From a bacterium (GTDB taxonomy: Bacteria > Armatimonadota > Zipacnadia > Zipacnadales > UBA11051), in NCBI GenBank assembly GCA_021372615.1, contig JAJFUB010000026.1:1-64000 (forward strand): DNA of 64,000 nucleotides, read 5' to 3'. Below the pieces are notes generated by a model. That model was given only the letters and a program-made list of their open reading frames with translations, made no database searches and had not been told where the DNA came from. The position numbers and the translations under genes were made by a program. Shown here in pieces: positions 1-64,000 of this stretch. The stretch's first letter is position 1. Every line of letters begins with the position of its first letter.

Positions 1-1995
1 CTGCCATGCGGCGTTGCCCGGGTCGGCCGCCGCCAGCCGCTGGGCAATCGCTAGGTCGGCTTCATACTCCTCTAGGGCCCCGGACAGGTCCCCCTGCGCC
101 ACTCGCACGTCCCCCAGCTTGTTGTGGCTGACGGACAGGTCCCGCTGCCATGCGGCGTTGCCCGCGTCGGCCGCCGCCAGCCGCTCTCGGATGTCGAGGC
201 TGTGCTGGTAGGCCTCCAGGGCCCCGGACAGGTCCCCCTGCGCCACGCGCACGTCCCCGATCCGGTCGTGGCTGACGGACAGGTCGCGCTGCCATGCGGC
301 GTTGCCCGGGTCGGTGGCGGCGAGGCGCTCATACGTGCGTACCGCCTGTTCCCCCGGCTCTCGCGCCGCCGACAACTGGCCGCGCTCCTGGAAGAAGACG
401 GCGATCAGCCCCGGCAGCAGACCCGCCTCGCGCGTCAGGACCTCGTGCTTCTCCGCATGTGCCGAGCACGCCAGAGCATGGGGCAGCAGCGCCTCACACA
501 CCTGCCAGTTGCTGTAGTCGGCCTCCGGGAAGGCGCGCTCCACGACCCGCAGCGCCTTCTCGACCCACCCCTGCCTCTCCCCCACCTCCAGCCCATCCTC
601 CTGCACGGCCTGCAGGAGGCGGTGGATGGTCAGCGGGCCGTCCTCGGCCTGCAACTCGATCAGCGAGTAGCGGTGCAACTCCATCAGGGCCTCGTCCACC
701 GCGAGTTCGTCCAGGTCGCCCAGGATATCCCCCGCCAGCCGCAGGACCCGGCGGGGCAGCGGGTCCGGGGCCACGAAGGCCAGGACGCGCAGGATGGACA
801 CGGCCTCCGGGCCGAGCTTCTCGATCGACATCTGCCACGTGGTGGCCACGGAGTCCGGGTAGCGTGTGGCGCCGGGCTGACGCCGGGCCAGAAGGCGCTG
901 CCGGTGCTGCGCGTATTGCTCAAGGTAATGCTCAAGAGTCCCGTGCTGCTGGTGGATGTAGGCCGCGGCCTGTTCCAGCGCCAGCGGCAGGTAGCCCAAC
1001 TCCTTCGCCAGTTCATCCGCCATCGCGCGGTTGGCCTCACTGTCTGCCACGCCGCTGCGACGGATCAGCAGGTCCTGCGCCGGGCCCGACTCCAGCACGT
1101 GCACATGCATCGTCTGCACCTCTGCCGACCAGGCGGTGAAGCGGGAGGTGATGATCGTGCGGCACTTGCCGGTCTTGGGCAGCCAGTCCTGGATGCTCTC
1201 CTCGTCATGCGCGTTGTCCATGATAAGCAGGCGCCGCGGCCCGCGCGTCAGCTCGTCCAGTGCGCGGCGGGCATTGGCGTCCACGTCGTCCCCCACCGCC
1301 ACGCCCAGCTTCTCGGCCACGCGGGCGAACTCCAGGGGCAGCAGTTCGGTGTTGGCGGCCGAGACCCACAGGAGGTCGCGGTACAGCCGCCAGAACCGCT
1401 CCGCGTACTCCCGGGCCAGGGTCGTCTTCCCGATTCCGCCCTGGCCCTCGACGACGAACGCCGGACTGTGGGTCAGCACCGTCGCGGGGGCCTGGCAGAG
1501 CTTCTCATGCAGCTCCGCCAGCAGGGCCTCCCGGCCGACGAAGTAGCGGTTGGCAGCGAAGGGGAGATCGTGGAGGCGCGGGCGTTGCTGGGGCGGGATC
1601 TGATCGAGCGCGGCGCGCAGGCGACCGAAGAGCTGCTGCCAGGTCTCGTCCGTAGCCCCGCGCAGGTCCAGGGCCTGCCACTCGCGGATCGGCGCGGGCA
1701 CGAGCTGATCGGCCCGACCCTCGCCCTCAAAGACGAGCGGGACGACGTACTCGGCGCCGTAGGTCTCGCACTCGGTCCACTGTGACGGCCAGCGCGGAGT
1801 GAGGACTGGCAGGATGATGCGGGCGTGCTCGCAGGCCTGCTCGATCAGGTCGTGCCAGAGCGCGACGCGGTCGAGTGCCTCGACATCAAACCAGACGTCG
1901 AAGCCGGCGGCGGTCAGGTGGCGGTAGAGGTCCTCGGCGAGTGCACGGTCCTCGGACTTGTAGCTGATGAACAGCGGCGGGTCGGTGGTACCCAT
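1..1995 (-). CDS. TIR/NB-ARC/TPR protein (bacterial NLR-like), C-terminus beyond window
   Basis: 665 codons are visible. The ATG at 1995 has GGGGGA upstream and the frame is open to base 1. Domains in order: TIR (about residues 7-125: FISYKSEDRALAEDL, and SQWTECE with a glutamate where TIR NADases have their catalytic residue); NB-ARC ATPase (Walker A EGQGGIGKTT 183-192, Walker B LLIMDNAHD, GYLPLAL 334-340); a helical region; and from about residue 540 TPR-like repeats. The last repeats have a 48-residue unit (LAAADPGNAAWQRDLSVSH) that is nearly identical in DNA with a 144-bp period. Proteins of this architecture are STAND ATPases; several bacterial TIR-STAND proteins act in antiphage defence by degrading NAD+. 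A defence role is inference. The long antisense frame here is a shadow. Confidence 0.9.
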   Translation of the reverse strand, partial: MGTTDPPLFISYKSEDRALAEDLYRHLTAAGFDVWFDVEALDRVALWHDLIEQACEHARIILPVLTPRWPSQWTECETYGAEYVVPLVFEGEGRADQLVPAPIREWQALDLRGATDETWQQLFGRLRAALDQIPPQQRPRLHDLPFAANRYFVGREALLAELHEKLCQAPATVLTHSPAFVVEGQGGIGKTTLAREYAERFWRLYRDLLWVSAANTELLPLEFARVAEKLGVAVGDDVDANARRALDELTRGPRRLLIMDNAHDEESIQDWLPKTGKCRTIITSRFTAWSAEVQTMHVHVLESGPAQDLLIRRSGVADSEANRAMADELAKELGYLPLALEQAAAYIHQQHGTLEHYLEQYAQHRQRLLARRQPGATRYPDSVATTWQMSIEKLGPEAVSILRVLAFVAPDPLPRRVLRLAGDILGDLDELAVDEALMELHRYSLIELQAEDGPLTIHRLLQAVQEDGLEVGERQGWVEKALRVVERAFPEADYSNWQVCEALLPHALACSAHAEKHEVLTREAGLLPGLIAVFFQERGQLSAAREPGEQAVRTYERLAATDPGNAAWQRDLSVSHDRIGDVRVAQGDLSGALEAYQHSLDIRERLAAADAGNAAWQRDLSVSHNKLGDVRVAQGDLSGALEEYEADLAIAQRLAAADPGNAAWQ

Positions 1996-2206
1996 GCGGT
2001 CCCCCGGCTGAGTGGAGCTGCACCGGGGGTAGTATTCCGTGCGAGGTTGGCGGAGACCTGCCGGGGGACGAGAGGGAGGGGGTCAGGCAGAACCCGAAAC
2101 GCGCGGAGACCGAGGTCTCTGCGCGCTTTGGGGTGGGGAGGGCCGATGGGTGCCTGGGTTAAGCCCATCGCCCTCCCCTGGCCTGGTTGTGGTGTCTATC
2201 CTGCCG

Positions 2207-2227
2207 ATGGCAGGATATCTCGAGTTC
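2207..2227 (-). terminator. Hairpin after the Flp pilin array
   Basis: A perfect inverted repeat, TATCCTGCC-gat-GGCAGGATA, begins 3 bp beyond the stop of the last pilin gene. No T-run follows on the minus strand, so it may terminate weakly or stabilise the mRNA end. A second imperfect hairpin (2101-2111 with 2114-2124, GCGCGGAGACC/GGTCTCTGCGC) lies further downstream. The rest of 1996-2229 shows nothing else. Confidence 0.5.
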
Positions 2228-2229
2228 GC

Positions 2230-2391
2230 TTAGCTGGTGGGCAAGCTGGTGGTGGCACTCGAGACGGTGGTGCTGACCCGCTGCCCCAGCGTTGTCCACG
2301 CAGTGATGGCGGCAATGGCTACCAGTGCGAGCAACAGGGCGTACTCGACGGTGGTCAGACCTTCCTGGTCCTTCCAGAGCTGCTTGAACAT
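2230..2391 (-). CDS. Flp/Fap-type pilin, copy 1
   Basis: 53 residues, starting MFKQLWKDQEG and then LTTVEYALLLALVAIAA. This is the Flp prepilin pattern: a short charged leader ending in Gly11, the predicted TadV-type cleavage after it, glutamate at +5 followed by tyrosine, and one hydrophobic helix. It is the most 3' gene of a five-gene minus-strand array and the most divergent (DQEG instead of DEEG; tail ATTSLPTS). The product would be exported and polymerised into a Tad/Flp pilus. No tad assembly genes are in the window. Confidence 0.85.
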   Translation of the reverse strand: MFKQLWKDQEGLTTVEYALLLALVAIAAITAWTTLGQRVSTTVSSATTSLPTS

Positions 2392-2581
2392 CTGCCTCTC
2401 CTCCTCACCGGCGTCGCAGCGCCGGTATGTGGTTTGGTGCGCCCCTGCTACCTCGACTGGCTGTCCGTGGCGTTGGCAGTGCGATTCAGGGCATCGTCCG
2501 GACTGTGGTCAGTCTTCGCCGCCTATTCCCCTCGAGGCCGGGGTGCGCGCGCCCCGAGCGGGATGGTCGTCCTGCCCGGCG

Positions 2582-2743
2582 TTAGCTGGTGGGCAGGTGG
2601 GTAGTGGCGCTGGAGACCGTCGTGCTCACCCGGCTCCCCAGAGTGGTCCATGCGGTGATGGCCGCGATGGCCACCAGGGCGAGCAGCAGGGCATACTCCA
2701 CGGTCGTCAACCCCTCTTCGTCCTTCCAGAGCTTCCACAACAT
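2582..2743 (-). CDS. Flp/Fap-type pilin, copy 2
   Basis: 53 residues, MLWKLWKDEEG then LTTVEYALLLALVAIAA, tail ATTHLPTS. The frame could be extended upstream to 2902, but the start at 2743 gives the leader length shared by all five copies and has GGAAGCG upstream. Copies 1 and 2 share the variant segment ITAWTTLG and RVSTTVSS, unlike copies 3-5. About 190 bp separate it from each neighbour. Confidence 0.85.
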   Translation of the reverse strand: MLWKLWKDEEGLTTVEYALLLALVAIAAITAWTTLGSRVSTTVSSATTHLPTS

Positions 2744-2932
2744 CGCGCTTCCTCCTACTGGGGCTGTGCCGCCAGTGTACTTGGGATGTACCCCTGCTGC
2801 CCGGCAACTGTTGGTTCGTCGCACGGCTGCATCTTTGGCTACGTCGCCGCAGGATGTCCAGGCCGGCCTACGGCTGCGTGTGGCGAGAGCCCCCGGGAAC
2901 ATGAGTCTCTCGCCACCGCCGGCAGGTCCGAA

Positions 2933-3094
2933 CTAGCTGGTGGGCAGGTGCGACGTCGCGGACGAGACGGTGGTGCTGGTCCGCTGCCCGAGCGTCGTCC
3001 AGGCGGCGATGGCGGCGATGGCCACCAGCGCGAGCAACAGAGCGTACTCTACGGTCGTCAGACCCTCTTCATCTTTCCAGAGCTGCTTGAACAT
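2933..3094 (-). CDS. Flp/Fap-type pilin, copy 3
   Basis: 53 residues: MFKQLWKDEEG, LTTVEYALLLALVAIAAIAA, WTTLGQRTSTTVSS, ATSHLPTS. By my reading the protein is identical to copies 4 and 5. It is the first unit of a 230-bp tandem duplication (starts of the units at 2933, 3163, 3393). Confidence 0.87.
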   Translation of the reverse strand: MFKQLWKDEEGLTTVEYALLLALVAIAAIAAWTTLGQRTSTTVSSATSHLPTS

Positions 3095-3162
3095 GGACTG
3101 CCTCCCTTTGGCGAGCGCTGAGGCTCGTGTCGCGATGTGTACTGCAGATGTGCCCCACGCCC

Positions 3163-3324
3163 CTAGCTGGTGGGCAGGTGAGACGTCGCAGACGAGACGG
3201 TGGTGCTGGTGCGCTGCCCGAGCGTCGTCCAGGCGGCGATGGCGGCGATGGCCACCAGGGCCAGCAACAGCGCGTACTCTACGGTGGTGAGACCCTCTTC
3301 GTCCTTCCAGAGCTGCTTGAACAT
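3163..3324 (-). CDS. Flp/Fap-type pilin, copy 4
   Basis: 53 residues, same protein as copies 3 and 5. Differences in the DNA are mostly synonymous, for example in the codons for ALLLALVAI. The 68-bp spacer to copy 5 resembles the spacer between copies 3 and 4, so gene plus leader was duplicated as a unit. AGGCAGT before the ATG is a plausible ribosome site. Confidence 0.87.
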   Translation of the reverse strand: MFKQLWKDEEGLTTVEYALLLALVAIAAIAAWTTLGQRTSTTVSSATSHLPTS

Positions 3325-3392
3325 TGACTGCCTCCCGTTGATGAGCGCCTAGGCTCGCGTCGCGGTGTGAACTGTAGGTGTACCCTGCGCCC

Positions 3393-3554
3393 CTAGCTGG
3401 TGGGCAGGTGCGACGTCGCGGACGAGACGGTGGTGCTGGTGCGCTGTCCGAGCGTGGTCCACGCGGCGATGGCGGCGATGGCCACTAGGGCGAGCAACAG
3501 CGCGTACTCTACGGTGGTGAGACCCTCTTCGTCCTTCCACAACTGCTTGAACAT
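3393..3554 (-). CDS. Flp/Fap-type pilin, copy 5 (promoter-proximal)
   Basis: 53 residues, identical in protein to copies 3 and 4. The start at 3554 is preceded by GGGGAGAG with a 6-7 nt gap, the strongest ribosome site of the array. Being first in the minus-strand order, it should carry the array promoter in the 300-bp region upstream. Confidence 0.88.
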   Translation of the reverse strand: MFKQLWKDEEGLTTVEYALLLALVAIAAIAAWTTLGQRTSTTVSSATSHLPTS

Positions 3555-3862
3555 GACACTCTCTCCCCTGAGATGAGAATGGTGTGGTCGCTGCGGGGGA
3601 CGCCTACGCGTCCAATCCCGGCTTGCGCCTCTGTCGACTGTTCGGAGTATAGCCAGCACGATTCAAGCAACACCATGGTGTCCCGCAAAGAAATCTCAAG
3701 GAGGCGCGTACCTTCCTCACACATATGGCGGCGTCTTGACCGCCCCTCAGCGGGCCTCCAGAGCCCACGTGCACGCCTCTGCGGTCCCTGTCTGGGAACC
3801 GCTGGCAGGGCCCGGGTTGTTCAACATGTCGGCACCGGACCGACCGTTTCAGGAGCGGACTC
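3555..3862. other. 308-bp divergent intergenic region
   Basis: It lies between the pilin array (minus) and the ABC permease gene (plus). Seen: the ribosome site of pilin copy 5 at the left edge, AGGAG at 3851-3855 serving the permease gene at the right edge, and an AT-richer stretch around 3645-3680 with TATACT on the minus strand but no convincing -35 box. No credible gene. Confidence 0.5.
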
Positions 3863-5122
3863 TTGCTGCTTGCGTATGCCTGGAGAGGTTTCACTCGTCG
3901 CCGTACGCGCACGACGCTGGCGGTGTTCGGCATCACCCTGGCGATCGGGCTGCTGGTGGCCGTGCTGGCCATCTCGAGTTCAGTCGGCCAGGCGATTGAC
4001 GACTCGCTGGGGGCGGCCGGCGCCGACATGGTGGTGCAGCGACGAGTCAAGCCCTGCCCCTTCGCGCCGGTCAAGCTCCCCAAGGACCTCGCCGAGATCC
4101 CCGCCGACGTCGTCGCCAAGACTCGGGCCATGCCACAGGTCGAAGCGGCCTCGGGAGTGCTGCTCCTGTGGGCGTTCTGGCAGGGGCACCCCACCGTGGT
4201 GGCCGGCATAGACCCCACCATGAAGACCATCGGGCCGGTGCGCATCAGCGAGAAGAAGCCAGGCCAGGAAAGCAAGGACAACGAGAAGAGCTGCTGTGCC
4301 ATCACCAAGGGGCGGTATCTGGTCCGCTACGACGACCGCCACGTCATGCTGACGGCCCAGTACGCCAAGGCCATCGGCAAGACCGTGGGTGACACCATCC
4401 ATCTGGGCCCCCGGGATGTCTTCAAGATCGTCGGCATTGTGGACCTATCCGGCTCGGCGCGCATCGCCGAGGCGGAGGCCTTCATCCCCCTGAAGACGGC
4501 CCAGGCCATGTACGGTAAGGGGCCGGTGGTGGACACGATCTTCGTCGCCCTCCGCGATCAACGCAGCATTGACCTGGTCAGTCAGGTCATCCAGCAGTGG
4601 ATCGGGGAGGACACGAGCATCACGACCAGCGAGAACGTGGACGCGGCCACGGCCGCCGTCGCAACGTTGACACGCCGCTCCATGCTCATGGTCTCCGCCT
4701 TGGTGCTGTTCTTCGCGCTGTTGCTGATCGTCCGGAATGCGCTGTCTTCGGTGGCCGAGCGGCTGTCGGAGGTCGGGCTGATGCGGGCCATCGGCTGGCG
4801 CCGTCTGGACGTCGCTCGTCTCTTTGTGGCCGAGGAGTTGTTCGGCGGGGCGATCGGCGGCGTCGCCGGTTGCCTGGTGGGCTGGGGGCTGTCCTACTTG
4901 TACGGCTACCTGGCCCAGCCGAAGCTGCCGTCGGCGCTCAGCTCCTTTCCGCCCTGCTCCACCACGGAGCCACCGCTGGCTCTGCCCGTGGACACCGTAC
5001 CCTCGCCGCTGATCTTCCTGATCGGCTTCGCCGCCGCCATCGTCATCGGCTCCATTGCGGGGCTGGCGGCTTCACACCGCTCCGGGCGGCTTGACCCGGC
5101 CGAGGCGTTGCGCAGGCTCTAG
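3863..5122 (+). CDS. MacB/LolC-type ABC transporter permease
   Basis: 419 residues from a TTG start, chosen because AGGAG (3851-3855) sits 7 nt upstream and the first hydrophobic helix then lies near the N-terminus. Layout: TM1 about 19-38 (TLAVFGITLAIGLLVAVLAI), a long extracytoplasmic MacB_PCD-like domain with the conserved VVAGIDP, then a C-terminal FtsX domain with three helices (about 275-296, 323-346, 378-400) and NALSSVAERLSEVGLMRAIGW. The ATPase gene begins 6 bp downstream. Such pairs extract lipoproteins or export peptides or drugs by mechanotransmission. The substrate is unknown, and no membrane-fusion protein gene is adjacent. Confidence 0.88.
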   Translation: MLLAYAWRGFTRRRTRTTLAVFGITLAIGLLVAVLAISSSVGQAIDDSLGAAGADMVVQRRVKPCPFAPVKLPKDLAEIPADVVAKTRAMPQVEAASGVLLLWAFWQGHPTVVAGIDPTMKTIGPVRISEKKPGQESKDNEKSCCAITKGRYLVRYDDRHVMLTAQYAKAIGKTVGDTIHLGPRDVFKIVGIVDLSGSARIAEAEAFIPLKTAQAMYGKGPVVDTIFVALRDQRSIDLVSQVIQQWIGEDTSITTSENVDAATAAVATLTRRSMLMVSALVLFFALLLIVRNALSSVAERLSEVGLMRAIGWRRLDVARLFVAEELFGGAIGGVAGCLVGWGLSYLYGYLAQPKLPSALSSFPPCSTTEPPLALPVDTVPSPLIFLIGFAAAIVIGSIAGLAASHRSGRLDPAEALRRL

Positions 5123-5128
5123 ACACCC

Positions 5129-5809
5129 ATGACCAACGATTACGTCCAGGCCAACCTGCTCAGCAAGCTCTACGTCGCCGGCACGCGCGAAGTGATGGCG
5201 CTGAGTGAGGTCTCCTTCCAGGCGCCCGCCGGCGCTGTGATTGGCTTGTCGGGGCCCTCGGGCTCGGGGAAGTCCACCTTGCTGAACATCCTGGGCGGGC
5301 TCGACCGCCCGACCTCCGGCAGTGTCATCGTCAATGACCTACCCCTGGACTGCCTGACCGATGACGGGCTGACGCTCTACCGCCGCAACACCGTCGGGTT
5401 CGTGTTCCAAGCCGCGCACCTCATCGCGGCTCTCACCGTCTATGAGAATGTGATGCTGCCACTCATCCCGGTGGCCCTGGCCGAAGCGGAGAAGGAGCGG
5501 CGCGTACTGGCGGCACTGGAACAGGCCAACATCGCCCACCGCGCCGATCATCTCCCGGGCGAGTTGTCCGGCGGCGAGCAACAGCGTGCCGCCGTGGCTC
5601 GTGCCATAGTCAACGAACCATCCCTGATCTTGGCGGACGAACCGACCGGCGAACTCGACGCCGACAACGCCGCCCGCATCATGGAGATCCTGACCGGTTT
5701 CACCGACCAGGGGCGCACGGTCATCATCGCCAGTCACGACGCCGACGTCATCGGCGTGACCGACCGAGTGCTGCGGCTGGAGAACGGCACGCTGGTGGAT
5801 GAGGCCTGA
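5129..5809 (+). CDS. LolD/MacB-type ABC transporter ATP-binding protein
   Basis: 226 residues with a complete ATPase set: Walker A GPSGSGKST (42-50), Q-loop FVFQAAH (Q94), signature LSGGEQQR (146-153), Walker B LILADEPTGELD (166-177) and H-loop ASHDADV. The length and the LADEPTGELD form are typical of the LolD/MacB/FtsE group. It powers the FtsX-type permease encoded 6 bp upstream, in the cytoplasm as a homodimer. Confidence 0.93.
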   Translation: MTNDYVQANLLSKLYVAGTREVMALSEVSFQAPAGAVIGLSGPSGSGKSTLLNILGGLDRPTSGSVIVNDLPLDCLTDDGLTLYRRNTVGFVFQAAHLIAALTVYENVMLPLIPVALAEAEKERRVLAALEQANIAHRADHLPGELSGGEQQRAAVARAIVNEPSLILADEPTGELDADNAARIMEILTGFTDQGRTVIIASHDADVIGVTDRVLRLENGTLVDEA

Positions 5810-5839
5810 CGCGGACCGCAGGTCACACCCCTACTCGGC

Positions 5840-5878
5840 TTGCGCGGCAGCTACATATGCTGTACAATCGGTACAGCA
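5840..5878 (+). promoter_or_regulatory. mazEF promoter with palindromic operator
   Basis: TTGCGC (5840-5845), 17-bp spacer, TACAAT (5863-5868). A perfect inverted repeat TGCTGTAC-aatcg-GTACAGCA (5858-5878) covers the -10 box. It fits autorepression by the antitoxin or antitoxin-toxin complex, as is usual for mazEF loci. Confidence 0.7.
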
Positions 5879-5902
5879 CGGAATGCTGCAAGGATGATAT
5901 GC

Positions 5903-6151
5903 ATGGCCACGACGACGGGACGCATGACCATTGGCTTCCGCGAGGAGACGCGACGGCTACTCGAGGGACTGGTGCCGGCCGGAGAGCGCACAGAGTTCGT
6001 GGACCAGGCGGTGCGACAAGCGCTGCGCCAGCTCCAGCAGGACCGACTGGAAAGGGACATGGCCGCATGCGCCCGAGAGATGTACGACGAGATCATGCAG
6101 ATTGAGGCGGACTTCCGTCCCCTCGAAGAGGAGCTGCACCGGGGGGTATGA
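5903..6151 (+). CDS. MazE-like antitoxin
   Basis: 82 residues from ATG 5903. AAGGATG about 9 nt upstream supports this start over ATG 5894 or the frame extension to 5840, which would overlap the promoter. The protein reads MATTTGRMTIGFREETRRLL, then ERTEFVDQAVRQAL, resembling ribbon-helix-helix antitoxins, with a charged C-terminal tail (EIMQIEADFRPLEEEL) that would wrap the toxin. The stop overlaps the toxin start (ATGA), indicating translational coupling. Confidence 0.8.
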   Translation: MATTTGRMTIGFREETRRLLEGLVPAGERTEFVDQAVRQALRQLQQDRLERDMAACAREMYDEIMQIEADFRPLEEELHRGV

Positions 6152-6504
6152 CCGAGACCATGGGCTTCTGTCGCGGCGACATCGTCGTGGTACGTCTCGA
6201 ACCGGTTGAGGAGTCGGAACAGGGGGGAACTCGTCCCGCTCTCGTCATCAGCAACGATCGCCTCAACCGCACCTTGCCCGTGCTGACCGTCGCCGCGATC
6301 ACGAGCCGGAAGACCGATCGCGTCTACATGACCGAGGTGCTGATCGAGCCACCTGAGGGTGGTCTCCGCCAGGTCAGCAAGGTACTCCTGCAGCAGATCC
6401 GCACGATTGCGCACGCACGAATCCTCGACACGCTGGGCACGGCCAGTACGCACACCATGGAGCACGTTGACGAGGCGCTGCGACTGGCACTTGACCTATC
6501 CTGA
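6148..6504 (+). CDS. mazF: MazF/PemK-family endoribonuclease toxin
   Basis: 118 residues with the MazF/PemK barrel pattern: FCRGDIVVVRLEP, then GTRPALVISNDRLNRTLPVLTVAAITS, and VSKVLLQQIRTIAHARI containing the conserved Q-R. MazF toxins cut single-stranded mRNA at short motifs. It starts inside the last codons of the antitoxin gene (4-bp overlap). Neutralisation by the upstream antitoxin is inferred from that layout. Confidence 0.9.
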   Translation: MTETMGFCRGDIVVVRLEPVEESEQGGTRPALVISNDRLNRTLPVLTVAAITSRKTDRVYMTEVLIEPPEGGLRQVSKVLLQQIRTIAHARILDTLGTASTHTMEHVDEALRLALDLS

Positions 6505-6573
6505 GACCCCCCCGGGCAGGTTCCTCTCCCCCACTCCCCGAAATGCCTCGCATTCTCCTGTGAGGCTGCCCCC

Positions 6574-7575
6574 ATGTCTGTCTCCTGCGAACTGCTCCAT
6601 GCTCACGCCCCCATGGCTGACGGCACAGAGGAGCATATCCCCTACTGGCATCTGGACTCGGGCCAGCCGGGGGAGAGCTTCCTGGTGCTTGCCGCCCAGC
6701 ACGGGATCGAGGTCCAGGGCTGCGAGGTCGTGCGACGCTTCCGCGACCTCTGCCTGACCGAGCTGCGGCGCGGACAGGTCTACTTGGTGCCCTTCGCCTG
6801 TCCGCCGGCAGTGCGCGCGCGCCGCTCACACCTGCACCTGCAGCCCGAGCAGCCCGTCGCCGAGAACAAGGCCAACAACATGAACCTGCTGTGGCCGGGC
6901 GATCCGCAGGGCAACGAGACTGAGCGGGTAGCCTACGCCCTGCATACCGCGGTGGTGGACCGCTGCACCTGCTGCCTGGACCTCCACTCCTGGTCCCGCT
7001 TCACCGCCACGGCCGCGCTGGCCCGTGACGACGTGCCGAGGTCCATCGAGATGGGGCTGGCCAGCGGCTTCCGCTTTCTCGAGCTGCTCGGCAACCCCCG
7101 CACCCCGCATGCCGGGATGCTGGAGAACCTCTTCAGCAGCCGCGGGCAGGGGGCGATCAGTGTCGAGTTGACCGGGCAGTGGGTCGTGCGCGAACCCCAG
7201 GTGCGCGAGGGCGTCCGCTGCGCCACCAACCTCGCGCGGCTGTGCGGACTCTTTGACGGCGAGCCGGAGCGCCTCGCTGGCCCGGTCGTCCGCTTCCATC
7301 AGAACACCTGGCGCGACAGCGTGACCCAGGTTGTGGCCCCCTGCGACGGGCTGTTTGTCGAGGCCGGGCTGCACACCTCGGACCACGTCGAGGCCGGCCA
7401 GCGCCTCGGCCACCTGATCCGCGCCGACGACCTGGAGACGGTAGAGATCATCGCGCCGGCGGCGGGCTACCTGTACAGCTACGGCTGCTTCCGCTCGCAT
7501 TCGGATGTGCAACTGCCGGCGATGCATCCCTATGCGGAGGTGGGTGACGTGCTGGCCGGGATCATGCAGCCATGA
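6574..7575 (+). CDS. Succinylglutamate desuccinylase/aspartoacylase-family (M14) hydrolase, copy 1
   Basis: 333 residues. Zinc ligands are visible as H and E in AAQHGIEVQG, and a later H in CCLDLHSWS. ENKANNMNLLWPGDPQGNETERVAYALH matches the family's arginine/asparagine substrate loop. The C-terminal beta domain has FVEAGLHTSDHVEAGQRLGHLI. Members hydrolyse N-acyl amino acids or deacylate other amides; the substrate is unknown. It sits 24 bp before a paralogue of the same architecture, so the pair arose by tandem duplication. Confidence 0.85.
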   Translation: MSVSCELLHAHAPMADGTEEHIPYWHLDSGQPGESFLVLAAQHGIEVQGCEVVRRFRDLCLTELRRGQVYLVPFACPPAVRARRSHLHLQPEQPVAENKANNMNLLWPGDPQGNETERVAYALHTAVVDRCTCCLDLHSWSRFTATAALARDDVPRSIEMGLASGFRFLELLGNPRTPHAGMLENLFSSRGQGAISVELTGQWVVREPQVREGVRCATNLARLCGLFDGEPERLAGPVVRFHQNTWRDSVTQVVAPCDGLFVEAGLHTSDHVEAGQRLGHLIRADDLETVEIIAPAAGYLYSYGCFRSHSDVQLPAMHPYAEVGDVLAGIMQP

Positions 7576-7599
7576 CCACATGAAGGGGAGACGAGGCCG

Positions 7600-8607
7600 A
7601 TGGCACCCACCTGCGAGCTGGGCACTATCACCGCTTCGCGCCGCGACGGCGCGGAGGTCCGCGTGCCGTACTGGCATCTGCAGTCCGGCCAGCCCGGCGA
7701 GGTCCTGGCCGTCACCGCCGCCCAGCACGGCAACGAGGTGCAGGGCTGTGAAGTGGTGCGTGCCTTGCGCGAGGTGTGTGAGCGCGACCTCCTGCGCGGC
7801 GAGGTCTACCTGATCCCCTTCACCAACCTCCCCGCCGTGCAGCACCGCCGCTCCCACACCACCCTGGAGGGGGAGCAACCGTACGGCGAGGACCTCGGCG
7901 AGAACATGAACCGCACGTGGCCCGGCGACCCCGAGGGCAATGACACGGAGCGGCTAAGCCACGCCATCCACCAGGCCGTCATCAGCCGGTGCGATCACGT
8001 CCTTGACCTGCATAGCTGGTCGCGCTTCACCGCCACCTGCACGCTGGTGCGAGCCGAGTGCGCCAACGCGATGGCCATGGCCGACGCGGCTCAGATCCGG
8101 TTCACCATGAAGCAGGAGCGGCCGCAGCTTCCCGACGGCGCCCCCGCCCCCATCGGCGTCCCCTTCAACAACGACGGACGCGGCGCGCTGTGCATCGAGC
8201 TGGCCCCGCAGTGGGTCATCCGTGAGAAGGAGGTGCGGCAGGGCCTGCGCGCCGCCACCAACATCGCGAAGCTGCTGCACCTGATGGACGGGGAGATGGA
8301 ACGGATTGGGGGACCGTTGGTGATGTTCAGCGCGGCCGACCGGGAAGCCCGGACTTACACCCTCCGCGCCCCCCGCAGCGGCCTCTTTGTCGAAAGCGGG
8401 CTGGAGACCTCAGACCGTGTCGAGGCGGGCCAGAAGCTCGGACACCTGATCTGCGATGACGACCTGACGACCGTGGATCTTGTCGCACCCGTGTCGGGCT
8501 ACCTGTGGCAGTATGGCTGCCACCGCGAGCACTCCGACGTGCGGCTGCCCGCGATGCACCCGTATGCGGATGGGGGGGACATACTGGCGGCGGTGATGAC
8601 GGTCTAG
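7600..8607 (+). CDS. Succinylglutamate desuccinylase/aspartoacylase-family (M14) hydrolase, copy 2
   Basis: 335 residues, with AAQHGNEVQG, DLHSWSRFTAT and GENMNRTWPGDPEGNDTER. It is clearly paralogous to the preceding gene along its whole length; zinc ligands are conserved in both, but the acyl-pocket region (AQIRFTMKQERPQLPDGAP against ASGFRFLELLGNPRTPHAG) differs, suggesting different substrates. AGGGGAGACGAGG precedes the ATG. Its stop overlaps the stop of convergent tcdA within a CTAG palindrome. Confidence 0.85.
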   Translation: MAPTCELGTITASRRDGAEVRVPYWHLQSGQPGEVLAVTAAQHGNEVQGCEVVRALREVCERDLLRGEVYLIPFTNLPAVQHRRSHTTLEGEQPYGEDLGENMNRTWPGDPEGNDTERLSHAIHQAVISRCDHVLDLHSWSRFTATCTLVRAECANAMAMADAAQIRFTMKQERPQLPDGAPAPIGVPFNNDGRGALCIELAPQWVIREKEVRQGLRAATNIAKLLHLMDGEMERIGGPLVMFSAADREARTYTLRAPRSGLFVESGLETSDRVEAGQKLGHLICDDDLTTVDLVAPVSGYLWQYGCHREHSDVRLPAMHPYADGGDILAAVMTV

Positions 8608-9344
8608 GGGAGGCCAGCGAGCAAGCGGATCGCCTCATTGGCCAGCGTCAGGCCGAAGATGCCCGTCACCGTCGGCAGGCTCCCCAGCGCGCGGCGACGG
8701 CGGCCGCGCTCCAGCTCCCCTGCCGCCAGCTCCTCGGGCGGGAACACCCGCCGCGTGTCCACCGGCTCGTCGCTGTAGACACAGCGCACCGATGGCTCGA
8801 CCCCGCGCCGGCGCAGGCCCTGGCGCAACTGCCGCGCCAGCGGACACCCGGTCGTCTGCCCCAGCGGCCCCACCCTGATCCGCGTGGTGTCCGCTCGCAG
8901 AGCCGCCCCCATCGAGGAGATGAGCGGCACCCCGCGCTCTATCGCGGCGCAGATCAGCTCGAGCTTGGGCGTGTAGGCGTCAATGGCGTCGACGATGACA
9001 TTCGGCTCGCCCGCGAACACTTCGTCCATCGTCTCGACGTGCACGAAGGTCCGCACCGTGTCCACCTGGCAGTCGGGGTTGATGTCCCGCACGCGCTCCG
9101 CGGCGACCTCGATCTTGGGCCGACCCAGGGTGGAGGTCAGGGCATAGAGCTGCCGGTTGATGTTGCTCTCGCGGACGAAGTCGTGGTCCACCAGGCGCAG
9201 GTGCCCGATCCCGGCGCGCGCCAGACCCTCCGTGGCGTAGCTGCCCACGGCGCCCAGACCGATGACGGTCACGCGGGCGGCGTGCAACCGCGCCAGGCCC
9301 TCCGCCCCGATCATCATCTCCATGCGGCGGAAGCGTTCGCTCAT
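8604..9344 (-). CDS. tcdA: tRNA threonylcarbamoyladenosine dehydratase (TcdA/CsdL-type E1-like enzyme)
   Basis: 246 residues, ThiF/MoeB fold: RFRRMEMMIGAEGLARL, nucleotide loop VIGLGAVGSYATEGLARAGI, DHDFVRESNINRQLYA, then VIVDAIDAYTPKLELI and TGCPLARQLRQGLRRRG. This matches TcdA, which uses ATP to cyclise t6A to ct6A at tRNA position 37. It is the downstream partner of the TatD-like gene (4-bp ATGA overlap), so one transcript is likely. Confidence 0.88.
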   Translation of the reverse strand: MSERFRRMEMMIGAEGLARLHAARVTVIGLGAVGSYATEGLARAGIGHLRLVDHDFVRESNINRQLYALTSTLGRPKIEVAAERVRDINPDCQVDTVRTFVHVETMDEVFAGEPNVIVDAIDAYTPKLELICAAIERGVPLISSMGAALRADTTRIRVGPLGQTTGCPLARQLRQGLRRRGVEPSVRCVYSDEPVDTRRVFPPEELAAGELERGRRRRALGSLPTVTGIFGLTLANEAIRLLAGLP

Positions 9345-10159
9345 GTCACCGACCCCGTCGGCAGCAGTGGCCCCAACAGCCGCCTGGCATTGCCCCAGGT
9401 GATCTCGCGCAGCTCGTCAGCCGGCACCCCGCGCAGTGGCGCGATCCCCTCGAGGATGGCTGGCAGGTTCGCCGGCTCGTTGCACACCTCTCCCCCTTCC
9501 GCGACCAGCACATGCGGCCGGTAAGGCTCCGGCGGCAGCAGGGCGGGGGCGTCGGTCTCGACGAGGAGCCGGTCCAGCGGCACGGCCGGCAGTGCTGCCC
9601 GCGCCCGCAGCTTCCGCTCGTCGAGCACCCCGCCGCCGAAGGAAAAGAACGCGCCCCTCGCGGCCAGCGGCGGGATCATCTCCGCCGCCCCGCCATAGGC
9701 GTGGATGAGCAGCGGCGGGGACGGGCCCTCGCGCTCCAGCACCTCCAGCAGCCACCCCCAGGCCTGCAGACAGTGGACCATCACCGGCCGGTCCAGCTCG
9801 CGCGCCAGCCGCAACTGGGCCACGAAGACCTCCTCCTGCGCAGGCAGGTCCGGCTCCTGGACCCAGCGGTCCAGGCCGATCTCACCGACGGCCGCGGGCA
9901 CGGTCAGCAGGAGTGCCCGGAGCCGCTCCAGCCACCCCGCCACACGCTCGCTCACAAACCACGGGTGTAGACCGAAGCAGGGCACGAGGCCGGCATGGGT
10001 CCGGGCCAGGGCGAGCACATCCTCCCAGTCGCCCTCGTGGGTGGCGTTGACAACCTGGCAGCCCACCCCCGCCGCGCGAGCGCGCTGCAGAACCTCCGCC
10101 ACGTGTGGCGCAAGGACCTCTTCCTGCAGATGGTTGTGGGCGTCAATCAGGTGTGTCAT
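9341..10159 (-). CDS. TatD-family metal-dependent hydrolase
   Basis: 272 residues from ATG 10159; a longer frame to 10234 would run into the divergent gene's upstream region. Metal-site motifs: IDAHNHL at the N-terminus, CFGLHPW, GEIGLDR, PVMVHC, IHAYGG and ETDAPALL. TatD proteins are metal-dependent DNases, often linked to repair or quality control. The stop overlaps the start of tcdA. Confidence 0.87.
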   Translation of the reverse strand: MTHLIDAHNHLQEEVLAPHVAEVLQRARAAGVGCQVVNATHEGDWEDVLALARTHAGLVPCFGLHPWFVSERVAGWLERLRALLLTVPAAVGEIGLDRWVQEPDLPAQEEVFVAQLRLARELDRPVMVHCLQAWGWLLEVLEREGPSPPLLIHAYGGAAEMIPPLAARGAFFSFGGGVLDERKLRARAALPAVPLDRLLVETDAPALLPPEPYRPHVLVAEGGEVCNEPANLPAILEGIAPLRGVPADELREITWGNARRLLGPLLPTGSVT

Positions 10160-10322
10160 GGCTGCCTGCCGTCGGTCAGCGTCGTTCGTCGCGCCAATCC
10201 CTGCCGCCTGCCGCCCGTGAAACATGCCCGACACATTCGCCCCCTATGCTCGGGCCATGGCACGCCGCCCTGCCCACAATCAGGATTTGACGCCGTCGGA
10301 CTTGGAGGGTATCTTTCCGGGC

Positions 10323-10979
10323 ATGTTACGTCCGCCGTGCCGAGCGCTACTGTATGGGCAGCAGACGGCCGCCGTGCGGGCGGCGTTGGAGCAGGCCGGC
10401 TGCGTGGTAGCCGTGGCCGCGGACGAAGCGACGGCAGCCGAACTGAAGGCCACCCAGCGGCCGGAGGTCATCTTCGCCTGCGAACTGCCACCGGGCGCCG
10501 CCGGGCGACTGCACCGCCTGCCCCCGCAGCTCGATGCCACCTATTGCCTCCTGCTCGACCGCCGCCTGTTGGGCCAGACACTGATCTCCCCCGAGTACGA
10601 CGACTTCATCCTGTTGCCTCTGGACACCGCCGAGGTCGAGGCGCGGGTCAGCCTGTGGCGCTGGCGTCGCGAGCAGCTCACCGCCGAGGGGGTGTTGCGG
10701 GCCGGAGCCCTGGTCGTGGACCTGGCGAACTACCGGGTGACGATGGAGGGGGCGCCGGTCACGCTGACCTATAAGGAATATGAACTGCTCTGCCTGCTCC
10801 TGCGGCGGCGGGGGCAAGTCCTCACACGCGACCAGGTCCTCGACCTCGTCTGGGGGCCCGACTACTACGGCGGCAGCCGCACCGTGGATGTGCACGTGCG
10901 ACGCCTGCGGACCAAGCTGCCGGAAGTGGCCGACCTGATCGCGACCGTACACGGCGTGGGGTACCGGTTCGACGGCTAG
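10323..10979 (+). CDS. Atypical OmpR-type response regulator lacking the receiver aspartate
   Basis: 218 residues from ATG 10323 (GGAGGG at 10304-10309, a long 13-nt gap). The frame is open back to ATG 10224, which has no ribosome site, so the start is uncertain. The C-terminal half is a winged-helix DNA-binding domain (TYKEYELLCLLLRRRGQVLTR, SRTVDVHVRRLRTKL, IATVHGVGYRFDG). The N-terminal half looks like a receiver fold (RALLYGQQTAAVRAAL, EVIFACELPPGAAG) but has cysteine where the phosphorylated aspartate should be. No kinase gene is adjacent. Probably regulated without phosphorylation. The stop overlaps the convergent gene at CTAG. Confidence 0.8.
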   Translation: MLRPPCRALLYGQQTAAVRAALEQAGCVVAVAADEATAAELKATQRPEVIFACELPPGAAGRLHRLPPQLDATYCLLLDRRLLGQTLISPEYDDFILLPLDTAEVEARVSLWRWRREQLTAEGVLRAGALVVDLANYRVTMEGAPVTLTYKEYELLCLLLRRRGQVLTRDQVLDLVWGPDYYGGSRTVDVHVRRLRTKLPEVADLIATVHGVGYRFDG

Positions 10980-12523
10980 AACCCAAACAGCCGCTGCGCG
11001 TTGTCGTGCAGGATCAGCCGCTTCTGCCTCTCCCCTATCTCTGCCCCCGTCACCAGCCCCAGCGTGTAGCCCGGGTCCAGCAGTGTCAGGTCCGTGCCGA
11101 ACAGGATCCGCTCGGCGCCGACGACGCTGACCGACTGCTCCAGCTTCCCCCATGGCGACAGGCCCGAGCACAGCTCCAGGTACAGGTTCGGCCGATCCGC
11201 CGCCACCGTCAGCGCCGTCTCCCAGGTGTCCCCACCCATGTGGCCCATGATGAGCGCCAGGTCCGGGAAGAGGTCCGCGGCCCGGCCCATGGCCAGACAC
11301 ATCTCATCAAACCAGGTGTGCACCAGCAGGGGCTTGCCGAGCTCCACCAGGGCCGCTAGCAGCGGCCGCGCCTCGGGACAGTCGGCCTGGTAGCCACAGT
11401 GCTTCGGGTGCAACTTTGCCCCGACGAAGTTGGGCAAGGCGAGCAGCTCCCGCACTTGCGCCAGCGACTGCTCTGCGTAGCCCGGGTGGATCACGACGTA
11501 CCCGTGCAGCTCCGGGTGCCCCTCGATGACCTCGCGCACCCGCTCGTTGCCCTCGTGCACGTCATAGCCGATGGCGCACGTAGACGACAGGCAGCAGTGT
11601 TCGATGCGGAAGCGGCGACAAGTGTCCAGCAGGTCCTCGATGGGGGTGTACGGGTTGGGCAGGCCGACCCAGGGGCCGTAGTGGGCATGGACGTCTATGA
11701 GAGGCCGGGAGGCGGGAATCGGGAATCGGGAAGCGGGAGTCGAGGTCGCCGCTGCCGTTGGGAGGGGCCGGCTACCAGCCGGCCCGCTGTCGCTGCCGCC
11801 GGGCGCCTCCCCGATGAGCGAGAGCACATTCCCCGCCAGCACCTGCGCCCGCTCCTCCTCCGTCAGCCGCGCATGACGCACCATCTCCAGGCATGGCCCA
11901 GGCATGTCGAACGGCGCGCGCGTCCCGAACAGGACATGCTCGAGACCGACCTCGTTGCGGATGATCTCGATCTCGTTGAGCAGGAAGAGCTGCCAGGTAT
12001 CCGTATAGGTCTGCGGGTGCAACTCGCACGCCGCCAGGAACTCGCTCAGCCCGTACGAGACGGCGCTGAAGATGAGCGGCACCCCCGTGCCCTGGAAGAG
12101 GTCCACCAGCGGCGGAATGACCGAGCCCGCGTCAAACCCGTTGTCGAAGAACAGGGGCAAGCCGCAGCCTGCCAGGTCGTCCACCAGCCGCCGGAAGCTC
12201 AGCGACGTCACCGACCAAAGCTGCGTGCGGGGGAAGAGGCGCACCATGCGGAAGCCGCGCTCGCGCAGTGACGCGATCTCCTCGCGGCAGGCGAACCAGT
12301 CGCCGGGGCGGATGGTCGCCACCGGGAGCAGCTCGGGGTACGCGGCGCAGACCCGCAGCGTCTCCTCGTTGCCCTCGGGGAAGCTGTCCCACACCCCACG
12401 CCCCGAACACGTCAGCGCCCGGTCCACGCCGTTGGTGTGCAGGATGTGCAGGAGCCGGTCCAGGGACCGGTCCTGGGTGTCCTTCTGCCAGTAGCCGAAG
12501 AGGGTGTTGCAGTCGAGAAGCAT
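10976..12523 (-). CDS. Two-domain amidohydrolase-2 protein, N-terminal domain degenerate
   Basis: 515 residues from ATG 12523 (GGGAGG 5 nt upstream). Residues about 1-235 form one amidohydrolase-related barrel in which the usual D-H-H start reads LLDCNTLFGYW. Residues about 270-515 form a second barrel with intact motifs: LIDVHAHYG, GAKLHPKHCG, LLVHTWF, IMGHMGG, LFGTDLTL. The domains share HGYVVIHPG/PVATIRPG-like strands, so this is an internal duplication with one probably inactive half. The Pro/Ser/Ala linker (PASRFPIPASRP) is written by a short DNA repeat. Substrate unknown. Confidence 0.82.
   Translation of the reverse strand: MLLDCNTLFGYWQKDTQDRSLDRLLHILHTNGVDRALTCSGRGVWDSFPEGNEETLRVCAAYPELLPVATIRPGDWFACREEIASLRERGFRMVRLFPRTQLWSVTSLSFRRLVDDLAGCGLPLFFDNGFDAGSVIPPLVDLFQGTGVPLIFSAVSYGLSEFLAACELHPQTYTDTWQLFLLNEIEIIRNEVGLEHVLFGTRAPFDMPGPCLEMVRHARLTEEERAQVLAGNVLSLIGEAPGGSDSGPAGSRPLPTAAATSTPASRFPIPASRPLIDVHAHYGPWVGLPNPYTPIEDLLDTCRRFRIEHCCLSSTCAIGYDVHEGNERVREVIEGHPELHGYVVIHPGYAEQSLAQVRELLALPNFVGAKLHPKHCGYQADCPEARPLLAALVELGKPLLVHTWFDEMCLAMGRAADLFPDLALIMGHMGGDTWETALTVAADRPNLYLELCSGLSPWGKLEQSVSVVGAERILFGTDLTLLDPGYTLGLVTGAEIGERQKRLILHDNAQRLFGF
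11702..11744. repeat. GGGAATC/GGGAAGC short repeat inside the amidohydrolase linker
   Basis: On the plus strand GAGGCGGGAATCGGG continues as repeated GGGA(A/G)(T/G)C units in the stretch encoding the Pro/Ser linker between the two barrels. It looks like a low-complexity repeat that entered the gene at a tolerant site. A similar GGGAACAGG repeat overlaps the 3' end of the fucose isomerase gene near 56187-56222. Confidence 0.5.
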
Positions 12524-12657
12524 CTTTGCCTCCCCGCTCACGCCCCGCAGTGAGGGCGAGTGTACCCCGTAAGGGGACAATCTCCTACCTTCCCCACACA
12601 AGGTATCCGGCCCTGCGCCGCCCAATTGACAGGTAGCTTCCCAAGGAGTGATCCGTC

Positions 12658-13575
12658 ATGCAACTCGGCTTTGTCGGCATGGGCATCATGGGCTCGGCCA
12701 TGGCCCAGAACCTGCTCAAGGCGGGCCATCCGGTGATGGTGTGGAACCGCACCCGCGAGAAGACCGCCCCGGCGATGGCGGCGGGGGCGACAGTGGCCGA
12801 CTCTCTCCCCCACCTCGCCCGCGCGTGTGACCTGATCTTCGTCTGCGTGGCGGATACGCCCGACGTGGAGGCGGTGCTGTTTGGTGCGGAGGGGCTGGCG
12901 GAGGGACTGGCCAACGGCGTCCCACCCCCTGCCCCCTCCCTGCAGGGAGGGGGAACGGCTCGCAAGACGGTCGTGGACCATAGCACCATCTCGCCCGAAG
13001 CGACCGTGGACTTTGCCCGGCGCATCAACGCCCTGGGCTGCGATTATCTCGACGCCCCCGTGTCCGGCGGCCAGGGCGGGGCCGTCGCAGGCACGCTGGC
13101 CATCATGGTCGGCGGCAACGAGGCGGTGTGCGAGCAGGTCCGCCCCTACTTCGAGGCGATGGGGCAGAACATCGTTTACTGCGGACCACAGGGCAACGGC
13201 CAACGGGTCAAGGCCGTCAACCAGGTGATCTGCGCCCTCAACATCCTGGCCTGCAGCGAGGGGATGCTGTTCGCGCGGCAGATGGGCTTGGACCTGGAGA
13301 CGGTCCACAAGGTGGTCTCCAGCGGGGCGGCGGGGAGCTGGATGGTATCGAACCTGGCCCCCAAGATGATCGCTGGCGACTTCGCCCCGGGCTTCATGAT
13401 CCGCCTGCAGGCCAAGGACCTCAACATCGCCTCCGGCAGCATGGCCGCCCTGCCGGCGGACTATGCCGGCACGCGCCTGACCGCCGAGCTGTTCAACGCA
13501 GCCGTGCGCGCGGGGCTGGGCGAGCAGGGCACGCAGGGCCTGGTGAACCTGCTGGGTTGGGGGGCAGACGACTGA
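12658..13575 (+). CDS. 3-hydroxyisobutyrate/beta-hydroxyacid dehydrogenase family oxidoreductase
   Basis: 305 residues, start supported by AAGGAG 9 nt upstream. NAD(P)-binding MQLGFVGMGIMGSAMAQNLLKAGH, then FVCVADTPDVEAVLF, the family motif DAPVSGGQGGAVAGTL and the catalytic-lysine region GNGQRVKAVNQ. C-terminal ARQMGLDLETV and FMIRLQAKDLNIA. It oxidises a beta-hydroxyacid such as hydroxyisobutyrate or tartronate semialdehyde; the substrate is not decidable. An extra in-frame peptide, VPPPAPSLQGGG, about residues 88-99, comes from a palindromic repeat and is absent from ordinary members. Confidence 0.87.
   Translation: MQLGFVGMGIMGSAMAQNLLKAGHPVMVWNRTREKTAPAMAAGATVADSLPHLARACDLIFVCVADTPDVEAVLFGAEGLAEGLANGVPPPAPSLQGGGTARKTVVDHSTISPEATVDFARRINALGCDYLDAPVSGGQGGAVAGTLAIMVGGNEAVCEQVRPYFEAMGQNIVYCGPQGNGQRVKAVNQVICALNILACSEGMLFARQMGLDLETVHKVVSSGAAGSWMVSNLAPKMIAGDFAPGFMIRLQAKDLNIASGSMAALPADYAGTRLTAELFNAAVRAGLGEQGTQGLVNLLGWGADD
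12921..12954. repeat. GC-rich palindromic element inserted in the dehydrogenase gene
   Basis: A 22-bp perfect palindrome (12932-12953, left half CCCCCTCCCTG) within a Pro/Gly-coding stretch. Together with its left flank it matches a second copy at 53637-53673, read on the minus strand, in another gene. Both are translated in the same frame as PPAPSLQGGG. Confidence 0.75.
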
Positions 13576-13909
13576 CTGCCCGGCGGGGCACGAGGGAACC
13601 CGGCGCTACCGGATTTGTTTGCCCTAGAGAAGGTCCCGGGCGGGCACGCGGCGAAGGGCCCCTGGCCCAAGTCAACCGCACCACGAACCGCACGCTTGCC
13701 TGGAAGCGCTTCCCGCAGTCACTGCCCGATTTGGGCGCCTCTCCCCTGAGACGGGCCGGCCTCTGGCCGGCCCGTCGCCTTTTCTCCTGACATTTCCAGC
13801 AGCGAAACATCCCCGAAACAACTGGCCCCTATGCTGGCGACGTGGCCGGGAAACGCCCGGCCATCATCACTGCCGGCGCGACGCCCGGCGCCTTCTGAGG
13901 AGGACATCC
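13576..13909. other. 334-bp intergenic region before glnA
   Basis: Holds the terminator at 13750-13776 and the glnA leader with GAGGAGG before its ATG. TATGCT at about 13829 could be a -10 box but has no clear -35. A weak similarity, CCCCTATGCT, is shared with the upstream region of the response regulator (about 10240). No gene seen. Confidence 0.5.
13750..13776 (+). terminator. Intrinsic terminator
   Basis: GACGGGCCGGCC-tct-GGCCGGCCCGTC, a 12-bp perfect stem followed by gCCTTTTCTCC. It ends the dehydrogenase transcript before glnA. Confidence 0.75.
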
Positions 13910-15253
13910 ATGGAACCCGGTAGCCCCGAGGCCCGCCAGTTCGTGCTGGAGCAGGCCAAGGCCAACAACGTGCGCTTCATCAAGCTGTGGTTCACCGACA
14001 TCCTGGGGTATCTGAAGAGCTTTTCGATCACGATGGAGGAGTTGGAGGCCTCGATGATCGAGGGGCGTGGCTTTGACGGCTCCTCGATTGACGGCTTCGT
14101 CCGCATTGACGAGAGCGACATGATCGCCATGCCGGACCCGGCGACCTTCGTCGTGCTCCCCTGGCGCAGCACCGACGCGAACGGCGGGGTCGGCCGCATG
14201 TACTGCGACATTTACCAGCCGAACGGCGAGCCCTTCCATAGCGACCCGCGCTATGTGCTCAAGCGCCAACTGGAGCGGGCTGCCAGCCACGGCTTCACCT
14301 TCTATGTCGGGCCGGAACTCGAGTACTTCTACTTCCCCAACGCCCGGACCCCCGAAGCCCTCGACACCGGCGGCTACTTCGACATGACGGCCAATGACTC
14401 AGCCATGGACCTGCGCCGCGACACCATCGTGGCCCTGGAAGCCATGGGTGTGGGCGTGGAGTACAGCCACCACGAGGTGGCCCCCAGCCAGCACGAGATT
14501 GACCTGCGCTACACCGACGGGCTGAGCATGGCCGACGCCTGCATGACCTACCGCATCACGGTCAAGGAGGTCGCCCTGCGCCACGGCCTGTACGCGACCT
14601 TCATGCCCAAGCCAATCTTCGGGGAGAACGGCAGCGGCATGCACACCCACCAGTCGCTGTTCCGCGGGGACACCAACGCCTTCTTCGACGCCAACGACCC
14701 ACGGTTCCTATCCAAGGAGTGCTACGCCTATATCGCCGGTCTGCTCAAGCACGGGGCGGAGATCACGCTGGTCACGAACCAGTGGATCAACTCCTACAAG
14801 CGCCTGGTGCCCGGCTACGAGGCCCCGGTCTACCTGTCGTGGGCGCTGCGCAACCGCTCGGACCTGATCCGCGTGCCTCAGTACGCACCCGGCAAGGAGA
14901 AGGCCACGCGCATCGAGTACCGTGCTCCCGATCCGGCGTGCAATCCGTACCTGGCCTTCGCCGCCATGCTGGCCGCCGGCCTGGAGGGCATCGAGCAGGG
15001 CTACACCTGCCCCGAGCCGACCGAGAGCAACGTGTACAAGATGCTCGAGCAGGAGCGCAAGCGGCGCAAGATCGGGACCCTGCCCCCCGACCTGCTGTCG
15101 GCCATCGAGATCGCCGAGGGGAGCAAGGTGCTCAAGAAGGCCCTCGGCGAAGAGATGCACAGCAAGCTGATCGAGAACAAGAAGGTGGAGTGGGATCAGT
15201 ACCGCATGCAGGTGACGGACTACGAGATCAAGCGCTATCTGCCGGTGCTGTAG
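13910..15253 (+). CDS. glnA: Type I glutamine synthetase
   Basis: 447 residues, GAGGAGG before the ATG. Signature regions: GFDGSSIDGF, FYVGPELEYFYF, EYSHHEVAPSQHEIDLRY, NGSGMHTHQSLF, and EYRAPDPACNPYLAFAAML. It makes glutamine from glutamate, ammonia and ATP as a cytoplasmic dodecamer. The usual adenylylated-tyrosine motif of the GSI-beta class (NLYDLP) is absent and the protein ends YEIKRYLPVL, so it is the GSI-alpha type, normally controlled by feedback or protein partners. A hairpin follows the gene. Confidence 0.96.
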   Translation: MEPGSPEARQFVLEQAKANNVRFIKLWFTDILGYLKSFSITMEELEASMIEGRGFDGSSIDGFVRIDESDMIAMPDPATFVVLPWRSTDANGGVGRMYCDIYQPNGEPFHSDPRYVLKRQLERAASHGFTFYVGPELEYFYFPNARTPEALDTGGYFDMTANDSAMDLRRDTIVALEAMGVGVEYSHHEVAPSQHEIDLRYTDGLSMADACMTYRITVKEVALRHGLYATFMPKPIFGENGSGMHTHQSLFRGDTNAFFDANDPRFLSKECYAYIAGLLKHGAEITLVTNQWINSYKRLVPGYEAPVYLSWALRNRSDLIRVPQYAPGKEKATRIEYRAPDPACNPYLAFAAMLAAGLEGIEQGYTCPEPTESNVYKMLEQERKRRKIGTLPPDLLSAIEIAEGSKVLKKALGEEMHSKLIENKKVEWDQYRMQVTDYEIKRYLPVL

Positions 15254-15285
15254 CTCGGCGGCGGCAACAGGACGCGCAGAGCATG

Positions 15286-15317
15286 AAGTGGGACAGGCAG
15301 CGATGCCTGTCCCACTT
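15286..15317. terminator. Perfect 14-bp hairpin between convergent glnA and pseudopilin genes
   Basis: AAGTGGGACAGGCA-gcga-TGCCTGTCCCACTT. It lies 33 bp after glnA and 25 bp after the pseudopilin stop, so it can end both transcripts. There is no T-run. Its GGGACAG/CTGTCCC core recurs at 16103-16132. Confidence 0.65.
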
Positions 15318-15341
15318 GCTCTTCCGGGTTCGGGGCGGGGA

Positions 15342-15995
15342 CTACCAGCCCGGCGGGTAGGCGGTGGCGTTCTTCCAGGGCAGATAGGTGCCGCCGTACA
15401 CGATCGCCTTGGGCGCATGGATCCGCTGCGACTTGGTCCACTTGGTGTGGCCGTCGCAGTACGCGACATTGATGCCATCATTGTGGGTGTACAGCACCCC
15501 GCAGTCGCAGCCGGCGTAGTCGGTCACAGGCCGCCAGAAGCTGGAGCCGGCCGACTCGCCGAGCATCGCCATCTCTGCGGGGACGATGATGGTGCCCAGA
15601 GCTGCGCCACCGGTGAGGCCGCAACTGACATTGTACGAGCTCCCGGGGACTTGCGCTGCCATGGAGGCGGCGACATTGCCGCAGTAGGTCCGCGGGCTCA
15701 TGCTCGGGCACTGGTAGACTTGCGTGTTCTTGACGTAGGGCAGCACATGCTGGATCGGCAGGCCGCCCCACCGGGAGGCGGCGGTGCAGTTGGCGCCACG
15801 GACGGGCAGCCGCTCATCATAGTCCTGGGCATACTGCATCATGGCCAGGCCAAGCTGCTTCATGTTGCTCAGACATGACGTCTGACGCGCCTTCTCGCGC
15901 GCCTTGGCGAAAACGGGGAACAGGATCGCCGCCAGGATGGCGATGATGGCAATGACCACAAGCAATTCAATCAAGGTGAAGCCTCGTCTCATCAT
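15342..15995 (-). CDS. Type II secretion/type IV pilin-like pseudopilin (DUF1559-like)
   Basis: 217 residues from ATG 15995 (AAGGAGAG 8 nt upstream rules out the GTG at 16004). The prepilin leader MMRRG is followed by [20 protein letters not shown], with cleavage expected after G and glutamate at +5, then [13 protein letters not shown]. The C-terminal domain ends with [17 protein letters not shown], the H-X9-DG type tail. This class is abundant in planctomycetes and Armatimonadota, where many copies with variable C-termini occur. It would be matured by PilD and assembled in the envelope. Its role is unknown. Confidence 0.9.
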
Positions 15996-16102
15996 CAGCA
16001 CCACTCTCCTTCACATATGTAGTTCTTCCCCATATCTTCCGCCGCCCTTCCCATGTTCTCCTGCTCATGGCAGGGGTCTGGTGCTGGCCCGAACAAGAGG
16101 AA

Positions 16103-16132
16103 CCGGGACAGGCGAGTGCTTGTCTGTCCCGG
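16103..16132. repeat. GGGACAG palindrome, second copy
   Basis: CCGGGACAG and CTGTCCCGG form a 9-bp perfect stem with a 12-nt loop, in the gap between the pseudopilin and the CBM9-like gene. It resembles the hairpin at 15286-15317 in its core, so the pseudopilin gene is bracketed by related palindromes. It may also act as a terminator for the CBM9-like gene. Confidence 0.5.
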
Positions 16133-16170
16133 CCCCGGCGTCACCATGGCCCCGGCCCGACGCGGGGCGC

Positions 16171-16956
16171 CTACCTGAACACCATATAGGGGTAGTACTC
16201 AAACAGATGGTAGTTCTGCCACGGTAACGGCGCCGCGGCGGAGAGCTCGCTGCCGTCCTCCAGGTGCACCGAGTAGTCATACCGCGAGACCAGGAAGCGC
16301 CAGGTGTCCCCCACCTGCGGCTTGCCGCCCCACCTGTCGAAGGCCGACCACGGCAGGCGCATCTCCGCGATCCACTTGTTGTCCCGGTCCGACCAGTCGT
16401 CGAACGTCCCGACCACCGTAACCTTGGCCTCCATGCCCGACTCGTACTTCATCCAGCGCTTGTCGCCGCCGGAGCCGCGGCGAGCATAGAAGTAGTCGCG
16501 GGTGCAGCTGCTGGGCACCACGTGGAACTCCCAGTACCACGGCTGCTCATCGCTGGGCTTGACGAACAGCTCAATGATGTCATCGGGGCCAAAGGGGTTG
16601 TCATGGCCGGCCGGGGTGGCGCAGTAGATGTCGCGATCCTCAAGTTCTGCGCCCAGGTACAGGTACTTGTCGTCCCACATCAGGCGCGCATGACTCTGCG
16701 AGCGGGCCCGCCGGGCAGTGATCATCCTGAACTCGATCCAGTTCATCCTCGGCGGGACGACGAAGTGCTCGATCTCCTGCGCCCGTGCCCAGGCGGGGTC
16801 ATCGAGGCTGCCGTCAATGACAATCGGCTTGTCCGCCCGCACGCACTGGTACGCCGCGCTCTTCCCGAGCGAAAAGGGCTCGCCCCAGGGCGGGGGTGCC
16901 TGGGCCACGGCCAGCGCGCATGAGCCGAGAGTGAGAACCAGCAGCAAGGGTTTCAT
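16171..16956 (-). CDS. Secreted CBM9-like carbohydrate-binding protein
   Basis: 261 residues with a signal peptide (MKPLLLVLTLGSCALAVAQA, cleavage after AQA). The mature protein is a single DOMON/CBM9-like sandwich: PIVIDGSLDDPAWARA, LMWDDKYLYLGAELEDRDI, GPDDIIELFVKP, WYWEFHVVPSS, WIAEMRLPWSAF, GDTWRFLVSRYDY. This class binds oligosaccharide ends or haem-like ligands. It stands alone as a small exported protein. AGGTCCGGC precedes the ATG. Confidence 0.83.
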   Translation of the reverse strand: MKPLLLVLTLGSCALAVAQAPPPWGEPFSLGKSAAYQCVRADKPIVIDGSLDDPAWARAQEIEHFVVPPRMNWIEFRMITARRARSQSHARLMWDDKYLYLGAELEDRDIYCATPAGHDNPFGPDDIIELFVKPSDEQPWYWEFHVVPSSCTRDYFYARRGSGGDKRWMKYESGMEAKVTVVGTFDDWSDRDNKWIAEMRLPWSAFDRWGGKPQVGDTWRFLVSRYDYSVHLEDGSELSAAAPLPWQNYHLFEYYPYMVFR

Positions 16957-17013
16957 GCCGGACCTCCAAAGCGGCGGTATTGTGGCAGCGGCCCCGCGGC
17001 CGCGTCGGTCATG

Positions 17014-17655
17014 TCAGCTCAGATCCCCCTCCACCAGCACCGCCCGCACCGGCGAGCCCTCCGCGCCCTTGATGCGCAGCGGCAGGCAGACCAGTGTGTA
17101 GCGGCCCGGGCGCACCTCTGCCAGGTCGATGGTCTCAAGCGCCAGCACCCCGGCTCCCAGCAGCAGACGATGGGCCGGCGTCTCACCGTCGTCGTACCGG
17201 TCCACGCTGATGTAGTCCAGCCCCACGAGCCGGAGTTGCCGGTCCACACACCAGTGCGCGGCATCGGCGGCCACGTAGACATAACGGTCGCTGAACTCGC
17301 CGCTGACGACGCGGCCGCTGTGGGAGTTGCCCGTGCGGAAGAGGATGGCCTCACCAGGGCTGGTCTCGACGTCTTGCAGGTCCTCGGCGGTCACGGCCTC
17401 GGGGTTCAGAATCTCCACTACCTGGGCCGGCATGACGAAATCCGCCGGTGTGTAGTCATCCAGGTGCTTACCGCCTGCGATGAAATGGGCCGGGGCGTCC
17501 AGGTGTGTGCCTGAGTGGGCGCTGAGGCTGAGGTTGGACTCCTCCGTCACCTTGATCCCGGGGATCGGCCCGGTTGACTCGCGCACGAACGAGCGGTCGC
17601 CCGGGTAGGTGATGTTTTGCTCGCCCAGAATGATCGAGATGTCGTGGATGACCAT
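17014..17655 (-). CDS. Cyclase-family (kynurenine formamidase-like) metal hydrolase
   Basis: 213 residues from ATG 17655; the frame extends to 17745 but that would overlap the divergent gene. The diagnostic metal motif HSGTHLDAPAHF is present (H-x-G-T-H-x-D-x-P-x-H), with DISIILGEQNITYPGD at the N-terminus and LRLVGLDYISVD near the C-terminus. Members hydrolyse N-formylkynurenine, isatin or related amides and lactones. Substrate unknown. Start-to-start distance to the divergent peptidase-like gene is 61 bp. Confidence 0.85.
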   Translation of the reverse strand: MVIHDISIILGEQNITYPGDRSFVRESTGPIPGIKVTEESNLSLSAHSGTHLDAPAHFIAGGKHLDDYTPADFVMPAQVVEILNPEAVTAEDLQDVETSPGEAILFRTGNSHSGRVVSGEFSDRYVYVAADAAHWCVDRQLRLVGLDYISVDRYDDGETPAHRLLLGAGVLALETIDLAEVRPGRYTLVCLPLRIKGAEGSPVRAVLVEGDLS

Positions 17656-17716
17656 GGTAGGGAAGTAATTGGGCCAGGATTGGCGAAACTCCTGCAAACA
17701 CCCCCCGGAGCTGCCC

Positions 17717-18967
17717 ATGCCCGATCTGATGCTGCGGATCATCAACGACCTGTGGTTCGCCGCCCGTCACATCGTCAGCGACGAGTACGACGCGGCCCTA
17801 ACCCGCCTCGGGGAGTTCCTGCCCCTGACCATCCACGAGGTGCCCTCCGGCACGCCATGCTGGACGTGGCGCATCCCCAACAAGTGGGGGGTCAAGGAGG
17901 CCTGGATCGAGGCCGACGGCCGGCGGTTGGTGGACGTGGCTGACCACCCGCTGCACATCGTCTACGGCTCCCTCCCCCTCGATGAGGTGGTCTCCCGCGA
18001 GGAGCTGATGCGGCATTTGCGCTGGAAGGACGACCGCCCCGGCGCGATCCCCTTCGAGTTCAAGTACTACGAGCGCGACTGGGGCTTCTGCCTCCCCCGT
18101 GACTGGCTGGACCGCTTCACCGCCGAGCAGTACCGGGTGAAGATTGACATCGTGGATGAGCCGGGGGCGCTGAAGATCGGCGAGCACTTCATCCCCGGCC
18201 AGACCGACCGCTGCGTGGTCATCGTCTCCCACTTCTGCCACCCGGCGATGGTCAATGACGACCTGGCCGGCGTAGCCGTCAGCGTGGATGTCGCCCGGCG
18301 CCTGCGCGACCCGTACTACTCCTACCGCTTCCTCTACCTGCCCGAGACCATCGGCTCGGTGGCATACCTGTCCCAGCATGAGGACCTGATCCCCGACATG
18401 GCCGCCGGGATCTTCCTGGAGATGCTGGCCACCTCCGGCCCACTCGTGTTGCAGCACTCGTACGAGCACGAGGCGCGGATTGACCACATGGCCTCGTACG
18501 TACTCGCCCGGCACCAGCCGGGGCTGCAGGAGGGCAAGTTCCGCACCATCATCGGCAACGACGAGATGGTCTTCGACGGCCCCGGTGTGCGCGTCCCGAT
18601 GATCAGCCTCTCCCGCTGGCCCTACCCCGAGTACCACACCAGCGACGACAACCCGAGCGTCATTGTGCCCGGCAACCTCGTCCACGCGCGCGAAGCCGTC
18701 CTGGACCTGATCCGTCACCTGGAGGCCGACTATGTGCCGGTGCGCAACTTCCGCGGGCCGCTGTTCCTGTCGGGCCACGGACTGTGGGTGGACTGGCGCG
18801 TGAACCTCAAGCTCAACCGGGCCCTGGAGTGGGTCATCAACAACATTGAGGGCGACTACAGCATCTCGGAACTGGCGGCGCAGGCGGGGGTGGACTTCTG
18901 GGAGCTGAAGGAATGGCTTGACCGGGCGCTGGGGCATGGGGTAATAGGGAACCGTCCGGCATTGTAG
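17717..18967 (+). CDS. DUF4910-like zinc aminopeptidase-related protein
   Basis: 416 residues from ATG 17717 (GGAG 7 nt upstream). An M28-like fold is suggested by VVIVSHFCHPAMVNDDLAGVAV (His and Asp ligands), YLPETIGSVAYLS, GIFLEMLATSG and YPEYHTSDDNP, the expected order of ligands in DUF4910/DUF2172 proteins. The last about 60 residues (NNIEGDYSISELAAQAGVDF) look like a winged helix. Related genes often sit in polysaccharide or antibiotic clusters, near aminotransferases like the one that follows. Confidence 0.78.
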   Translation: MPDLMLRIINDLWFAARHIVSDEYDAALTRLGEFLPLTIHEVPSGTPCWTWRIPNKWGVKEAWIEADGRRLVDVADHPLHIVYGSLPLDEVVSREELMRHLRWKDDRPGAIPFEFKYYERDWGFCLPRDWLDRFTAEQYRVKIDIVDEPGALKIGEHFIPGQTDRCVVIVSHFCHPAMVNDDLAGVAVSVDVARRLRDPYYSYRFLYLPETIGSVAYLSQHEDLIPDMAAGIFLEMLATSGPLVLQHSYEHEARIDHMASYVLARHQPGLQEGKFRTIIGNDEMVFDGPGVRVPMISLSRWPYPEYHTSDDNPSVIVPGNLVHAREAVLDLIRHLEADYVPVRNFRGPLFLSGHGLWVDWRVNLKLNRALEWVINNIEGDYSISELAAQAGVDFWELKEWLDRALGHGVIGNRPAL

Positions 18968-18992
18968 AGCGACGGCCATAGCCTGGAATCAG

Positions 18993-19040
18993 GGCGGGGT
19001 GTCCGTCGAAGCGACAGCGGAGGCGGACGGGGACCCCGCC
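18993..19040 (+). terminator. Imperfect hairpin after the DUF4910-like gene
   Basis: Arms 18993-19007 (GGCGGGGTGTCCGTC) and 19026-19040 (GACGGGGACCCCGCC) pair with two mismatches; GTTTCGTG follows. A probable terminator or attenuator before the aminotransferase gene. Confidence 0.5.
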
Positions 19041-19120
19041 GTTTCGTGTGCCATCACACGGGCGGCCGCGTCCGCATCGCTGCACGACGCCCCGCCCTCG
19101 TCACGACTGGAGGACACCAC

Positions 19121-20278
19121 ATGTACCGTGTAGGCCAAAAGGAAGCCGATGCCCTCACCAGGACGCTACTGTCCGGTGAGCTGTTCCGCTACCACATCGG
19201 CGGGGAATGCACGCGCTTCGAGGCGCGGTGGGCCAAGGCCGTTGGGGTGAGGAACTGCCGGATGACCTCCAGCGGCACCACCGCCATCACGGCGGCGCTC
19301 GTTGGCCTGGGCCTTGGCCCCGGCGATGAGGTCGTCGTGCCGGCCTGCACCTACATGGCCTCGGCCGTCTCCGTCCTGGCGGTGGGCGCCATCCCCATCG
19401 TCTGTGACATTGACGAGTCCGTCACGCTCGACCCGAAGGCCCTCGCCGCCCTCGTGGGCCCGCGGACGCGGGCCGTCATCCCCGTGCACATGTGGGGCCT
19501 CGTGTGCGACCTCGATGCCATCATGAAGGTCGCCAAGAAGCACAAGCTGCTGGTCGTCGAGGACTGCTGCCAGTGCGTCGGGGGCGGCTACAAGGGCAAG
19601 AGCGTGGGCTCCGTCGGCCACGCCGGCGCCTTCAGCTTCAACTACTACAAGAACATGACGGCCGGCGAGGGCGGGGCCTTCGTGACCGACGACGATGCCG
19701 TGGCCCGCAAGGGCGCCTGCATGATTGACTGCTGCAGCTTCTACTGGGACGGCCGCACCGACTTCGTACCCTTCACCTCGAACGGCTCGCGCGCCTCGGA
19801 ACTCGAGGGCGCCATGATGAACGCCCAACTGGACCGCCTGCCGGGCATGATCAAGGCCATGCGCAAGCAGAAGCAGACGATCCTGGAGGCGACCGCCGAC
19901 ACGGGCCTCAAGCCCATCAAGGCCAACAGCCTGGAGTGGGAGTGCGGCACACACGTGGGGTACATGCTACCCAGCCCCGAGCAGGCCGAGCGCTTCGCCG
20001 GGCTCGTCGGAGGCTTCGTCACGGCCAAGACCGGGCGCCACATCTACACCGAGTGGGACCCGATCTTCGCCCATCAAGGCGCCCACCACCCGGCGCTCAA
20101 CCCGTACAACCTGCGTGAGAACGCCGAGTGCCGGATGGACTACACCAAGGACATGTGCCAGAGGTCGCTGGAGATCCTGAACCGTGCGGTCCTCATCGGC
20201 ACCCACCCGGACCGCAAGGCCGCCGAGACAAAGGCCCTCATCAAGCGCGTCAAGTCGGCCGCGACAGAGGTGCTGTAG
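19121..20278 (+). CDS. DegT/DnrJ/EryC1/StrS-family PLP aminotransferase
   Basis: 385 residues from ATG 19121 (GGAGG upstream; the frame opens at 19046 without a ribosome site). Key motifs: TSSGTTAITAALVGLGLGPGDEVVVPA, VEDCCQCVGGGYKGK, and FSFNYYKNMTAGEGGAF, whose lysine is in the place of the PLP-binding residue. Such enzymes aminate keto-sugars or inosose in nucleotide-sugar and aminocyclitol synthesis. The usual sugar-biosynthesis partners are not next to it, so the substrate is open. A hairpin follows. Confidence 0.88.
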   Translation: MYRVGQKEADALTRTLLSGELFRYHIGGECTRFEARWAKAVGVRNCRMTSSGTTAITAALVGLGLGPGDEVVVPACTYMASAVSVLAVGAIPIVCDIDESVTLDPKALAALVGPRTRAVIPVHMWGLVCDLDAIMKVAKKHKLLVVEDCCQCVGGGYKGKSVGSVGHAGAFSFNYYKNMTAGEGGAFVTDDDAVARKGACMIDCCSFYWDGRTDFVPFTSNGSRASELEGAMMNAQLDRLPGMIKAMRKQKQTILEATADTGLKPIKANSLEWECGTHVGYMLPSPEQAERFAGLVGGFVTAKTGRHIYTEWDPIFAHQGAHHPALNPYNLRENAECRMDYTKDMCQRSLEILNRAVLIGTHPDRKAAETKALIKRVKSAATEVL

Positions 20279-20307
20279 GGCGGTCAGTCTGATCGGCAAC
20301 GCGACGA

Positions 20308-20333
20308 GCGCCGGCCTCTGCGGAGGCCGGCGC
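20308..20333 (+). terminator. 10-bp hairpin after the aminotransferase gene
   Basis: GCGCCGGCCT-ctgcgg-AGGCCGGCGC followed by CTTCGTG. It lies between convergent genes and can serve both strands. Confidence 0.65.
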
Positions 20334-20346
20334 CTTCGTGTCGAGG

Positions 20347-20745
20347 TCAAGGGAACGACTCCCGCAGAACCGACGCGGCCCAACCCAGGAAGCTCTCGCT
20401 CCTGCGCATGATCCCCTTGAGCACTTCCTGGCTAACCGGGCGGCCGTTGTAGGAGACATTGTTCTTGTGCCGCAGTACCTCCCGCAACTGCCGACAGCGC
20501 GCAGGTGCCTCCCGCTCGTATGCCGTGCCAGCGCAACACTCCTGTAGGAAGCGCGGAGCGACCGCCTCGTGGTCATCGCCAGTTGGCTGCCGCAACTTCA
20601 GGCGCAGGCACACGGCATCGTTAGCCCCGATGACCGCCAGAATCGCGTTTGCCGCCGCTTGCAGTGCGTGATCGCCGTCAGCCGCAGCCTGGGCGACCTC
20701 CCAGAACTTGACGGCACTATCCCACCGTGTCTGCCATGGTGCCAT
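20347..20745 (-). CDS. HEPN-domain toxin-like protein
   Basis: 132 residues, all-helical, with the HEPN RNase-type motif R-x4-H visible as REVLRH (88-93) followed by KNNVSY, and AAANAILAVIGANDAVC earlier. It overlaps by 29 bp the upstream nucleotidyltransferase gene, the standard HEPN/MNT arrangement. In characterised pairs the HEPN protein is an RNase toxin and MNT silences it by AMPylation. That role is inferred here from motif and layout. Confidence 0.78.
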   Translation of the reverse strand: MAPWQTRWDSAVKFWEVAQAAADGDHALQAAANAILAVIGANDAVCLRLKLRQPTGDDHEAVAPRFLQECCAGTAYEREAPARCRQLREVLRHKNNVSYNGRPVSQEVLKGIMRRSESFLGWAASVLRESFP

Positions 20746-21349
20746 GTCTGACTATCCACCCTGGGGACTCCCCGGCCAGGCGGATCCCATCCTGTTGGAT
20801 GTTGCGCCACAGTGGATGGTCGGCAGCTTCCCAGGCGCGCAACTGGGCCACATCAGCCACCAGCCACGACAGCGGCACGATGTGATCCCGCTCCAGCGCT
20901 CCGAGGAGCTGCTCGATCCGTTCGTGCGCCTCCGCATCATCCCGTTCGACAACCAACAGCAAGTCCACGTCGCTATCCGAGCGGTGGGTGCCGCGCGCCG
21001 CGCTGCCGAACAGGGCGACGGCGAGCAGGCCCGGCACGCCTTCCTGCAGGGCCCCAACCAGCGCGTCAGTACGCCGCTGCTCCTGGCGGAACAACTCGCG
21101 CACTGCCATCGCAACAGGCTCCCCCCGCGTCGTGAAGCTATACAGCATGGCGGGGGCCGCGTGCTGAGCCTCGACCACCCCCGCCGCCACCAGTTGCCGG
21201 ATGACAACGCTGACCTGGCTCTGAACCATGCCCAGACGACGCGCAATCTCCCGGCCAGACAGCGCGAGGCCCTCCGTCGCCAGCAGGCGCAGGATGCGCA
21301 CCTTCGTGCGTGTCGCCAGGATGTCATCCAGCGGGCATTGCAGCCACAT
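20717..21349 (-). CDS. Winged-helix/minimal nucleotidyltransferase fusion (MNT antitoxin-like)
   Basis: 210 residues. Residues about 10-85 form a winged helix (TKVRILRLLATEGLALSGRE, IARRLGMVQSQVSVVIRQLV). Residues about 108-210 are a MNT domain with GSAARGTHRSDSDVD (G115-S116, D127, D129). It is longer than a plain MNT because of the DNA-binding half, so it can be both antitoxin and repressor. Two palindromes in the AT-rich region directly upstream are its likely operators. Confidence 0.85.
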   Translation of the reverse strand: MWLQCPLDDILATRTKVRILRLLATEGLALSGREIARRLGMVQSQVSVVIRQLVAAGVVEAQHAAPAMLYSFTTRGEPVAMAVRELFRQEQRRTDALVGALQEGVPGLLAVALFGSAARGTHRSDSDVDLLLVVERDDAEAHERIEQLLGALERDHIVPLSWLVADVAQLRAWEAADHPLWRNIQQDGIRLAGESPGWIVRHGTMADTVG

Positions 21350-21377
21350 GAGGACGCAGACGCCTCCCAGAACTACA

Positions 21378-21412
21378 GATCACATGATATACAAAGTAAT
21401 ATCACTTGATAT
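21378..21412 (-). promoter_or_regulatory. AT-rich promoter with paired palindromic operators for the wHTH-MNT/HEPN operon
   Basis: ATATCA-ct-TGATAT (21399-21412, perfect) and ATCA-ca-TGAT (21379-21388) have centres 22 bp apart, two helical turns. The surrounding stretch is strikingly AT-rich against the GC-rich background and supplies several TATA-like -10 candidates on the minus strand. Fits autorepression by the winged-helix-MNT protein. Confidence 0.65.
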
Positions 21413-21465
21413 ATAAGATAGAACTCCCGCGCCACGATGTCAACTCCACTCTCGCCTCGCCCACC

Positions 21466-23205
21466 TCACCCATTCGTCGCCGGTGTGTGCTCCGGGGCCA
21501 GGCTCATCCCCGCCGTGCTCGTCAACGGGTAGACGCGGAAGTGCCCCCTTGCCTCCTCAGCCAGTTGCGGCAGGTCAGCTACGTGCCCGAGCTGGCGGAT
21601 CGTGTGCCACTCGCTCTTGCGCGGCACGCGACAGTACGTGTCCCAGAAGCACAGCCCGTCGGCGCCGGCGGCATAGTACTCCTCCGCCCGGCGGGGGTAG
21701 TCCGTCGCTGGCATGTAGCGCGGGTACACGTCCGGATAGACGCGGCACGTCTCACCCGCCAGCGCCTTCACCTCCGCGATACGCTGCGGCGTCACGCTCA
21801 GATCAGCTCGGACCTCCGTGTCCAGCCAGCGGTTGGGCAGCCAGCAGGGATGCACGATCGCACGGTCTACCCACCGTCGGGCCAGCCACTGGCTCACATC
21901 GAGCCCCAGCGCCAGGGACTGCTCCACGCCCGCCATCACCGTGACCGAGAACTCCAGACGCTGCCCCCGCCTCTGCCCCACCTCGTCGAGCATCTCCCGC
22001 ACGTCCTGAACGAACCGGCTGACATAGCGGGCCTGGTGCCGCCACCAGCGCGGGTCCATCGGGTCGAGCCCGTGCGGGTCCTCGCCGTATTCCGCCGTGA
22101 AGTCCGCCACCACCGCCGGCTCGAAGCTCACGAAGGGCCAGCCGCGATTGAACAGGACGTGCACGCCATCCAGCGGCCAGTGCTCCACCTGTTCGCGCAG
22201 CACACCAGTGAAAGTCTCCCGCACCAGCGGATGGGCGAAGGAGTAGTGCCCCACCGGTGCGCCCCGGCGGCCCACCTGCCGCACCTCCGGGCAGCGATGG
22301 AACAGGTCGCCCTCCGCCCTGGGCCAGTGCAGCGGCGCTAGGCGCGAAGCCACCGGCCGCATGAGCCCGTGCACGCGGAGGCCCATCTCGTGGACAGTGT
22401 CGGCCAGGTTCTGTAGCGTGTCGCCCGCAGCCGCTGCCGGCGACACGAACCCATAGGGCGACACGCCGCCGGTCAACACATGCGCCCGGGGGTACTGACG
22501 GCTGGGGAAGTAGCAGACATCGCCCAGTGCGGTGGACCAGAGCACCAGGAAGAAGTCGCTGTCCTGCAGAGGCTGAAGATGATAGTGGACTTCATCGGCG
22601 CTCAGCGGGTAGCCGTCGTGCAGGTCGGAGTCGCCGATGTAGATGAGCCGTCGCGTGTCTGGCTGCCCCAGCCGGGCGCGGTACATCGCCACCTCTGCGG
22701 GGGCCATGGGCTCCAGCCGCACCCAGGCCAGGCCGGCGGCCTCGTGGGGAAACCGCGCCGTGCGCCGTGGCGCCACGTGTAGTTCCCGGTCGCTCAGGTC
22801 GGCGCAGCACCACAGCACCTCGGCCACGTCGTTCATCCCGAAGACCTTTTCGGGATGCGGCTCATCCTTGCGGCCATACAGCTCCGGCTCGATGAGTTCA
22901 TAGCTGCGCTGGCCGGAGAGCTTTACCCACAGGAACTGCTCGGGGATCGTCAGGCCGAGCTTGGCGGCATGGCTGTTATGCCCGTGGCCGTAGTGGATAC
23001 CCAGGAAGAGGCGGTGCCAGCCGCGGACGCCTAGGGGCACGGCAAGCGGCGGGGGGTTGAAGTGGGGCCGGCAGTACACCGCCCGGCCAGCGAGGTCGGC
23101 AGTCTCGTAGTCGTAGATTCCCCACTGATCGGGAGCCGGATCGCGACTGAGGGCGGACGAGGGACGGGCGCGCGAAAGATCGGAGATGACCACACCGTCC
23201 GGCAT
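21466..23205 (-). CDS. Large barrel-type protein, possible glycoside hydrolase, cytoplasmic
   Basis: 579 residues from ATG 23205 (GGGGAG upstream). No signal peptide. The N-terminal about 220 residues look beta-rich (FLGIHYGHGHNSHAAKLG, LWVKLSGQRSYELIE, RRLIYIGDSDLHDGYP). The rest looks like an alpha/beta barrel (WPLDGVHVLFNRGWPFVSFE, RLEFSVTVMAGVEQSLALGL, EYYAAGADGLCFWDTY), as in hypothetical glycosidase-like families. I cannot assign catalytic acids or a family. The small zinc-ribbon gene lies upstream on the same strand. Confidence 0.7.
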   Translation of the reverse strand: MPDGVVISDLSRARPSSALSRDPAPDQWGIYDYETADLAGRAVYCRPHFNPPPLAVPLGVRGWHRLFLGIHYGHGHNSHAAKLGLTIPEQFLWVKLSGQRSYELIEPELYGRKDEPHPEKVFGMNDVAEVLWCCADLSDRELHVAPRRTARFPHEAAGLAWVRLEPMAPAEVAMYRARLGQPDTRRLIYIGDSDLHDGYPLSADEVHYHLQPLQDSDFFLVLWSTALGDVCYFPSRQYPRAHVLTGGVSPYGFVSPAAAAGDTLQNLADTVHEMGLRVHGLMRPVASRLAPLHWPRAEGDLFHRCPEVRQVGRRGAPVGHYSFAHPLVRETFTGVLREQVEHWPLDGVHVLFNRGWPFVSFEPAVVADFTAEYGEDPHGLDPMDPRWWRHQARYVSRFVQDVREMLDEVGQRRGQRLEFSVTVMAGVEQSLALGLDVSQWLARRWVDRAIVHPCWLPNRWLDTEVRADLSVTPQRIAEVKALAGETCRVYPDVYPRYMPATDYPRRAEEYYAAGADGLCFWDTYCRVPRKSEWHTIRQLGHVADLPQLAEEARGHFRVYPLTSTAGMSLAPEHTPATNG

Positions 23206-23247
23206 GTTGTCTCCCCTCAGCACGGGACACACTCGCTCCGTGCGCGG

Positions 23248-23484
23248 CTACTCCGCGGTCTCGTCACGGATGATGATGCCCCCGCACCGATCGCACAGTG
23301 CCGTCTCCTCCGCCACGGTCTGGCGGTGGCCGCAGAACCCGCACTGCTGCAGCACCGGCGCCGTCACGAGCTGCTCTCCGTCGGCCGGCTTGGGGGGAAC
23401 AGCCTTGGCGGAGGCGCTACGACGCCTCCGCCGGCGGCGGCGTTCCAACTCCTCGGCGGAAAAGTCCAGGCGCAGTTGATCCAC
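23248..23484 (-). CDS. Small zinc-ribbon protein
   Basis: 78 residues from a GTG at 23484, chosen because GGGGAGAGG lies just upstream; a TTG at 23511 would add nine residues. After an arginine-rich stretch (RRRRRRRR) come two CxxC pairs: CGFCGH and CDRCGG, a zinc ribbon. Function unknown; possibly nucleic-acid binding. 42 bp separate it from the downstream barrel-protein gene on the same strand. Confidence 0.6.
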   Translation of the reverse strand: MDQLRLDFSAEELERRRRRRRRSASAKAVPPKPADGEQLVTAPVLQQCGFCGHRQTVAEETALCDRCGGIIIRDETAE

Positions 23485-23686
23485 AGCCCTCTCCCCGGGC
23501 ACACGGCCCAACCCATCCTACCGGTGACGGCTGCGCAGGTCAACCGCGCCCCTCTCCCCTACCTTACTATACTATTGCGGCGGGCGCGGGGATTGCCGCT
23601 CTGCCCATCGTCGACCTACACCGCCCAGACACGGCGCCCCACCGGCGCCAGCAGAGCGCGCGTACGTCACTGCCGTCGGCGGTCAC

Positions 23687-24064
23687 TCAGCCTCTGATCC
23701 GCACCGCTCTCGCTGCCGGATCCCACGTGACCGCCCGCCCCAGCGCCTCGCTCATCAGCCGCACCGGGATCATCATCGAGCCGCCGACCATGATGCCCTG
23801 GTTCTGCCGGATGGGGGCGCAACGGTCCGCGGTACAGATGGTCGCCATGCGGTCGGCAGCGTCCCATTTGACCGTCGCGCCGACGGCCTCCGCCGCGGCG
23901 CGCAGGGGGGCATAGGTCACCCCATTGCGTACCCGCGCGTCCGGCTTCATGGGCACGTATCGGTTGCCGACGTAGACCTTGACCAACTCATCCGCGACCC
24001 CTGCCGTTGCCAGGATTAGCGCCAGCAGGACGCCGAACGCCACCAAATGACTAGCTCTCTGCAT
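23687..24064 (-). CDS. Secreted copper-amine-oxidase N-terminal (stalk)-domain protein
   Basis: 125 residues. Signal peptide (FGVLLALILATAGVADE), then one domain of the Cu_amine_oxidN1 type: VKVYVGNRYVPMKPDARVRNG, TYAPLRAAAEAVGATVKWD, GGSMMIPVRLMSEALGRAVTWD. This module is common in exported proteins and mediates binding at the cell surface. The gene overlaps the preceding membrane-protein gene by 14 bp, so it belongs to the parA-led operon. Confidence 0.8.
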   Translation of the reverse strand: MQRASHLVAFGVLLALILATAGVADELVKVYVGNRYVPMKPDARVRNGVTYAPLRAAAEAVGATVKWDAADRMATICTADRCAPIRQNQGIMVGGSMMIPVRLMSEALGRAVTWDPAARAVRIRG

Positions 24065-24722
24065 CGTCTGTCACCTCGCAGGTATCCTCACCCTTGAGTG
24101 AAGTCATCTGCGGCACCTCACGGTTCCCGACGACATCGCGGCAGGCCACGACCAACACCGCCGCCACGAGTGGGAGAGTGATGATGAGGCCGAACCCGCA
24201 GGCGAATACCCCCAGGAGGAGCGCGCCGGCACAGACGGCTACCGCCAAGAGTACGACCCATGGCTGTGCCCGGGCACTCACCCACGACAAGCGGAGGGCC
24301 TCGCGGGCGCTCAGGTCGCGGTCCGCGATGAGCGGCAAGGCGAAGAAGAGGGGAGCACCAATCAGCCAGAGACTGAGAAAGAGAATCAACAACCCGACCG
24401 CGGGCCAGGGCGGGGGCAGCGCCCGCATGGCGTAGTGCGCCACATCAAACGGCACGCTCGCGAGCATGGCGACGAAGTAGACCGCAATGCTCGCCGGGAA
24501 GTGCTGAGTGATGCCTTCCCATAGGTGCCCCAGCTCCGGCGGGCGCCCGTGCAGCTTCTCCAGGAACATGATGCACAGGCCGGCAAGCAGGGGCAGAGCC
24601 AGGATGAACAGGCTGAACAGCGAGAGTGTGATGGTGAGGAAGGCGGCCAGGCTGAAGAGCGGCAGGTCGGCGCCGACCAGCTCCCATGCCTCGCCCAACC
24701 AGGCCCGGACGCGCACGGTCAC
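24051..24722 (-). CDS. Multi-spanning membrane protein
   Basis: 223 residues from a GTG that overlaps the stop of the upstream gene by one base (TAGTG), with GGGGGAGAG before it. About five to six hydrophobic helices: LFSLAAFLTITLSLFSLFIL, a loop with GRPPELGHLWEG, SIAVYFVAMLASV, VGLLILFLSLWLIGAPLFFA, VVLLAVAVCAGALLLGVFAC, LIITLPLVAAVLVVAC. This resembles DUF975/DUF4013-like integral membrane proteins of unknown function. A polar tail follows. Translationally coupled to the ribbon-helix-helix gene. Confidence 0.75.
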   Translation of the reverse strand: MTVRVRAWLGEAWELVGADLPLFSLAAFLTITLSLFSLFILALPLLAGLCIMFLEKLHGRPPELGHLWEGITQHFPASIAVYFVAMLASVPFDVAHYAMRALPPPWPAVGLLILFLSLWLIGAPLFFALPLIADRDLSAREALRLSWVSARAQPWVVLLAVAVCAGALLLGVFACGFGLIITLPLVAAVLVVACRDVVGNREVPQMTSLKGEDTCEVTDDAES

Positions 24723-25006
24723 TACCTCTCCCCCACCCCGAAGTAGCGCACCAGCGGCTCCAGGTCGTCGCCGAGCTGGGCGATGGCATACTCGGCGAGC
24801 GCCGACTTGGAGACCTTGATGTCGTGCTCGTTGAGCAGGTGGAACCGCACGATCTCGAGGCGCTTGGCCATGGCCTCAGACAGGTACACCGTGACCTGGA
24901 CCTTGTTCTCCTCCATCGGTCGCACGGCGCGCGGCAGTGGGGCGCCGGCCTCGGATGCGGTCTCGGCCGTGTCACCGAAGAACACGTCGCGGGGTATCTC
25001 AGGCAT
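24722..25006 (-). CDS. Ribbon-helix-helix partner of ParA
   Basis: 94 residues from ATG 25006, one base after the parA stop. The N-terminal about 30 residues are polar and disordered-looking; the second half, VQVTVYLSEAMAKRLEIVRF and KVSKSALAEYAIAQL, is a ribbon-helix-helix DNA-binding pattern. Small RHH proteins act as centromere-binding proteins in type Ib partition systems. Placement directly after parA supports this. Confidence 0.75.
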   Translation of the reverse strand: MPEIPRDVFFGDTAETASEAGAPLPRAVRPMEENKVQVTVYLSEAMAKRLEIVRFHLLNEHDIKVSKSALAEYAIAQLGDDLEPLVRYFGVGER

Positions 25007-25007
25007 C

Positions 25008-25766
25008 TTACGCACGGGCCATGACCTCCCTGGCAAGCTGGATGTATGCCTGCGCGCCGGGGCTGTCGGGCCGGTGGATCGGCACGGGCTCGCCGGCGAC
25101 GGTGGCATAGTCGAAGACGACGCTGCGGCGGATACGGGTCGCGAACACGAGATCACCGAAATGGTCGAGCAGACGCTGCTCGACCTGCTGGGTGTGCAAC
25201 GTGCGCGGGTCATACATCGTGAGTAGCACCCCGAGCACGCGTAAGTCGGGATTGCCGTGGGTGCGGACTGCATCAATCGTCTCGAGCAGTTGGCGCAGGC
25301 CCTGCATGGCCAGATACGAGCACTGCACGGGGATCAATACGTCATCGGCAGCCGCCAGCGCATTGAGGGTGAGAAACCCCAGGCTCGGCGGCGTATCCAC
25401 CAGCACGTAGTCGAAGGGCAACCGCCGGTGCAGCTTGCCCCGCAGACGCAGCAAACGGTCCGGCGCAGAGGCCAGCTCGACCTCCGCCGCCGCGAGACGA
25501 ACATCAGTCGGCACGACCGCGGCCTTGCCCCAGGGCACTGCCAGGGCACAGTCGGCCAGAGCCACGTCAGGGTTCAGCAGCAGGTCATAGGTGGTTAGGC
25601 AGTCGTCGGTGGCCGGCACCCCCATGACCAGGGACAGGTTCCCCTGCGGGTCACCATCCACCACCAGCACGCGCTGGCGCGCGCCCGCCAGGGCGGCGGC
25701 GAGGCTAGCCACCGAGGCCGTCTTACCGACGCCGCCTTTCTGATTGGCAACGGCAATGATCTTCAT
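25008..25766 (-). CDS. parA: ParA-family partition ATPase
   Basis: 252 residues from ATG 25766 (CTGGAGGC upstream). Deviant Walker A at the N-terminus (MKIIAVANQKGGVGKTASV), A' VLVVDGDPQGNLS, and Walker B YVLVDTPPSLGFLTLNAL. The short form without an N-terminal HTH is the type Ib/MinD-like ParA. It binds DNA non-specifically and is stimulated by its partner. No gid, rnpA or parB gene is nearby, so it is not the main chromosomal soj. A palindrome and repeat region lie upstream. Confidence 0.9.
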   Translation of the reverse strand: MKIIAVANQKGGVGKTASVASLAAALAGARQRVLVVDGDPQGNLSLVMGVPATDDCLTTYDLLLNPDVALADCALAVPWGKAAVVPTDVRLAAAEVELASAPDRLLRLRGKLHRRLPFDYVLVDTPPSLGFLTLNALAAADDVLIPVQCSYLAMQGLRQLLETIDAVRTHGNPDLRVLGVLLTMYDPRTLHTQQVEQRLLDHFGDLVFATRIRRSVVFDYATVAGEPVPIHRPDSPGAQAYIQLAREVMARA

Positions 25767-25780
25767 AGTTGCCTCCAGTC

Positions 25781-25798
25781 TTGCCGTTACTACGGCAA
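25781..25798. promoter_or_regulatory. Palindrome upstream of parA (candidate operator/partition site)
   Basis: TTGCCGT-tact-ACGGCAA, perfect 7-bp arms, 15 bp before the parA ATG. ACGGCAAT(G/C)AT occurs inside the first codons of parA (25750-25760) and again at 25792-25802, giving a direct repeat 42 bp apart. Fits a binding site for the ribbon-helix-helix protein. Confidence 0.6.
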
Positions 25799-25802
25799 TC
25801 AT

Positions 25803-26282
25803 TCAAGCACGGAAGCGCGTACGATGTCAAGCAAGTGTCCCGGAGCGCCTGCATGCGCGCACACGGGCACGCACGGCGGCCGGCAAGCAGTCAAGCAGGC
25901 CTGTGCAGATGGAGTGCCGGACCGGTGGAGATGGGGGTCGGGTCCATGTGCGGGTCGAAACGGCGCGAGAAGCGATTCTCGCGCAGCCCAGGGACCGCGC
26001 CGGCGGCGACCTGGGGGCCGAACGCCCGTGCAGGCCTGTCTGCCTGCATACGTGCAGAGGCGCAGCCAGGCATGACGGCATGACGGCAACACGGCACAGG
26101 CCTGCCCCTGCATACGTGCATGACGGTACGCAGGTGCAGGGGCATAGTGGCACCCTGGCACGACGGCATGCAGGCAAGGCGCGCCCGGACGGACCCACGA
26201 CCGCGCACCGGAAGGAGGTCGGGGCGTATCGGGCGTGTAACAGTAAGGTAACGGGGGACAACCTGGCACGGGAGTGATCGTC
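25803..26282. repeat. 480-bp non-coding repeat-rich region between parA and the flavoprotein gene
   Basis: No credible gene; the open frames here are low-complexity. It holds three copies of the palindrome CAGGCCTG (25896, 26031, 26097), two of CCTGCATACGTGCA (26043, 26107), and several GACGGCATG and GTGCAGG words, with a partial 64-66 bp tandem duplication. Its position beside parA/RHH makes it a candidate centromere (parS-like) array. Confidence 0.6.
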
Positions 26283-26837
26283 ATGAAGGTATTGGCTGTA
26301 AACGCCAGCCCGAACAAGGACGGTCTGACTGCCGTATGCGCCGAAGCCGTGCTATCAGGTGCACAGGAGGCGGGGGCGCAGGTGGAGTGGGTGCACCTGT
26401 GCGACCTGAACCTGTACGTGTGCGGCGCGTGTGACCGGGGGTGGGGGAAGTGCCGCACGGAGGGCCCCTGCGTGCTGGATGATGATTTCGCGGCGCTGCG
26501 GGAGCAGATCCTGGCGGCGGACGCATGGGTGTTGGCCACGCCCGTGTACTTTGGCGAGCCGAGCGAGATCGCGCGGGTACTGCTGGACCGACTACGGCGC
26601 TGCAACAGCGGGCCCCAAGGGGGGCAACTGCGCGGCAAGGAGTTCCTGGGCATCTGTGCCGCCGGGGGTTCTGGGCGGGGCACGGGAACCTGTGCCGAGG
26701 TGCTTGAGCGGATCAGTGGACATGTGGGAATGCGCGTTGCGGACCTGATCCTGGTGACACGGCGGAGCAAGCTCTACAAGGTGGACACCTTGAAGGCCGC
26801 GGGGCGAGCGCTCGTCGAGCAGGAGTGGAACGAATAG
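26283..26837 (+). CDS. NAD(P)H-dependent FMN reductase / iron-sulfur flavoprotein-like
   Basis: 184 residues from ATG 26283 (GGGAG 8 nt upstream). Flavodoxin-like fold: MKVLAVNASPNKDGLT (phosphate loop), a cysteine motif CGACDRGWGKC with GPCVLDDD, and ADAWVLATPVYFGEPS. This is the NAD(P)H-dependent oxidoreductase/ISF family, which reduces FMN, quinones or nitro compounds. The cysteine spacing is that of ISF-like members but may not hold a cluster. It ends at a bidirectional terminator. Confidence 0.83.
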   Translation: MKVLAVNASPNKDGLTAVCAEAVLSGAQEAGAQVEWVHLCDLNLYVCGACDRGWGKCRTEGPCVLDDDFAALREQILAADAWVLATPVYFGEPSEIARVLLDRLRRCNSGPQGGQLRGKEFLGICAAGGSGRGTGTCAEVLERISGHVGMRVADLILVTRRSKLYKVDTLKAAGRALVEQEWNE

Positions 26838-26854
26838 GCAGCGAGGTGGGGGAG

Positions 26855-26881
26855 AGGGGCGGGCGCCGACAGCCCGCCCCT
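26855..26881. terminator. Bidirectional hairpin terminator
   Basis: AGGGGCGGGC-gccgaca-GCCCGCCCCT, a 10-bp stem between the convergent flavoprotein and dehydrogenase genes. No T-tract. Confidence 0.6.
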
Positions 26882-26894
26882 GCGACGGAGACAA

Positions 26895-27911
26895 CTAGGA
26901 CAGCCGCACCACGACCTTGAAGGCCTCCCTGTTGGCCAACAGGTCAAAGCCGCGCTGTGTCTGCTCCAGCGGCACCACATGCGTGTACCAATCCCCCAGG
27001 CGCACGATCCCCTGCTTGACCAGCCACAGCATCTGCTCATGGGGCGCCCACTCTTGCGGGTTGAGGAACTCGAGGGCCCACTCGTTGCGTGCGAGGGCGA
27101 TATCCACCGCGCGCCGCTCCATGTCGCCGGGGGCGCGTGTGGCGGCAATGCCGTACACCCCCAGGCGGCCCTGCGGGCTCAACAGCGAGAGCCCCAACGG
27201 CAGCGCGGCTTCATCGCCAATGGCCTCGATCACGCGGTCGGCTCCCCGCCCGTCCGTCCACTGGTTGACGACCTGTCGCGGATCGTCGCGCGTCGTGTTG
27301 ATGACCCCGTCCACGCCCATGTCCAGGGCCCGCTGGAGGGGCTCGTCGCGCCGCCCAAGGACCAGCACCGGGTGGCAGCCCAGAAGCCGCGCGAACCAGG
27401 CGAAGGACAGCCCCACCGGACCGCTCCCGAGGACGACGATGCTCTCACCGGGCTCCACCCGCCAGCGCTGCAGCCAGGAGAGCGTCTCTTTGAGGGTCAC
27501 GAGCATGGTGGCGTCCACGGGGTCCATGTCGGGCGGCACAAGCTGGTGCATCCGGCTGCCACCATGGCGCGGGTCCTTGACCTTGCCGTACTGCGCCAGG
27601 CCACCGTACATCGAGGTGGGGCCCTCGCCGGCCGCGTAGCTGGCGCCGGGACGCAGGACCAGGTCGCCCACCTGGAAACTCTCCACCGCCGACCCGCACT
27701 CGATGACCCGGCCCACGGCCTCATGGCCCAGGATGCCCGGATAGGCCTCGGGGCCCTTGTAGCGGAAGTGCCCGTCCAGCAGCTTGCGGTCCGTGCTGTT
27801 GCACAGGCCGCAGGCCAGGGTCTCGACGAGACACTCGGCCTCGTCAATCACCGGCATGGGCACTGCGCGGACGGCCAGGCGCCCCGGCTCTTCCACGACC
27901 GCAGCCAACAT
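26895..27911 (-). CDS. Zinc-type medium-chain dehydrogenase
   Basis: 338 residues from ATG 27911 (AGGAGCGAGG upstream). Catalytic zinc region CGLCNSTDRKLL and GILGHEAVGRVIECG; Rossmann loop VVLGSGPVGLSFAWFARLLG. The four-cysteine structural zinc loop of classical ADHs is not present; PGASYAAGEGPTS stands there instead. It resembles polyol or threonine dehydrogenase-like MDR members. It directly follows recQ on the same strand and may be co-transcribed, without a functional link I can see. Confidence 0.85.
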   Translation of the reverse strand: MLAAVVEEPGRLAVRAVPMPVIDEAECLVETLACGLCNSTDRKLLDGHFRYKGPEAYPGILGHEAVGRVIECGSAVESFQVGDLVLRPGASYAAGEGPTSMYGGLAQYGKVKDPRHGGSRMHQLVPPDMDPVDATMLVTLKETLSWLQRWRVEPGESIVVLGSGPVGLSFAWFARLLGCHPVLVLGRRDEPLQRALDMGVDGVINTTRDDPRQVVNQWTDGRGADRVIEAIGDEAALPLGLSLLSPQGRLGVYGIAATRAPGDMERRAVDIALARNEWALEFLNPQEWAPHEQMLWLVKQGIVRLGDWYTHVVPLEQTQRGFDLLANREAFKVVVRLS

Positions 27912-27925
27912 GGTTCCTCGCTCCT

Positions 27926-29785
27926 TCACGCCTGCTCCTCCTCGACGTAGATGCGGATCACCTCAAGGAACGTCGCCGCATAGCGCTCACACTTGGCCTC
28001 GCCGACGCCCTTGACCTGCAGGAACGCCTCGGGCGTACGCGGGCAGCGCAGGGCCATGTCGCGCAGCGCCGTATCGGGGAAGATGACGAAGGCCGGCACG
28101 CCCTGGTCGTCCGCAAGCCGCTTGCGCTCGGCCCGGAGGGCCTCAAACAGGGCGGCGTCGGGACGCGCAGTGGGGTCGGCAGGAGGCCTGTCGGGGTCGG
28201 CGGGGCGGGGAGCGCGAGTGCGCGTTCGTTCGCGTCGCGCTGGCGTCGGGTCGGGCACCTCCACTTCCCGCTGCAGCACGACCTCTCGCTCGCCGCACAG
28301 CACCTGCTCGCCGGTCGCGGTGAGTCGCAGCGTGGGGTAGCCGTCGCCCGCCATCTCCACGAGGTCCTGGGCGGTCAGTTGTGTGAACACGGAGCGCCAC
28401 TGGGTCCGCGACAGCTCCGCCCCGGCGCCGAAGGTGCGCAAGCGCGCATGGCCGCATGCGACAACACGCTTCTGGCGCGATCCGGTCAGCACGTCGGTCA
28501 GGTGGCTGACACCGAAGCGCTGCCCGGCCTCCAGGATGCACAGCAAGGCCTTGACCGCGATCTGGGTCGCGGGCCAGTCCTCGGTGCGCCGCAGGCACAC
28601 ATCGCAGTTGCCGCACGGCTCGCGCTGGTCTTCCCCAAAGTACCGCAGCAGCAGCCGGCGGCGGCATTCGGTGGCTTCGCAGAAGCGGGTCATGTCACGG
28701 AGCTTGCCCAGCTCAATCTGCTGGAACTCCGGCGCGGCCCCGTCGCCCTCGATGAGCCGGCGCAGCATCACGGCATCGCCGGGGCCATAGGCCAGCCAGG
28801 CGGTCGCCGGGAGGCCGTCGCGCCCGGCGCGGCCGGTCTGCTGGTGGTAGTCCTCGAGCGTCTTGGGCATGTCCAGATGGGCCACAAAGCGCACATCGGG
28901 CTTGTCTATGCCCATGCCGAAGGCGATGGTGGCGACCACGACCGCGCCCGGCTCGTCCAGGAAGCGCTGCTGATGGCGCCGCCGCTCCTCATCCTCCATC
29001 CCGGCGTGATAGGGAATGGCGTTGATGCCCGCATCGCGCAGATAGTCGGCGGTGGCGTCTACGGACTTGCGGGTCAGGCGGTAGATGATCCCGGAGGCGC
29101 CGGGCGGTTGGCTGCGCAGGAAAGAGAGTATCTGGCGCTTCCAGTTGGTCTTGGGGGTGACGACATAGCGGATGTTGGGGCGGTCGAAGCCGCCGGCAAA
29201 GAGCGCGTCGGGTGGCAGGCCCAGGCGCTTCATGATCTCGGCGCGCGTGTGCAGATCCGCGGTGGCCGTCAGGGCCAGCCGGGGGACACCGGGGTAGCGC
29301 TCGCGCAGCAGATGGAGCTGCAGGTATTCGGGGCGGAAGTTGTGACCCCACTGGGAGACGCAGTGGGCCTCATCAATGGCGAACAGCGCCAGCTCCAACT
29401 GGTCGAGCGCCCGCAGGAAGCCCTCCTGCGTGAGCCGCTCGGGTGCCACGTAGAGCAAGTCGAGTTCGCGGGCCATCATGCGCCGCTTGACCTCCCAGGC
29501 CTCGGCCATGGTGAGCGACGAATTGAGCACCGCTGCGCGCACGCCCAGGCCCTGCAGCCGCGTCACCTGGTCTTGCATCAGCGCAATCAGGGGCGACACG
29601 ACCACTCCGAGGCCCGGCCGCAACAGCGCCGGAATCTGGTAGCACAGTGACTTGCCCTGGCCGGTGGGCATGAGCAGCAGGGCGTCCTGACCGGCCATCA
29701 GGTGGGCGATCACCTGCTGCTGCAGTCCGCGGAAGTCCTGGTGCCCGAACACCGAACGAAGGACGTCGAGAGGGGAGAGGGGCAT
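27926..29785 (-). CDS. recQ: RecQ-family ATP-dependent DNA helicase
   Basis: 619 residues from ATG 29785; a TTG two codons upstream is possible. Motifs: VFGHQDFRGLQQQVI, Walker A LMPTGQGKSLCYQ, DEAH box FAIDEAHCVSQWGH, TATAD, and QQTGRAGRDGLPA. Zinc site CEATECRRRLLLRYFGE and CGNCDVC, then RQC winged helix and a C-terminal HRDC domain (VPAFVIFPDTALRDMA). It unwinds 3'-5' at forks and recombination intermediates. A proline/arginine-rich linker precedes HRDC. It starts 11 bp after the secreted-protein gene ends. Confidence 0.95.
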   Translation of the reverse strand: MPLSPLDVLRSVFGHQDFRGLQQQVIAHLMAGQDALLLMPTGQGKSLCYQIPALLRPGLGVVVSPLIALMQDQVTRLQGLGVRAAVLNSSLTMAEAWEVKRRMMARELDLLYVAPERLTQEGFLRALDQLELALFAIDEAHCVSQWGHNFRPEYLQLHLLRERYPGVPRLALTATADLHTRAEIMKRLGLPPDALFAGGFDRPNIRYVVTPKTNWKRQILSFLRSQPPGASGIIYRLTRKSVDATADYLRDAGINAIPYHAGMEDEERRRHQQRFLDEPGAVVVATIAFGMGIDKPDVRFVAHLDMPKTLEDYHQQTGRAGRDGLPATAWLAYGPGDAVMLRRLIEGDGAAPEFQQIELGKLRDMTRFCEATECRRRLLLRYFGEDQREPCGNCDVCLRRTEDWPATQIAVKALLCILEAGQRFGVSHLTDVLTGSRQKRVVACGHARLRTFGAGAELSRTQWRSVFTQLTAQDLVEMAGDGYPTLRLTATGEQVLCGEREVVLQREVEVPDPTPARRERTRTRAPRPADPDRPPADPTARPDAALFEALRAERKRLADDQGVPAFVIFPDTALRDMALRCPRTPEAFLQVKGVGEAKCERYAATFLEVIRIYVEEEQA

Positions 29786-29795
29786 CGGCAAGGCT

Positions 29796-32700
29796 CTACT
29801 CGGGCAAGACCATGAGTGCGTACTCCGGGCTCTGCCAGACTTCGCGCCCCCGCTGGTTGGCCAGCGCCACCTGCAGCCGCGCCATGCCGGCCAGGCGCAC
29901 CGGCAAGCGCAGGCTCTGCCCCGGGGCCGCGGGCAGCTCGCGCTGCCAGATCGCGCCCGACCCGGCGCGGCCGAGCCGCAGGCGCAGCGTATGGCGCTCC
30001 TGGTCGTAGGCCGACAGGTTCAGGCGCACGGGCAGGCTCAGGGCGCCGCCCGGGCTCAGCAGCCCCCCGCAAGCCGGCACTTCGACCGGCTCCGGCACCG
30101 TCACGGGCAGCGTGACCTCGGCGGGTTGGCTGCCGGCAATACCCCACGACAGGTGCAGGGACCGCTTCCCGGGATGGTACAACTGCACCGGGAAGGGGGC
30201 GACGAACTGCTGCCCTCGGCCGAGAGCAGCGCGGGTCTGATCGCCGCCGAGCGAGACCTCCGCCACCACCGGCTCGCGCCCGACATTCGCAACCGTGGCC
30301 CGCAGCGCCTCGCGGCCCCAACGCGTCGGCAGGGATAGCTGCTGCAGGGCCACAGGGGCCGTCGGAAGCAGCGCCAGGCCGAAGCGCTCAGGCACGTGGA
30401 AGCCCCCGTACGTGGGCGACCAGGCCGTGTGCGCCTGCGGGTCATTCTCGGTGTAGCGGCTGCGGCACAGGTTGAGGGTCATCAGCGGGGCGCGGGCGAC
30501 GCCGGCCTGGGCCAGTTCCGCCCAGGGCAGCGCGATCTCGACCGACCAGCCGTCAGCGCGCTTCTGCACCGCCGTGGTGAGCTTCGGGTTCCACGCCTGC
30601 GCGTCCTGGTTGCGCTCGTCCAGAACGACATTGGCAGTCGTGACGATCACATGGGCGTACGTCTCCCGCGAGGCGGTGCCGACAAAGATCTCAGTGCCGT
30701 CCTCCATCCACACCGTCCCGTCGTGCTGCGTCTCCTTAGCCGCAACCTTGCCCATCGCGGGCTCGGGGCAATCCAGGGCGACATAGAGAGCCTTGCCGTC
30801 GGCCATGGCATAGGCGCGCGTGGCGAGGCGCGAGGGCGCACCGTCGCGGATGTCGTAGAAGTTGCCAACAGTGGCGGCGGCCCTCCATTCGGCTGGGTCG
30901 AGACGGCCATCTACCGTCGGAGCCGCGGGGGCCGCGGGCAGGCCCAGCGTCGGCAGTGGCGGCCGGGCCGGGGCCGCGGAGGTCGTGACCGATAGCGTGA
31001 ACTGCTGGGCTGTCGCCTTATCCGGCGCGGCCGCGCGGCCGGCCAGGACGTTCTGCAGGCCAATGATGCGGTCGGCCACGAGGCGGCGGACCTGCTGCAG
31101 GCGGGAGGCCTCGAAGGCCACGCCGCCCATGGGGTTCGCCCACGGGACGGTGTTGACGAGGGCTTCCAGCTCGCCCTGGGCGGCCGCAGCGGCCTCGCGA
31201 GCCGCGGGCGACGTGCTGGCGGCCGCCTGCTTGATGAGCTGTGTCAGCGTGTAGAGATAGCAGTAGTCGTCCACGCCCTCGCGCAGCGACTCCCAGGCGA
31301 TAGTGGGGATGGCCCCCTGCCAGGTCGAGTAGTCATCGGGCTTGAGCAGGTGCGGGTAGGCCGTGCACTGCTCCTTGGGCTCGGCGGAGTTCGCGCGGCT
31401 GCCGTCGAAGTCGTTGAAGACGTCCTCGTGGGGCCGGCAGAAGGTCCACGTTGCTTCTGAGCGGGCGCCTGTCTTCCAGAACAGCAGCCCGGCGCCGTAG
31501 CGGTTGTGGAACATGAAGCCCTCTTGCGGGAAGGGGTTCACGTACGAGCCGGTGCCATACCACCAGAACTCCGCGCCGGTCTTCTCGCAGGCCTCGCGGG
31601 CCACGCCGGCGTTGTGCTGGCTGCTGATGAGGCCCACGACGAAGCAGGGGGCCGTCAGATAGGCCGAGGCCTTCTCCAGGAAGCTCGGGACATAGAAGGT
31701 GGCGTAGGTCGGGGCGCCGCCATCGTGCCAGGCCTGATAGTCCTGAATGGCATAGGTGTTCTCGCCCGTGGGCTCGTCCACGCCATAGTAGTACCAGCGC
31801 GGCAGGCCCCTGGTGGCCTCGACGGCAGCCCGGGCGACGGCTTGCACACCGGTCTTCACTTCCGCCGGCCAGTCGCCCTTGTTCAGGTCAACCTTCAGGC
31901 CCAGGGCCTGTGCTACGGCCCCGGGGCCCGCCGAGCCGATGACATGGGGCCCGTTCATGCCCGCCTGGCGGCACAGTTCGGAGACCTTGCGGTAGGGGCT
32001 GGCGTCGAAAGTGACCTTCCCCTGCTTGAGCTGCGACAGGTCCGGGCTGCCGAAGGGCATCGAGATGAGGCCATTCATGCCGTGGGCGGCATAGTCCTTG
32101 AGCACCGACAGCACCTGCGCATCGCTCATCTTGCCCCACAGGAAGGCGTCGCAGTAGATCAGCCAGGAACGATCGGCCGGGCGCTGGAGAGTGAAGGGCA
32201 GTACCGCAATCTGCAGCGGCAGCCGCAGGGCCGCCTTGCCTGCACTGGTGACGGTCACGGAGGCCTGATAGGTGCCGGCCTTCGCCTCGGCCGGGGCGCG
32301 CAGCGTGATCCAGAAGCCCTGCGTGGTGTCCGCGGGCACATCGAAGGCGACTTCCTGCAGCACGCCCCGCTGGGCCGGCACGGTCTTCTTGCCGCCCGCG
32401 CAGGGGAGCAGCAGTTCGGGTGTCATGTACCACTGGCGCGAGCGCCAGCCGGTGCGCTGGGGCCAGCAGTGCATCTGCCGCACGTCCGCCGTTACGGGTG
32501 CGCCGCCCGTGTCCGCGGTCACAGTCAGTCCCTGCAGTGGCGTCAGCGTGCGCACGGCGAAGCACACAGCCTCGGCTGCGCCGGGGGTGAGGGCGGCGGT
32601 CAGGCGGGTGATGTGCTCTTCAGGCTTGGGGAGACGGTAGGGGCGGTAGTCGCCGGGGTCGGGAGCGACGAAGGCGAGCAGGCCGGCGGCCTTCTCAGCC

Positions 32701-32867
32701 GCCGACGCCGCTGGCGGCTGCCAGCCCTGCGCCGGCTGCGGGGCGGCCGTGAACGCCTCGCCGGGGTCCACGTTGCCGTATGTCACCCCGCCGATGGTGA
32801 CGGGCTCGGCATAGGCAGTGCAGGAGAACACAAGCAGGAGCAGCAGCACAGGCAGCAGATGGCGCAT
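29796..32867 (-). CDS. Large secreted DUF4091-like glycoside-hydrolase-domain protein with CBM9-like module
   Basis: 1023 residues with signal peptide (LLPVLLLLLVFSCTAYAEP). A beta-rich N-terminal region (GFWITLRAPAEAKAGTYQAS) precedes a barrel (WLIYCDAFLWGKMSD, GLPRWYYYGVDEPTGENTY with a DEP acidic motif) ending with TIAWESLREGVDDYCYL, the DUF4091 signature. Then a CBM9-like domain (APTVDGRLDPAEWRAAA, VEIALPWAELA) and a C-terminal beta region. It should act outside the cytoplasm on a polysaccharide; the linkage is unknown. GAGG precedes the ATG. Its stop is 11 bp before recQ. Confidence 0.83.
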   Translation of the reverse strand: MRHLLPVLLLLLVFSCTAYAEPVTIGGVTYGNVDPGEAFTAAPQPAQGWQPPAASAAEKAAGLLAFVAPDPGDYRPYRLPKPEEHITRLTAALTPGAAEAVCFAVRTLTPLQGLTVTADTGGAPVTADVRQMHCWPQRTGWRSRQWYMTPELLLPCAGGKKTVPAQRGVLQEVAFDVPADTTQGFWITLRAPAEAKAGTYQASVTVTSAGKAALRLPLQIAVLPFTLQRPADRSWLIYCDAFLWGKMSDAQVLSVLKDYAAHGMNGLISMPFGSPDLSQLKQGKVTFDASPYRKVSELCRQAGMNGPHVIGSAGPGAVAQALGLKVDLNKGDWPAEVKTGVQAVARAAVEATRGLPRWYYYGVDEPTGENTYAIQDYQAWHDGGAPTYATFYVPSFLEKASAYLTAPCFVVGLISSQHNAGVAREACEKTGAEFWWYGTGSYVNPFPQEGFMFHNRYGAGLLFWKTGARSEATWTFCRPHEDVFNDFDGSRANSAEPKEQCTAYPHLLKPDDYSTWQGAIPTIAWESLREGVDDYCYLYTLTQLIKQAAASTSPAAREAAAAAQGELEALVNTVPWANPMGGVAFEASRLQQVRRLVADRIIGLQNVLAGRAAAPDKATAQQFTLSVTTSAAPARPPLPTLGLPAAPAAPTVDGRLDPAEWRAAATVGNFYDIRDGAPSRLATRAYAMADGKALYVALDCPEPAMGKVAAKETQHDGTVWMEDGTEIFVGTASRETYAHVIVTTANVVLDERNQDAQAWNPKLTTAVQKRADGWSVEIALPWAELAQAGVARAPLMTLNLCRSRYTENDPQAHTAWSPTYGGFHVPERFGLALLPTAPVALQQLSLPTRWGREALRATVANVGREPVVAEVSLGGDQTRAALGRGQQFVAPFPVQLYHPGKRSLHLSWGIAGSQPAEVTLPVTVPEPVEVPACGGLLSPGGALSLPVRLNLSAYDQERHTLRLRLGRAGSGAIWQRELPAAPGQSLRLPVRLAGMARLQVALANQRGREVWQSPEYALMVLPE

Positions 32868-32959
32868 GGCAACCTCCTGGAGGGTTGAGGTCAGGGGAGG
32901 TTACATTCGCGGCGGAGGGGGCGCACACCTACCGCTGCCGGAGCCGAGCGGTGCGGAGG

Positions 32960-33895
32960 CTACCGCACCTGGTGGGCGATGCGGCCAAACAGCACCTGCA
33001 GCCGGGCCTTGCGGTCGGCGTCGAGATAGGGCGGGTCCACCACACCCAGGTTCTGCTGCAGACGCTCCAGCGATCTCATGCCCACCGCGCAGGTACTCAC
33101 GTCGTGGCTCAGCACATAGCGCAAACCCGCTTCGGGGACCGAGTAGGGCTGCAGGAAGTCGAGAATGCCGGGGTCGGTGTAGGGCGACTCGGCGGGCAGG
33201 TTGCCCGCGGCCACGTGGCGGCGGATGCACTCCAGCGCGGCCGGTACGCTCACGAGGCCGGAGTCCTTGGAGGCCTGGTTCAGGGGCATCATCACGACCG
33301 TGCCCACGCCATGCTTCCGACACAGCGGCAGGACGCTCTCGGCGGCGGTCTGCAGCAGGAAGTTGAGCGTGAGCATCACGACGTCGAAAGCGCCGGTGGG
33401 GACAGCCCGCTGCAGCACCTGGTGCGTGCCGTCTGCCTCGGATAGCTCGCTGATGCCGATGAAGCGCACCTTGCCCTGATCGCGCAGCCTGACCATGGCG
33501 TCATAGCAGCCGTCGCCCATGAAGCGGTCGAAGGTGTCCAGCGTGCGCATGCCATGGCCCAGCAGCACATCCAGGTGGTCACGGCGCAGCCGCCGCAGGC
33601 TCTCCTCGGCCGAGGCCACGAGCGCCTCCGGCGTACCCACGTACGTGGCCTCGGGCCGGTAGCTGTCGTAGGGGCAGTACTTGGTCTCCAGCAGCACCTC
33701 ATCATGCCCCTGCAGGGCCTTCCCCAGCGCCACCTCCGAGTCGCCGTAGCCCGTGGCGGTATCCACGAGGTTGATCCCCGCGTCAATGATGGCATGGACG
33801 AGGTCGGCGAAGTCCGCTTGTTCGTAGCCTCGCGCGGCCCCAAAGGCCAGTTCGGACACCTGCAAGTCAGTGCGGCCAAGGCGTCGGTAGAGCAT
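32960..33895 (-). CDS. Aldo/keto reductase, copy 1
   Basis: 311 residues from ATG 33895 (GAGGAG upstream). N-terminal MLYRRLGRTDLQVSELAFG, catalytic-tetrad region LVDTATGYGDSEVALGKAL (D, Y), LLETKY (K), DVLLGHGM (H), and FIGISELSEADG. The NADPH-site serine/lysine region is shortened. This type resembles L-galactose dehydrogenase-like or 2,5-diketo-gluconate-class oxidoreductases. First of three related genes on this strand; the substrate is unknown. Confidence 0.87.
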   Translation of the reverse strand: MLYRRLGRTDLQVSELAFGAARGYEQADFADLVHAIIDAGINLVDTATGYGDSEVALGKALQGHDEVLLETKYCPYDSYRPEATYVGTPEALVASAEESLRRLRRDHLDVLLGHGMRTLDTFDRFMGDGCYDAMVRLRDQGKVRFIGISELSEADGTHQVLQRAVPTGAFDVVMLTLNFLLQTAAESVLPLCRKHGVGTVVMMPLNQASKDSGLVSVPAALECIRRHVAAGNLPAESPYTDPGILDFLQPYSVPEAGLRYVLSHDVSTCAVGMRSLERLQQNLGVVDPPYLDADRKARLQVLFGRIAHQVR

Positions 33896-33930
33896 GGCAT
33901 CTCCTCGAGATCGTTCAGCTCGAACGACGT

Positions 33931-34084
33931 CCTCACCCCTGCCCCTCTCCCGCGCGCGTGAGGCTGCGTGCCGAAGAAGGGTACATCGCATGGCGCTCAG
34001 TGACTGCTACGCCATGAAGTGGCCGTATGGAGCACCCCTCTCCGGCGCCGGTCGTATTGGCGCGGGAGAGGGGGAGGGGTGAGG
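33931..34084. repeat. Palindromic C/T-rich repeat pair between two aldo/keto reductase genes
   Basis: 33931-33964 carries CCTCACCCCTGCCCCTCTCC, and 34033-34084 carries CACCCCTCTCCGGCGCC with an inverted partner GGCGCGGGAGAGGGGGAGG. The second alone can form a long imperfect hairpin. Translated, such elements read LTPAPLPR or RERGRGE, a signature seen in dispersed intergenic repeats of environmental GC-rich genomes. No gene. Confidence 0.6.
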
Positions 34085-34100
34085 AGCTGTTGCCGTTTCC

Positions 34101-35057
34101 CTATTGCACTCGCGCGATCAGCGCCCGCTCGTCATCCGTCAGCGGCGGGCAGTCCAGCGCCGCGATGTTCTCTTGCATGTGTGACCACTGGCTCGTCCCG
34201 GCGATGACCGTCGAGACGCCCGGTAGCGACAGCACATACTGCACGCAAAGCTGCGCCAGTGAGCGGTGCGGCCCGGTCAGTGCCCGCAACGCCTCAGCTT
34301 TCGCCGTCAGGGCGGTCTTGGCCTCGGCGCTTTGCCAGCTGCGACGGTCATCTCTGCCGAACGCCGTGTCGGCCGCGATGGTGCCCGGCAGGAAGCCCTG
34401 CCCGAACACGCCCCGGGCAACGATGCCGACGTTGCATTCGACCGAGGTGGGGAGGAGGGCCTCCGCCGCCTGCGGAGCGATGATGCTGATGGACTGCTGC
34501 AGCACGTCCACCACGCCGCGCCGCATCAGGTCCACGCCCATCTCGTTCGGCCCGATGGACACGCCCACGAAGCGCGTCTTGCCCTGCTGGCGCATGGTCT
34601 CCATCGCCTCGAGGCAATCCCCGCGTTCGATGTCCTCGGGCTTCGGCCCGTGCAGCAGATAGACATCCACGTGATCCGTCTTCAGCCGCTTGAGGCTCCG
34701 GTCCATCTGCCACAGCAGCTTCTCTCGGCTGAAGTCGTTCCACGCGTGGCCCTTGGTGGCGCCGTGGCCGCCCTTGGTGCAGACGATCCACTCGTCGCGG
34801 CAGCCTTGCAGCGCCCGCCCGATGACCTCCTCGCTGTGCCCGTTGCCGTAGATCGGCGCGGTGTCAATGAAGTTGACCCCAGCGTCGCGGCAACGCGCGA
34901 TCAGGTCGAGCGAGGCGGCATCATCGGTCGCGCCCCAGCCGTGGGGGATCTTGCCGAGGCCATCGAACTTGAGCGTCACAGCCCCGCCGATCTCCCACGC
35001 ACCGAGGGAGACGGCGGAGACTTGCAGGCCGGTGCGGCCGAGGGTGCGAGTCTGCAT
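34101..35057 (-). CDS. Aldo/keto reductase, copy 2
   Basis: 318 residues from ATG 35057; the frame runs upstream to 35315 but only through the repeat region and the neighbour gene's 3' end. [21 protein letters not shown], tetrad [21 protein letters not shown] (D, Y), CTKGG (K), DVYLLHGP (H), then [24 protein letters not shown] and [14 protein letters not shown], the YhdN/tas-like group. NADPH-dependent carbonyl reduction is expected. Confidence 0.88.
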
Positions 35058-35109
35058 GGTGGTTATCCTGTTGGTTGGCGGTGACCGAAGCTGAGCTTGA
35101 GAGGATGCA

Positions 35110-35183
35110 GAGGATGAAGGCAAGGATAGCGAGGATGACAGCAGCGGCTTCTGCATATCCTCGACATCCTTGCCTTCATCCTC
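35110..35183. repeat. 27-bp near-perfect inverted repeat
   Basis: Arms 35110-35136 (GAGGATGAAGGCAAGGAT..) and 35157-35183 pair at 25 of 27 positions around a 20-nt loop. It begins right after the stop of the gene at 35185 in transcription order, so it would act as a terminator or mRNA processing hairpin before the next reductase gene. The GAGGAT/AAGGAT composition also fits a dispersed repeat. Confidence 0.7.
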
Positions 35184-35184
35184 G

Positions 35185-36024
35185 TCATCCCCTCCCATGT
35201 CGTTCGCCCAGCCGCTGCACAAACGCCTCATTCGCGCAGTCGCGGAAGCGTGTGGTGGTCCAGCGCTCCCCGTCCGGCAGCGGCGGCACGTCGGCCGGGC
35301 CGATCGCGGCGGCAAGATAGGGGTTCAACGGCAGGCGGTCGCGGACCTTGAGGGTGTGCAGGCCATCACGCACAGCCAGCCCATCACGGATGATCCGGTG
35401 CGCGTCGAAGTACAGGCGTACGCCGGGCTCATACTCCGTATCGGGATCGGGTAGCATCCTCCCGGCCTGGCGGCAGGCGACGACGAACTCCGGGCCGATC
35501 TTCTCGATCTCCCCCAGCGCGATATGCTCGGCGTAGTCGGGTGGGTCGTTGAGGAGGGCCTCGCCGATGGCCCGCTGTGCCGTGCCGCCGCGCAGGATGG
35601 CGAAGGCGCGCAACTCACCGCAGGCCTCGATGGCCGCCCACGCCTCCGGCGTCGTCGAGTGCACCATCCACGGCGGGTCATCGTCGCGCAGCAAGTCGGG
35701 CTCGGGCGTCTCAGCCAGGGCCCGCGCCACCAGCGCCTCGGGGCTGATCTCGGCCGTGCCGGCGACGATCACGCGGCGGCCGTGGGCACACTCATAGCGT
35801 AGGAAGTCCCCCAGTCGCCGCGTGATGTGCTCACACCGGCGCCCGAGGCGGACGACATACAGGCCCGAGGGCTCGCAGCCATTGCGCAGCCAGTCGTCAT
35901 CGTCGTCGGTGAGGCGGAAGCAGCTCCACCCGGCGCCGTACGCCCCGTCGGGGGAAAAGGGGTTCGGCTGGTCGGGGGACCAGCCGGGCGGGGCGTGGAA
36001 CCAGTCCACGGCCTTCTCGGCCAT
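35185..36024 (-). CDS. Uncharacterised protein with ADP-ribosyltransferase-like segment (tentative)
   Basis: 279 residues. The ATG at 36024 overlaps the stop of the upstream aldo/keto reductase gene (ATGA), so it is translationally coupled. The middle part, [25 protein letters not shown], then [18 protein letters not shown] and [19 protein letters not shown], recalls the start of the KptA/Tpt1-type ADP-ribosyltransferase fold (H-S/G-T...W..I...G). The N-terminal about 110 residues are unknown. The fold call is a guess from pattern only. Confidence 0.55.
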
Positions 36025-37010
36025 CACCCCACCCCCGGCCCCCGATACCCGTAGAACCCGCACCCGAACGGCTCGTTGAAGGGCCGGAAGGGGACCATCG
36101 CGCCGATCTCCTCGAGGCGGGCCATGATGTCCGCCGGGAGCGGGCCAGCCTCGACCGCCGCGACGTTCATCTCGACCTCGGCCACTGACCGCGCGCCCAT
36201 CAGTGTCGTGTCTACATCCGGGTTGGAGATGACCCAGCGGATGGCGAGATCGGTGATCGGCATCTGCAGGTCGTCCAGGAGCGCGTAGAGCGCCTGGAAC
36301 TGCGCGCGGCGCGGGGGAGAGAGCCACGCGGGCGGCTTGTTGTTGACCTGCTCGTCGAAGCGCTTGGCCAGCCATCCCTGCTGCAGCGGCGAGCCGCACA
36401 CCACGCCCATGTTCTGCTTGACGGCCTCCGGGATGACGGCGATAGCGGCCTCGCGCCATAGTAGGCTGTAGTTGAAGGCGGTCAGGACGACATCGTACTG
36501 CCCGGTGGCGCAGATGGCGGCCAGGATGTACGGGGTCGTGCCGCCGAGGCCGGTCCACTGGACGAGCCCCTCGCGCTTCAGCTCGGCCAGGTACTCTGTC
36601 ACCGGCCCGGTGAAGCTCTCCCAGTCGGTCCACCAGTCGTGCTGGCCGGGGCGGTCGGGCTCATGGACCATCAGGATGTCCACCCGGTCGCGCTTCAGCA
36701 AGCGTAGGCTCTCAGCAAACGAGAACTTGAGCTGGTCGAGGTCCTTGGCGTTGAAGGGCTGGGGCTTGCCGCCGAGCTTGGTGGAGATGATGTACGGTTG
36801 GGTGACGCCCTCCAGGCCCTCGCCGAGCACCTCCTCGCTGTCCAGGTAGCTGGGTGCGGTGTCGACGTAGTTGACCCCAAGTTCCAGGGCGCGGTGGATG
36901 GCGTCATAGGCGCGCGGCCGGTCGTCGCCGCCTGCTTTCGAGACGAACAGCCCGCCCATCGCGAGCAGGCTGACCTCAAGTCCGGTGCGGCCGAGGGTGC
37001 GGTATTCCAT
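36024..37010 (-). CDS. Aldo/keto reductase, copy 3
   Basis: 328 residues from ATG 37010. [20 protein letters not shown], tetrad NYVDTAPSYLDSEEVLGEGL (D, Y), ISTKLGG (K), DILMVHEPD (H), FNYSLLWREA and TTLMGARSVAEVEMN. Closest in style to the D-threo-aldose/L-fucose dehydrogenase-like AKRs. It is 151 bp from the divergent LacI-type regulator gene and may be under its control. The next gene starts within its stop codon. Confidence 0.87.
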   Translation of the reverse strand: MEYRTLGRTGLEVSLLAMGGLFVSKAGGDDRPRAYDAIHRALELGVNYVDTAPSYLDSEEVLGEGLEGVTQPYIISTKLGGKPQPFNAKDLDQLKFSFAESLRLLKRDRVDILMVHEPDRPGQHDWWTDWESFTGPVTEYLAELKREGLVQWTGLGGTTPYILAAICATGQYDVVLTAFNYSLLWREAAIAVIPEAVKQNMGVVCGSPLQQGWLAKRFDEQVNNKPPAWLSPPRRAQFQALYALLDDLQMPITDLAIRWVISNPDVDTTLMGARSVAEVEMNVAAVEAGPLPADIMARLEEIGAMVPFRPFNEPFGCGFYGYRGPGVG

Positions 37011-37081
37011 GTGCAAGCCCCTTTCCGTGGTAGGTACAGTTCGGCGACCAGCGAGGGAGACCTGCCGGGAGAACACGGCTC

Positions 37082-37110
37082 TTGACAGCCAGCCGAGCGG
37101 CGGCTATAGT
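37082..37110 (+). promoter_or_regulatory. Strong sigma70-type promoter of the lacI-like/pseudopilin operon
   Basis: TTGACA (37082-37087), exactly 17 bp, TATAGT (37105-37110). It is the best promoter match in the window. The regulator ATG follows at 37162. Confidence 0.8.
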
Positions 37111-37124
37111 GCGGGGCAGATGGA

Positions 37125-37146
37125 TGAAACCGTTTGCCGGTAAAGC
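37125..37146 (+). promoter_or_regulatory. Candidate LacI-family operator downstream of the promoter
   Basis: TGAAACCGTTTGCCGGTAAA contains ACCG-tttgc-CGGT (37129-37141) with flanking A-rich arms and the LacI-family core word AAACCGTTT. It sits about 10-30 bp after the expected transcription start, suited to autorepression. Confidence 0.55.
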
Positions 37147-37161
37147 CTTTCTGGACCGCAG

Positions 37162-38187
37162 ATGAGCACCATCCGCCATGTCGCCCAGGCCGCGCGCGTC
37201 TCTCCTGCAACGGTTTCGCGCGTGCTCAACGGCAAAGCCAGCGCCCTCGTGTCGGAGGCCACGCGTCAGCGTGTGCTCACCGCCGCTGAGGAGCTAGGCT
37301 ACCGGCCCTCCGCCGCCGCTCGCGCCCTCGTCGAGGGCACCACTCACACTGTCGCTCTCACCACCACTCAGCTCCACGATCCACACTATGCCCGCATGCT
37401 CTCGGCGGTGCAGGCCCTGATCCGCGCACACGGTTACCACCTGTTGCTGGTGCCCGACGAGGACGATCAGGAGCTGCAGAGCCTGCTCCTCAGCAGGCGG
37501 GCGGATGTCCTGGTGCGTTTGCGCTATCCGGTGGATGTCGCGAGCCGCTTTGTCGAAGCCCGTGCCACGCCCAGACAGGTCGTCGTAGCCATCGGCCCCG
37601 TCGAGACGGGTCCCCCTCCCGGCTGCTTCTGCGGATACTGGGACGACCGCGAGGGCATCAACGCACTGATCGAGCATGTGGCCGGTCTGGGCCATCGCCG
37701 GTTGGCCTACCTCGCCATTGGTACGGGTGGCCGGAAGCGGCGCTTCGCGGCGGAGGCTGCGGCGGCCAGGGGGCAGGACCTGCAGGTGGTATCGGTGGAC
37801 CCGTCTCCGGCTGAGGACCCGTGGCAGGGGCATCTCCTGGCGGTCCGGGCGGTGGCGCAAGCGCCGCAGGCAACCATGCTCGTATGTCCGAACGACGTCG
37901 TGGCACTGGGCGTGCTGCATGGTCTGCACGAGTGCGGCAAGAGCGTCCCGGAAGACATCTCGGTCAGCGGCTACAACGACATCCCGGCCAGTGCCTTCTC
38001 GGTCCCTTCGCTGACGACCGTCCGTACCCCCCTGGTGGAGTGCGTGACGTCGGTGCTCGATGCTGTTCTGACGTCGCTGGACACAGATGCCGCGATCGAG
38101 CCGTACGCGCGGCGTCTGGAGACGGCACTCGTTGTGCGAAGCAGCACGGCCTCGCCGGCCGACAGACCGCGCAAGAGGAGACAGTGA
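37162..38187 (+). CDS. LacI-family transcriptional regulator
   Basis: 341 residues. N-terminal HTH and hinge: [46 protein letters not shown] periplasmic-binding-type effector domain follows ([69 protein letters not shown]). It should bind a sugar-like effector. The stop is one base before the pseudopilin ATG, an unusual coupling of a regulator with a pilin gene. Operator and promoter are visible upstream; the divergent reductase operon is another likely target. Confidence 0.92.
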
Positions 38188-38188
38188 G

Positions 38189-38872
38189 ATGCGCAGGGGA
38201 TTCACGCTCATCGAGTTGCTGGTGGTGATCGCCATCATTGCCATCCTGGCGGCGATCCTCTTCCCGGTGTTCGCCAAGGCCCGCGAGAAGGCGCGCCAGG
38301 CCAGTTGTCTGAGCAACATGCGCCAGATCGGCCTGGCGATCCAACAGTATGCCGGGGACTATGACGAGGTCATGTTGCCTCTGGCAACGACGGCTCAGGC
38401 GGGTTACTACTATGTGAATGGCACCTGGTCTCCCGGCCCCTCGTCGCAGCTATGGCCGCAACTGATCTACCCGTACGTCAAGAACCTCCAGGTGTTCCAC
38501 TGCCCCAGCCAGGGCACAGGCACCGACCAGGGCTGGTTTGGCGGCTACCCCTCGCGCTCGTGCTATGGCTGCATCTCCTACAACCTGAGCTACCCGCCGA
38601 ACTGGGACTTGACCCTGAGCATCTACACGCGGCCCTCGGAGACGGTCCTGATCGGCGACAGCGAGGCGCGGGACACCACCGGGCGAGGCTTCTACCTGCT
38701 GCAGTGGCCGCCGTGGGACACCGGTAGCCAGTCCAGCCGCGGCCGGTGGGCGGATCGGCACAACAACGGCTGCAACGCTGTTTTCGCCGATTGCCACGCC
38801 AAGTGGATACAGGGCTCCTCCATCAAGGCGTATTCGGCCAGCGACCCCATGTGGTCGCCGTCGGTGCCGTAG
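38189..38872 (+). CDS. Type II secretion/type IV pilin-like pseudopilin (DUF1559-like), second copy
   Basis: 227 residues from ATG 38189 (AGAGGAG 8 nt upstream, inside the lacI-like gene's end). Leader MRRG, then [20 protein letters not shown] and [20 protein letters not shown], nearly the same N-terminal block as the copy at 15342-15995. The C-terminal part differs ([33 protein letters not shown] replacing the usual DGH). It is a PilD-processed envelope protein, here co-expressed with a LacI regulator and a secreted propeller protein. Confidence 0.9.
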
Positions 38873-38887
38873 CCGCCTCAGTGGCCC

Positions 38888-40786
38888 ATGAAGTCTTCCT
38901 CCAGGATGGACCTGCTCATGCCTGACGGTTACGTGTGTCTGTTGCTGGTGGCGCTGGCCCTGATCTCGCTGCTGGCCATAGGGGCGGCGGGAGCGCAGGA
39001 GCCCGAGGCCCCGGTGGTCGAGAAGCGGGGCGACTGGGAGGACCTGGGCATTCCCGTCCGCCGCTGCGGGCTCTACTCGCAAGTGCTCGCCCACAACGCT
39101 GCCGGGGAAGAGGTTCTCTGCCTGGGCTTCAAGGATACGCAGTGTTTCGTCCTGCTGCTCAACCCGCTGACCGGCCAGGGCAAGCAGGTGGTCTTCCAGG
39201 GCGTGAGCGCGCAGGTCTGGAGCCTGTGCGCGCACTCGAGCGGGAAGGTCTATGCCACCCTGGGCTCCGGGCATGTCTTCGAGGTGGATCCGACGACGGG
39301 GGCCTACCGCGACCTGGCGCGTCCACCCGCCGGGGAGACCGTGGTCTGGGAACTGTACGAGGGACCGGACGGTAAGCTCTACGGTGGCACATACCCCACC
39401 GCGAAGCTGGCCCGCATTGACCCGCAGAGCGGGGAGGTCGAGGACCTGGGGCGGATGGACCCCGACGAGATGTACGTCCGCACCATCGCGGTGCAGGGCG
39501 ACTACGTCTACTGCGGCTGTGGGCCCAAGAAGCCGTCGGTGTGGGCCTACCACATCCCGAGCGGACACAAGACGCAGATTCTGCCCGACGAGGCGCGCGG
39601 GGGGCCGGGGTGGGGGAAGCCGGTCCTGGCCGGCGACGGCGAGGTCTACATGACCGGCGCGGGTGAGGGACGCTATCAGGTCAAAGGGCTGGAGGTGACG
39701 TCGACGGAGCGGAAGATCCGCCCGGCGCCCCTGCGCCTCAAGGACGGGCGGTACGTCGTGACCGAGGACCGGTCGGGCCCCGACCGCGTGTACTTCCTCG
39801 TGGATGACCAGGGGCAACGCACTGAGGTGAAGTTCAGTTACGACGGTGCGGGGACATCACTCTTCGCGGTCTTCGGCGGACCGGACGGCCGCGTCTACGG
39901 CACCACGCGCACGCCCATCACTCTCTTTGCCCTTGATCCGGCTACACGGAAGATCACCGAATACGGCGATCCGGTCGGGCACGGGGGGCAGGTCTACTCG
40001 TGGCTGTGGCGGCAGGGCAAGCTCCACATGACTGCCTATAGCCGCTGCACCTATAGTGTCTGGGACCCCGCCCGGCCCTGGCAGTTCGGGGCCGAACCCG
40101 ACAGCAACCCCCGTGTCCTGGGCCGGATGCCGCGTCATGTTCAGCGTGCCGGGGGGATGCTCGGTCTCCCCGACGGTCGCGTCCTGGTCGGGGGCCTGCC
40201 CAGCTACGGCTACATCGGCGGCGGCCTGGTGCTCGTGAAGCCGGAGGAGCCGAGCTTCGAACTCATCGAGAAGCCCGTTGGCGACCAGAGCCCGTGGGCG
40301 CTGCTACCGGCGGAGGAGCCCAACACAGTGCTCCTCGGCACCGACATGATGGGTGGCTCAGGCACCCAGACCGCCGTGCAGCAGACGCCGGCGCGCGTGG
40401 TCTGGTACGACGTGCAGGCGCGCAGGATCAGCCACGAGGTGACGCCATGGCCGGATGAAGTGGGCCTCAGCAGCCTGCTGGCCCTCGATGGCAAGCTCTA
40501 CCTGAGCGGTCGCACCACGGGCCGAGTTGGCACCCTCGATCTGCGTACGCGGCAACTCACCGCGACCGTGGAGACCGGAGCCGGCGGCGGGGGCAGACTG
40601 ACCGCCGGGCCTGACGGGAGGATCTACCTGACCGCCAAGGGCGTCCTGCTGCGCTTCGACCCGGCGACAGGCCAGTGCCAGGCCCTCGCGAGCTACCCCG
40701 ATCTGGGCGAGTTCATCACCTTCGCCGGTGGCTACCTCTATGGGTTCGCTGACACACATCTGCTGAGGCTGAGACTGCCGCAATAG
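38888..40786 (+). CDS. Secreted beta-propeller-like protein
   Basis: 632 residues. Hydrophobic segment CLLLVALALISLLAIGAAGAQ acts as signal peptide or anchor; ATG 38888 has no strong ribosome site and ATG 38906 or 38918 would also keep the signal. The mature part is built of repeated blades with D-P-x-T/S-G endings: FEVDPTTGAYRDLARP, ARIDPQSGEVEDLGRM, FALDPATRKITEYGDP, LRFDPATGQCQALASY, and GPDGRVYG/GPDGKLYG turns. Possible lyase or lactonase-like or binding role; no catalytic set is identified. 15 bp downstream of the pseudopilin gene, same transcript likely. Confidence 0.8.
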   Translation: MKSSSRMDLLMPDGYVCLLLVALALISLLAIGAAGAQEPEAPVVEKRGDWEDLGIPVRRCGLYSQVLAHNAAGEEVLCLGFKDTQCFVLLLNPLTGQGKQVVFQGVSAQVWSLCAHSSGKVYATLGSGHVFEVDPTTGAYRDLARPPAGETVVWELYEGPDGKLYGGTYPTAKLARIDPQSGEVEDLGRMDPDEMYVRTIAVQGDYVYCGCGPKKPSVWAYHIPSGHKTQILPDEARGGPGWGKPVLAGDGEVYMTGAGEGRYQVKGLEVTSTERKIRPAPLRLKDGRYVVTEDRSGPDRVYFLVDDQGQRTEVKFSYDGAGTSLFAVFGGPDGRVYGTTRTPITLFALDPATRKITEYGDPVGHGGQVYSWLWRQGKLHMTAYSRCTYSVWDPARPWQFGAEPDSNPRVLGRMPRHVQRAGGMLGLPDGRVLVGGLPSYGYIGGGLVLVKPEEPSFELIEKPVGDQSPWALLPAEEPNTVLLGTDMMGGSGTQTAVQQTPARVVWYDVQARRISHEVTPWPDEVGLSSLLALDGKLYLSGRTTGRVGTLDLRTRQLTATVETGAGGGGRLTAGPDGRIYLTAKGVLLRFDPATGQCQALASYPDLGEFITFAGGYLYGFADTHLLRLRLPQ

Positions 40787-40872
40787 AGTGGGCACCTTTC
40801 CCCGCTCCGCCAAGAGGCCGGTCCGACCCATGTCACGAATGCTCCTGCCATCTGGCCAGGAGGAGACTGGAC

Positions 40873-42411
40873 ATGGTCGCCGCTCCCCGTCTCATCTTCA
40901 ACGACGACGGCAGCAACTTCCTGTACTCCTGGGACGACGTGACTGCTGACGATCTGCGCGCCTATCTGCGGCGGCTCGAGGGCACGCAGGTGGACATGGT
41001 CGCCTACTGTGTGGCCTTCGGCGGTTATGTCACTTACTACAACAGCCAGGTTGCCGAACGCCTCGGCAGCGGCTTTGGCGTCACGGACAAGGTCAAGCAG
41101 GCGCGGGTGGCCGACAACCTGCGCCGGCTCGATGGCGAGTGCGGCGGCTACATCACCGGGGTGCTCGACACGCTCGGCGAGATGGGGCTGCCGGTGGTCG
41201 CCAGCCTCCGCATGAATGACGCCCACATGAGTTCGGACCCCACGGGCATGGTCGCCGGGCGGTTCTGGATGAACCACCCCCGGTGGCGGCTGGGGGAGCC
41301 GTACGGCTACTACGCGAGCTGCCTGGACTACCGGCAGCCGGCGGTGCGGGAGTACCTGCGCCGGCTGGTGCGCGAGGTCATCGGGTTGTACCCGGGCCTC
41401 GCGGGGATCGAGCTGGACGGCATGCGGTCGCCCTTCTTCTTCCCCGAGGGGGAGGGGGAGAGGTGCGCGCCGATCATGACGGGCCTCATCCGGCAGATTC
41501 GGGCGGACCTGGACGAGGCCCACGCGGACCGCTACCACCTGCGGGTCAACGTCCCGCGCTCGCCGGAGCTGGCGCTGGAGACCGGGATGGATGTGGCGGC
41601 GTGGGAGGCCGAGGGGCTCGTGGATGGCATCTCGCCGGGCTGCTACAACGTGGACTTCCAACTGCCCATCGCGCAGTGGAAGCAGCTTCTCACCCGCACC
41701 CCGGTACAGGCCTACATCAACTGCAGCCCGCAGACCGGGCAGTACCTGTCGCGCGAGGAGTACCGTGGGGCGGCCGCCAATGCCTGGTACGCCGGAGCGG
41801 ACGGCCTCAACCTCTTCAACTTCCCCTGTCTCGATGAGCTGAGCTTCACGCAGGCTGTCCCGCCCGAGCGCCGGCCCTTCCCGGCGCCGGAGTTTGGACC
41901 GTATGCCTGGCATGGCGACCAGCAGCAAACGCGCACGGTGCTGCATGAGCTGGGCGACCCGGAGAAGCTCCGCCGGGCCGACAAGCGCTTCCTGTTCTGC
42001 ATGGAGCCGAAGCCGTACCGGCACTACGTGCCGGAGGTCGCGCAGGTCGAGCGGCTGGCGGACCCGCCTCGCATGGCGCTGGACGTCACGTGCTATGAGG
42101 ACTTCGCGGCGGCGCGGCAGATGACGCTCGAACTGAAGGTCGTGGGCGTCAGCCTGCGTGACCGCTTCGCCTTCAGCATCAATGATCGCCCGGTGCCTGC
42201 GAAGCGGATCGAGCGTCTCTACTCGGCGAGCGGTCGGGACGCGCGGGTGCACTCCGTCCCCCTCGAGCCGTACTCGCAGTTCACGCTGACCCTCGATGAG
42301 TCGTGGCTGCAGCAGGGCGTCAATGTGCTGGAGGTGGCCCTCGCTGACCGCCACCCGGCGCTGCTGGGTGTGGTGGAGCTGCGGGAGGTCAAGCTGGATG
42401 TGAGGTACTAG
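40873..42411 (+). CDS. Putative glycoside-hydrolase-like barrel protein, cytoplasmic
   Basis: 512 residues, start supported by AGGAGGAG upstream. No signal peptide. An alpha/beta-barrel pattern: FLYSWDDVTADDLRAYLRRL, GLPVVASLRMNDAH, GLAGIELDGMRSPFFF (an acidic residue at a strand end), YHLRVNVPRSPELAL, GLVDGISPGCYNVDF, AYINCSPQTGQYLSREEYRG, AGADGLNLFNFPC. A C-terminal beta domain follows (VGVSLRDRFAFSINDRP). It resembles uncharacterised families of planctomycetes and Armatimonadota; I cannot name the activity. Confidence 0.72.
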   Translation: MVAAPRLIFNDDGSNFLYSWDDVTADDLRAYLRRLEGTQVDMVAYCVAFGGYVTYYNSQVAERLGSGFGVTDKVKQARVADNLRRLDGECGGYITGVLDTLGEMGLPVVASLRMNDAHMSSDPTGMVAGRFWMNHPRWRLGEPYGYYASCLDYRQPAVREYLRRLVREVIGLYPGLAGIELDGMRSPFFFPEGEGERCAPIMTGLIRQIRADLDEAHADRYHLRVNVPRSPELALETGMDVAAWEAEGLVDGISPGCYNVDFQLPIAQWKQLLTRTPVQAYINCSPQTGQYLSREEYRGAAANAWYAGADGLNLFNFPCLDELSFTQAVPPERRPFPAPEFGPYAWHGDQQQTRTVLHELGDPEKLRRADKRFLFCMEPKPYRHYVPEVAQVERLADPPRMALDVTCYEDFAAARQMTLELKVVGVSLRDRFAFSINDRPVPAKRIERLYSASGRDARVHSVPLEPYSQFTLTLDESWLQQGVNVLEVALADRHPALLGVVELREVKLDVRY

Positions 42412-42561
42412 GCCGTGGGTGGCGCGCCGTGTGCGCCGGGCCCCACGGCTGGCGGCGGGGCCTGGCGCACACGACGCGCCACCCGCCGCCTGAGCTTTTC
42501 TGAACCCTTTGCTCCCCGTCGGTGTTCAACCCCCTGACATCGGCCATTCTGGCTTCGCGCG

Positions 42562-43140
42562 ATGGATGTCATGTGCAGTGACCAGGACCTGATGGCGAGG
42601 CTATGTGAGGGTGACCAGGAAGCCTTCGGCCTCCTGGCCCAGCGCCACAAGGACTGGCTGACCCGCCTCCTGTACCATCTGTTCTGGAACCACGAAGAGG
42701 CCGAGGACGGCGCGCAGGAAGTGCTGCTGCGGTTGTGGCTGGCGCGCCGAACGTATGAGCCGACGGCGAACCTGCGCACCTTTCTGTTCACGATTGCCCG
42801 CAACTACTGGCACAACCGCAGCACGCGGGTGATCCGCCGGACGCACGCGGCGACGCTGGAGGAGCAGTTCGGGCCCAATGCCCGGCGGGTGATCGAGGAG
42901 TTGGCGGACGAGTCGCCGACACCGGAGCACATCGTGATGCAGCGCCTCGAGCAGCACCGACTCCGCCGGGCGGTCAACACGTTGCCGGAGAAGCAGCGGC
43001 TGGTGTTCGTGATGAGCCACTTCCTGGACATGCGCTACCGGGAGATAGGGGAGACGCTGGGGGTGCCGGAGGGGACGGTCAAGTCGCGCATGGCGACGGC
43101 GGTGGCGACGCTCCGCGTGAGATTGGGTGAGGAACGATGA
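42562..43140 (+). CDS. ECF-type sigma-70 family sigma factor
   Basis: 192 residues. Region 2: DQEAFGLLAQRHKDWLTRLL, NHEEAEDGAQEVLLRLWLAR, TANLRTFLFTIARNYWHN. Region 4: LPEKQRLVFVMSHFLDMRYR, EIGETLGVPEGTVKSRMATA. No region 3, so ECF class. ATG 42562 has no good ribosome site. The stop overlaps the next ATG (ATGA), which encodes an anti-sigma-type zinc finger fused to a secretion ATPase. That coupling is the usual layout for a sigma factor and its cognate anti-sigma factor. About 150 bp of upstream DNA shows no certain promoter. Confidence 0.92.
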   Translation: MDVMCSDQDLMARLCEGDQEAFGLLAQRHKDWLTRLLYHLFWNHEEAEDGAQEVLLRLWLARRTYEPTANLRTFLFTIARNYWHNRSTRVIRRTHAATLEEQFGPNARRVIEELADESPTPEHIVMQRLEQHRLRRAVNTLPEKQRLVFVMSHFLDMRYREIGETLGVPEGTVKSRMATAVATLRVRLGEER

Positions 43141-44504
43141 AATGCGATACGTGTCGCGAGTTGCTGACGGCGTACCTGAAGGCCGAGCTGGAGGGGGCAC
43201 AGGTCGCCGAAGTAGAGGAACACCTGGCGACGTGCGCCGAGTGCGCGCAGGAATGCGAAGGGGCGCGGAAGGTGCTGGCCCGACTGGATTCTGCCAGCGA
43301 AGAGCCCGTCATGCGGATCGCTGCGACGGTCGTGGAGAAGGCCTTCGAGCGGCGCGCCAGCGACATCCACATCCGCCACATCGGCGAAAAGTGCAAGGTC
43401 TTCATGCGCATTGACGGGGTGATGCACGAAGCGATCCTGCTGCCCGAGTACGTACACCGGCCGCTCGTGGACCGCCTCAAGATCATGGCCGACATGAAGC
43501 TGACAGTCAGCAACGCGCCGCAGGATGGCCGCATCATGACGGAGGTGCAGGGCAAGAAGCTCGACCTGCGCGTCTCGGTGGTGCCCACCGCGACCGGCGA
43601 AAGCCTGGTCATTCGTCTGCTGGACTCCTCGTGCATCCGTCTCAGCCTCGACGAAGTGTACCTCGTCGGGGAGCAGCGCGCGCAACTGGACGATCTGCTG
43701 CATCGCCCCAGCGGCCTCATCGTCGTCACGGGCCCGACCGGCAGCGGCAAGACTACGACCCTGTATGCCATCCTGCACGAGTTGAACCGCCCGGCAGTGC
43801 ACTGCATGACCATCGAGGACCCGATCGAGTACCTGATCGAGGGCGTTACGCAGATCCCCGTCAACCGGGCCGCCGGCATGGACTTCCGGGCCGCGATGCG
43901 GGCGATCATGCGCCAGGACCCCGATGTCATCATGTGCGGTGAGATCCGGGATCAGGAGACGGCGGAACTGTGTTGCCAGGCAGCCATGACCGGACACCTG
44001 GTGCTCACGACGTTGCACACCGATGACGCCATCAAGGCCGTCAGTCGGTTGCTGGACATCGGCCTGCCGCGCTTCATCATCACCTCCACGCTGCTGGGCG
44101 CGACCGCTCAGCGGTTGCTGCGCAAGCTCTGCCCGGTGTGCAAGGAGGAGTACGACCCGCGGGCGGAGAGTTCGGCGCCGGGACTGGCGCAAGCGGCGAA
44201 CGAGGAGGCGTGGCTACGCGAGGCGGGACTGACGGAGCTGCCCGGGAAGCTGTGGCGAAGCAAGGGCTGTCCGGAGTGCCATGGCTCGGGCTTCCGCGGG
44301 CGGCTGGCCATCTACGAGGTCTTCACGATGGATCAAGATGTCCTAACGGCGATGGCCGTCAAGCGGGCCTCGCTGGAGGAAGTCGAGCGTCTCGCGGCGA
44401 CGAAGGTCAAGTCGCTCAAGCAGGTGGCGTTGGGGAAGATCCTGGGCGGCGACGTACCCGTCGCCGAGGCAATGCGGATGCTGATGTACCTGCCGGAGTA
44501 CTGA
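43137..44504 (+). CDS. Fusion of anti-sigma zinc finger (zf-HC2) with GspE/PilB-type secretion ATPase
   Basis: 455 residues. Residues 1-45 are an anti-sigma zinc finger: C3, C6 and H29-x3-C33-x2-C36 (HLATCAEC). Residues about 60-455 are a GspE/PilB ATPase: RRASDIHIRH, Walker A GPTGSGKTTT (199-208), IEDPIEYLI, Walker B RQDPDVIMCGEIRDQETAE, His box TGHLVLTTLHTDDA, and the tetracysteine zinc site CPVC...CPEC with GFRGRLAIYEV. The usual GspE N1 domain is missing; the zinc finger takes its place. It overlaps the ECF sigma gene by 4 bp. Inference: ATPase state could set sigma-factor release. A hairpin follows the gene. Confidence 0.9.
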   Translation: MKCDTCRELLTAYLKAELEGAQVAEVEEHLATCAECAQECEGARKVLARLDSASEEPVMRIAATVVEKAFERRASDIHIRHIGEKCKVFMRIDGVMHEAILLPEYVHRPLVDRLKIMADMKLTVSNAPQDGRIMTEVQGKKLDLRVSVVPTATGESLVIRLLDSSCIRLSLDEVYLVGEQRAQLDDLLHRPSGLIVVTGPTGSGKTTTLYAILHELNRPAVHCMTIEDPIEYLIEGVTQIPVNRAAGMDFRAAMRAIMRQDPDVIMCGEIRDQETAELCCQAAMTGHLVLTTLHTDDAIKAVSRLLDIGLPRFIITSTLLGATAQRLLRKLCPVCKEEYDPRAESSAPGLAQAANEEAWLREAGLTELPGKLWRSKGCPECHGSGFRGRLAIYEVFTMDQDVLTAMAVKRASLEEVERLAATKVKSLKQVALGKILGGDVPVAEAMRMLMYLPEY

Positions 44505-44512
44505 ACGACATG

Positions 44513-44576
44513 GGGCCGGCGCATCGGCCCGTGGCTGAGAATCGACCACTGAGTGGCCGATTTTCGACCACTCAGC
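44513..44576 (+). terminator. Hairpins after the zinc-finger/GspE gene
   Basis: GGGCCG-gcgcat-CGGCCC (44513-44530), then a nested stem: GCTGAG (44534-44539) with CTCAGC (44571-44576), AATCG with CGATT, and CCAC-tga-GTGG. The word CGACCACT is repeated at 44543 and 44565. Likely terminator, and similar in style to dispersed repeats. Confidence 0.6.
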
Positions 44577-44668
44577 GGGAGCATTCACGCCTGTGCGCTG
44601 TGCTACTTCCCGGCTTGCCGCACCATCGCTCTATCCCACAGGTCGCACTGCTCGGCCCGCAGATGGTC

Positions 44669-45348
44669 CTACGGGCCGATCTGCTTGTCGAAGACCAGCA
44701 CGTTGTCCCGGCTCGCGTCGTAGGGGGCCCGGGGCGTCAGGCCGGCCGCTTCCGGCTTGCCGGTGCGGGCGAAGACCGTCCGGTACACCCCCATCTGGTC
44801 GAGCAGGCCCCAGTTGCCGAGGCATGCCCCGCCGGGAGGGGCACCGTCGCCCAAAGACGCCCCGTCACCGGGAGGTGCTCCGTCGCCGATGGACGCCTGG
44901 CCGATTGAAGATCGCTCAGTGCCGGCGTCTCGCCGGCCCAGGCCAGGATGCGTGAAGAACTCGAACGCTCCCAGCCGGTAGTTGAACGTCACCACCACGA
45001 CACCCCGCCGCTCCAGGGCGGCGCCGCCGTAGAACGGCTTGCTGCCCGAGCCCTGCACGAGGCCGCCACCATGGCTTCAGACCATGACCGGCAGCTTCGC
45101 CTCCGTCTCCTGCGGCGGGGCCCAGACGTTCAGGACCAGGCAATTCTCGCCTTGGTGAGCTGTGGCTCGCGCCAGCGCAGCGGCCCGACTGACGGCCGGG
45201 CGTAGGGGATGCTCTTGTAGACACGAACGTCGTCTGCCACGCTGCCGGTGACCGGGCCCGAGGTCAGGCGGATCGGGTCCTGCAGCGGTGCGATGCGGGC
45301 GACGGACAGGGCCAGCAAGGGCAGCAGATAGGCACTAGGCCGTGGCAT
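44669..45348 (-). pseudogene. Carboxylesterase (type B) pseudogene
   Basis: The frame starts at 45348 with a signal-like leader and IRLTSGPVTGSVADDVRVYK, SIPYARPSVGPLRWREPQ, the start of a type B carboxylesterase. After a deletion and frame change come ENCLVLNVWAPPQETEAKLP, then a TGA where MVW(I/S)HGGG is expected, then VQGSGSKPFYGG, GVVVVTFNYRLGAFEFFTHPGL and GNWGLLDQ. A Gly-rich repeat (GDGAPPGDGASLGDGAPPGG) is inserted between HPGL and GNWGLLDQ. The gene stops before the nucleophile motif GxSxG. Deletion, stop, insertion and truncation make it clearly dead. Confidence 0.8.
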
Positions 45349-45439
45349 GTCGTACTCCCTGGCAGTGCTCTGCCAAGGTTGACGTTGCCCGGCACCGGAT
45401 CATTCCCGCGCACGCCCGGTGGGCGGGCCCGGGGCCTCA

Positions 45440-45709
45440 CTACTGGCTTGCCGCTTCCAGTCTCGTGCGTTCGGCGATCCACATCCGCAGCATGGTCTGG
45501 TAGCCAATGCCCTTGGTCGCGGCGATCTGCTTGACTTGCTCGATCTGGCGTTCTGACAGGCGCAGACAGACCTGCTTGAGTGGGCGTGCGGCGAAGGCCA
45601 CGTCGTTGGCCGGTTCGGTGTCGTCAATGAAGTCGGTAAGGCTATGCTTGTCCCAGAACTCGGCCGCCTCCGTGTCGGTGCGCAGTGGTGGCACGCGTCG
45701 TTTCGCCAT
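45440..45709 (-). CDS. BrnA/CopG-like antitoxin
   Basis: 89 residues from ATG 45709; a GTG at 45718 would overlap the toxin stop. MAKRRVPPLRTDTEAAEFWD, KHSLTDFIDD, then VCLRLSERQIEQVKQIAATKGIGYQTMLRMWIAERT, a ribbon-helix-helix pattern of the CopG/BrnA group. It lies directly after the BrnT-like gene, the toxin-first order typical of brnTA. It probably represses its own promoter. Confidence 0.78.
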   Translation of the reverse strand: MAKRRVPPLRTDTEAAEFWDKHSLTDFIDDTEPANDVAFAARPLKQVCLRLSERQIEQVKQIAATKGIGYQTMLRMWIAERTRLEAASQ

Positions 45710-45714
45710 TGTCT

Positions 45715-45918
45715 TCACCGCCTCTGATACGCTCGCCGTTCCGGCGGCGTCATCTCGCGCGCTGTTACGACCCGTGCGCGCCCGGCGCCCAAGTCGCGCA
45801 GCACGATGAGCAGGTAGCGTCCGGCCTCGGTCTGCCCCAGCACGTAGTACAGCGCGTCCCGGCCGCGCCGAACGTATGGCCTGTTGCCGAGGACCTCATC
45901 CACTTCTGTCAGATCCAC
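45715..45918 (-). CDS. BrnT-like toxin, possibly N-terminally broken
   Basis: 67 residues from a GTG at 45918: DLTEVDEVLGNRPYVRRGRD, ALYYVLGQTEAGRYLLIVLRDL, ARVVTAREMTPPERRAYQRR, the C-terminal three-quarters of a BrnT RNase. The family's N-terminal strand and W...H motif appear just upstream in frame (WHKHR) but are cut off by a TAG at 45934-45936, beyond which the frame continues to an ATG at 45981. So either translation starts at the GTG with a short toxin, or the toxin is inactivated. Confidence 0.65.
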   Translation of the reverse strand: MDLTEVDEVLGNRPYVRRGRDALYYVLGQTEAGRYLLIVLRDLGAGRARVVTAREMTPPERRAYQRR

Positions 45919-46018
45919 GCGATGCTTGTGCCACTACTTGTCGGCCACAGCCGCCGAACACTCGACCTCGGTGAAGACCATCCGGGTCTGCCCCCATGCG
46001 CCGGAAGTGTATAGACAA

Positions 46019-46047
46019 ACGATATACGGTTCTGTCCTGTCTGTCAA
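46019..46047 (-). promoter_or_regulatory. Promoter of the BrnT/BrnA-like pair
   Basis: On the minus strand TTGACA (46047-46042), 17 bp, TATCGT (46024-46019). It precedes the ATG at 45981 of the interrupted toxin frame, so the original start was probably there. Confidence 0.5.
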
Positions 46048-46104
46048 GCATCAACATCGGCGGTGCCGTAGGGCCGTCGCAGGTCAAGGAGGGCTGCTGG
46101 GGAA

Positions 46105-48132
46105 ATGCGGGCCATGAACACGCGACCTGTGCTCGCGCTGGTGGCCACCCTCCTGTCGGTGGGCCTCGCCTACGCCGCGGACAACCTCTGCTTCAACGGC
46201 GACTTCGAGTTGGCCTCGACCGAGAGCCCGCCGCCGGGATGGGCGATGTGGGGGGCCCAGGTCTACAAAAACCCGGCCAACTACACACGGGACACCACCA
46301 ACCCACACGGCGGCCAGGCCTGCTTCCGGCTCTTCCATCCCGCCAACACCGCCGGCTACATTGTGTCGGCGCCCGACAAGGCCCTGCACGCCGAAGCCGG
46401 CCGGATGCTGCAAGTCAGCTTCTGGGCGCGCACCGACAAGCCGGGCGCGTCGGAGTTCCTCTTCACCGCCTACGAGACGATCAACCCGTTCGTGGACGCG
46501 CCGTCGCCCGGCGGCTTCACGATCAACGTCGGCGCCGAGTGGCGGCAGTTCCGCTTCACCGTCTACGAGGGTTGGGACTACTTCGCCGACCGCAGCAAGC
46601 TCATTCTGCTGAGCTTCATCCCCACACGCGACCAGGCGCTCGAGAAGACGCTCTGGCTTGACGATGTCGTGCTGACCCAGGAGCCGACCACGAAGCCCGG
46701 GCGCATGGTGGATGAACGGTCGCTACAGTTCGAGCCCCTGCAGCATCGCCTGCAGCCCGGCGACCGACTGGAGTTCACTGTGGACGCGAGCCAGCCCCTG
46801 CGTCCGGCGACCAGGGACGTGGGCGGCATCTCGTTCCATCGTGTCGTCGGCTGGACGGGCGAGCCGTACAACAAGCCAGGGGAGTACACGCTGAACCCCG
46901 AGGTCCAGGACGCGATCGAGGCTCTGAAGCTGCCCATGACGCGGTTCTATGCGGTCGGGGACGAGCCCTTCGGAGTGGAGGCGGCCATTGACCGTATCGT
47001 GGCGTTGATCGGCAAGGTCGGCATCCCACAGGAGAAGACGGTACTGGAGCTGGAGACGCAGAGCGCGAACACGAAGCTGCCGCCGGAGGTGTGGGCGCGG
47101 GCGGCCCGGCAATGCACCGACAAGGGCTACCGCTTCCTGTACTGGGAGGTCAGCAACGAGCCCTACATTCGCCGCGCCGACAGTGCCTTCGCCACCCCCG
47201 ATGACTACGTGCAGCACGTCAGGGAGGTCTCGGCCGCCATCAAGCAGGCGCAGCCCGGCGCGCAGGTGGGGATCGCGATCACCGAGAGCCAGAGCTGGGG
47301 CAGCTACCTGCTCAAGCAGGCGGCGGGCAGCTATGACTTTGTAGTCGGGCACTACTACGCGGCCGGGCAAGTGCATCGCCGCAAGTTCGAAGCCATCGCG
47401 CTGACCGACAACTTCCGCGTACTGGAGCGCATGTTGCGGGTCAATGCGCTGATCCGCGAGTACAACCCCGGCCGCGAGGTCGTGCAACTGGACACGGAAT
47501 GGGGCTCTCACAGCGCGGGGCCCAACGGCGAGCGCGCCGACTACGTGGACCGCAACGGCAACATCTTCGGTGTGCTGCACCGCGGGGTGCGGCTCATCTA
47601 CACGGCCCGTGAGGGGATGCTGCGCGGGGCCAGTGCCTGGCAGATGCTCAACCGCCTCAACGCCCAGGGCTTCGCCATCCTCTTCCAGCAGGCGCCTGAG
47701 AAGCGCTCGATGCTGTACTGGCTGTACTACTACTTCAACCGCCACGTGGGCGAGCAAGTGCTGAACACGGTCGGGACAGCGCCATACTACACGCCGGCCG
47801 AGGGCGACGACCCGACCTTCAGGCCGGGCACCGCTCCCTCGGGCCCGCTCACGCCTGTGCTGGTGACGCTGAGCGAGGACCGCAAGACGATGTACGTGAT
47901 CATCGCGAACGGCTCGTGGGACAAGACGGTCCCGTGCAAGATTGGCTGGTCCCACTTCACCGCCGCGGGTTCGGAGGCGTACGTGCTCTCCGACGGCAAC
48001 CCGGACGGCAAGCCGCTGGTGGAAGATGACGCCGCGTTCGCGAGCCTGGCCGATCCGCCGACGAAGCCGGACGGCCTGACGTACGACGTCCCGCCGCACT
48101 CAGTGACATTCATCATGATAGAGGGGAAGTAG
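46105..48132 (+). CDS. Secreted GH39/GH51-like glycoside hydrolase with N-terminal carbohydrate-binding domain
   Basis: 675 residues with signal peptide (MNTRPVLALVATLLSVGLAYAA). Residues about 25-200 form a CBM4/9-like sandwich (NLCFNGDFELASTESPPPGW, RMLQVSFWARTDKPG, WLDDVVLTQEP). A barrel follows with YRFLYWEVSNEPYIRR (catalytic acid/base in NEP), VVGHYYAAG and VVQLDTEWGSHS (a good nucleophile glutamate). The C-terminus has a beta domain (MYVIIANGSWDKTVPCKIGW). It probably cleaves a hemicellulose or algal glycan outside the cell. A DUF6259-like gene follows 14 bp downstream. Confidence 0.82.
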   Translation: MRAMNTRPVLALVATLLSVGLAYAADNLCFNGDFELASTESPPPGWAMWGAQVYKNPANYTRDTTNPHGGQACFRLFHPANTAGYIVSAPDKALHAEAGRMLQVSFWARTDKPGASEFLFTAYETINPFVDAPSPGGFTINVGAEWRQFRFTVYEGWDYFADRSKLILLSFIPTRDQALEKTLWLDDVVLTQEPTTKPGRMVDERSLQFEPLQHRLQPGDRLEFTVDASQPLRPATRDVGGISFHRVVGWTGEPYNKPGEYTLNPEVQDAIEALKLPMTRFYAVGDEPFGVEAAIDRIVALIGKVGIPQEKTVLELETQSANTKLPPEVWARAARQCTDKGYRFLYWEVSNEPYIRRADSAFATPDDYVQHVREVSAAIKQAQPGAQVGIAITESQSWGSYLLKQAAGSYDFVVGHYYAAGQVHRRKFEAIALTDNFRVLERMLRVNALIREYNPGREVVQLDTEWGSHSAGPNGERADYVDRNGNIFGVLHRGVRLIYTAREGMLRGASAWQMLNRLNAQGFAILFQQAPEKRSMLYWLYYYFNRHVGEQVLNTVGTAPYYTPAEGDDPTFRPGTAPSGPLTPVLVTLSEDRKTMYVIIANGSWDKTVPCKIGWSHFTAAGSEAYVLSDGNPDGKPLVEDDAAFASLADPPTKPDGLTYDVPPHSVTFIMIEGK

Positions 48133-48146
48133 CACGGAGGTAGACA

Positions 48147-50327
48147 GTGCACACGGCTACACTGAGGACGAAGCTGGATGCGCTCACTCTCGATCTGGAC
48201 ACGGGCCGGCTGGTGCGGTTCTCGCCGCTGGCTGATCCCGAGTACAACCTGATTGCCGTTCACGACGACCAGCCCGCGTTCGTGCTGCAGTATCTCGCCG
48301 ACGGGGCCTATGTGACGCTGGACTCGCGGCAGGCCGAGCCGGCGGCCACGCCGGGCGACCACTCGTTGACACTGGCCTTCACCCGCGTCGGTGGGCTTGA
48401 TCTCGATGTGGTCCTGACCATCCAGGCCGCCCCTGAAGACCGCTGCAGCCGCTGGACCGCCACCGTCCGCAACGGCGCGGGGCTGCTCATTACCGATCTG
48501 CAGTTCCCCTTCGTGGTCGTGCCGGACGAGCCGGAGGCGACCGTGCTCCTGCCGGAGGTGCAGGGGGTGCTGACCGGCGGTCAGCATCGCCCACCCGACG
48601 AGCCACGTCGCTGGCAGTTCTGGCCTGAGAACGGCAACTCGCAGCACTACCCCGGACGCTCCTTCGCACAGTTCCTCGCCTGGTACACGGCGCGCGTCGG
48701 GCTCTACATGGCCTGCGACGACACCGCCGGGAACGTGAAGCTGCTGCGCGCACTGCAGCGGCCCGAGGGCCTGCGGCTGGGCTTTGCGCACGTGGGTGAT
48801 TGGCCGGAGGTGGGGGAGAGGACGCTGGAGTACAGCGTGCTTGTCGGCAGCTTCCAGGGCGACTGGTACGACGCGGCGGACCTGTATCGGGAGTGGACGC
48901 TGCAGCAGCACTGGGCCACGCCGCTGACCGACCGCGACGACCTTCCGGGCTGGCTGCTGGAATCCCCGCCACATATCACCATCCGGCTGCAGGGCTACGT
49001 GGATGCCGGGCCGGCGCCGCCCGTCGAGGAGTTCCTGCCCTACGAGAAGTGCATCCCGCTGCTGGAGCAAGTCGCGGCGGGTGTGCAGTCGCCGCTGGTG
49101 GCGGTGCTGATGTCGTGGGAGCGCGGCGGCCCGTGGGTGTATCCCGATTGCTTCCCGCCGGTCGGGGGCGACGAGTCGTTGACCAACTTCTGCCAGCTGG
49201 CGCGCGACCGGGGCTGGCATGTCGGCTCGTTCTGCAATGGCACGCGCTGGGTGATGAGGCACCTGTTCAACGGCTATGACGGCGCGGAGTACTTCCGCGA
49301 GCATCACGGCGAACAGGGCCTGTGCCTCCAGCCCAGTGGCGAGTGGTGGCATGAGAACTGGGACCAATCCTGGCGGCCCAGTGTCATCACCTGCATGGCC
49401 CAGGGGCAGACGCGACAGATCGCGCGGGACTTCGTGCGGCGGCTGATCGGCTGGGGCGTGGAGAGCATCCAGTTCTTCGATCAGAACTGCAACGCCTCAA
49501 CCTTCCCGTGCTTCTCCGACGCGCACGGCCACCCCCGCCTGCCCGGCAAGTGGATGGCGCGGGCCATGGCAGACATGATTGGCGACTTCCACGCCGCCGC
49601 TGCTGAAGCCGGGGAGGCGGAGGTCATCCACTCGACCGAGTGGCCGACCAACGAGTTCTGCCTGCCGCTGTTCCAGCAGAGCGATGTGCGCATCAGCGTC
49701 CCTACCAGCGGTGACGCCGCCTTCGTGCCTGTCTACCACTATATCTTCCACGAATGCACGTTGATGCACGGCATGATGAGCTGGGGCCCCGAGCCGGTGG
49801 CCATCGCGGCGCGGACGGCGTGGGAGTGCGTGTGGGGTGAGATCGTCGGCGCGGTCATGACCGGCGACGGGACGTTACTGAACCGCGAGACGGTGAACTG
49901 GGCGGACTGGGAGCCGAAGGTCGGCAACAACGCCAATGCCCTGGAGATGATGCGCGTCGCGACAGCCCTGCGGCGCGGAGCCGGGCGGGACTTCCTCGTC
50001 TACGGCCGCATGCAGCGCCCGGCGGAGGTGGTGACGGCGACCTGCAAGTGGGACCACAACGGCAAGCATCACGCCGTGCCGGCGGTAGCGCACTGTGCCT
50101 GGCAGGCCCCCGATGGACGGCACGGCGTAGCGCTGGCGAACTGGACGACCGAGGCGCAGGAGATCACGGTGTGTGACGCGCGCCTGGGCGCGCGGGCGGA
50201 GCTGGCGATCTGCGCAGCGGAGGACAGGACGCGGGAGGTGGCACTGCGTGACGGCACGACCACCGTCCGCTTGCCGCCGCTGAGTTGCGCGCTGCTGTCC
50301 AGCCCATCACCGGTTGAGGAAAGCTGA
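48147..50327 (+). CDS. DUF6259-like glycosidase-related protein
   Basis: 726 residues from a GTG with CGGAGG 6 nt upstream. No signal peptide. A beta-rich N-terminal domain (LDLDTGRLVRFSPLADPEYN) is followed by a barrel (LVAVLMSWERGGPWVYPDCF, LIGWGVESIQFFDQNCNAS with a DxN-type acidic site, AEVIHSTEWPTNEFCL) and a C-terminal beta domain. The overall order is that of DUF6259/GH-like intracellular glycosidases. It is in a run with a secreted GH39-like gene upstream and a UroD-like gene downstream. Confidence 0.78.
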   Translation: MHTATLRTKLDALTLDLDTGRLVRFSPLADPEYNLIAVHDDQPAFVLQYLADGAYVTLDSRQAEPAATPGDHSLTLAFTRVGGLDLDVVLTIQAAPEDRCSRWTATVRNGAGLLITDLQFPFVVVPDEPEATVLLPEVQGVLTGGQHRPPDEPRRWQFWPENGNSQHYPGRSFAQFLAWYTARVGLYMACDDTAGNVKLLRALQRPEGLRLGFAHVGDWPEVGERTLEYSVLVGSFQGDWYDAADLYREWTLQQHWATPLTDRDDLPGWLLESPPHITIRLQGYVDAGPAPPVEEFLPYEKCIPLLEQVAAGVQSPLVAVLMSWERGGPWVYPDCFPPVGGDESLTNFCQLARDRGWHVGSFCNGTRWVMRHLFNGYDGAEYFREHHGEQGLCLQPSGEWWHENWDQSWRPSVITCMAQGQTRQIARDFVRRLIGWGVESIQFFDQNCNASTFPCFSDAHGHPRLPGKWMARAMADMIGDFHAAAAEAGEAEVIHSTEWPTNEFCLPLFQQSDVRISVPTSGDAAFVPVYHYIFHECTLMHGMMSWGPEPVAIAARTAWECVWGEIVGAVMTGDGTLLNRETVNWADWEPKVGNNANALEMMRVATALRRGAGRDFLVYGRMQRPAEVVTATCKWDHNGKHHAVPAVAHCAWQAPDGRHGVALANWTTEAQEITVCDARLGARAELAICAAEDRTREVALRDGTTTVRLPPLSCALLSSPSPVEES

Positions 50328-50328
50328 C

Positions 50329-51441
50329 ATGACCCATCGCGAAGTCTTCCTGCGGATCAACGCCTTCGAGCCGGTGGACTGGGTCCCCAACTACGAGCTG
50401 GGCGCATGGGGGCAAGCCTTCGAGCGCTGGATCGGGGAGGGGATGCCCGACAACCCCGACTATGTCCGCAACTGGTTCGATGGTGCGCCCGGCCTGGGGC
50501 TGCTGGCCCGCGGCTTCGCTCCGGTCGTCACGAGCATGATGCCGGGCTTCGAGTACCAGGTGCTCGAGGAGACAGACCGTTACCTTATAGCGCGCGGGGG
50601 CACGGGGATCGTGACGAAGGCGCTCAAGGAGGGGACGGTCCGCGGCACCCGCTGGTGCATGGATGAGTACATTGGCTTCCCCGTCACCGACCGCGCCTCG
50701 TTCCGCGACCTCAAGCGCCGCTACGACCCCACGACGCCGGAACGCTACCCGGCCAACTGGGAGGAGCTGAAGGCGCAGTGGGCCGTGCGCGACTACCCAC
50801 TCTTCCTGCAGACCAACGGCGCCTTCGGCTTCTACTCGCAGTTGCGTTCGTGGGTGGGCACGCTGCCGCTGACATACCTGTTCTACGACGATCCGGCGCT
50901 GATCGAGGAGATGGTCGAGTTCCTGACCGACTTCTTCCTCGCGACGATGGAGCGGGCGCTTTCCGAGGTGCAGTTCGACTGCTTCAACTTCTTTGAGGAC
51001 CTGGCCGGCAAGGGCGGACCGCTGATCTCACCGGGGCTGTTCCGCAAGTTCCTGCTGCCGGGTTACAAGCGCGTGATCGGGCGGCTGAACCGGGCCGGGA
51101 TCAAGTATGTGTGGGTGGATTCGGACGGGGACTCCTCCCCGCTCCTCCCCCTGTGGCTGGAAGCGGGCGTTACGGGCCACTGGCCACTGGAACAGGCCTC
51201 GGGCATGGACCCGCTGCGCCTGCGGCGGGAGTACGGGAAGAATCTCTTCCTGGGCGGGGGTATAGACAAGCTGCAGATCGCGCGGGGGCGAGAGGCCATC
51301 ACGCAGGAGCTGGCCGCCAAGCTGCCGCCGCTGCTGGCGAGCGGGGGCTACATCCCCTTCCTCGACCACACCTTCCCGCCGGATATCTCGTATGACAGCC
51401 TGCAGTTCTACCTCGAGGAGAAGCGGCGGTACCTGGGGTGA
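50329..51441 (+). CDS. Uroporphyrinogen-decarboxylase-like protein
   Basis: 370 residues from ATG 50329 (GAGGAAA 7 nt upstream), one base after the preceding stop. MTHREVFLRINAFEPVDWVPNYELGAWG, then a barrel with MVEFLTDFFLATMERAL, DCFNFFEDLAGKGGPLISP, YVWVDSDGDSSPLLPLWLEA, FLGGGIDKLQIARG and GGYIPFLDHTFPPDISYDS. The class includes corrinoid-dependent methyltransferases and HemE; the variant lacks HemE's N-terminal arginine motif. In a sugar cluster, an O-demethylation role is possible but not shown. Confidence 0.84.
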   Translation: MTHREVFLRINAFEPVDWVPNYELGAWGQAFERWIGEGMPDNPDYVRNWFDGAPGLGLLARGFAPVVTSMMPGFEYQVLEETDRYLIARGGTGIVTKALKEGTVRGTRWCMDEYIGFPVTDRASFRDLKRRYDPTTPERYPANWEELKAQWAVRDYPLFLQTNGAFGFYSQLRSWVGTLPLTYLFYDDPALIEEMVEFLTDFFLATMERALSEVQFDCFNFFEDLAGKGGPLISPGLFRKFLLPGYKRVIGRLNRAGIKYVWVDSDGDSSPLLPLWLEAGVTGHWPLEQASGMDPLRLRREYGKNLFLGGGIDKLQIARGREAITQELAAKLPPLLASGGYIPFLDHTFPPDISYDSLQFYLEEKRRYLG

Positions 51442-51462
51442 CCTGACATGTCCGGGTAGCGC

Positions 51463-51491
51463 TTGTGGGGCGCGTGGGCGTCTTCTATAAT
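51463..51491 (+). promoter_or_regulatory. Promoter of the MNT/HEPN pair, apparently leaderless
   Basis: TTGTGG (51463-51468), 17 bp, consensus TATAAT (51486-51491). The first ATG is at 51498, only 6 nt after the -10 box, so transcription would begin at or near the start codon. No ribosome site precedes it. Confidence 0.7.
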
Positions 51492-51497
51492 GGTGAC

Positions 51498-51833
51498 ATG
51501 GGCATGACGACGGTGGACCAGAGCGTGATCGATGAGTTGGTGCGGCGCATCGTCGAGGCGGTACACCCGCTGCGCATCATCCTGTTCGGCTCCGCGGCGC
51601 GCGGGGCGGTGGGACCGCACAGCGACATTGACGTCATGGTGGTGATGCCCGAAGGGGTGGACCGGCTCGGGACCGCTAGGTTCATCTACAGGAGTCTGGG
51701 CGATCTGCAGGCGCCGGTGGACGTTCTGGTCGCGAGTGAGGACGACCTGGTGCGCTACCGCGACACCAAGGGTCTCATCTACCGCAACGTCGTGCGTGAG
51801 GGGAGAGCGATCTATGGCACCCACGTCACCTGA
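51498..51833 (+). CDS. Minimal nucleotidyltransferase (MNT antitoxin-like)
   Basis: 111 residues from ATG 51498 (ATG 51504 possible). Core motif LFGSAARGAVGPHSDIDVMVV with G-S and D-x-D; then APVDVLVASEDDLVRYRDTKGLIYRNVV. It overlaps the HEPN gene by 20 bp. In studied pairs MNT AMPylates and neutralises the HEPN toxin. Placed right after the UroD-like gene but with its own promoter. Confidence 0.85.
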   Translation: MGMTTVDQSVIDELVRRIVEAVHPLRIILFGSAARGAVGPHSDIDVMVVMPEGVDRLGTARFIYRSLGDLQAPVDVLVASEDDLVRYRDTKGLIYRNVVREGRAIYGTHVT

Positions 51834-52212
51834 TCCGGATGTACTCGCCCAGTGGCTGCACTCAGCGCAGTCCGACCTACTGTACTCCGAGATTGCGCCG
51901 CCCGCAGGCGCCATGTACGAGCAGCCCTCGTTCCATGCCCAACAAGCCGTGGAGAAGGCTCTGAAGGCGCTCATGCTGAGCCTGGATGAGGAGCCGCCGT
52001 ACATCCATGACATTCGGGCGCTGCTCGCGCTGCTGCACGAGAAAATGGATCTACCCGACAGCTTCCACGAAGCCGCGGACCTCACGGCCTATGCCGTTGC
52101 GACACGTTACCCAACCTCGGTACCCCCGGTGTCCCGGGAGGACTGGGAAGCGGCGGTGCGCATCGCTCGTGAGGTCGTCACGTGGGTCCAGGAGCGGCTA
52201 CGTCGGAAGTAG
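51814..52212 (+). CDS. HEPN-domain protein, partner of the MNT
   Basis: 132 residues from ATG 51814 (GGGGAGAG upstream, inside the MNT gene). Helical, with LAQWLHSAQSDLLYSE, SFHAQQAVEKALKALML, PPYIHDIRALLALL and AYAVATRYPTSVP, the classic HEPN layout with the conserved AQQAVEKALKA helix and RYP. No R-x4-6-H RNase motif is obvious, unlike the HEPN protein at 20347, so it may be a non-nuclease member. Confidence 0.82.
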   Translation: MAPTSPDPDVLAQWLHSAQSDLLYSEIAPPAGAMYEQPSFHAQQAVEKALKALMLSLDEEPPYIHDIRALLALLHEKMDLPDSFHEAADLTAYAVATRYPTSVPPVSREDWEAAVRIAREVVTWVQERLRRK

Positions 52213-52216
52213 CCCT

Positions 52217-55200
52217 CTACGGCGCCGTCCACATCCCGAAGTTCCGCTTGGGCACCGTGACGGTCACCTGCTGGCCCGTCACCTTGGCCTTTGTCCCCCG
52301 GAAGATGTCCTCCAACTCCGTCGCCGGCCCTACTCCCAGCTTCGCCGCCTCCCAACTGATCGTGACCGGCAGGTCCTGGTCGGTGTTGTTGTAGGGCACG
52401 AACATGACCTTGCCGGGCCGGCGGAAGAGCGACATGACCAGCGGGGGATTGCCGGCGCGGGCGGCCTCCTCGGGCGGTTGCGCGTGGCTCAGGTCGGCCG
52501 TCGTGCTGATCGAGGCGAGGCCCTGCAGATCCCAGTAGGGCACGAAGGCCACCTGTTCATCCCACCCGAAGCGGTCCTGGGCCTGGAAGAACCGGCCGTA
52601 CGGCTCCAGCGTGGACCAGCAGGGCCACAGGCCGGAGTCGTGGATGAAGTACAGGCCGATCAAGTGCTCCACCGACTCCCTGGTGTGGGCGGTGTTCTCG
52701 TTCCACTCCTTGCCCAGCGCCCGGCCGAACTCGGGCAGGAAGGCCGTCTCGGGGCCCCAGTGGTTCCGGTACTGCGCGCGCATCACATCCAGCGGCAGCG
52801 TGTGCCAGTAGTTGTCCCACCCCTTTTCCTTCTTCACGACCTGCATGTAGCCGGTGAAGTTCTCGCCGTCGCAGATGATGTCGGCGAAGGCCTGCAGGGG
52901 CATCAGCGGCCAGCCGCTCATGTGGATGGCGATGAGCGAGTCAGGGGCGTGGGCGCGCATGAGGCGGTAGACGCGCTTGTAGAACTGCCGGGCTGCGAGG
53001 ATGGGATAGCGCGGGCCGGACGGGTCCTGCTGCGCGGCCTGCTCCTGCCGGGCCACCGGGACGGCGGCGCCACAGCCATGCAGCGCGTTGTCACACTCGC
53101 GTGATACCGAGTTGTCGAAGTACAGGCCCTTGAGGTCGGTGCTCTGGATGGCCCGGTCCAGCAGCCAGATGAAGTAGTCCTGGTAGCCGGAGGCCTGGCA
53201 GATCCCGGCCTCGACGTAGTAGCTCTTGTCTGCCAGCCACGCGGGGTCGAACGTCTCACCGGGCGTGGTGCGCCAGTAGTCCCAGTAGTACCGCACCCAC
53301 TCCTCGCGCGGGTCCACGGTGTGGGTCGCCAGGTACATGCAGGGCCGGATGCCCTCCTGCTCTCGTTTGGCGATGGTGTCCTTCGCCGTGGGGCGCGGCT
53401 TGGGGATCATCCACGTGTCGGTCCAGCCCTCATTCCACAGCGTGACCCCGCGCACGTGCCGGTCGGCGGGGAGCATGTAGGTCTTCTCCAGGCCGGTGCC
53501 GGGCTGCTGACCGATGGCCCGCCAACGCCGTCGGTCCGCGCGCTGGGGCTTGACCGGCGTGGCCTGCAGGCCGAAGGCCAGCTTGAGGGGCTGGGTCAGC
53601 TTCGTGGGCTTGTCAACGATGTTCAGCCGTACCATCACGGCTCCCCCGCCCTGCAGGGAGGGGGCCGGGGGGGAGGAAGCCGTGGGGACGACGCTCAGAG
53701 CCTCCTTCGGCTTGGATAGCACCCAGCCGCGGTGGTCCTCGGCGCACCACTCCAGCCCGCCGCGCTCGTTGCCCACCCAGAACCAGGGCCGCCAGCCACC
53801 CGTGAAGCCGGCCGGGGTGATCCCGCCGGTGCCGTTGTCCAGCGACGGGTAGTACGTGCCCGAGTACAACAGCGTCGCCTGGTCCCTCGCGAAGGGCATC
53901 TCGAGGGCGAGGCTGTCCACGGCCGCGCCTGTGGCCGGCGGGGTCAGCTCGATCTCGAACCACGTGAAGCCGTCGAACTCACAGGTGGTCTGGATCCGTA
54001 GCTGCAGCGGCGCGAGTGTGCCCGTGGATGACAGGACGATGGCTTCAGGCGTGCGGGAGGTGACGGCGGCGGGCCCCATCTCGCAAGATGCCGGGGCGCC
54101 CTTCTCCTGCAGATGCAGACCGATGGGTGCGCTCAGCAACGCCTGCCCCTGGGTCGTGACCTGATCACACAGGCCGCCGGCGAACAGCATCTCGCGCCCC
54201 CATGTCCGGACCCGTGTCTCCTTGCCCCGTTGTGCGACCTCCACCGGCGTCCACGGGGCGGGCACGCTGCCATCCAGGCCGATCGTGTTGCCGAGCCATT
54301 CCGGCTGTGCGCGGCGCTCAAAGGCCAACTCCAGCGGCCTGGCCGTCCCCGCGGATACGGCTACGCGATATGTCGCCCCTCCCAGCTTGCCGACGTCGAA
54401 GGTGAGCAGGCTGGGTCTGCCCAGGAAGGCATTCGCCTGCTGGCTGGCCTGCGACTTGCCCGCTGCATCCAGCAGACTGGCCTGCACCGGCAACGCCTGC
54501 CCGTCCGCGAGGCCGACACCGGTGGGGCGCACCGTGACTTCCACCCGCCCGGCCATCGGGAAATGGCGCAGGCTGGCCTGCAGGAGGGGCACATCGGCGA
54601 CCGACGGCACCGGCGCCTGCGAGGCTTGCCCCTCCGGCGATAGCGTCCACTCATGGAGCGCCGCGATCTCCTCGGCGGCCAGGGCCCGCCGGAAGAGGAT
54701 CAGCTCATCGAAGGCCGTCGCGTCTTCACAGCCGAAGTTGTGGGAGCCCACGTCGAACAGGTCGCCGGTCTGACGTGGCAGCGACATCGTCTCGCTGTCC
54801 ACGCTGCGCAGCTTGCCATCCACATAGAGGCGGAAGTCGCGGTCTTGCCAGGTCGCCACGAGGTGGTGCCACTCTCCCGGCTGCCAGTCCACCTCCGTGC
54901 CCACGCGCGGGTTGCCGCCCTCCAGTTGCAGGAAGTATGTCGGGAGGGAGATGTAGGTGTACAGCAAGTAGCTCGGCTCGCCACGCAGGACCATGAAGTT
55001 GTGGTTGCGGCCGTCGCCATGGCGCCAGGCCACCGGCGCGACCCAGAGCGAGAGCGACCCATGCTGTGGGTTCAGGTTGCCCGGTGCGGCGTACGAGAGG
55101 CCAAACTGCTTGTCCTGGCAGACGACAGCCTGCCCGTGCTTGCCGGACTGGAACGTGGGTTGGCCTGCGGTGCGCGGGGTCTTGTCCCCGACGGCCAAGG

Positions 55201-55312
55201 CAGGGGTGACCGTACCGTCGAAGGGCGCGTAGAAGAGCACATCGCCCTGATCGAGCGGCCAGGCGAGGGCGGTGGCGAGACAGAGGCAGCACAGGACCGC
55301 GCCGGTGCGCAT
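52217..55312 (-). CDS. Large secreted LamG/DUF6067-like glycoside-hydrolase-domain protein
   Basis: 1031 residues with signal peptide (AVLCCLCLATALAWP). N-terminal LamG-like domain (VLFYAPFDGTVTP, GSLSLWVAPVAW, WHHLVATWQDRDFRLYVDGK, FDELILFRRALAAEE). Then beta domains and a region with LNIVDKPTKLTQPLKLAFGL, QATPVKP, and a barrel (WMIPKPRPTAKDT, GLYFDNSVSRECDN with a D/N acidic site, SLIAIHMSGWPLMPLQAF, DIICDGENFTGYM). Typical of DUF6067-like hydrolases. An in-frame palindromic repeat adds SSPPAPSLQGGG at about residue 545-556. Confidence 0.8.
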   Translation of the reverse strand: MRTGAVLCCLCLATALAWPLDQGDVLFYAPFDGTVTPALAVGDKTPRTAGQPTFQSGKHGQAVVCQDKQFGLSYAAPGNLNPQHGSLSLWVAPVAWRHGDGRNHNFMVLRGEPSYLLYTYISLPTYFLQLEGGNPRVGTEVDWQPGEWHHLVATWQDRDFRLYVDGKLRSVDSETMSLPRQTGDLFDVGSHNFGCEDATAFDELILFRRALAAEEIAALHEWTLSPEGQASQAPVPSVADVPLLQASLRHFPMAGRVEVTVRPTGVGLADGQALPVQASLLDAAGKSQASQQANAFLGRPSLLTFDVGKLGGATYRVAVSAGTARPLELAFERRAQPEWLGNTIGLDGSVPAPWTPVEVAQRGKETRVRTWGREMLFAGGLCDQVTTQGQALLSAPIGLHLQEKGAPASCEMGPAAVTSRTPEAIVLSSTGTLAPLQLRIQTTCEFDGFTWFEIELTPPATGAAVDSLALEMPFARDQATLLYSGTYYPSLDNGTGGITPAGFTGGWRPWFWVGNERGGLEWCAEDHRGWVLSKPKEALSVVPTASSPPAPSLQGGGAVMVRLNIVDKPTKLTQPLKLAFGLQATPVKPQRADRRRWRAIGQQPGTGLEKTYMLPADRHVRGVTLWNEGWTDTWMIPKPRPTAKDTIAKREQEGIRPCMYLATHTVDPREEWVRYYWDYWRTTPGETFDPAWLADKSYYVEAGICQASGYQDYFIWLLDRAIQSTDLKGLYFDNSVSRECDNALHGCGAAVPVARQEQAAQQDPSGPRYPILAARQFYKRVYRLMRAHAPDSLIAIHMSGWPLMPLQAFADIICDGENFTGYMQVVKKEKGWDNYWHTLPLDVMRAQYRNHWGPETAFLPEFGRALGKEWNENTAHTRESVEHLIGLYFIHDSGLWPCWSTLEPYGRFFQAQDRFGWDEQVAFVPYWDLQGLASISTTADLSHAQPPEEAARAGNPPLVMSLFRRPGKVMFVPYNNTDQDLPVTISWEAAKLGVGPATELEDIFRGTKAKVTGQQVTVTVPKRNFGMWTAP
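53637..53673. repeat. GC-rich palindromic element inserted in the LamG/DUF6067-like gene
   Basis: CCGCCCTGCAGGGAGGGGGC within a C/G-only stretch. On the minus strand it matches the element at 12921-12954 and is translated in the same frame, PPAPSLQGGG. Both host proteins remain open. Confidence 0.75.
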
Positions 55313-55380
55313 GGGAGCCTCCGTGAGGTCGTGATGTGGGGGAGAGGTTCGGCGGCGGGGGCGCGGCGGCCTGCGAGGGG

Positions 55381-55788
55381 TCAGGCGTTGAGCCAGTCAT
55401 ACACCCGCAGGCCGGGGATGCGGCGGAAGTGGCGGGTGTTGCCGGTGATGAGGGCCAGGTTGTGGGCGAGGGCGATGGCGGCGATGCGCAAGTCGGCCTC
55501 ATGCAGCGTCTGTCCCTGGCGCTCCAGAGAGACACGCAGCACAGCATACTGGTACGCTGCCGCCTCGTCGAAGGGCAGGACCGTCAGTTCGGGGAGAACG
55601 ATCTCGTCCAGGATGGCGCGCAGGTGCTCGTGCCGCGCGGATCGCTCAAATCCGTACAGGAGTTCACCGAGGCTGATTGCGGAGGTGAACCTGTCGTGCA
55701 GCGCCACTGTCATCACACGGGACGAAAGCTGTGGCCTGTCTGCTCGGATGAGATGAGTCATCGCGTCGGTGTCCAGCAGTACTCTCAT
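55381..55788 (-). CDS. vapC: VapC-type PIN-domain ribonuclease toxin
   Basis: 135 residues. PIN acidic residues at MRVLLDTDAMTHLI, SAISLGELLYGF (E), LHEADLRIAAIALAHNLALITGN (D, D) and a final DWLNA. It overlaps the antitoxin gene by 4 bp. VapC toxins cut tRNA or rRNA with Mg2+. Same strand as the upstream antitoxin. Confidence 0.9.
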   Translation of the reverse strand: MRVLLDTDAMTHLIRADRPQLSSRVMTVALHDRFTSAISLGELLYGFERSARHEHLRAILDEIVLPELTVLPFDEAAAYQYAVLRVSLERQGQTLHEADLRIAAIALAHNLALITGNTRHFRRIPGLRVYDWLNA

Positions 55789-56096
55789 GCCTCTTCATCC
55801 CACGCGAAGTGCAGCGGCCGGAAGGTGTCGTTCTGTCGGGAACGGTAGACCCCATCAATGGCTTCAAGCACCTCAGGGGCGTCGTCGAGCATTCCTGCCA
55901 CCCGCAGAACCCAGTCCTCCCGCGCTGCCTCTCTTGGCTCTGTCTGTATCGGCACGATCTTGGCTACGGGCCGTCCACGTCTCGTCAGAACGATCTCCTC
56001 GCCTGTGAGTTCGGTTCGGCGGACGAGTTCACAGAAGTGTGCCTTCGCTTTCCCCGTACTGTACTCAGCCGTTTCCGCCTCAGACGTAGTAGTCAT
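55785..56096 (-). CDS. Phd/YefM-type antitoxin of the PIN toxin
   Basis: 103 residues from ATG 56096 (AGGAG 9 nt upstream). TGKAKAHFCELVRRTELTGE and EIVLTRRGRPVAKIVPI are the Phd/YefM DNA-binding fold; the C-terminal DDAPEVLEAIDGVYRSRQND contacts the toxin. The frame extends to 56252 through repeats and is not coding there. Two operator palindromes and a promoter lie over the start. Confidence 0.88.
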   Translation of the reverse strand: MTTTSEAETAEYSTGKAKAHFCELVRRTELTGEEIVLTRRGRPVAKIVPIQTEPREAAREDWVLRVAGMLDDAPEVLEAIDGVYRSRQNDTFRPLHFAWDEEA

Positions 56097-56146
56097 TATG
56101 ACCAGCTCCTGATGGTCATTATGACCAACTACTCGTCCCCTGTCAA
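56092..56146 (-). promoter_or_regulatory. Promoter with two operator palindromes for the Phd/VapC pair
   Basis: TTGACA (56146-56141), 17 bp, CATAAT (56123-56118). The palindrome GGTCAT-t-ATGACC (56114-56126) covers the -10 box, and a second copy (GTCATTATGACC, 56092-56103) overlaps the start codon, 23 bp away. A textbook cooperative autorepression layout. Confidence 0.75.
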
Positions 56147-56208
56147 GAAATAGGGGCGCGGCCAACGACTGACCGCGCCCCATGCTCGTTCCTGTTCCCT
56201 GTTCCCCG

Positions 56209-57921
56209 TTACCTGTTCCCTGCCGTCCTGATCTTCGTCGCGTTTTCCCCACCGTTCATGTGGTAGAACAGCGGCGTGGGCCGGTCCACGCCCTCCAGGT
56301 ACGCCGGGCGCGCCTGCCACGGGGCGACGCTCAGCACGTTCGCCAGGTCCATCCAGACCTGCAGCCGCGCGGGGGCGAGACCCCAGATCATGTGGAAGTG
56401 GTTGGCCGGGGCGAACTGCTTGTACTCGCCCATGGTCGCATACTTGGGCACCACCCAGGTGTGTGGCCAGGTCGGGGTGCTCGTGGCTGCCACAGCCTGC
56501 GCCAGCTCATCGGGCAGGTCCACCGTGCACGCCTCGTCCCACACCATGCTGAAGGTGTTGGTCAGGGCGCTGTAGGCCATGCGTCCGGCGATGCCCTCGA
56601 TGCCGCCGGGGCTGTAGAAGGCTGCCGAGTTGCCCAGGCCGGGGAAGTAGAACTCGTCAGCCAGCGGGAAGGACACGTTGGCCATGATGTCCTTGACGCT
56701 CATGCCGGGCGTTCCGGCCCAGTTGAAGGCCGCACTGCCGGAGTTGTCGCCATCCACGAGCCCCTTGCGTCGCCACAGGGCGTCGGGCTCGACGTTGCCC
56801 AGGCCCAGCTTCTCGGCCAGGGCGTTGATCTCCCACGGCTCCCACACCTTGCGGAAGTCCATGAACAGCGGCGGCGCGCCGGCGGTGAGGTAGGAGAAGA
56901 ACAGCATCGTCAGCAGGCCCTGCACGTCCGCCTCGGTGGCGAAGGGCGCCGGAGCCTTCTTGCCGTTGTGGTCGAAGGTGGAGTTGAACAAAGACTCCAT
57001 GACATCGGCCACGGGGAGGGGCAGGCCGCGCCGGTCGGAGCCCCACTCGAGCTGGCTCATGAACCCGCCGCCGACCGCATTCAGGTCAGCCATCAGGTCG
57101 CGGACGATCAGGTACATCGCCAGGGACTGCTGGAAGCGCGCCTCGTCGGCCTCGTCGCGGATCTCGACCCGGTCGCCCACCATGCGCTTGATCCACGCCC
57201 GTAGCGCCTTGAGTTCCTTCTCGTCATACGACTTCTTCGCCAGCATGTCGGCCAGCAGCTTCATGTCGAGGCGCGTGATCTCCAGGCCGAAGGTGTTGCG
57301 GGTCGGGATGATGTGCGCCAGCGCCGTCTCCATGCCCATGCTGTCATGGCCGAAGACCACGACGCGGCGGCCCCTGAGGGCGGTGTAGGTCAGCGCGCCA
57401 TAGGCCCAGTCCACCAGCGCCTGGGCGGTGCCCTCGGTCATCTTGGGCTTCTGGCCGGTGTCGGGCCACGTGCCGACATTGAGGTGGGCCAGCTTGCCAT
57501 ACTGGGCGATGGCCCCGGTCACGGCATGGGCAAACACGACGCCGGGCTTGGGCCCGCTGTTGCCGCAGGTGATGTTGATGGGGATGTCCCGGGGGAACTG
57601 CGACAGCAGGGAGATCACGCTGAGCTGCGGGAAGGCCCACGTATCCGGAGCGCAGACCAGGGCATCCACGCCGGCGGCCTTGAACTGACCGGCGACGATG
57701 TCAGCCTGCGGCTCGCCGTCTACGAGCACGGGGGACCAGACGACATTGACTTCGCCGCCGGGCGCCTTGACCTTGGCGGCGAGGGTCTTGGCGACCATCT
57801 CGACGATGTTGCGGCAACGCTGCCGCGACTCCTCATCCACGCGCGGATCGCCGGTGGCGAAGACGCCAATGGTGGGGACTTTGGGGGAGGCTTGCTTCAG
57901 ATCGGGCAGAGCTTTGAGCAT
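56209..57921 (-). CDS. L-fucose isomerase-family protein
   Basis: 570 residues from ATG 57921 (GAGGAG upstream; the frame to 58074 overlaps the divergent gene). IGVFATGDPRVDEESRQRC, VVVFGHDSMGMETALAHI, metal-site candidates QLEWGSDR (E), PLFMDFRK (D) and NHFHMIWG (H), the FucI/AraA-type active-site set. It isomerises L-fucose, D-arabinose or a similar aldose to the ketose with Mn2+, in the cytoplasm as a hexamer. Placed near glycosidase genes. A GGGAACAGG repeat overlaps its stop codon. Confidence 0.87.
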   Translation of the reverse strand: MLKALPDLKQASPKVPTIGVFATGDPRVDEESRQRCRNIVEMVAKTLAAKVKAPGGEVNVVWSPVLVDGEPQADIVAGQFKAAGVDALVCAPDTWAFPQLSVISLLSQFPRDIPINITCGNSGPKPGVVFAHAVTGAIAQYGKLAHLNVGTWPDTGQKPKMTEGTAQALVDWAYGALTYTALRGRRVVVFGHDSMGMETALAHIIPTRNTFGLEITRLDMKLLADMLAKKSYDEKELKALRAWIKRMVGDRVEIRDEADEARFQQSLAMYLIVRDLMADLNAVGGGFMSQLEWGSDRRGLPLPVADVMESLFNSTFDHNGKKAPAPFATEADVQGLLTMLFFSYLTAGAPPLFMDFRKVWEPWEINALAEKLGLGNVEPDALWRRKGLVDGDNSGSAAFNWAGTPGMSVKDIMANVSFPLADEFYFPGLGNSAAFYSPGGIEGIAGRMAYSALTNTFSMVWDEACTVDLPDELAQAVAATSTPTWPHTWVVPKYATMGEYKQFAPANHFHMIWGLAPARLQVWMDLANVLSVAPWQARPAYLEGVDRPTPLFYHMNGGENATKIRTAGNR

Positions 57922-58095
57922 CACAATCGCTCCTCTTTGGCACAGGAAAGCTGTCTCGCGATGGGAGAAGCGAGGGAATTCGCCGGGGACGGGGGAGAGA
58001 CCTTCGTCGTGAGGGAGTTGGGGAATTCTGACCCGCTTGACGGCACGATACGACCATGGCACAGTCACCACCAACGATTGTGGAGGTCATTGCCT

Positions 58096-58572
58096 ATGTC
58101 CGAGTCCGAGATATGCTGCTGCCATGAAGCAGGCCACGCTGTAACCGACGAGGAGATCGGCCGTCATGTGGAGTGGGTCGAGTGTGAGCATGGGTCTGGT
58201 GAGACGAGGTCCACGGACTGCGATGGGGATGGTGAAGCCACCCGCTACTACAAGCGGCTTGTGTCCCTACACGCGGGCGTGTGGGCTGAGGTCAGGTTCA
58301 ATCATCTTGCCCAAGGCGAGGAATGCCACCATGACTGGCAGTGCATTCAGGACGCTATGGCTGCTCTCGCTCACCTGCTGCACAGCGATGATGCGGCTGG
58401 CCGGCTCAACATGAGGGCCATGGCTTGGGTGAATGAGAACATGCCGAAGTGTGTTCCAGCGATCAAGGCGGTGGCCAGCGCCCTGGTCGGTCAGGCTAGA
58501 ACAAACGGGGAGGACAAGGCTCGGCTCACGGGTGTTGAAGTCCGAGCGATCATCGCCGCTTCCCGCGAGTGA
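58096..58572 (+). CDS. Orphan FtsH-peptidase (M41)-like protein with HEAGH motif
   Basis: 158 residues from ATG 58096, chosen because GGAGG is 9 nt upstream; the open frame runs further left only as antisense of the fucose isomerase gene. The zinc motif HEAGH is at residues 10-14 (CCHEAGHAVTDEEIGRHVEW). Later come LHAGVWAEVRFNHLAQGEEC and HHDWQCIQDAM, matching the AGxxAE segment and the Asp ligand region of M41 peptidases, then a helical tail. There is no AAA domain or membrane helix. Substrate and partner are unknown; rich in Cys and His. Confidence 0.72.
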   Translation: MSESEICCCHEAGHAVTDEEIGRHVEWVECEHGSGETRSTDCDGDGEATRYYKRLVSLHAGVWAEVRFNHLAQGEECHHDWQCIQDAMAALAHLLHSDDAAGRLNMRAMAWVNENMPKCVPAIKAVASALVGQARTNGEDKARLTGVEVRAIIAASRE

Positions 58573-58677
58573 GTCGGCAGGATAGGGTCGCCGCGTCGCC
58601 GAACTGTTATCGGCAGCTAACCAACAGACGTTGACTGTATCGCTGTTGCTGGCGACCGTCAGTAGGGGGACCTCACC

Positions 58678-59163
58678 ATGGCTAGACGTGTTGATCCGCG
58701 GAGGTTGCGCAGGGCGAATCCTCCTGGCCCCACTGGCACGGCTGACCCCATTGCGCAACTCGCGTCGCAGCTCCCGCCGCACGGTCAGGTTGCTCAGTCT
58801 GCTCCCGAAGGACCTTCCCTTCCATCTATCGACCTGCGCAGTCCGTTGGAGAGGTCGGCTCACCGTCTGGGAGCCTGGGGAAGCGTGGTGACCGTGATAG
58901 GGATTGTCGGCGGCGTAGTCTCTATGGTGGCAGGCATGGCGGTTGCGGCGAATGGCAACGATGACTTTGGGATCGGGGCTGTTGCGGGTGGTGTGACCGG
59001 GGTGCTCATCTGGAGTTGGTTCAGCGCGTTCAGCCAGGCAGCAGCCGAGGCGCTCATGTCGACAGATCGTGCCTTGACACTCCTTGAGACTCAGACTGAC
59101 CTGCTCAGACAGCTTGCACAGCGTCAAGTTGGGCCGGCGAGACCAGGGCCTGACAGTTCGTGA
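58678..59163 (+). CDS. Small membrane protein with two predicted helices
   Basis: 161 residues from ATG 58678 (GGGGGACC upstream). A proline-rich N-terminal about 60 residues (RANPPGPTGTADP), then GSVVTVIGIVGGVVSMVAGM and IGAVAGGVTGVLIWSWFSAF, two Gly-rich transmembrane helices joined by NGNDDF. The C-terminus is polar (ALTLLETQTDLLRQLAQ), a short coiled coil. Not assignable. It is 105 bp after the HEAGH gene, possibly a pair. Confidence 0.65.
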   Translation: MARRVDPRRLRRANPPGPTGTADPIAQLASQLPPHGQVAQSAPEGPSLPSIDLRSPLERSAHRLGAWGSVVTVIGIVGGVVSMVAGMAVAANGNDDFGIGAVAGGVTGVLIWSWFSAFSQAAAEALMSTDRALTLLETQTDLLRQLAQRQVGPARPGPDSS

Positions 59164-59216
59164 AGCAACGGCCATCCGCGGGTGCCGCCCGCAGTCCCGA
59201 CGGACTTGGCCGTCAC

Positions 59217-59283
59217 CTACGCCGCCCGGTAGATGGCCCCGCCGGTGCGCAGCACCTCGCGGACGAACCCGCAGCCATCGCTG
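59217..59283 (-). pseudogene. 3' remnant of an MNT nucleotidyltransferase gene
   Basis: The minus strand reads GFVREVLRTGGAIYRAA and a stop, matching the end of the intact MNT protein at 60708 (GFVREVLRTGEVIYRAA). The 67 bp 59216-59281 and 60707-60772 differ at few positions. Nothing of the GS...DxD core remains. It lies just left of the ATPase gene that separates it from the intact copy. Confidence 0.75.
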
Positions 59284-59387
59284 GTCAATCCGCGGACACC
59301 ATACGCAATTGGGCTACCGGCTACCCGCCTACCCCTTCGCCCTCCGCCGTACCGTCCCGTAGATAGGGCTGCGGAGGTCGTTGGCGT

Positions 59388-59440
59388 TTGACAGCAGCCC
59401 GCCCCGTCGGGTATATTGCAGTCATCCTGCAACATACCCG
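59388..59440 (+). promoter_or_regulatory. Promoter and 33-bp dyad of the AAA_14 ATPase gene
   Basis: TTGACA (59388-59393), 18 bp, TATATT (59412-59417). A dyad 59408-59440 (CGGGTAT-a-TTGCAG-tcatc-CTGCAA-c-ATACCCG) covers the -10 box and transcription start. It pairs at all but one position of each arm. Either an operator or a 5' leader hairpin limiting translation. Confidence 0.7.
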
Positions 59441-59445
59441 GTACC

Positions 59446-60681
59446 ATGTACATGCCACGCTACCTCGCCCGCACCCTCGAAGCCTTCACCCGGACCGCCT
59501 CCCGGCAGTTCCCCGTCCTGCTGCTCACGGGCGCGCGGCAGGTCGGCAAGACGACCCTGCTGCGGCACGTCAGCAGACCGGACCGTACCTACGTGTCGCT
59601 TGATGATCCGACCCTCGTTGACCTCGCGCGGCGGGATCCGGCACTCTTCTTCCAGCGCTTTCGGCCGCCCCTGCTGTTTGATGAGATTCAGTACGCTCCG
59701 CAACTGCTGCCGTACATCAAGATGGAAGTGGACCGGGTGCGCCAGCCGGGATTATTCTGGCTGACGGGGTCGCAACAGTTCCACCTGATGAAGGGCGTGT
59801 CAGAATCGTTGGCCGGGCGCGTGGCGATTTTGCAACTGCTGGGCGTGTCGCGCAGGGAAATGTTGGGACAGGGCGCCGCCGTGCCGCCGTTCCTGCCTAC
59901 TGGGCAGCAGATCAAGTCGCGCGAGGCCAGCGGCGGGAGGCTGGACCTACCGGCGCTCTATCGACTCATCTTCAGGGGGTCGCTGCCCGCCATCGCGCTC
60001 CACCCGGACGTGGACCGGGACCTGTTCTACAGCTCGTACGTGCAGACATACTTGCAGCGCGACGTGCGCGATCTGGCGCGCGTGGGGGATGAGAGCGCCT
60101 TCTTGCGCTTCCTGAGAATGGCGGCCGCGCGGACCGGCCAACTCCTGAACCTGTCGCAGTTGGCACGCGACACGGATATTGCCGTCAACACCGCGAAGAG
60201 CTGGCTCTCGATTCTCCAGGCCTCAGGGATCGTCTACCTACTGCAGCCGTACTACACCAACCTGAGCAAACGTCTGGTCAAGGCGCCGAAGCTCTACTTC
60301 CTCGATACCGGACTCTGCGCGTACCTGACGCAGTGGCCCAGCCCGGAGGTGCTGGAGGCGGGGGCCATGTCGGGCGCCCTTCTCGAGACGTGGGTCATTG
60401 GGGAGTTGCTGAAGAGCTACTGGCACAACGGCAAGGAGCCACCGTTCTACTACTACCATGACCACGATCGCCGGGAGATTGACTTGCTCATCACGCAGGG
60501 CGGGAAGGCGTATCCGCTCGAGATCAAGAAGACGGCCTCTCCCCGAGTTGATGATGTGGGCATCTTCGCGGCGCTGGGGAGGTTGGGGCTGGACGTGGGG
60601 GAGGGAGGCGTCGTCTGCCTGGCACAGCAGGCCCTGCCGCTGACGAAGAGGGCGCGGGCGATTCCGGTGGGGACGTTGTGA
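59446..60681 (+). CDS. AAA_14/DUF4143 ATPase
   Basis: 411 residues from ATG 59446 (or 59452). MPRYLARTLEAFTR, Walker A LLTGARQVGKTTLLRHV, Walker B LLFDEIQYAP, LTGSQQFHLMKGVSESLAGR, then a helical DUF4143 region with LARDTDIAVNTAKSWLSILQ and a C-terminal PD-(D/E)xK-like segment REIDLLITQGGKAYPLEIKK. Family members are abundant, possibly toxic or defence-linked, and of unknown function. It is flanked by an MNT gene remnant at left and the intact MNT gene at right. Confidence 0.9.
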   Translation: MYMPRYLARTLEAFTRTASRQFPVLLLTGARQVGKTTLLRHVSRPDRTYVSLDDPTLVDLARRDPALFFQRFRPPLLFDEIQYAPQLLPYIKMEVDRVRQPGLFWLTGSQQFHLMKGVSESLAGRVAILQLLGVSRREMLGQGAAVPPFLPTGQQIKSREASGGRLDLPALYRLIFRGSLPAIALHPDVDRDLFYSSYVQTYLQRDVRDLARVGDESAFLRFLRMAAARTGQLLNLSQLARDTDIAVNTAKSWLSILQASGIVYLLQPYYTNLSKRLVKAPKLYFLDTGLCAYLTQWPSPEVLEAGAMSGALLETWVIGELLKSYWHNGKEPPFYYYHDHDRREIDLLITQGGKAYPLEIKKTASPRVDDVGIFAALGRLGLDVGEGGVVCLAQQALPLTKRARAIPVGTL

Positions 60682-60707
60682 GGGTGGGGCAGGGAAGACG
60701 GGAGCCC

Positions 60708-61019
60708 CTACGCCGCCCGGTAGATGACCTCGCCGGTGCGCAGGACCTCGCGGACGAACCCACTGTCATCGTTCGCGCGGGACAACAGGTGCGGCTCGAT
60801 CATCGGGTCAATGTCGTTGCGCAGGTGACACAACCGTGCGGCCAGTGTCAGGAAGTCCCCCGTGATCTCGGGCAAGATCACGGCCACGTCAATGTCACTG
60901 TCCGCGCCCGCCTCGCCGGTGGCGTGCGAGCCGAACAGGACGATCTGACTGTCCGGGAATTCCGCAGCGACTACTCGGGCGTACTGCGCGACCCGGCGTC
61001 GCACCTGTCGCTTATCCAT
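60708..61019 (-). CDS. Minimal nucleotidyltransferase (MNT antitoxin-like)
   Basis: 103 residues. LFGSHATGEAGADSDIDVAVIL holds the G-S and D-x-D motif; the tail GFVREVLRTGEVIYRAA is duplicated at 59217. It overlaps the upstream HEPN gene by 49 bp. Here HEPN comes first and MNT second, the reverse of the pairs at 20-21 kb and 51-52 kb. Confidence 0.86.
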   Translation of the reverse strand: MDKRQVRRRVAQYARVVAAEFPDSQIVLFGSHATGEAGADSDIDVAVILPEITGDFLTLAARLCHLRNDIDPMIEPHLLSRANDDSGFVREVLRTGEVIYRAA

Positions 61020-61417
61020 GTCAGTAACCGTTCCGTGTTCTCGATCAGCGTGCGGCAGCGCTCGGCGGAGAGGGACCGCAACAGGGCGTCCTTCTGCGCC
61101 GGGAAGCGCGCCTCAATGTTCAGCGGTTCCAGTACATCCAATAGCGCCTGATCCTCGGTTGGCAGCTCGTCGTACGAACCGCCCGATTTCGCCAACCTCA
61201 CGAGAGCATGTGTGTAGGGCGGCATGCTTCGCGTGGCGCAGACGATGAGGCCCTTGAGCGCCTTCTCGATGACCTGGTGGCACATGAAGCCGACGTAGAG
61301 GTACCGGTCATTGACCAGCATGATCTTGGCTGTCTCGAGGTCGTACTGGGCCAGGTCACGCCAGTAGCGGACCTGCCGGGCAACCTGCTCGCCATCGAGG
61401 TGCTCTTCGGGTGCCAT
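60971..61417 (-). CDS. HEPN-domain protein, partner of the MNT
   Basis: 148 residues from ATG 61417. RYWRDLAQYDLETAKIMLVN, RYLYVGFMCHQVIEKALKGL, PPYTHALVRLAKSGG and NIEARFPAQKDAL, matching the HEPN helices and the RFP/RYP segment of DUF-HEPN proteins. No R-x4-6-H motif is obvious. It has an extended -10 promoter 8 nt upstream. Confidence 0.84.
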   Translation of the reverse strand: MAPEEHLDGEQVARQVRYWRDLAQYDLETAKIMLVNDRYLYVGFMCHQVIEKALKGLIVCATRSMPPYTHALVRLAKSGGSYDELPTEDQALLDVLEPLNIEARFPAQKDALLRSLSAERCRTLIENTERLLTWISDRCDAGSRSTPE

Positions 61418-61425
61418 TTGGTGTC

Positions 61426-61434
61426 ATTGTAGCA
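61426..61434 (-). promoter_or_regulatory. Extended -10 promoter of HEPN/MNT, near-leaderless
   Basis: On the minus strand TGCTACAAT (TG-n-TACAAT) lies with its -10 end 8 nt before the HEPN ATG at 61417. No -35 match and no ribosome site, so a leaderless or very short leader transcript is likely. Confidence 0.6.
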
Positions 61435-61483
61435 CAAACGTCGATATCCGGGGTCATCAGTCCCATCGCCCCTGCGCTTCCCC

Positions 61484-61550
61484 TCACTCCCCCTCCGCCG
61501 CCGCGTACTTCACCCCCGACAGCTTCGCGAAATGGGCGTCGCACTTGACG
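61484..61550 (-). pseudogene. 3' remnant of a VapC (PIN) toxin gene
   Basis: The minus strand reads CDAHFAKLSGVKYAAAEGE and a stop, aligning with the end of the intact PIN toxin at 62803 (SDAHFAELPGVEYIADKA). The N-terminal catalytic part is gone. DNA identity is moderate, so it is an old paralogue, not a fresh duplication. Confidence 0.65.
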
Positions 61551-61768
61551 CCGCGCCGCGGCGGCGGCATTCTATGGCCAGGCGGGTGGTCCGGAGCGTC
61601 GCGTGGGGCCCAGAGCCTCCTGCGGCCGCAGGATGTCTACACATATTCGGACACATATCATTCTGCTGGCACAGACCCGCCGACGCGCCGACGCAGAAGC
61701 CGAGACTGCGTCCACGTTGACCCGCCATGCGCTGGAATGAGTTCCGTCTGAGAGGAACACCAACGATC

Positions 61769-62767
61769 ATGATGAGACCCGGCCGCAACCTCAGTCGCAG
61801 CCTCGTTCAGTTGTTGTCGTTGGCCTTGCTAGGGGGAATGCTGGTGCCCGCCCTCGGCAGCGCCTGCGTCTGCGACAACCAGTCCGGCCAGGTCATCTGG
61901 GTGTCACTCAACGGTGGACCGTACGTGAAGCTCACCCCCGGCGAGCGGACGCTGGGCATGACTGGGTGGGTCGGCAAGGGTGGGCGCGTGTCGGTCCGGC
62001 TCCAGCCCGAGCTGGGCGCGCCGTGCGTGCGGGAGTATGGCAATGTCGAGGCCGAGGCGTGGGTCACCGTCAGGGATGAGGACCTCGGGCCGCAGGGCGG
62101 GCCACACCGCGGTCAGCGGGTCAACCCTAACATCACCCGCCCGGCCCGGTGGTTCGACGCCTGGCCGGACATGACTGTGGCCGGGCAGGCCCCGCCCAAC
62201 GCGCACCTGCGCGTGACGATCATGTACCGCCAGACCTTCCCCGAGGCGACCGGGGTGTTGTGGCAGGGGGAGCTGACAGCCCTGCCCACCGGCGACTGGA
62301 CGACACCGAAGGTGAAGGGCCGCCCCGCCGAGGGCGTGGTCTTCCCGGACGGCTACACCTTCGTAGTCGAGGCCCTCAGCGAGCATGGTCGCGTCATCGG
62401 GCGGCGCCAGGCAACGCTGGGGCGGATGCAGGACCTGCGGGTGGAGACGGAAGCTGACACCAAACTGAGCATCACGCGGCCCACGCGGTGGCTGGACGAC
62501 TGGCCGGAGCTGGTCGTCGCCGGCCAGGCGCCCTTCGGCGCTCGCCTGCGCCTCAGCATTGTCTACAAGCAGCGCTTCCCTGAGCGGGTGGGGATGCTAT
62601 GGCAGGGGATGGTGGAGGTGTTGCCCACGGGGCGGTGGGAGACGACCAAGCTGAGCCGGCGGCCCGAGGGGGAGCTGGTGTCCCCGGACGAGTACACTTT
62701 CGTGGCTGAGCTGCTGGGGCACGACGAGCGGGTCATCGCGCGCGAGCAGACGACGCTGAAGCGGTGA
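61769..62767 (+). CDS. Secreted protein with two tandem about-95-residue repeats
   Basis: 332 residues from ATG 61769. Signal peptide LVQLLSLALLGGMLVPALGS, then ACVCDNQSGQVIWVSLNGGP. Two repeats follow (about 125-225 and 235-332), each running ITRPxRWxDxWP, VAGQAPxxAxLR, YxQxFPExxGxLWQG, LPTGxW, PDxYTFVxE, RVIxRxQxTL. They read like beta-sandwich modules, perhaps Ig-like. Unknown function. Its 3' end approaches the VapBC operon tail to tail. Confidence 0.75.
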   Translation: MMRPGRNLSRSLVQLLSLALLGGMLVPALGSACVCDNQSGQVIWVSLNGGPYVKLTPGERTLGMTGWVGKGGRVSVRLQPELGAPCVREYGNVEAEAWVTVRDEDLGPQGGPHRGQRVNPNITRPARWFDAWPDMTVAGQAPPNAHLRVTIMYRQTFPEATGVLWQGELTALPTGDWTTPKVKGRPAEGVVFPDGYTFVVEALSEHGRVIGRRQATLGRMQDLRVETEADTKLSITRPTRWLDDWPELVVAGQAPFGARLRLSIVYKQRFPERVGMLWQGMVEVLPTGRWETTKLSRRPEGELVSPDEYTFVAELLGHDERVIAREQTTLKR

Positions 62768-62802
62768 GGCCAAACGCGCCATCGGCGGGCGCGTCTCCCG
62801 GG

Positions 62803-63180
62803 TCACGCTTTGTCTGCGATGTACTCAACGCCGGGTAGCTCCGCGAAGTGGGCGTCGCTGGTGATGAGCCTAGCCTCATGCTGCTGGGCGGTGGCATAGA
62901 TGATGGCGTCAGCCATCGGGAGGTTGTGTGCGAGGCTGATCTCCGCCGCAGTCAGGGCCAGATTGTCCTCGAGTGGTACGGTTTGTCGTTCGGTCATCTG
63001 TGCCATGGCTCTTGCGGTATGGGCACGCTCGAGCCTGGTCTTCAGGATCTTGTACACTTCATAGAGCACAACCGTCGGCACCAGCACGTCCGGCGCCTTC
63101 ACATGCTTGGCGTACGCGGACGCCAGCGGTCCTTCGAGGAAGTACTCCAGCCAGCCTGAGGAATCGATCACGACGGCCAT
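62803..63180 (-). CDS. vapC: VapC-type PIN-domain ribonuclease toxin, second
   Basis: 125 residues. MAVVIDSSGWLEYF (D6), VPTVVLYEVYKIL (E), NLPMADAIIYATAQQHEARLITSDAHF (D, D). It overlaps the AbrB-type antitoxin gene by 13 bp. The C-terminus is echoed by the remnant at 61484. Confidence 0.9.
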   Translation of the reverse strand: MAVVIDSSGWLEYFLEGPLASAYAKHVKAPDVLVPTVVLYEVYKILKTRLERAHTARAMAQMTERQTVPLEDNLALTAAEISLAHNLPMADAIIYATAQQHEARLITSDAHFAELPGVEYIADKA

Positions 63181-63389
63181 CGCTGCTCATCCTCCTCTTC
63201 GCGGTAGCCCTCGTACGTATGTCCCTTGCCGATGCCCCGCAACTCCTCAATCGGGACCACCGGAACCAGAGTGGCGACGCCGTCGAGCACAAGCAGCTTC
63301 ACTCTCTGCCCCGGCTTGAGGCGCAGCTGCTCCCGCACTTCTCTGGGGATGACGATCTGGTACTTCGGTGAGATGGTCACGGCAGGCAT
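63168..63389 (-). CDS. vapB: AbrB/SpoVT-type antitoxin (VapB)
   Basis: 73 residues: MPAVTISPKYQIVIPREVRE and LRLKPGQRVKLLVLDG, the swapped-hairpin AbrB fold that binds DNA, then a toxin-binding tail (HTYEGYREEEDEQRWPS). AAGGCGG is 8 nt before the ATG. First gene of the operon with its own promoter. Confidence 0.9.
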   Translation of the reverse strand: MPAVTISPKYQIVIPREVREQLRLKPGQRVKLLVLDGVATLVPVVPIEELRGIGKGHTYEGYREEEDEQRWPS

Positions 63390-63425
63390 GATCTTACCGC
63401 CTTATACGCGCATGTGATCGATCAT

Positions 63426-63454
63426 AGTCTACCTTACCATGGTACTCCCGTCAA
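63426..63454 (-). promoter_or_regulatory. VapBC promoter with spacer palindrome
   Basis: TTGACG (63454-63449), 17 bp, TAGACT (63431-63426). The spacer contains the 10-bp perfect palindrome TACCATGGTA (63435-63444), a candidate operator. The region is AT-richer than its surroundings. Confidence 0.6.
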
Positions 63455-64000
63455 CTCTTCCCCCTCAACTGCCACCCGCGCACATCCAGGAACCAGTGGC
63501 CGTTCACTTGCACCGGTTCGCTCTCAGTGATCTCGATCCGTTGGCGGAAGAGCGGACCGTCTACCACTGCTGTATGGTACTCGCCGTTCTCGCCGCACAC
63601 GTCGAGGGCCGGCTGCGCGGCCGCCCATGCCAGGAACTCCGGCCCGAGGTGCATCCCCATCTGCGCACCGCTGAAGACGTCGGGACGGCCGGAGACGATG
63701 ACGGCCTCGAAGCCCGCACCCAGGAACTCGGCCATGACCTGCTGGGTGTCCATCCCATATATAGGGTGTACCCAGTCCAGCCCGGCTGCCCGGCACATGC
63801 GGATGCCCCAATCGCGGTTGGCCTCGGGGAAGATGTCGCCGAAGACCATGCCCTCGACGCCACGGCCCTTCAGCTCGCGCAGAGCGGCCTGGTACGACTC
63901 CTCATAGGTGTCGTCCGGGGTCGGCCACTGCAGGAGCTGCAGGCCCATGGCCTCGGCCTGGGCGCGGACGAAGTCCTTCGGCGTGCCGTGGAAGCGGACG
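63451..64000 (-). CDS. Diphthine-ammonia ligase-family (Dph6-like) ATP-binding protein, N-terminus beyond window
   Basis: The frame stays open to the right edge; upstream of the internal ATG 63948 it reads VRFHGTPKDFVRAQAEAMGL, so the start lies outside. Visible: ELKGRGVEGMVFGDIFPEAN, RDWGIRMCRAAGLDWVHPIYG, EAVIVSGRPDVF, GEYHTAVVDGPLF. This is the C-terminal part of the adenine-nucleotide alpha-hydrolase/Dph6 fold. Bacteria lack diphthamide, so a different amidation or thiolation substrate is likely. Confidence 0.85.
   Translation of the reverse strand, partial: VRFHGTPKDFVRAQAEAMGLQLLQWPTPDDTYEESYQAALRELKGRGVEGMVFGDIFPEANRDWGIRMCRAAGLDWVHPIYGMDTQQVMAEFLGAGFEAVIVSGRPDVFSGAQMGMHLGPEFLAWAAAQPALDVCGENGEYHTAVVDGPLFRQRIEITESEPVQVNGHWFLDVRGWQLRGKS

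Follow-up and report, generated by a model that had tools for sequence, protein, structure and literature searches.

In the flagellar checkpoint of FlgM and FliA, the state of a secretion machine governs a sigma factor through an anti-sigma factor, and FlgM itself is exported. To read the cell envelope, anti-sigma factors usually rely on a membrane segment together with a small sensor domain. The class I factors of the zf-HC2 type, encoded after an ECF sigma gene, begin with a three-helix domain containing an Hx3Cx2C motif, and in the known ones this domain is followed by a membrane helix or by a small sensor domain. We found no secretion ATPase named as an anti-sigma sensor domain in the main text of PMC7406223. 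A connection between such an ATPase and sigma activity has been described for Bacillus subtilis, where the activity of sigma G depends on the ATPase motifs of SpoIIIAA, a type II/IV-like secretion ATPase (PMC2703783).

Here we describe a two-gene unit in which an ECF sigma gene is followed by a gene whose product joins a zf-HC2 finger to a secretion ATPase of the GspE/PilB type. It lies in the window, that is, the whole stretch of 64,000 nucleotides analysed here, which derives from a 6.4-Mb assembly of 171 contigs belonging to the class Candidatus Zipacnadia, assigned to the Armatimonadota (PMC10290634). The fusion product resembles the zf-HC2 class I anti-sigma factors in its N-terminal three-helix Hx3Cx2C domain, in the position of its gene after an ECF sigma gene and in its sequence and fold matches, but it continues into a full secretion ATPase. 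With the FlgM/FliA checkpoint it would share the logic that leads from machine state to anti-sigma factor to sigma factor; whereas FlgM leaves the cell, the brake proposed here would belong to the motor and remain inside. SpoIIIAA likewise ties a secretion ATPase to sigma activity (PMC2703783), although it has no anti-sigma fusion, works in a sporulation complex that spans two membranes and concerns another class of sigma factor. By sequence, the fusion belongs to the zinc-type class I anti-sigma factors, with a sensor part that is new, and is a putative inhibitor of its neighbour. We found no description of a zf-HC2 + T2SSE architecture in the main texts of the openly available papers searched. 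With a probability of roughly 0.55, we interpret the unit as an ECF sigma factor and a class I zinc anti-sigma factor that has captured a GspE/PilB-type ATPase as its sensor, with release of sigma governed by the state of the ATPase. The unit and its predicted promoter comprise the following features.

42502..42529, + strand: predicted sigma-dependent, autoregulatory promoter, GAACCCTT ... GTTCAA, with the motif AAC[CA]-N15-17-GTT
42562..43140, + strand: ECF sigma factor of 192 aa (Pfam Sigma70_r2, E 2.4e-13; Sigma70_r4_2, E 2.7e-16)
43137..44504, + strand: zf-HC2/T2SSE fusion of 455 aa, the candidate anti-sigma ATPase (Pfam; AlphaFold2 mean pLDDT 91)
43137..43295, + strand: predicted anti-sigma domain of the fusion, residues 1-53, three helices with the zinc ligands C3, H29, C33 and C36 (Pfam, PDB profile and Foldseek)

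The initial annotation described an ECF sigma gene that overlaps the fusion gene through ATGA; the overlap of the sigma stop codon with the start of the fusion gene is confirmed by reading the sequence, and the ECF assignment by the two Pfam matches. The sigma factor has Sigma70 regions 2 and 4 but lacks region 3, within about 190 aa, and scores 98 bits against TIGR02937 (cut-off 42.9). On a profile built from the sigma factors linked to such fusions it reaches 274 bits, and the next ECF of its own genome 141 bits. Pfam recognizes two domains in the fusion protein. The first, zf-HC2, covers residues 3-37 (E 8.9e-8, improving to 1.6e-9 when only residues 1-65 are searched), and the second, T2SSE, covers residues 53-447 (E 3.4e-114); N1/MshEN (PF05157) gave no match. 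MshEN does precede T2SSE in the one canonical PilB-like protein of the same genome that was tested (E 1.9e-18). The proposal that the finger replaces the usual N1 domain thus holds, with the finger at the N-terminus and no MshEN match; sensing of c-di-GMP via MshEN is unlikely, as that domain is absent. Elsewhere, the genome encodes a further four GspE/PilB-family proteins, all longer, along with several PilT-like proteins. Because these longer proteins exist, the tested one with MshEN, we regard the fusion as an extra paralogue and not as the housekeeping motor.

The N-terminal part of the fusion has the properties of a class I zinc anti-sigma domain, namely a three-helix fold (helices predicted at residues 3-14, 21-32 and 34-53 by DSSP on the AlphaFold2 model), an Hx3Cx2C motif with an upstream Cys, and a zf-HC2 score above the cut-off. 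Its gene also stands next to an ECF gene, as is the case in 18 of the 19 fusion loci found (see below), the exception being that of genome G006. Of the five zinc-finger residues first listed, C3, H29, C33 and C36 are borne out by their invariance in 18/18 aligned fusions, but C6 varies. A profile of residues 1-75 compared with the PDB gave RslA (E 4e-5), RsiW (E 1e-3) and ChrR (0.04) as leading matches. When the model of the same residues was searched with Foldseek, the best 12 matches were all anti-sigma domains, among them RslA, RskA, RsiW, MucA, DdvA and ChrR, and most of the 12 came from structures complexed with sigma; RseA ranked 16th. Since the domain is small, the single Foldseek E-values are weak (>0.1), and it is the agreement within the list that serves as evidence. 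The possibility that residues 1-60 form an ordinary GspE N1 domain is rejected, given the missing MshEN match, the anti-sigma domains as best structural matches and the occurrence of the finger in sigma-linked loci in all cases except G006. From its likeness in sequence and fold to solved complexes of sigma and anti-sigma factors, we infer that the domain would bind and silence its cognate sigma factor, a well-supported part of our reading. Other ECF genes sampled in the same and two related genomes adjoin zf-HC2 genes whose products, judged by eye, continue into a hydrophobic stretch. The combination of ECF and zf-HC2 is therefore the local rule, and the fusion occupies the slot of a membrane-anchored anti-sigma factor.

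The remainder of the protein carries the following features, which it shares with the PilB/GspE ATPases as N2 domain and core.

43296..43625, + strand: N2-type domain, its first helix (residues 56-71) directly after the finger helices (DSSP of the model)
43731..43754, + strand: Walker A motif GPTGSGKT, residues 199-206 (no variation among the fusions at G199, P200, G202, G204, K205 and T207)
43809..43823, + strand: Asp box TIEDP with E227 (kept in 16/16 fusions of the census)
43917..43952, + strand: Walker B motif DPDVIMCGEIRD with E269 (present in the window copy)
44013..44027, + strand: His box LHTDD with H294 (kept in 16/16 fusions)
44130..44279, + strand: tetracysteine site C332/C335 ... 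C378/C381 (conserved save for one change of C332 to H)

All catalytic motifs (Walker A and B, Asp box, His box and tetracysteine site) are intact in the window fusion. The reading of this part as a full GspE ATPase is correct as far as the motifs go, but the scores lie below the NCBIfam equivalog cut-offs both for GspE (441.6 vs 630.25) and for PilB (391 vs 675.65). On these scores, the ATPase part is best classified as a generic PilB/GspE core and not as a certified GspE; its leading Foldseek matches are PilF/PilB of T. thermophilus and PilB of Geobacter. It differs from the PilB/GspE ATPases not only in these scores, in its linkage to an ECF gene and in having an anti-sigma domain instead of N1/MshEN, but also in its longer terminal branches, which measure about 0.5-2 changes per site in most fusions against about 0.1-0.4 in most ordinary ATPases. 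The Walker-B Glu has been lost in 4 of 16 fusions and in 0 of 62 canonical ATPases, which means that the fusions cannot all be active motors. The retention of nucleotide binding, with hydrolysis residues relaxed in some copies, is more in keeping with a switch than with an obligatory motor, and copies with intact motifs may still act as motors. In other class I anti-sigma factors, the helix after the finger would reach sigma. The corresponding helix here (residues 56-71) belongs to N2, near the point at which canonical homologues start to align, and, judging from one model, would physically link the anti-sigma and ATPase functions.

The zinc ligands also invite a different explanation, in which the finger would sense thiol oxidation or metal, as in RsrA or ChrR, and the ATPase would be a soluble carrier or a response effector. 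Besides the invariance of the ligands across the fusions, the fast evolution of the ATPase part and its partial loss of the Walker-B Glu agree with such a redox or zinc sensor, as does the enrichment of zinc motifs in soluble class I anti-sigma domains (about 72% according to PMC7406223). However, zinc is also structural in a known case, RsiW (PMC7406223), and a mere carrier would not need the Walker A residues, the Asp-box Glu and the His-box His that persist without exception among highly diverged copies. We consider this explanation distinctly unlikely and retain the ATPase as the sensor.

A search for the same domain order with a count of ECF neighbours, as suggested in the initial annotation, identified 19 zf-HC2-T2SSE fusions among 291 Armatimonadota genomes, carried by 18 genomes from 10 families, and an ECF gene directly upstream of 18 of the fusions. 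For this search we used a profile built on residues 1-163, on which fusions align from position 1 or 2 and ordinary ATPases mostly from about 44-54 onward. One genome (G255) holds two fusions, the fusion of G031 is frameshifted in its assembly, and G035 was counted as ECF-linked with a frameshifted ECF gene. Sigma and fusion genes mostly overlap or are separated by a gap of a few bases. The linked sigma factors score 274-293 bits on their profile, compared with at most 169 for other ECFs in the three genomes searched. No relative of the linked sigmas was found at about 62 ordinary pilB/gspE loci used as a control (most with flanks of about 1.5 kb on either side); the only four matches within this set were fusion loci, included by origin. 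At the one unlinked locus, in G006 (L063 4458-4810), the fusion and, shortly upstream, the promoter motif GAACCTTCCGTCGCCCCTTGCGTT have been kept, and an adjacent ECF gene is absent: the 350 bases 5' of the fusion gene contain no ECF, and the rest of this 87%-complete assembly contains none of the linked type. The DNA upstream of the G006 fusion resembles dispersed repeat sequence. A scan of contigs with the window protein as query returned one fusion, apparently on the same contig as that of G006.

The sporadic occurrence of the fusions, in 18 of 291 genomes, might suggest that they arose by chance or in assembly and share no function. This is very improbable and we reject it, because the fusion occurs at 19 separate loci with invariant zinc ligands and with conserved promoter and gene order; a single origin of the fusions, as against several independent ones, is moreover not rejected (AU p 0.19 for one clade). 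Given the ATPase distances, those of zinc finger and sigma factor are weakly correlated (r 0.32, permutation p 0.02, with shared ancestry uncorrected).

ECF promoters typically have AAC in the -35 element. The motif AAC[CA]-N15-17-GTT is present upstream of 15 of the 18 linked sigma genes (mean 0.8 and maximum 4 in shuffled sequences), and the remaining three loci carry ATT at -10. Across loci the consensus reads GAACCTTT ... cGTTctA and is mostly located 54-63 bases 5' of the start codon; for the second copy of G255 (L118), both start codon and promoter site are uncertain. The conservation of GAACCTTT-N-cGTT upstream of the pair, in the form of an ECF promoter, suggests autoregulation, and the sigma/fusion circuit looks autoregulated on this evidence. 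The exact pattern occurs once in the source genome, at 42502, 5' of the sigma gene, and in the cluster around G289 the zero-mismatch sites of the full motif are sigma promoters only. A scan with a sequence profile gave the same picture, with few other sites reaching the scores of the sigma promoters, whose high rank is by construction since most of them trained the profile. Owing to its shortness, the profile misses the site in the source genome altogether.

The initial annotation proposed mapping the sigma regulon for pilin or pseudopilin promoters. Control of such genes has found no support so far, as zero-mismatch sites of the full motif lie only 5' of the sigma gene, and across about a dozen genomes searched for a pilin regulon with promoter patterns and profile, at the stringency applied, essentially the only convincing site was the sigma factor's own promoter. 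A looser pattern gave scattered matches in G271, G275, G289, G035 and G010, mostly at rates little above those of the reversed control, and the genes that follow these matches, where they could be called, have no common theme and include no pilin. A site with two mismatches, GAACATTTTCATTT-N-GCGTCTTA, is conserved before a secreted protein in G286, G287 and G290 (L164, L167 and L168, at about 1500). Its -10 element differs, so that it may be a target of another ECF.

In the mechanism that we favour, with the captured ATPase as sensor, the three-helix zf-HC2 domain would bind and silence the sigma factor, and the ATPase would have given up its N1 docking domain for the anti-sigma domain that sits in its place. 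The sigma factor would be exposed or set free when the ATPase changes, whether by docking to a GspF/PilC-like platform, by assembling into a hexamer or through its nucleotide state, and once free it would transcribe its own operon from the GAACCTTT-N-cGTT promoter. More sigma factor and more anti-sigma ATPase would then be made, closing a self-limiting loop. The unit is a genuine and conserved, apparently undescribed variant of ECF/anti-sigma signalling, in which a whole secretion-type ATPase takes the place of the customary membrane segment and small sensor domain. This presumed sensor has been kept across scattered lineages of one phylum, along with the sigma gene and the promoter, and points to a reuse of GspE/PilB-family ATPases as regulators, some of them without a full Walker B motif.

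Most fusion pairs, including that of the window, stand without adjoining pilus or secretion genes, and a pilus/T2SS gene set is lacking at most loci, with L114, L118 and L122 as exceptions. No prepilin-like genes were found beside the fusions outside the window. The window itself has two prepilin-like genes with near-identical N-termini, at 38198 (+) and 15983 (-). At the second copy of G255 (L118 8373-10223) and in G065 (L122 1-1593), an overlapping third gene encodes T2SSF (GspF-like) fused to T2SSE. In G289 (L114 6723-9821), the sigma/fusion pair is divergent from pilM-pilN, and a canonical pilB-like gene is located slightly further away. The two GspF-GspE third genes and the pilM-pilN locus hint most clearly at a sensor that reads a membrane platform, and they make engagement of the motor a plausible trigger of release. 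The stronger proposal of a direct switch from motor to gene, in which the pilus- or secretion-type ATPase is itself the anti-sigma factor and is made to free sigma by platform docking or by its hexamer or nucleotide state, is put forward tentatively, as possible rather than probable. If true, it would be the counterpart, in type IV pilus and type II systems, of the FlgM checkpoint, but would work without any intermediate that is exported or cleaved. With motor state as the trigger it would offer a model for the direct coupling of pilus or secretion machinery to transcription, and the two genes with their one promoter would be a ready-made test system.

The platform-like GspF-GspE genes next to two of the pairs are also what would be expected if the circuit controlled the copy number of the motor, a narrower form of the favoured explanation with the motor itself as the output. 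The fusion would then be a working motor, of which the undocked ATPase holds the sigma factor and the docked ATPase frees it, so that supply follows demand. This agrees with the complete catalytic motifs of the window protein and with the own promoter as sole strong predicted target. It is nevertheless doubtful, as canonical ATPases are encoded elsewhere in the same genome and in its relatives, four fusions miss the Walker-B Glu, and platform or pilin genes are found near few loci. Release by the state of a sensor ATPase, whatever the output, remains our preferred reading of the unit. In G271 (L121 5438-6604), a second T2SSE ATPase without N1 or finger follows immediately downstream and is the sister of the fusion in the tree. 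The fusion of platform and motor (GspF-GspE) is unusual in its own right, and its copy at L118 has a degenerate Walker A motif.
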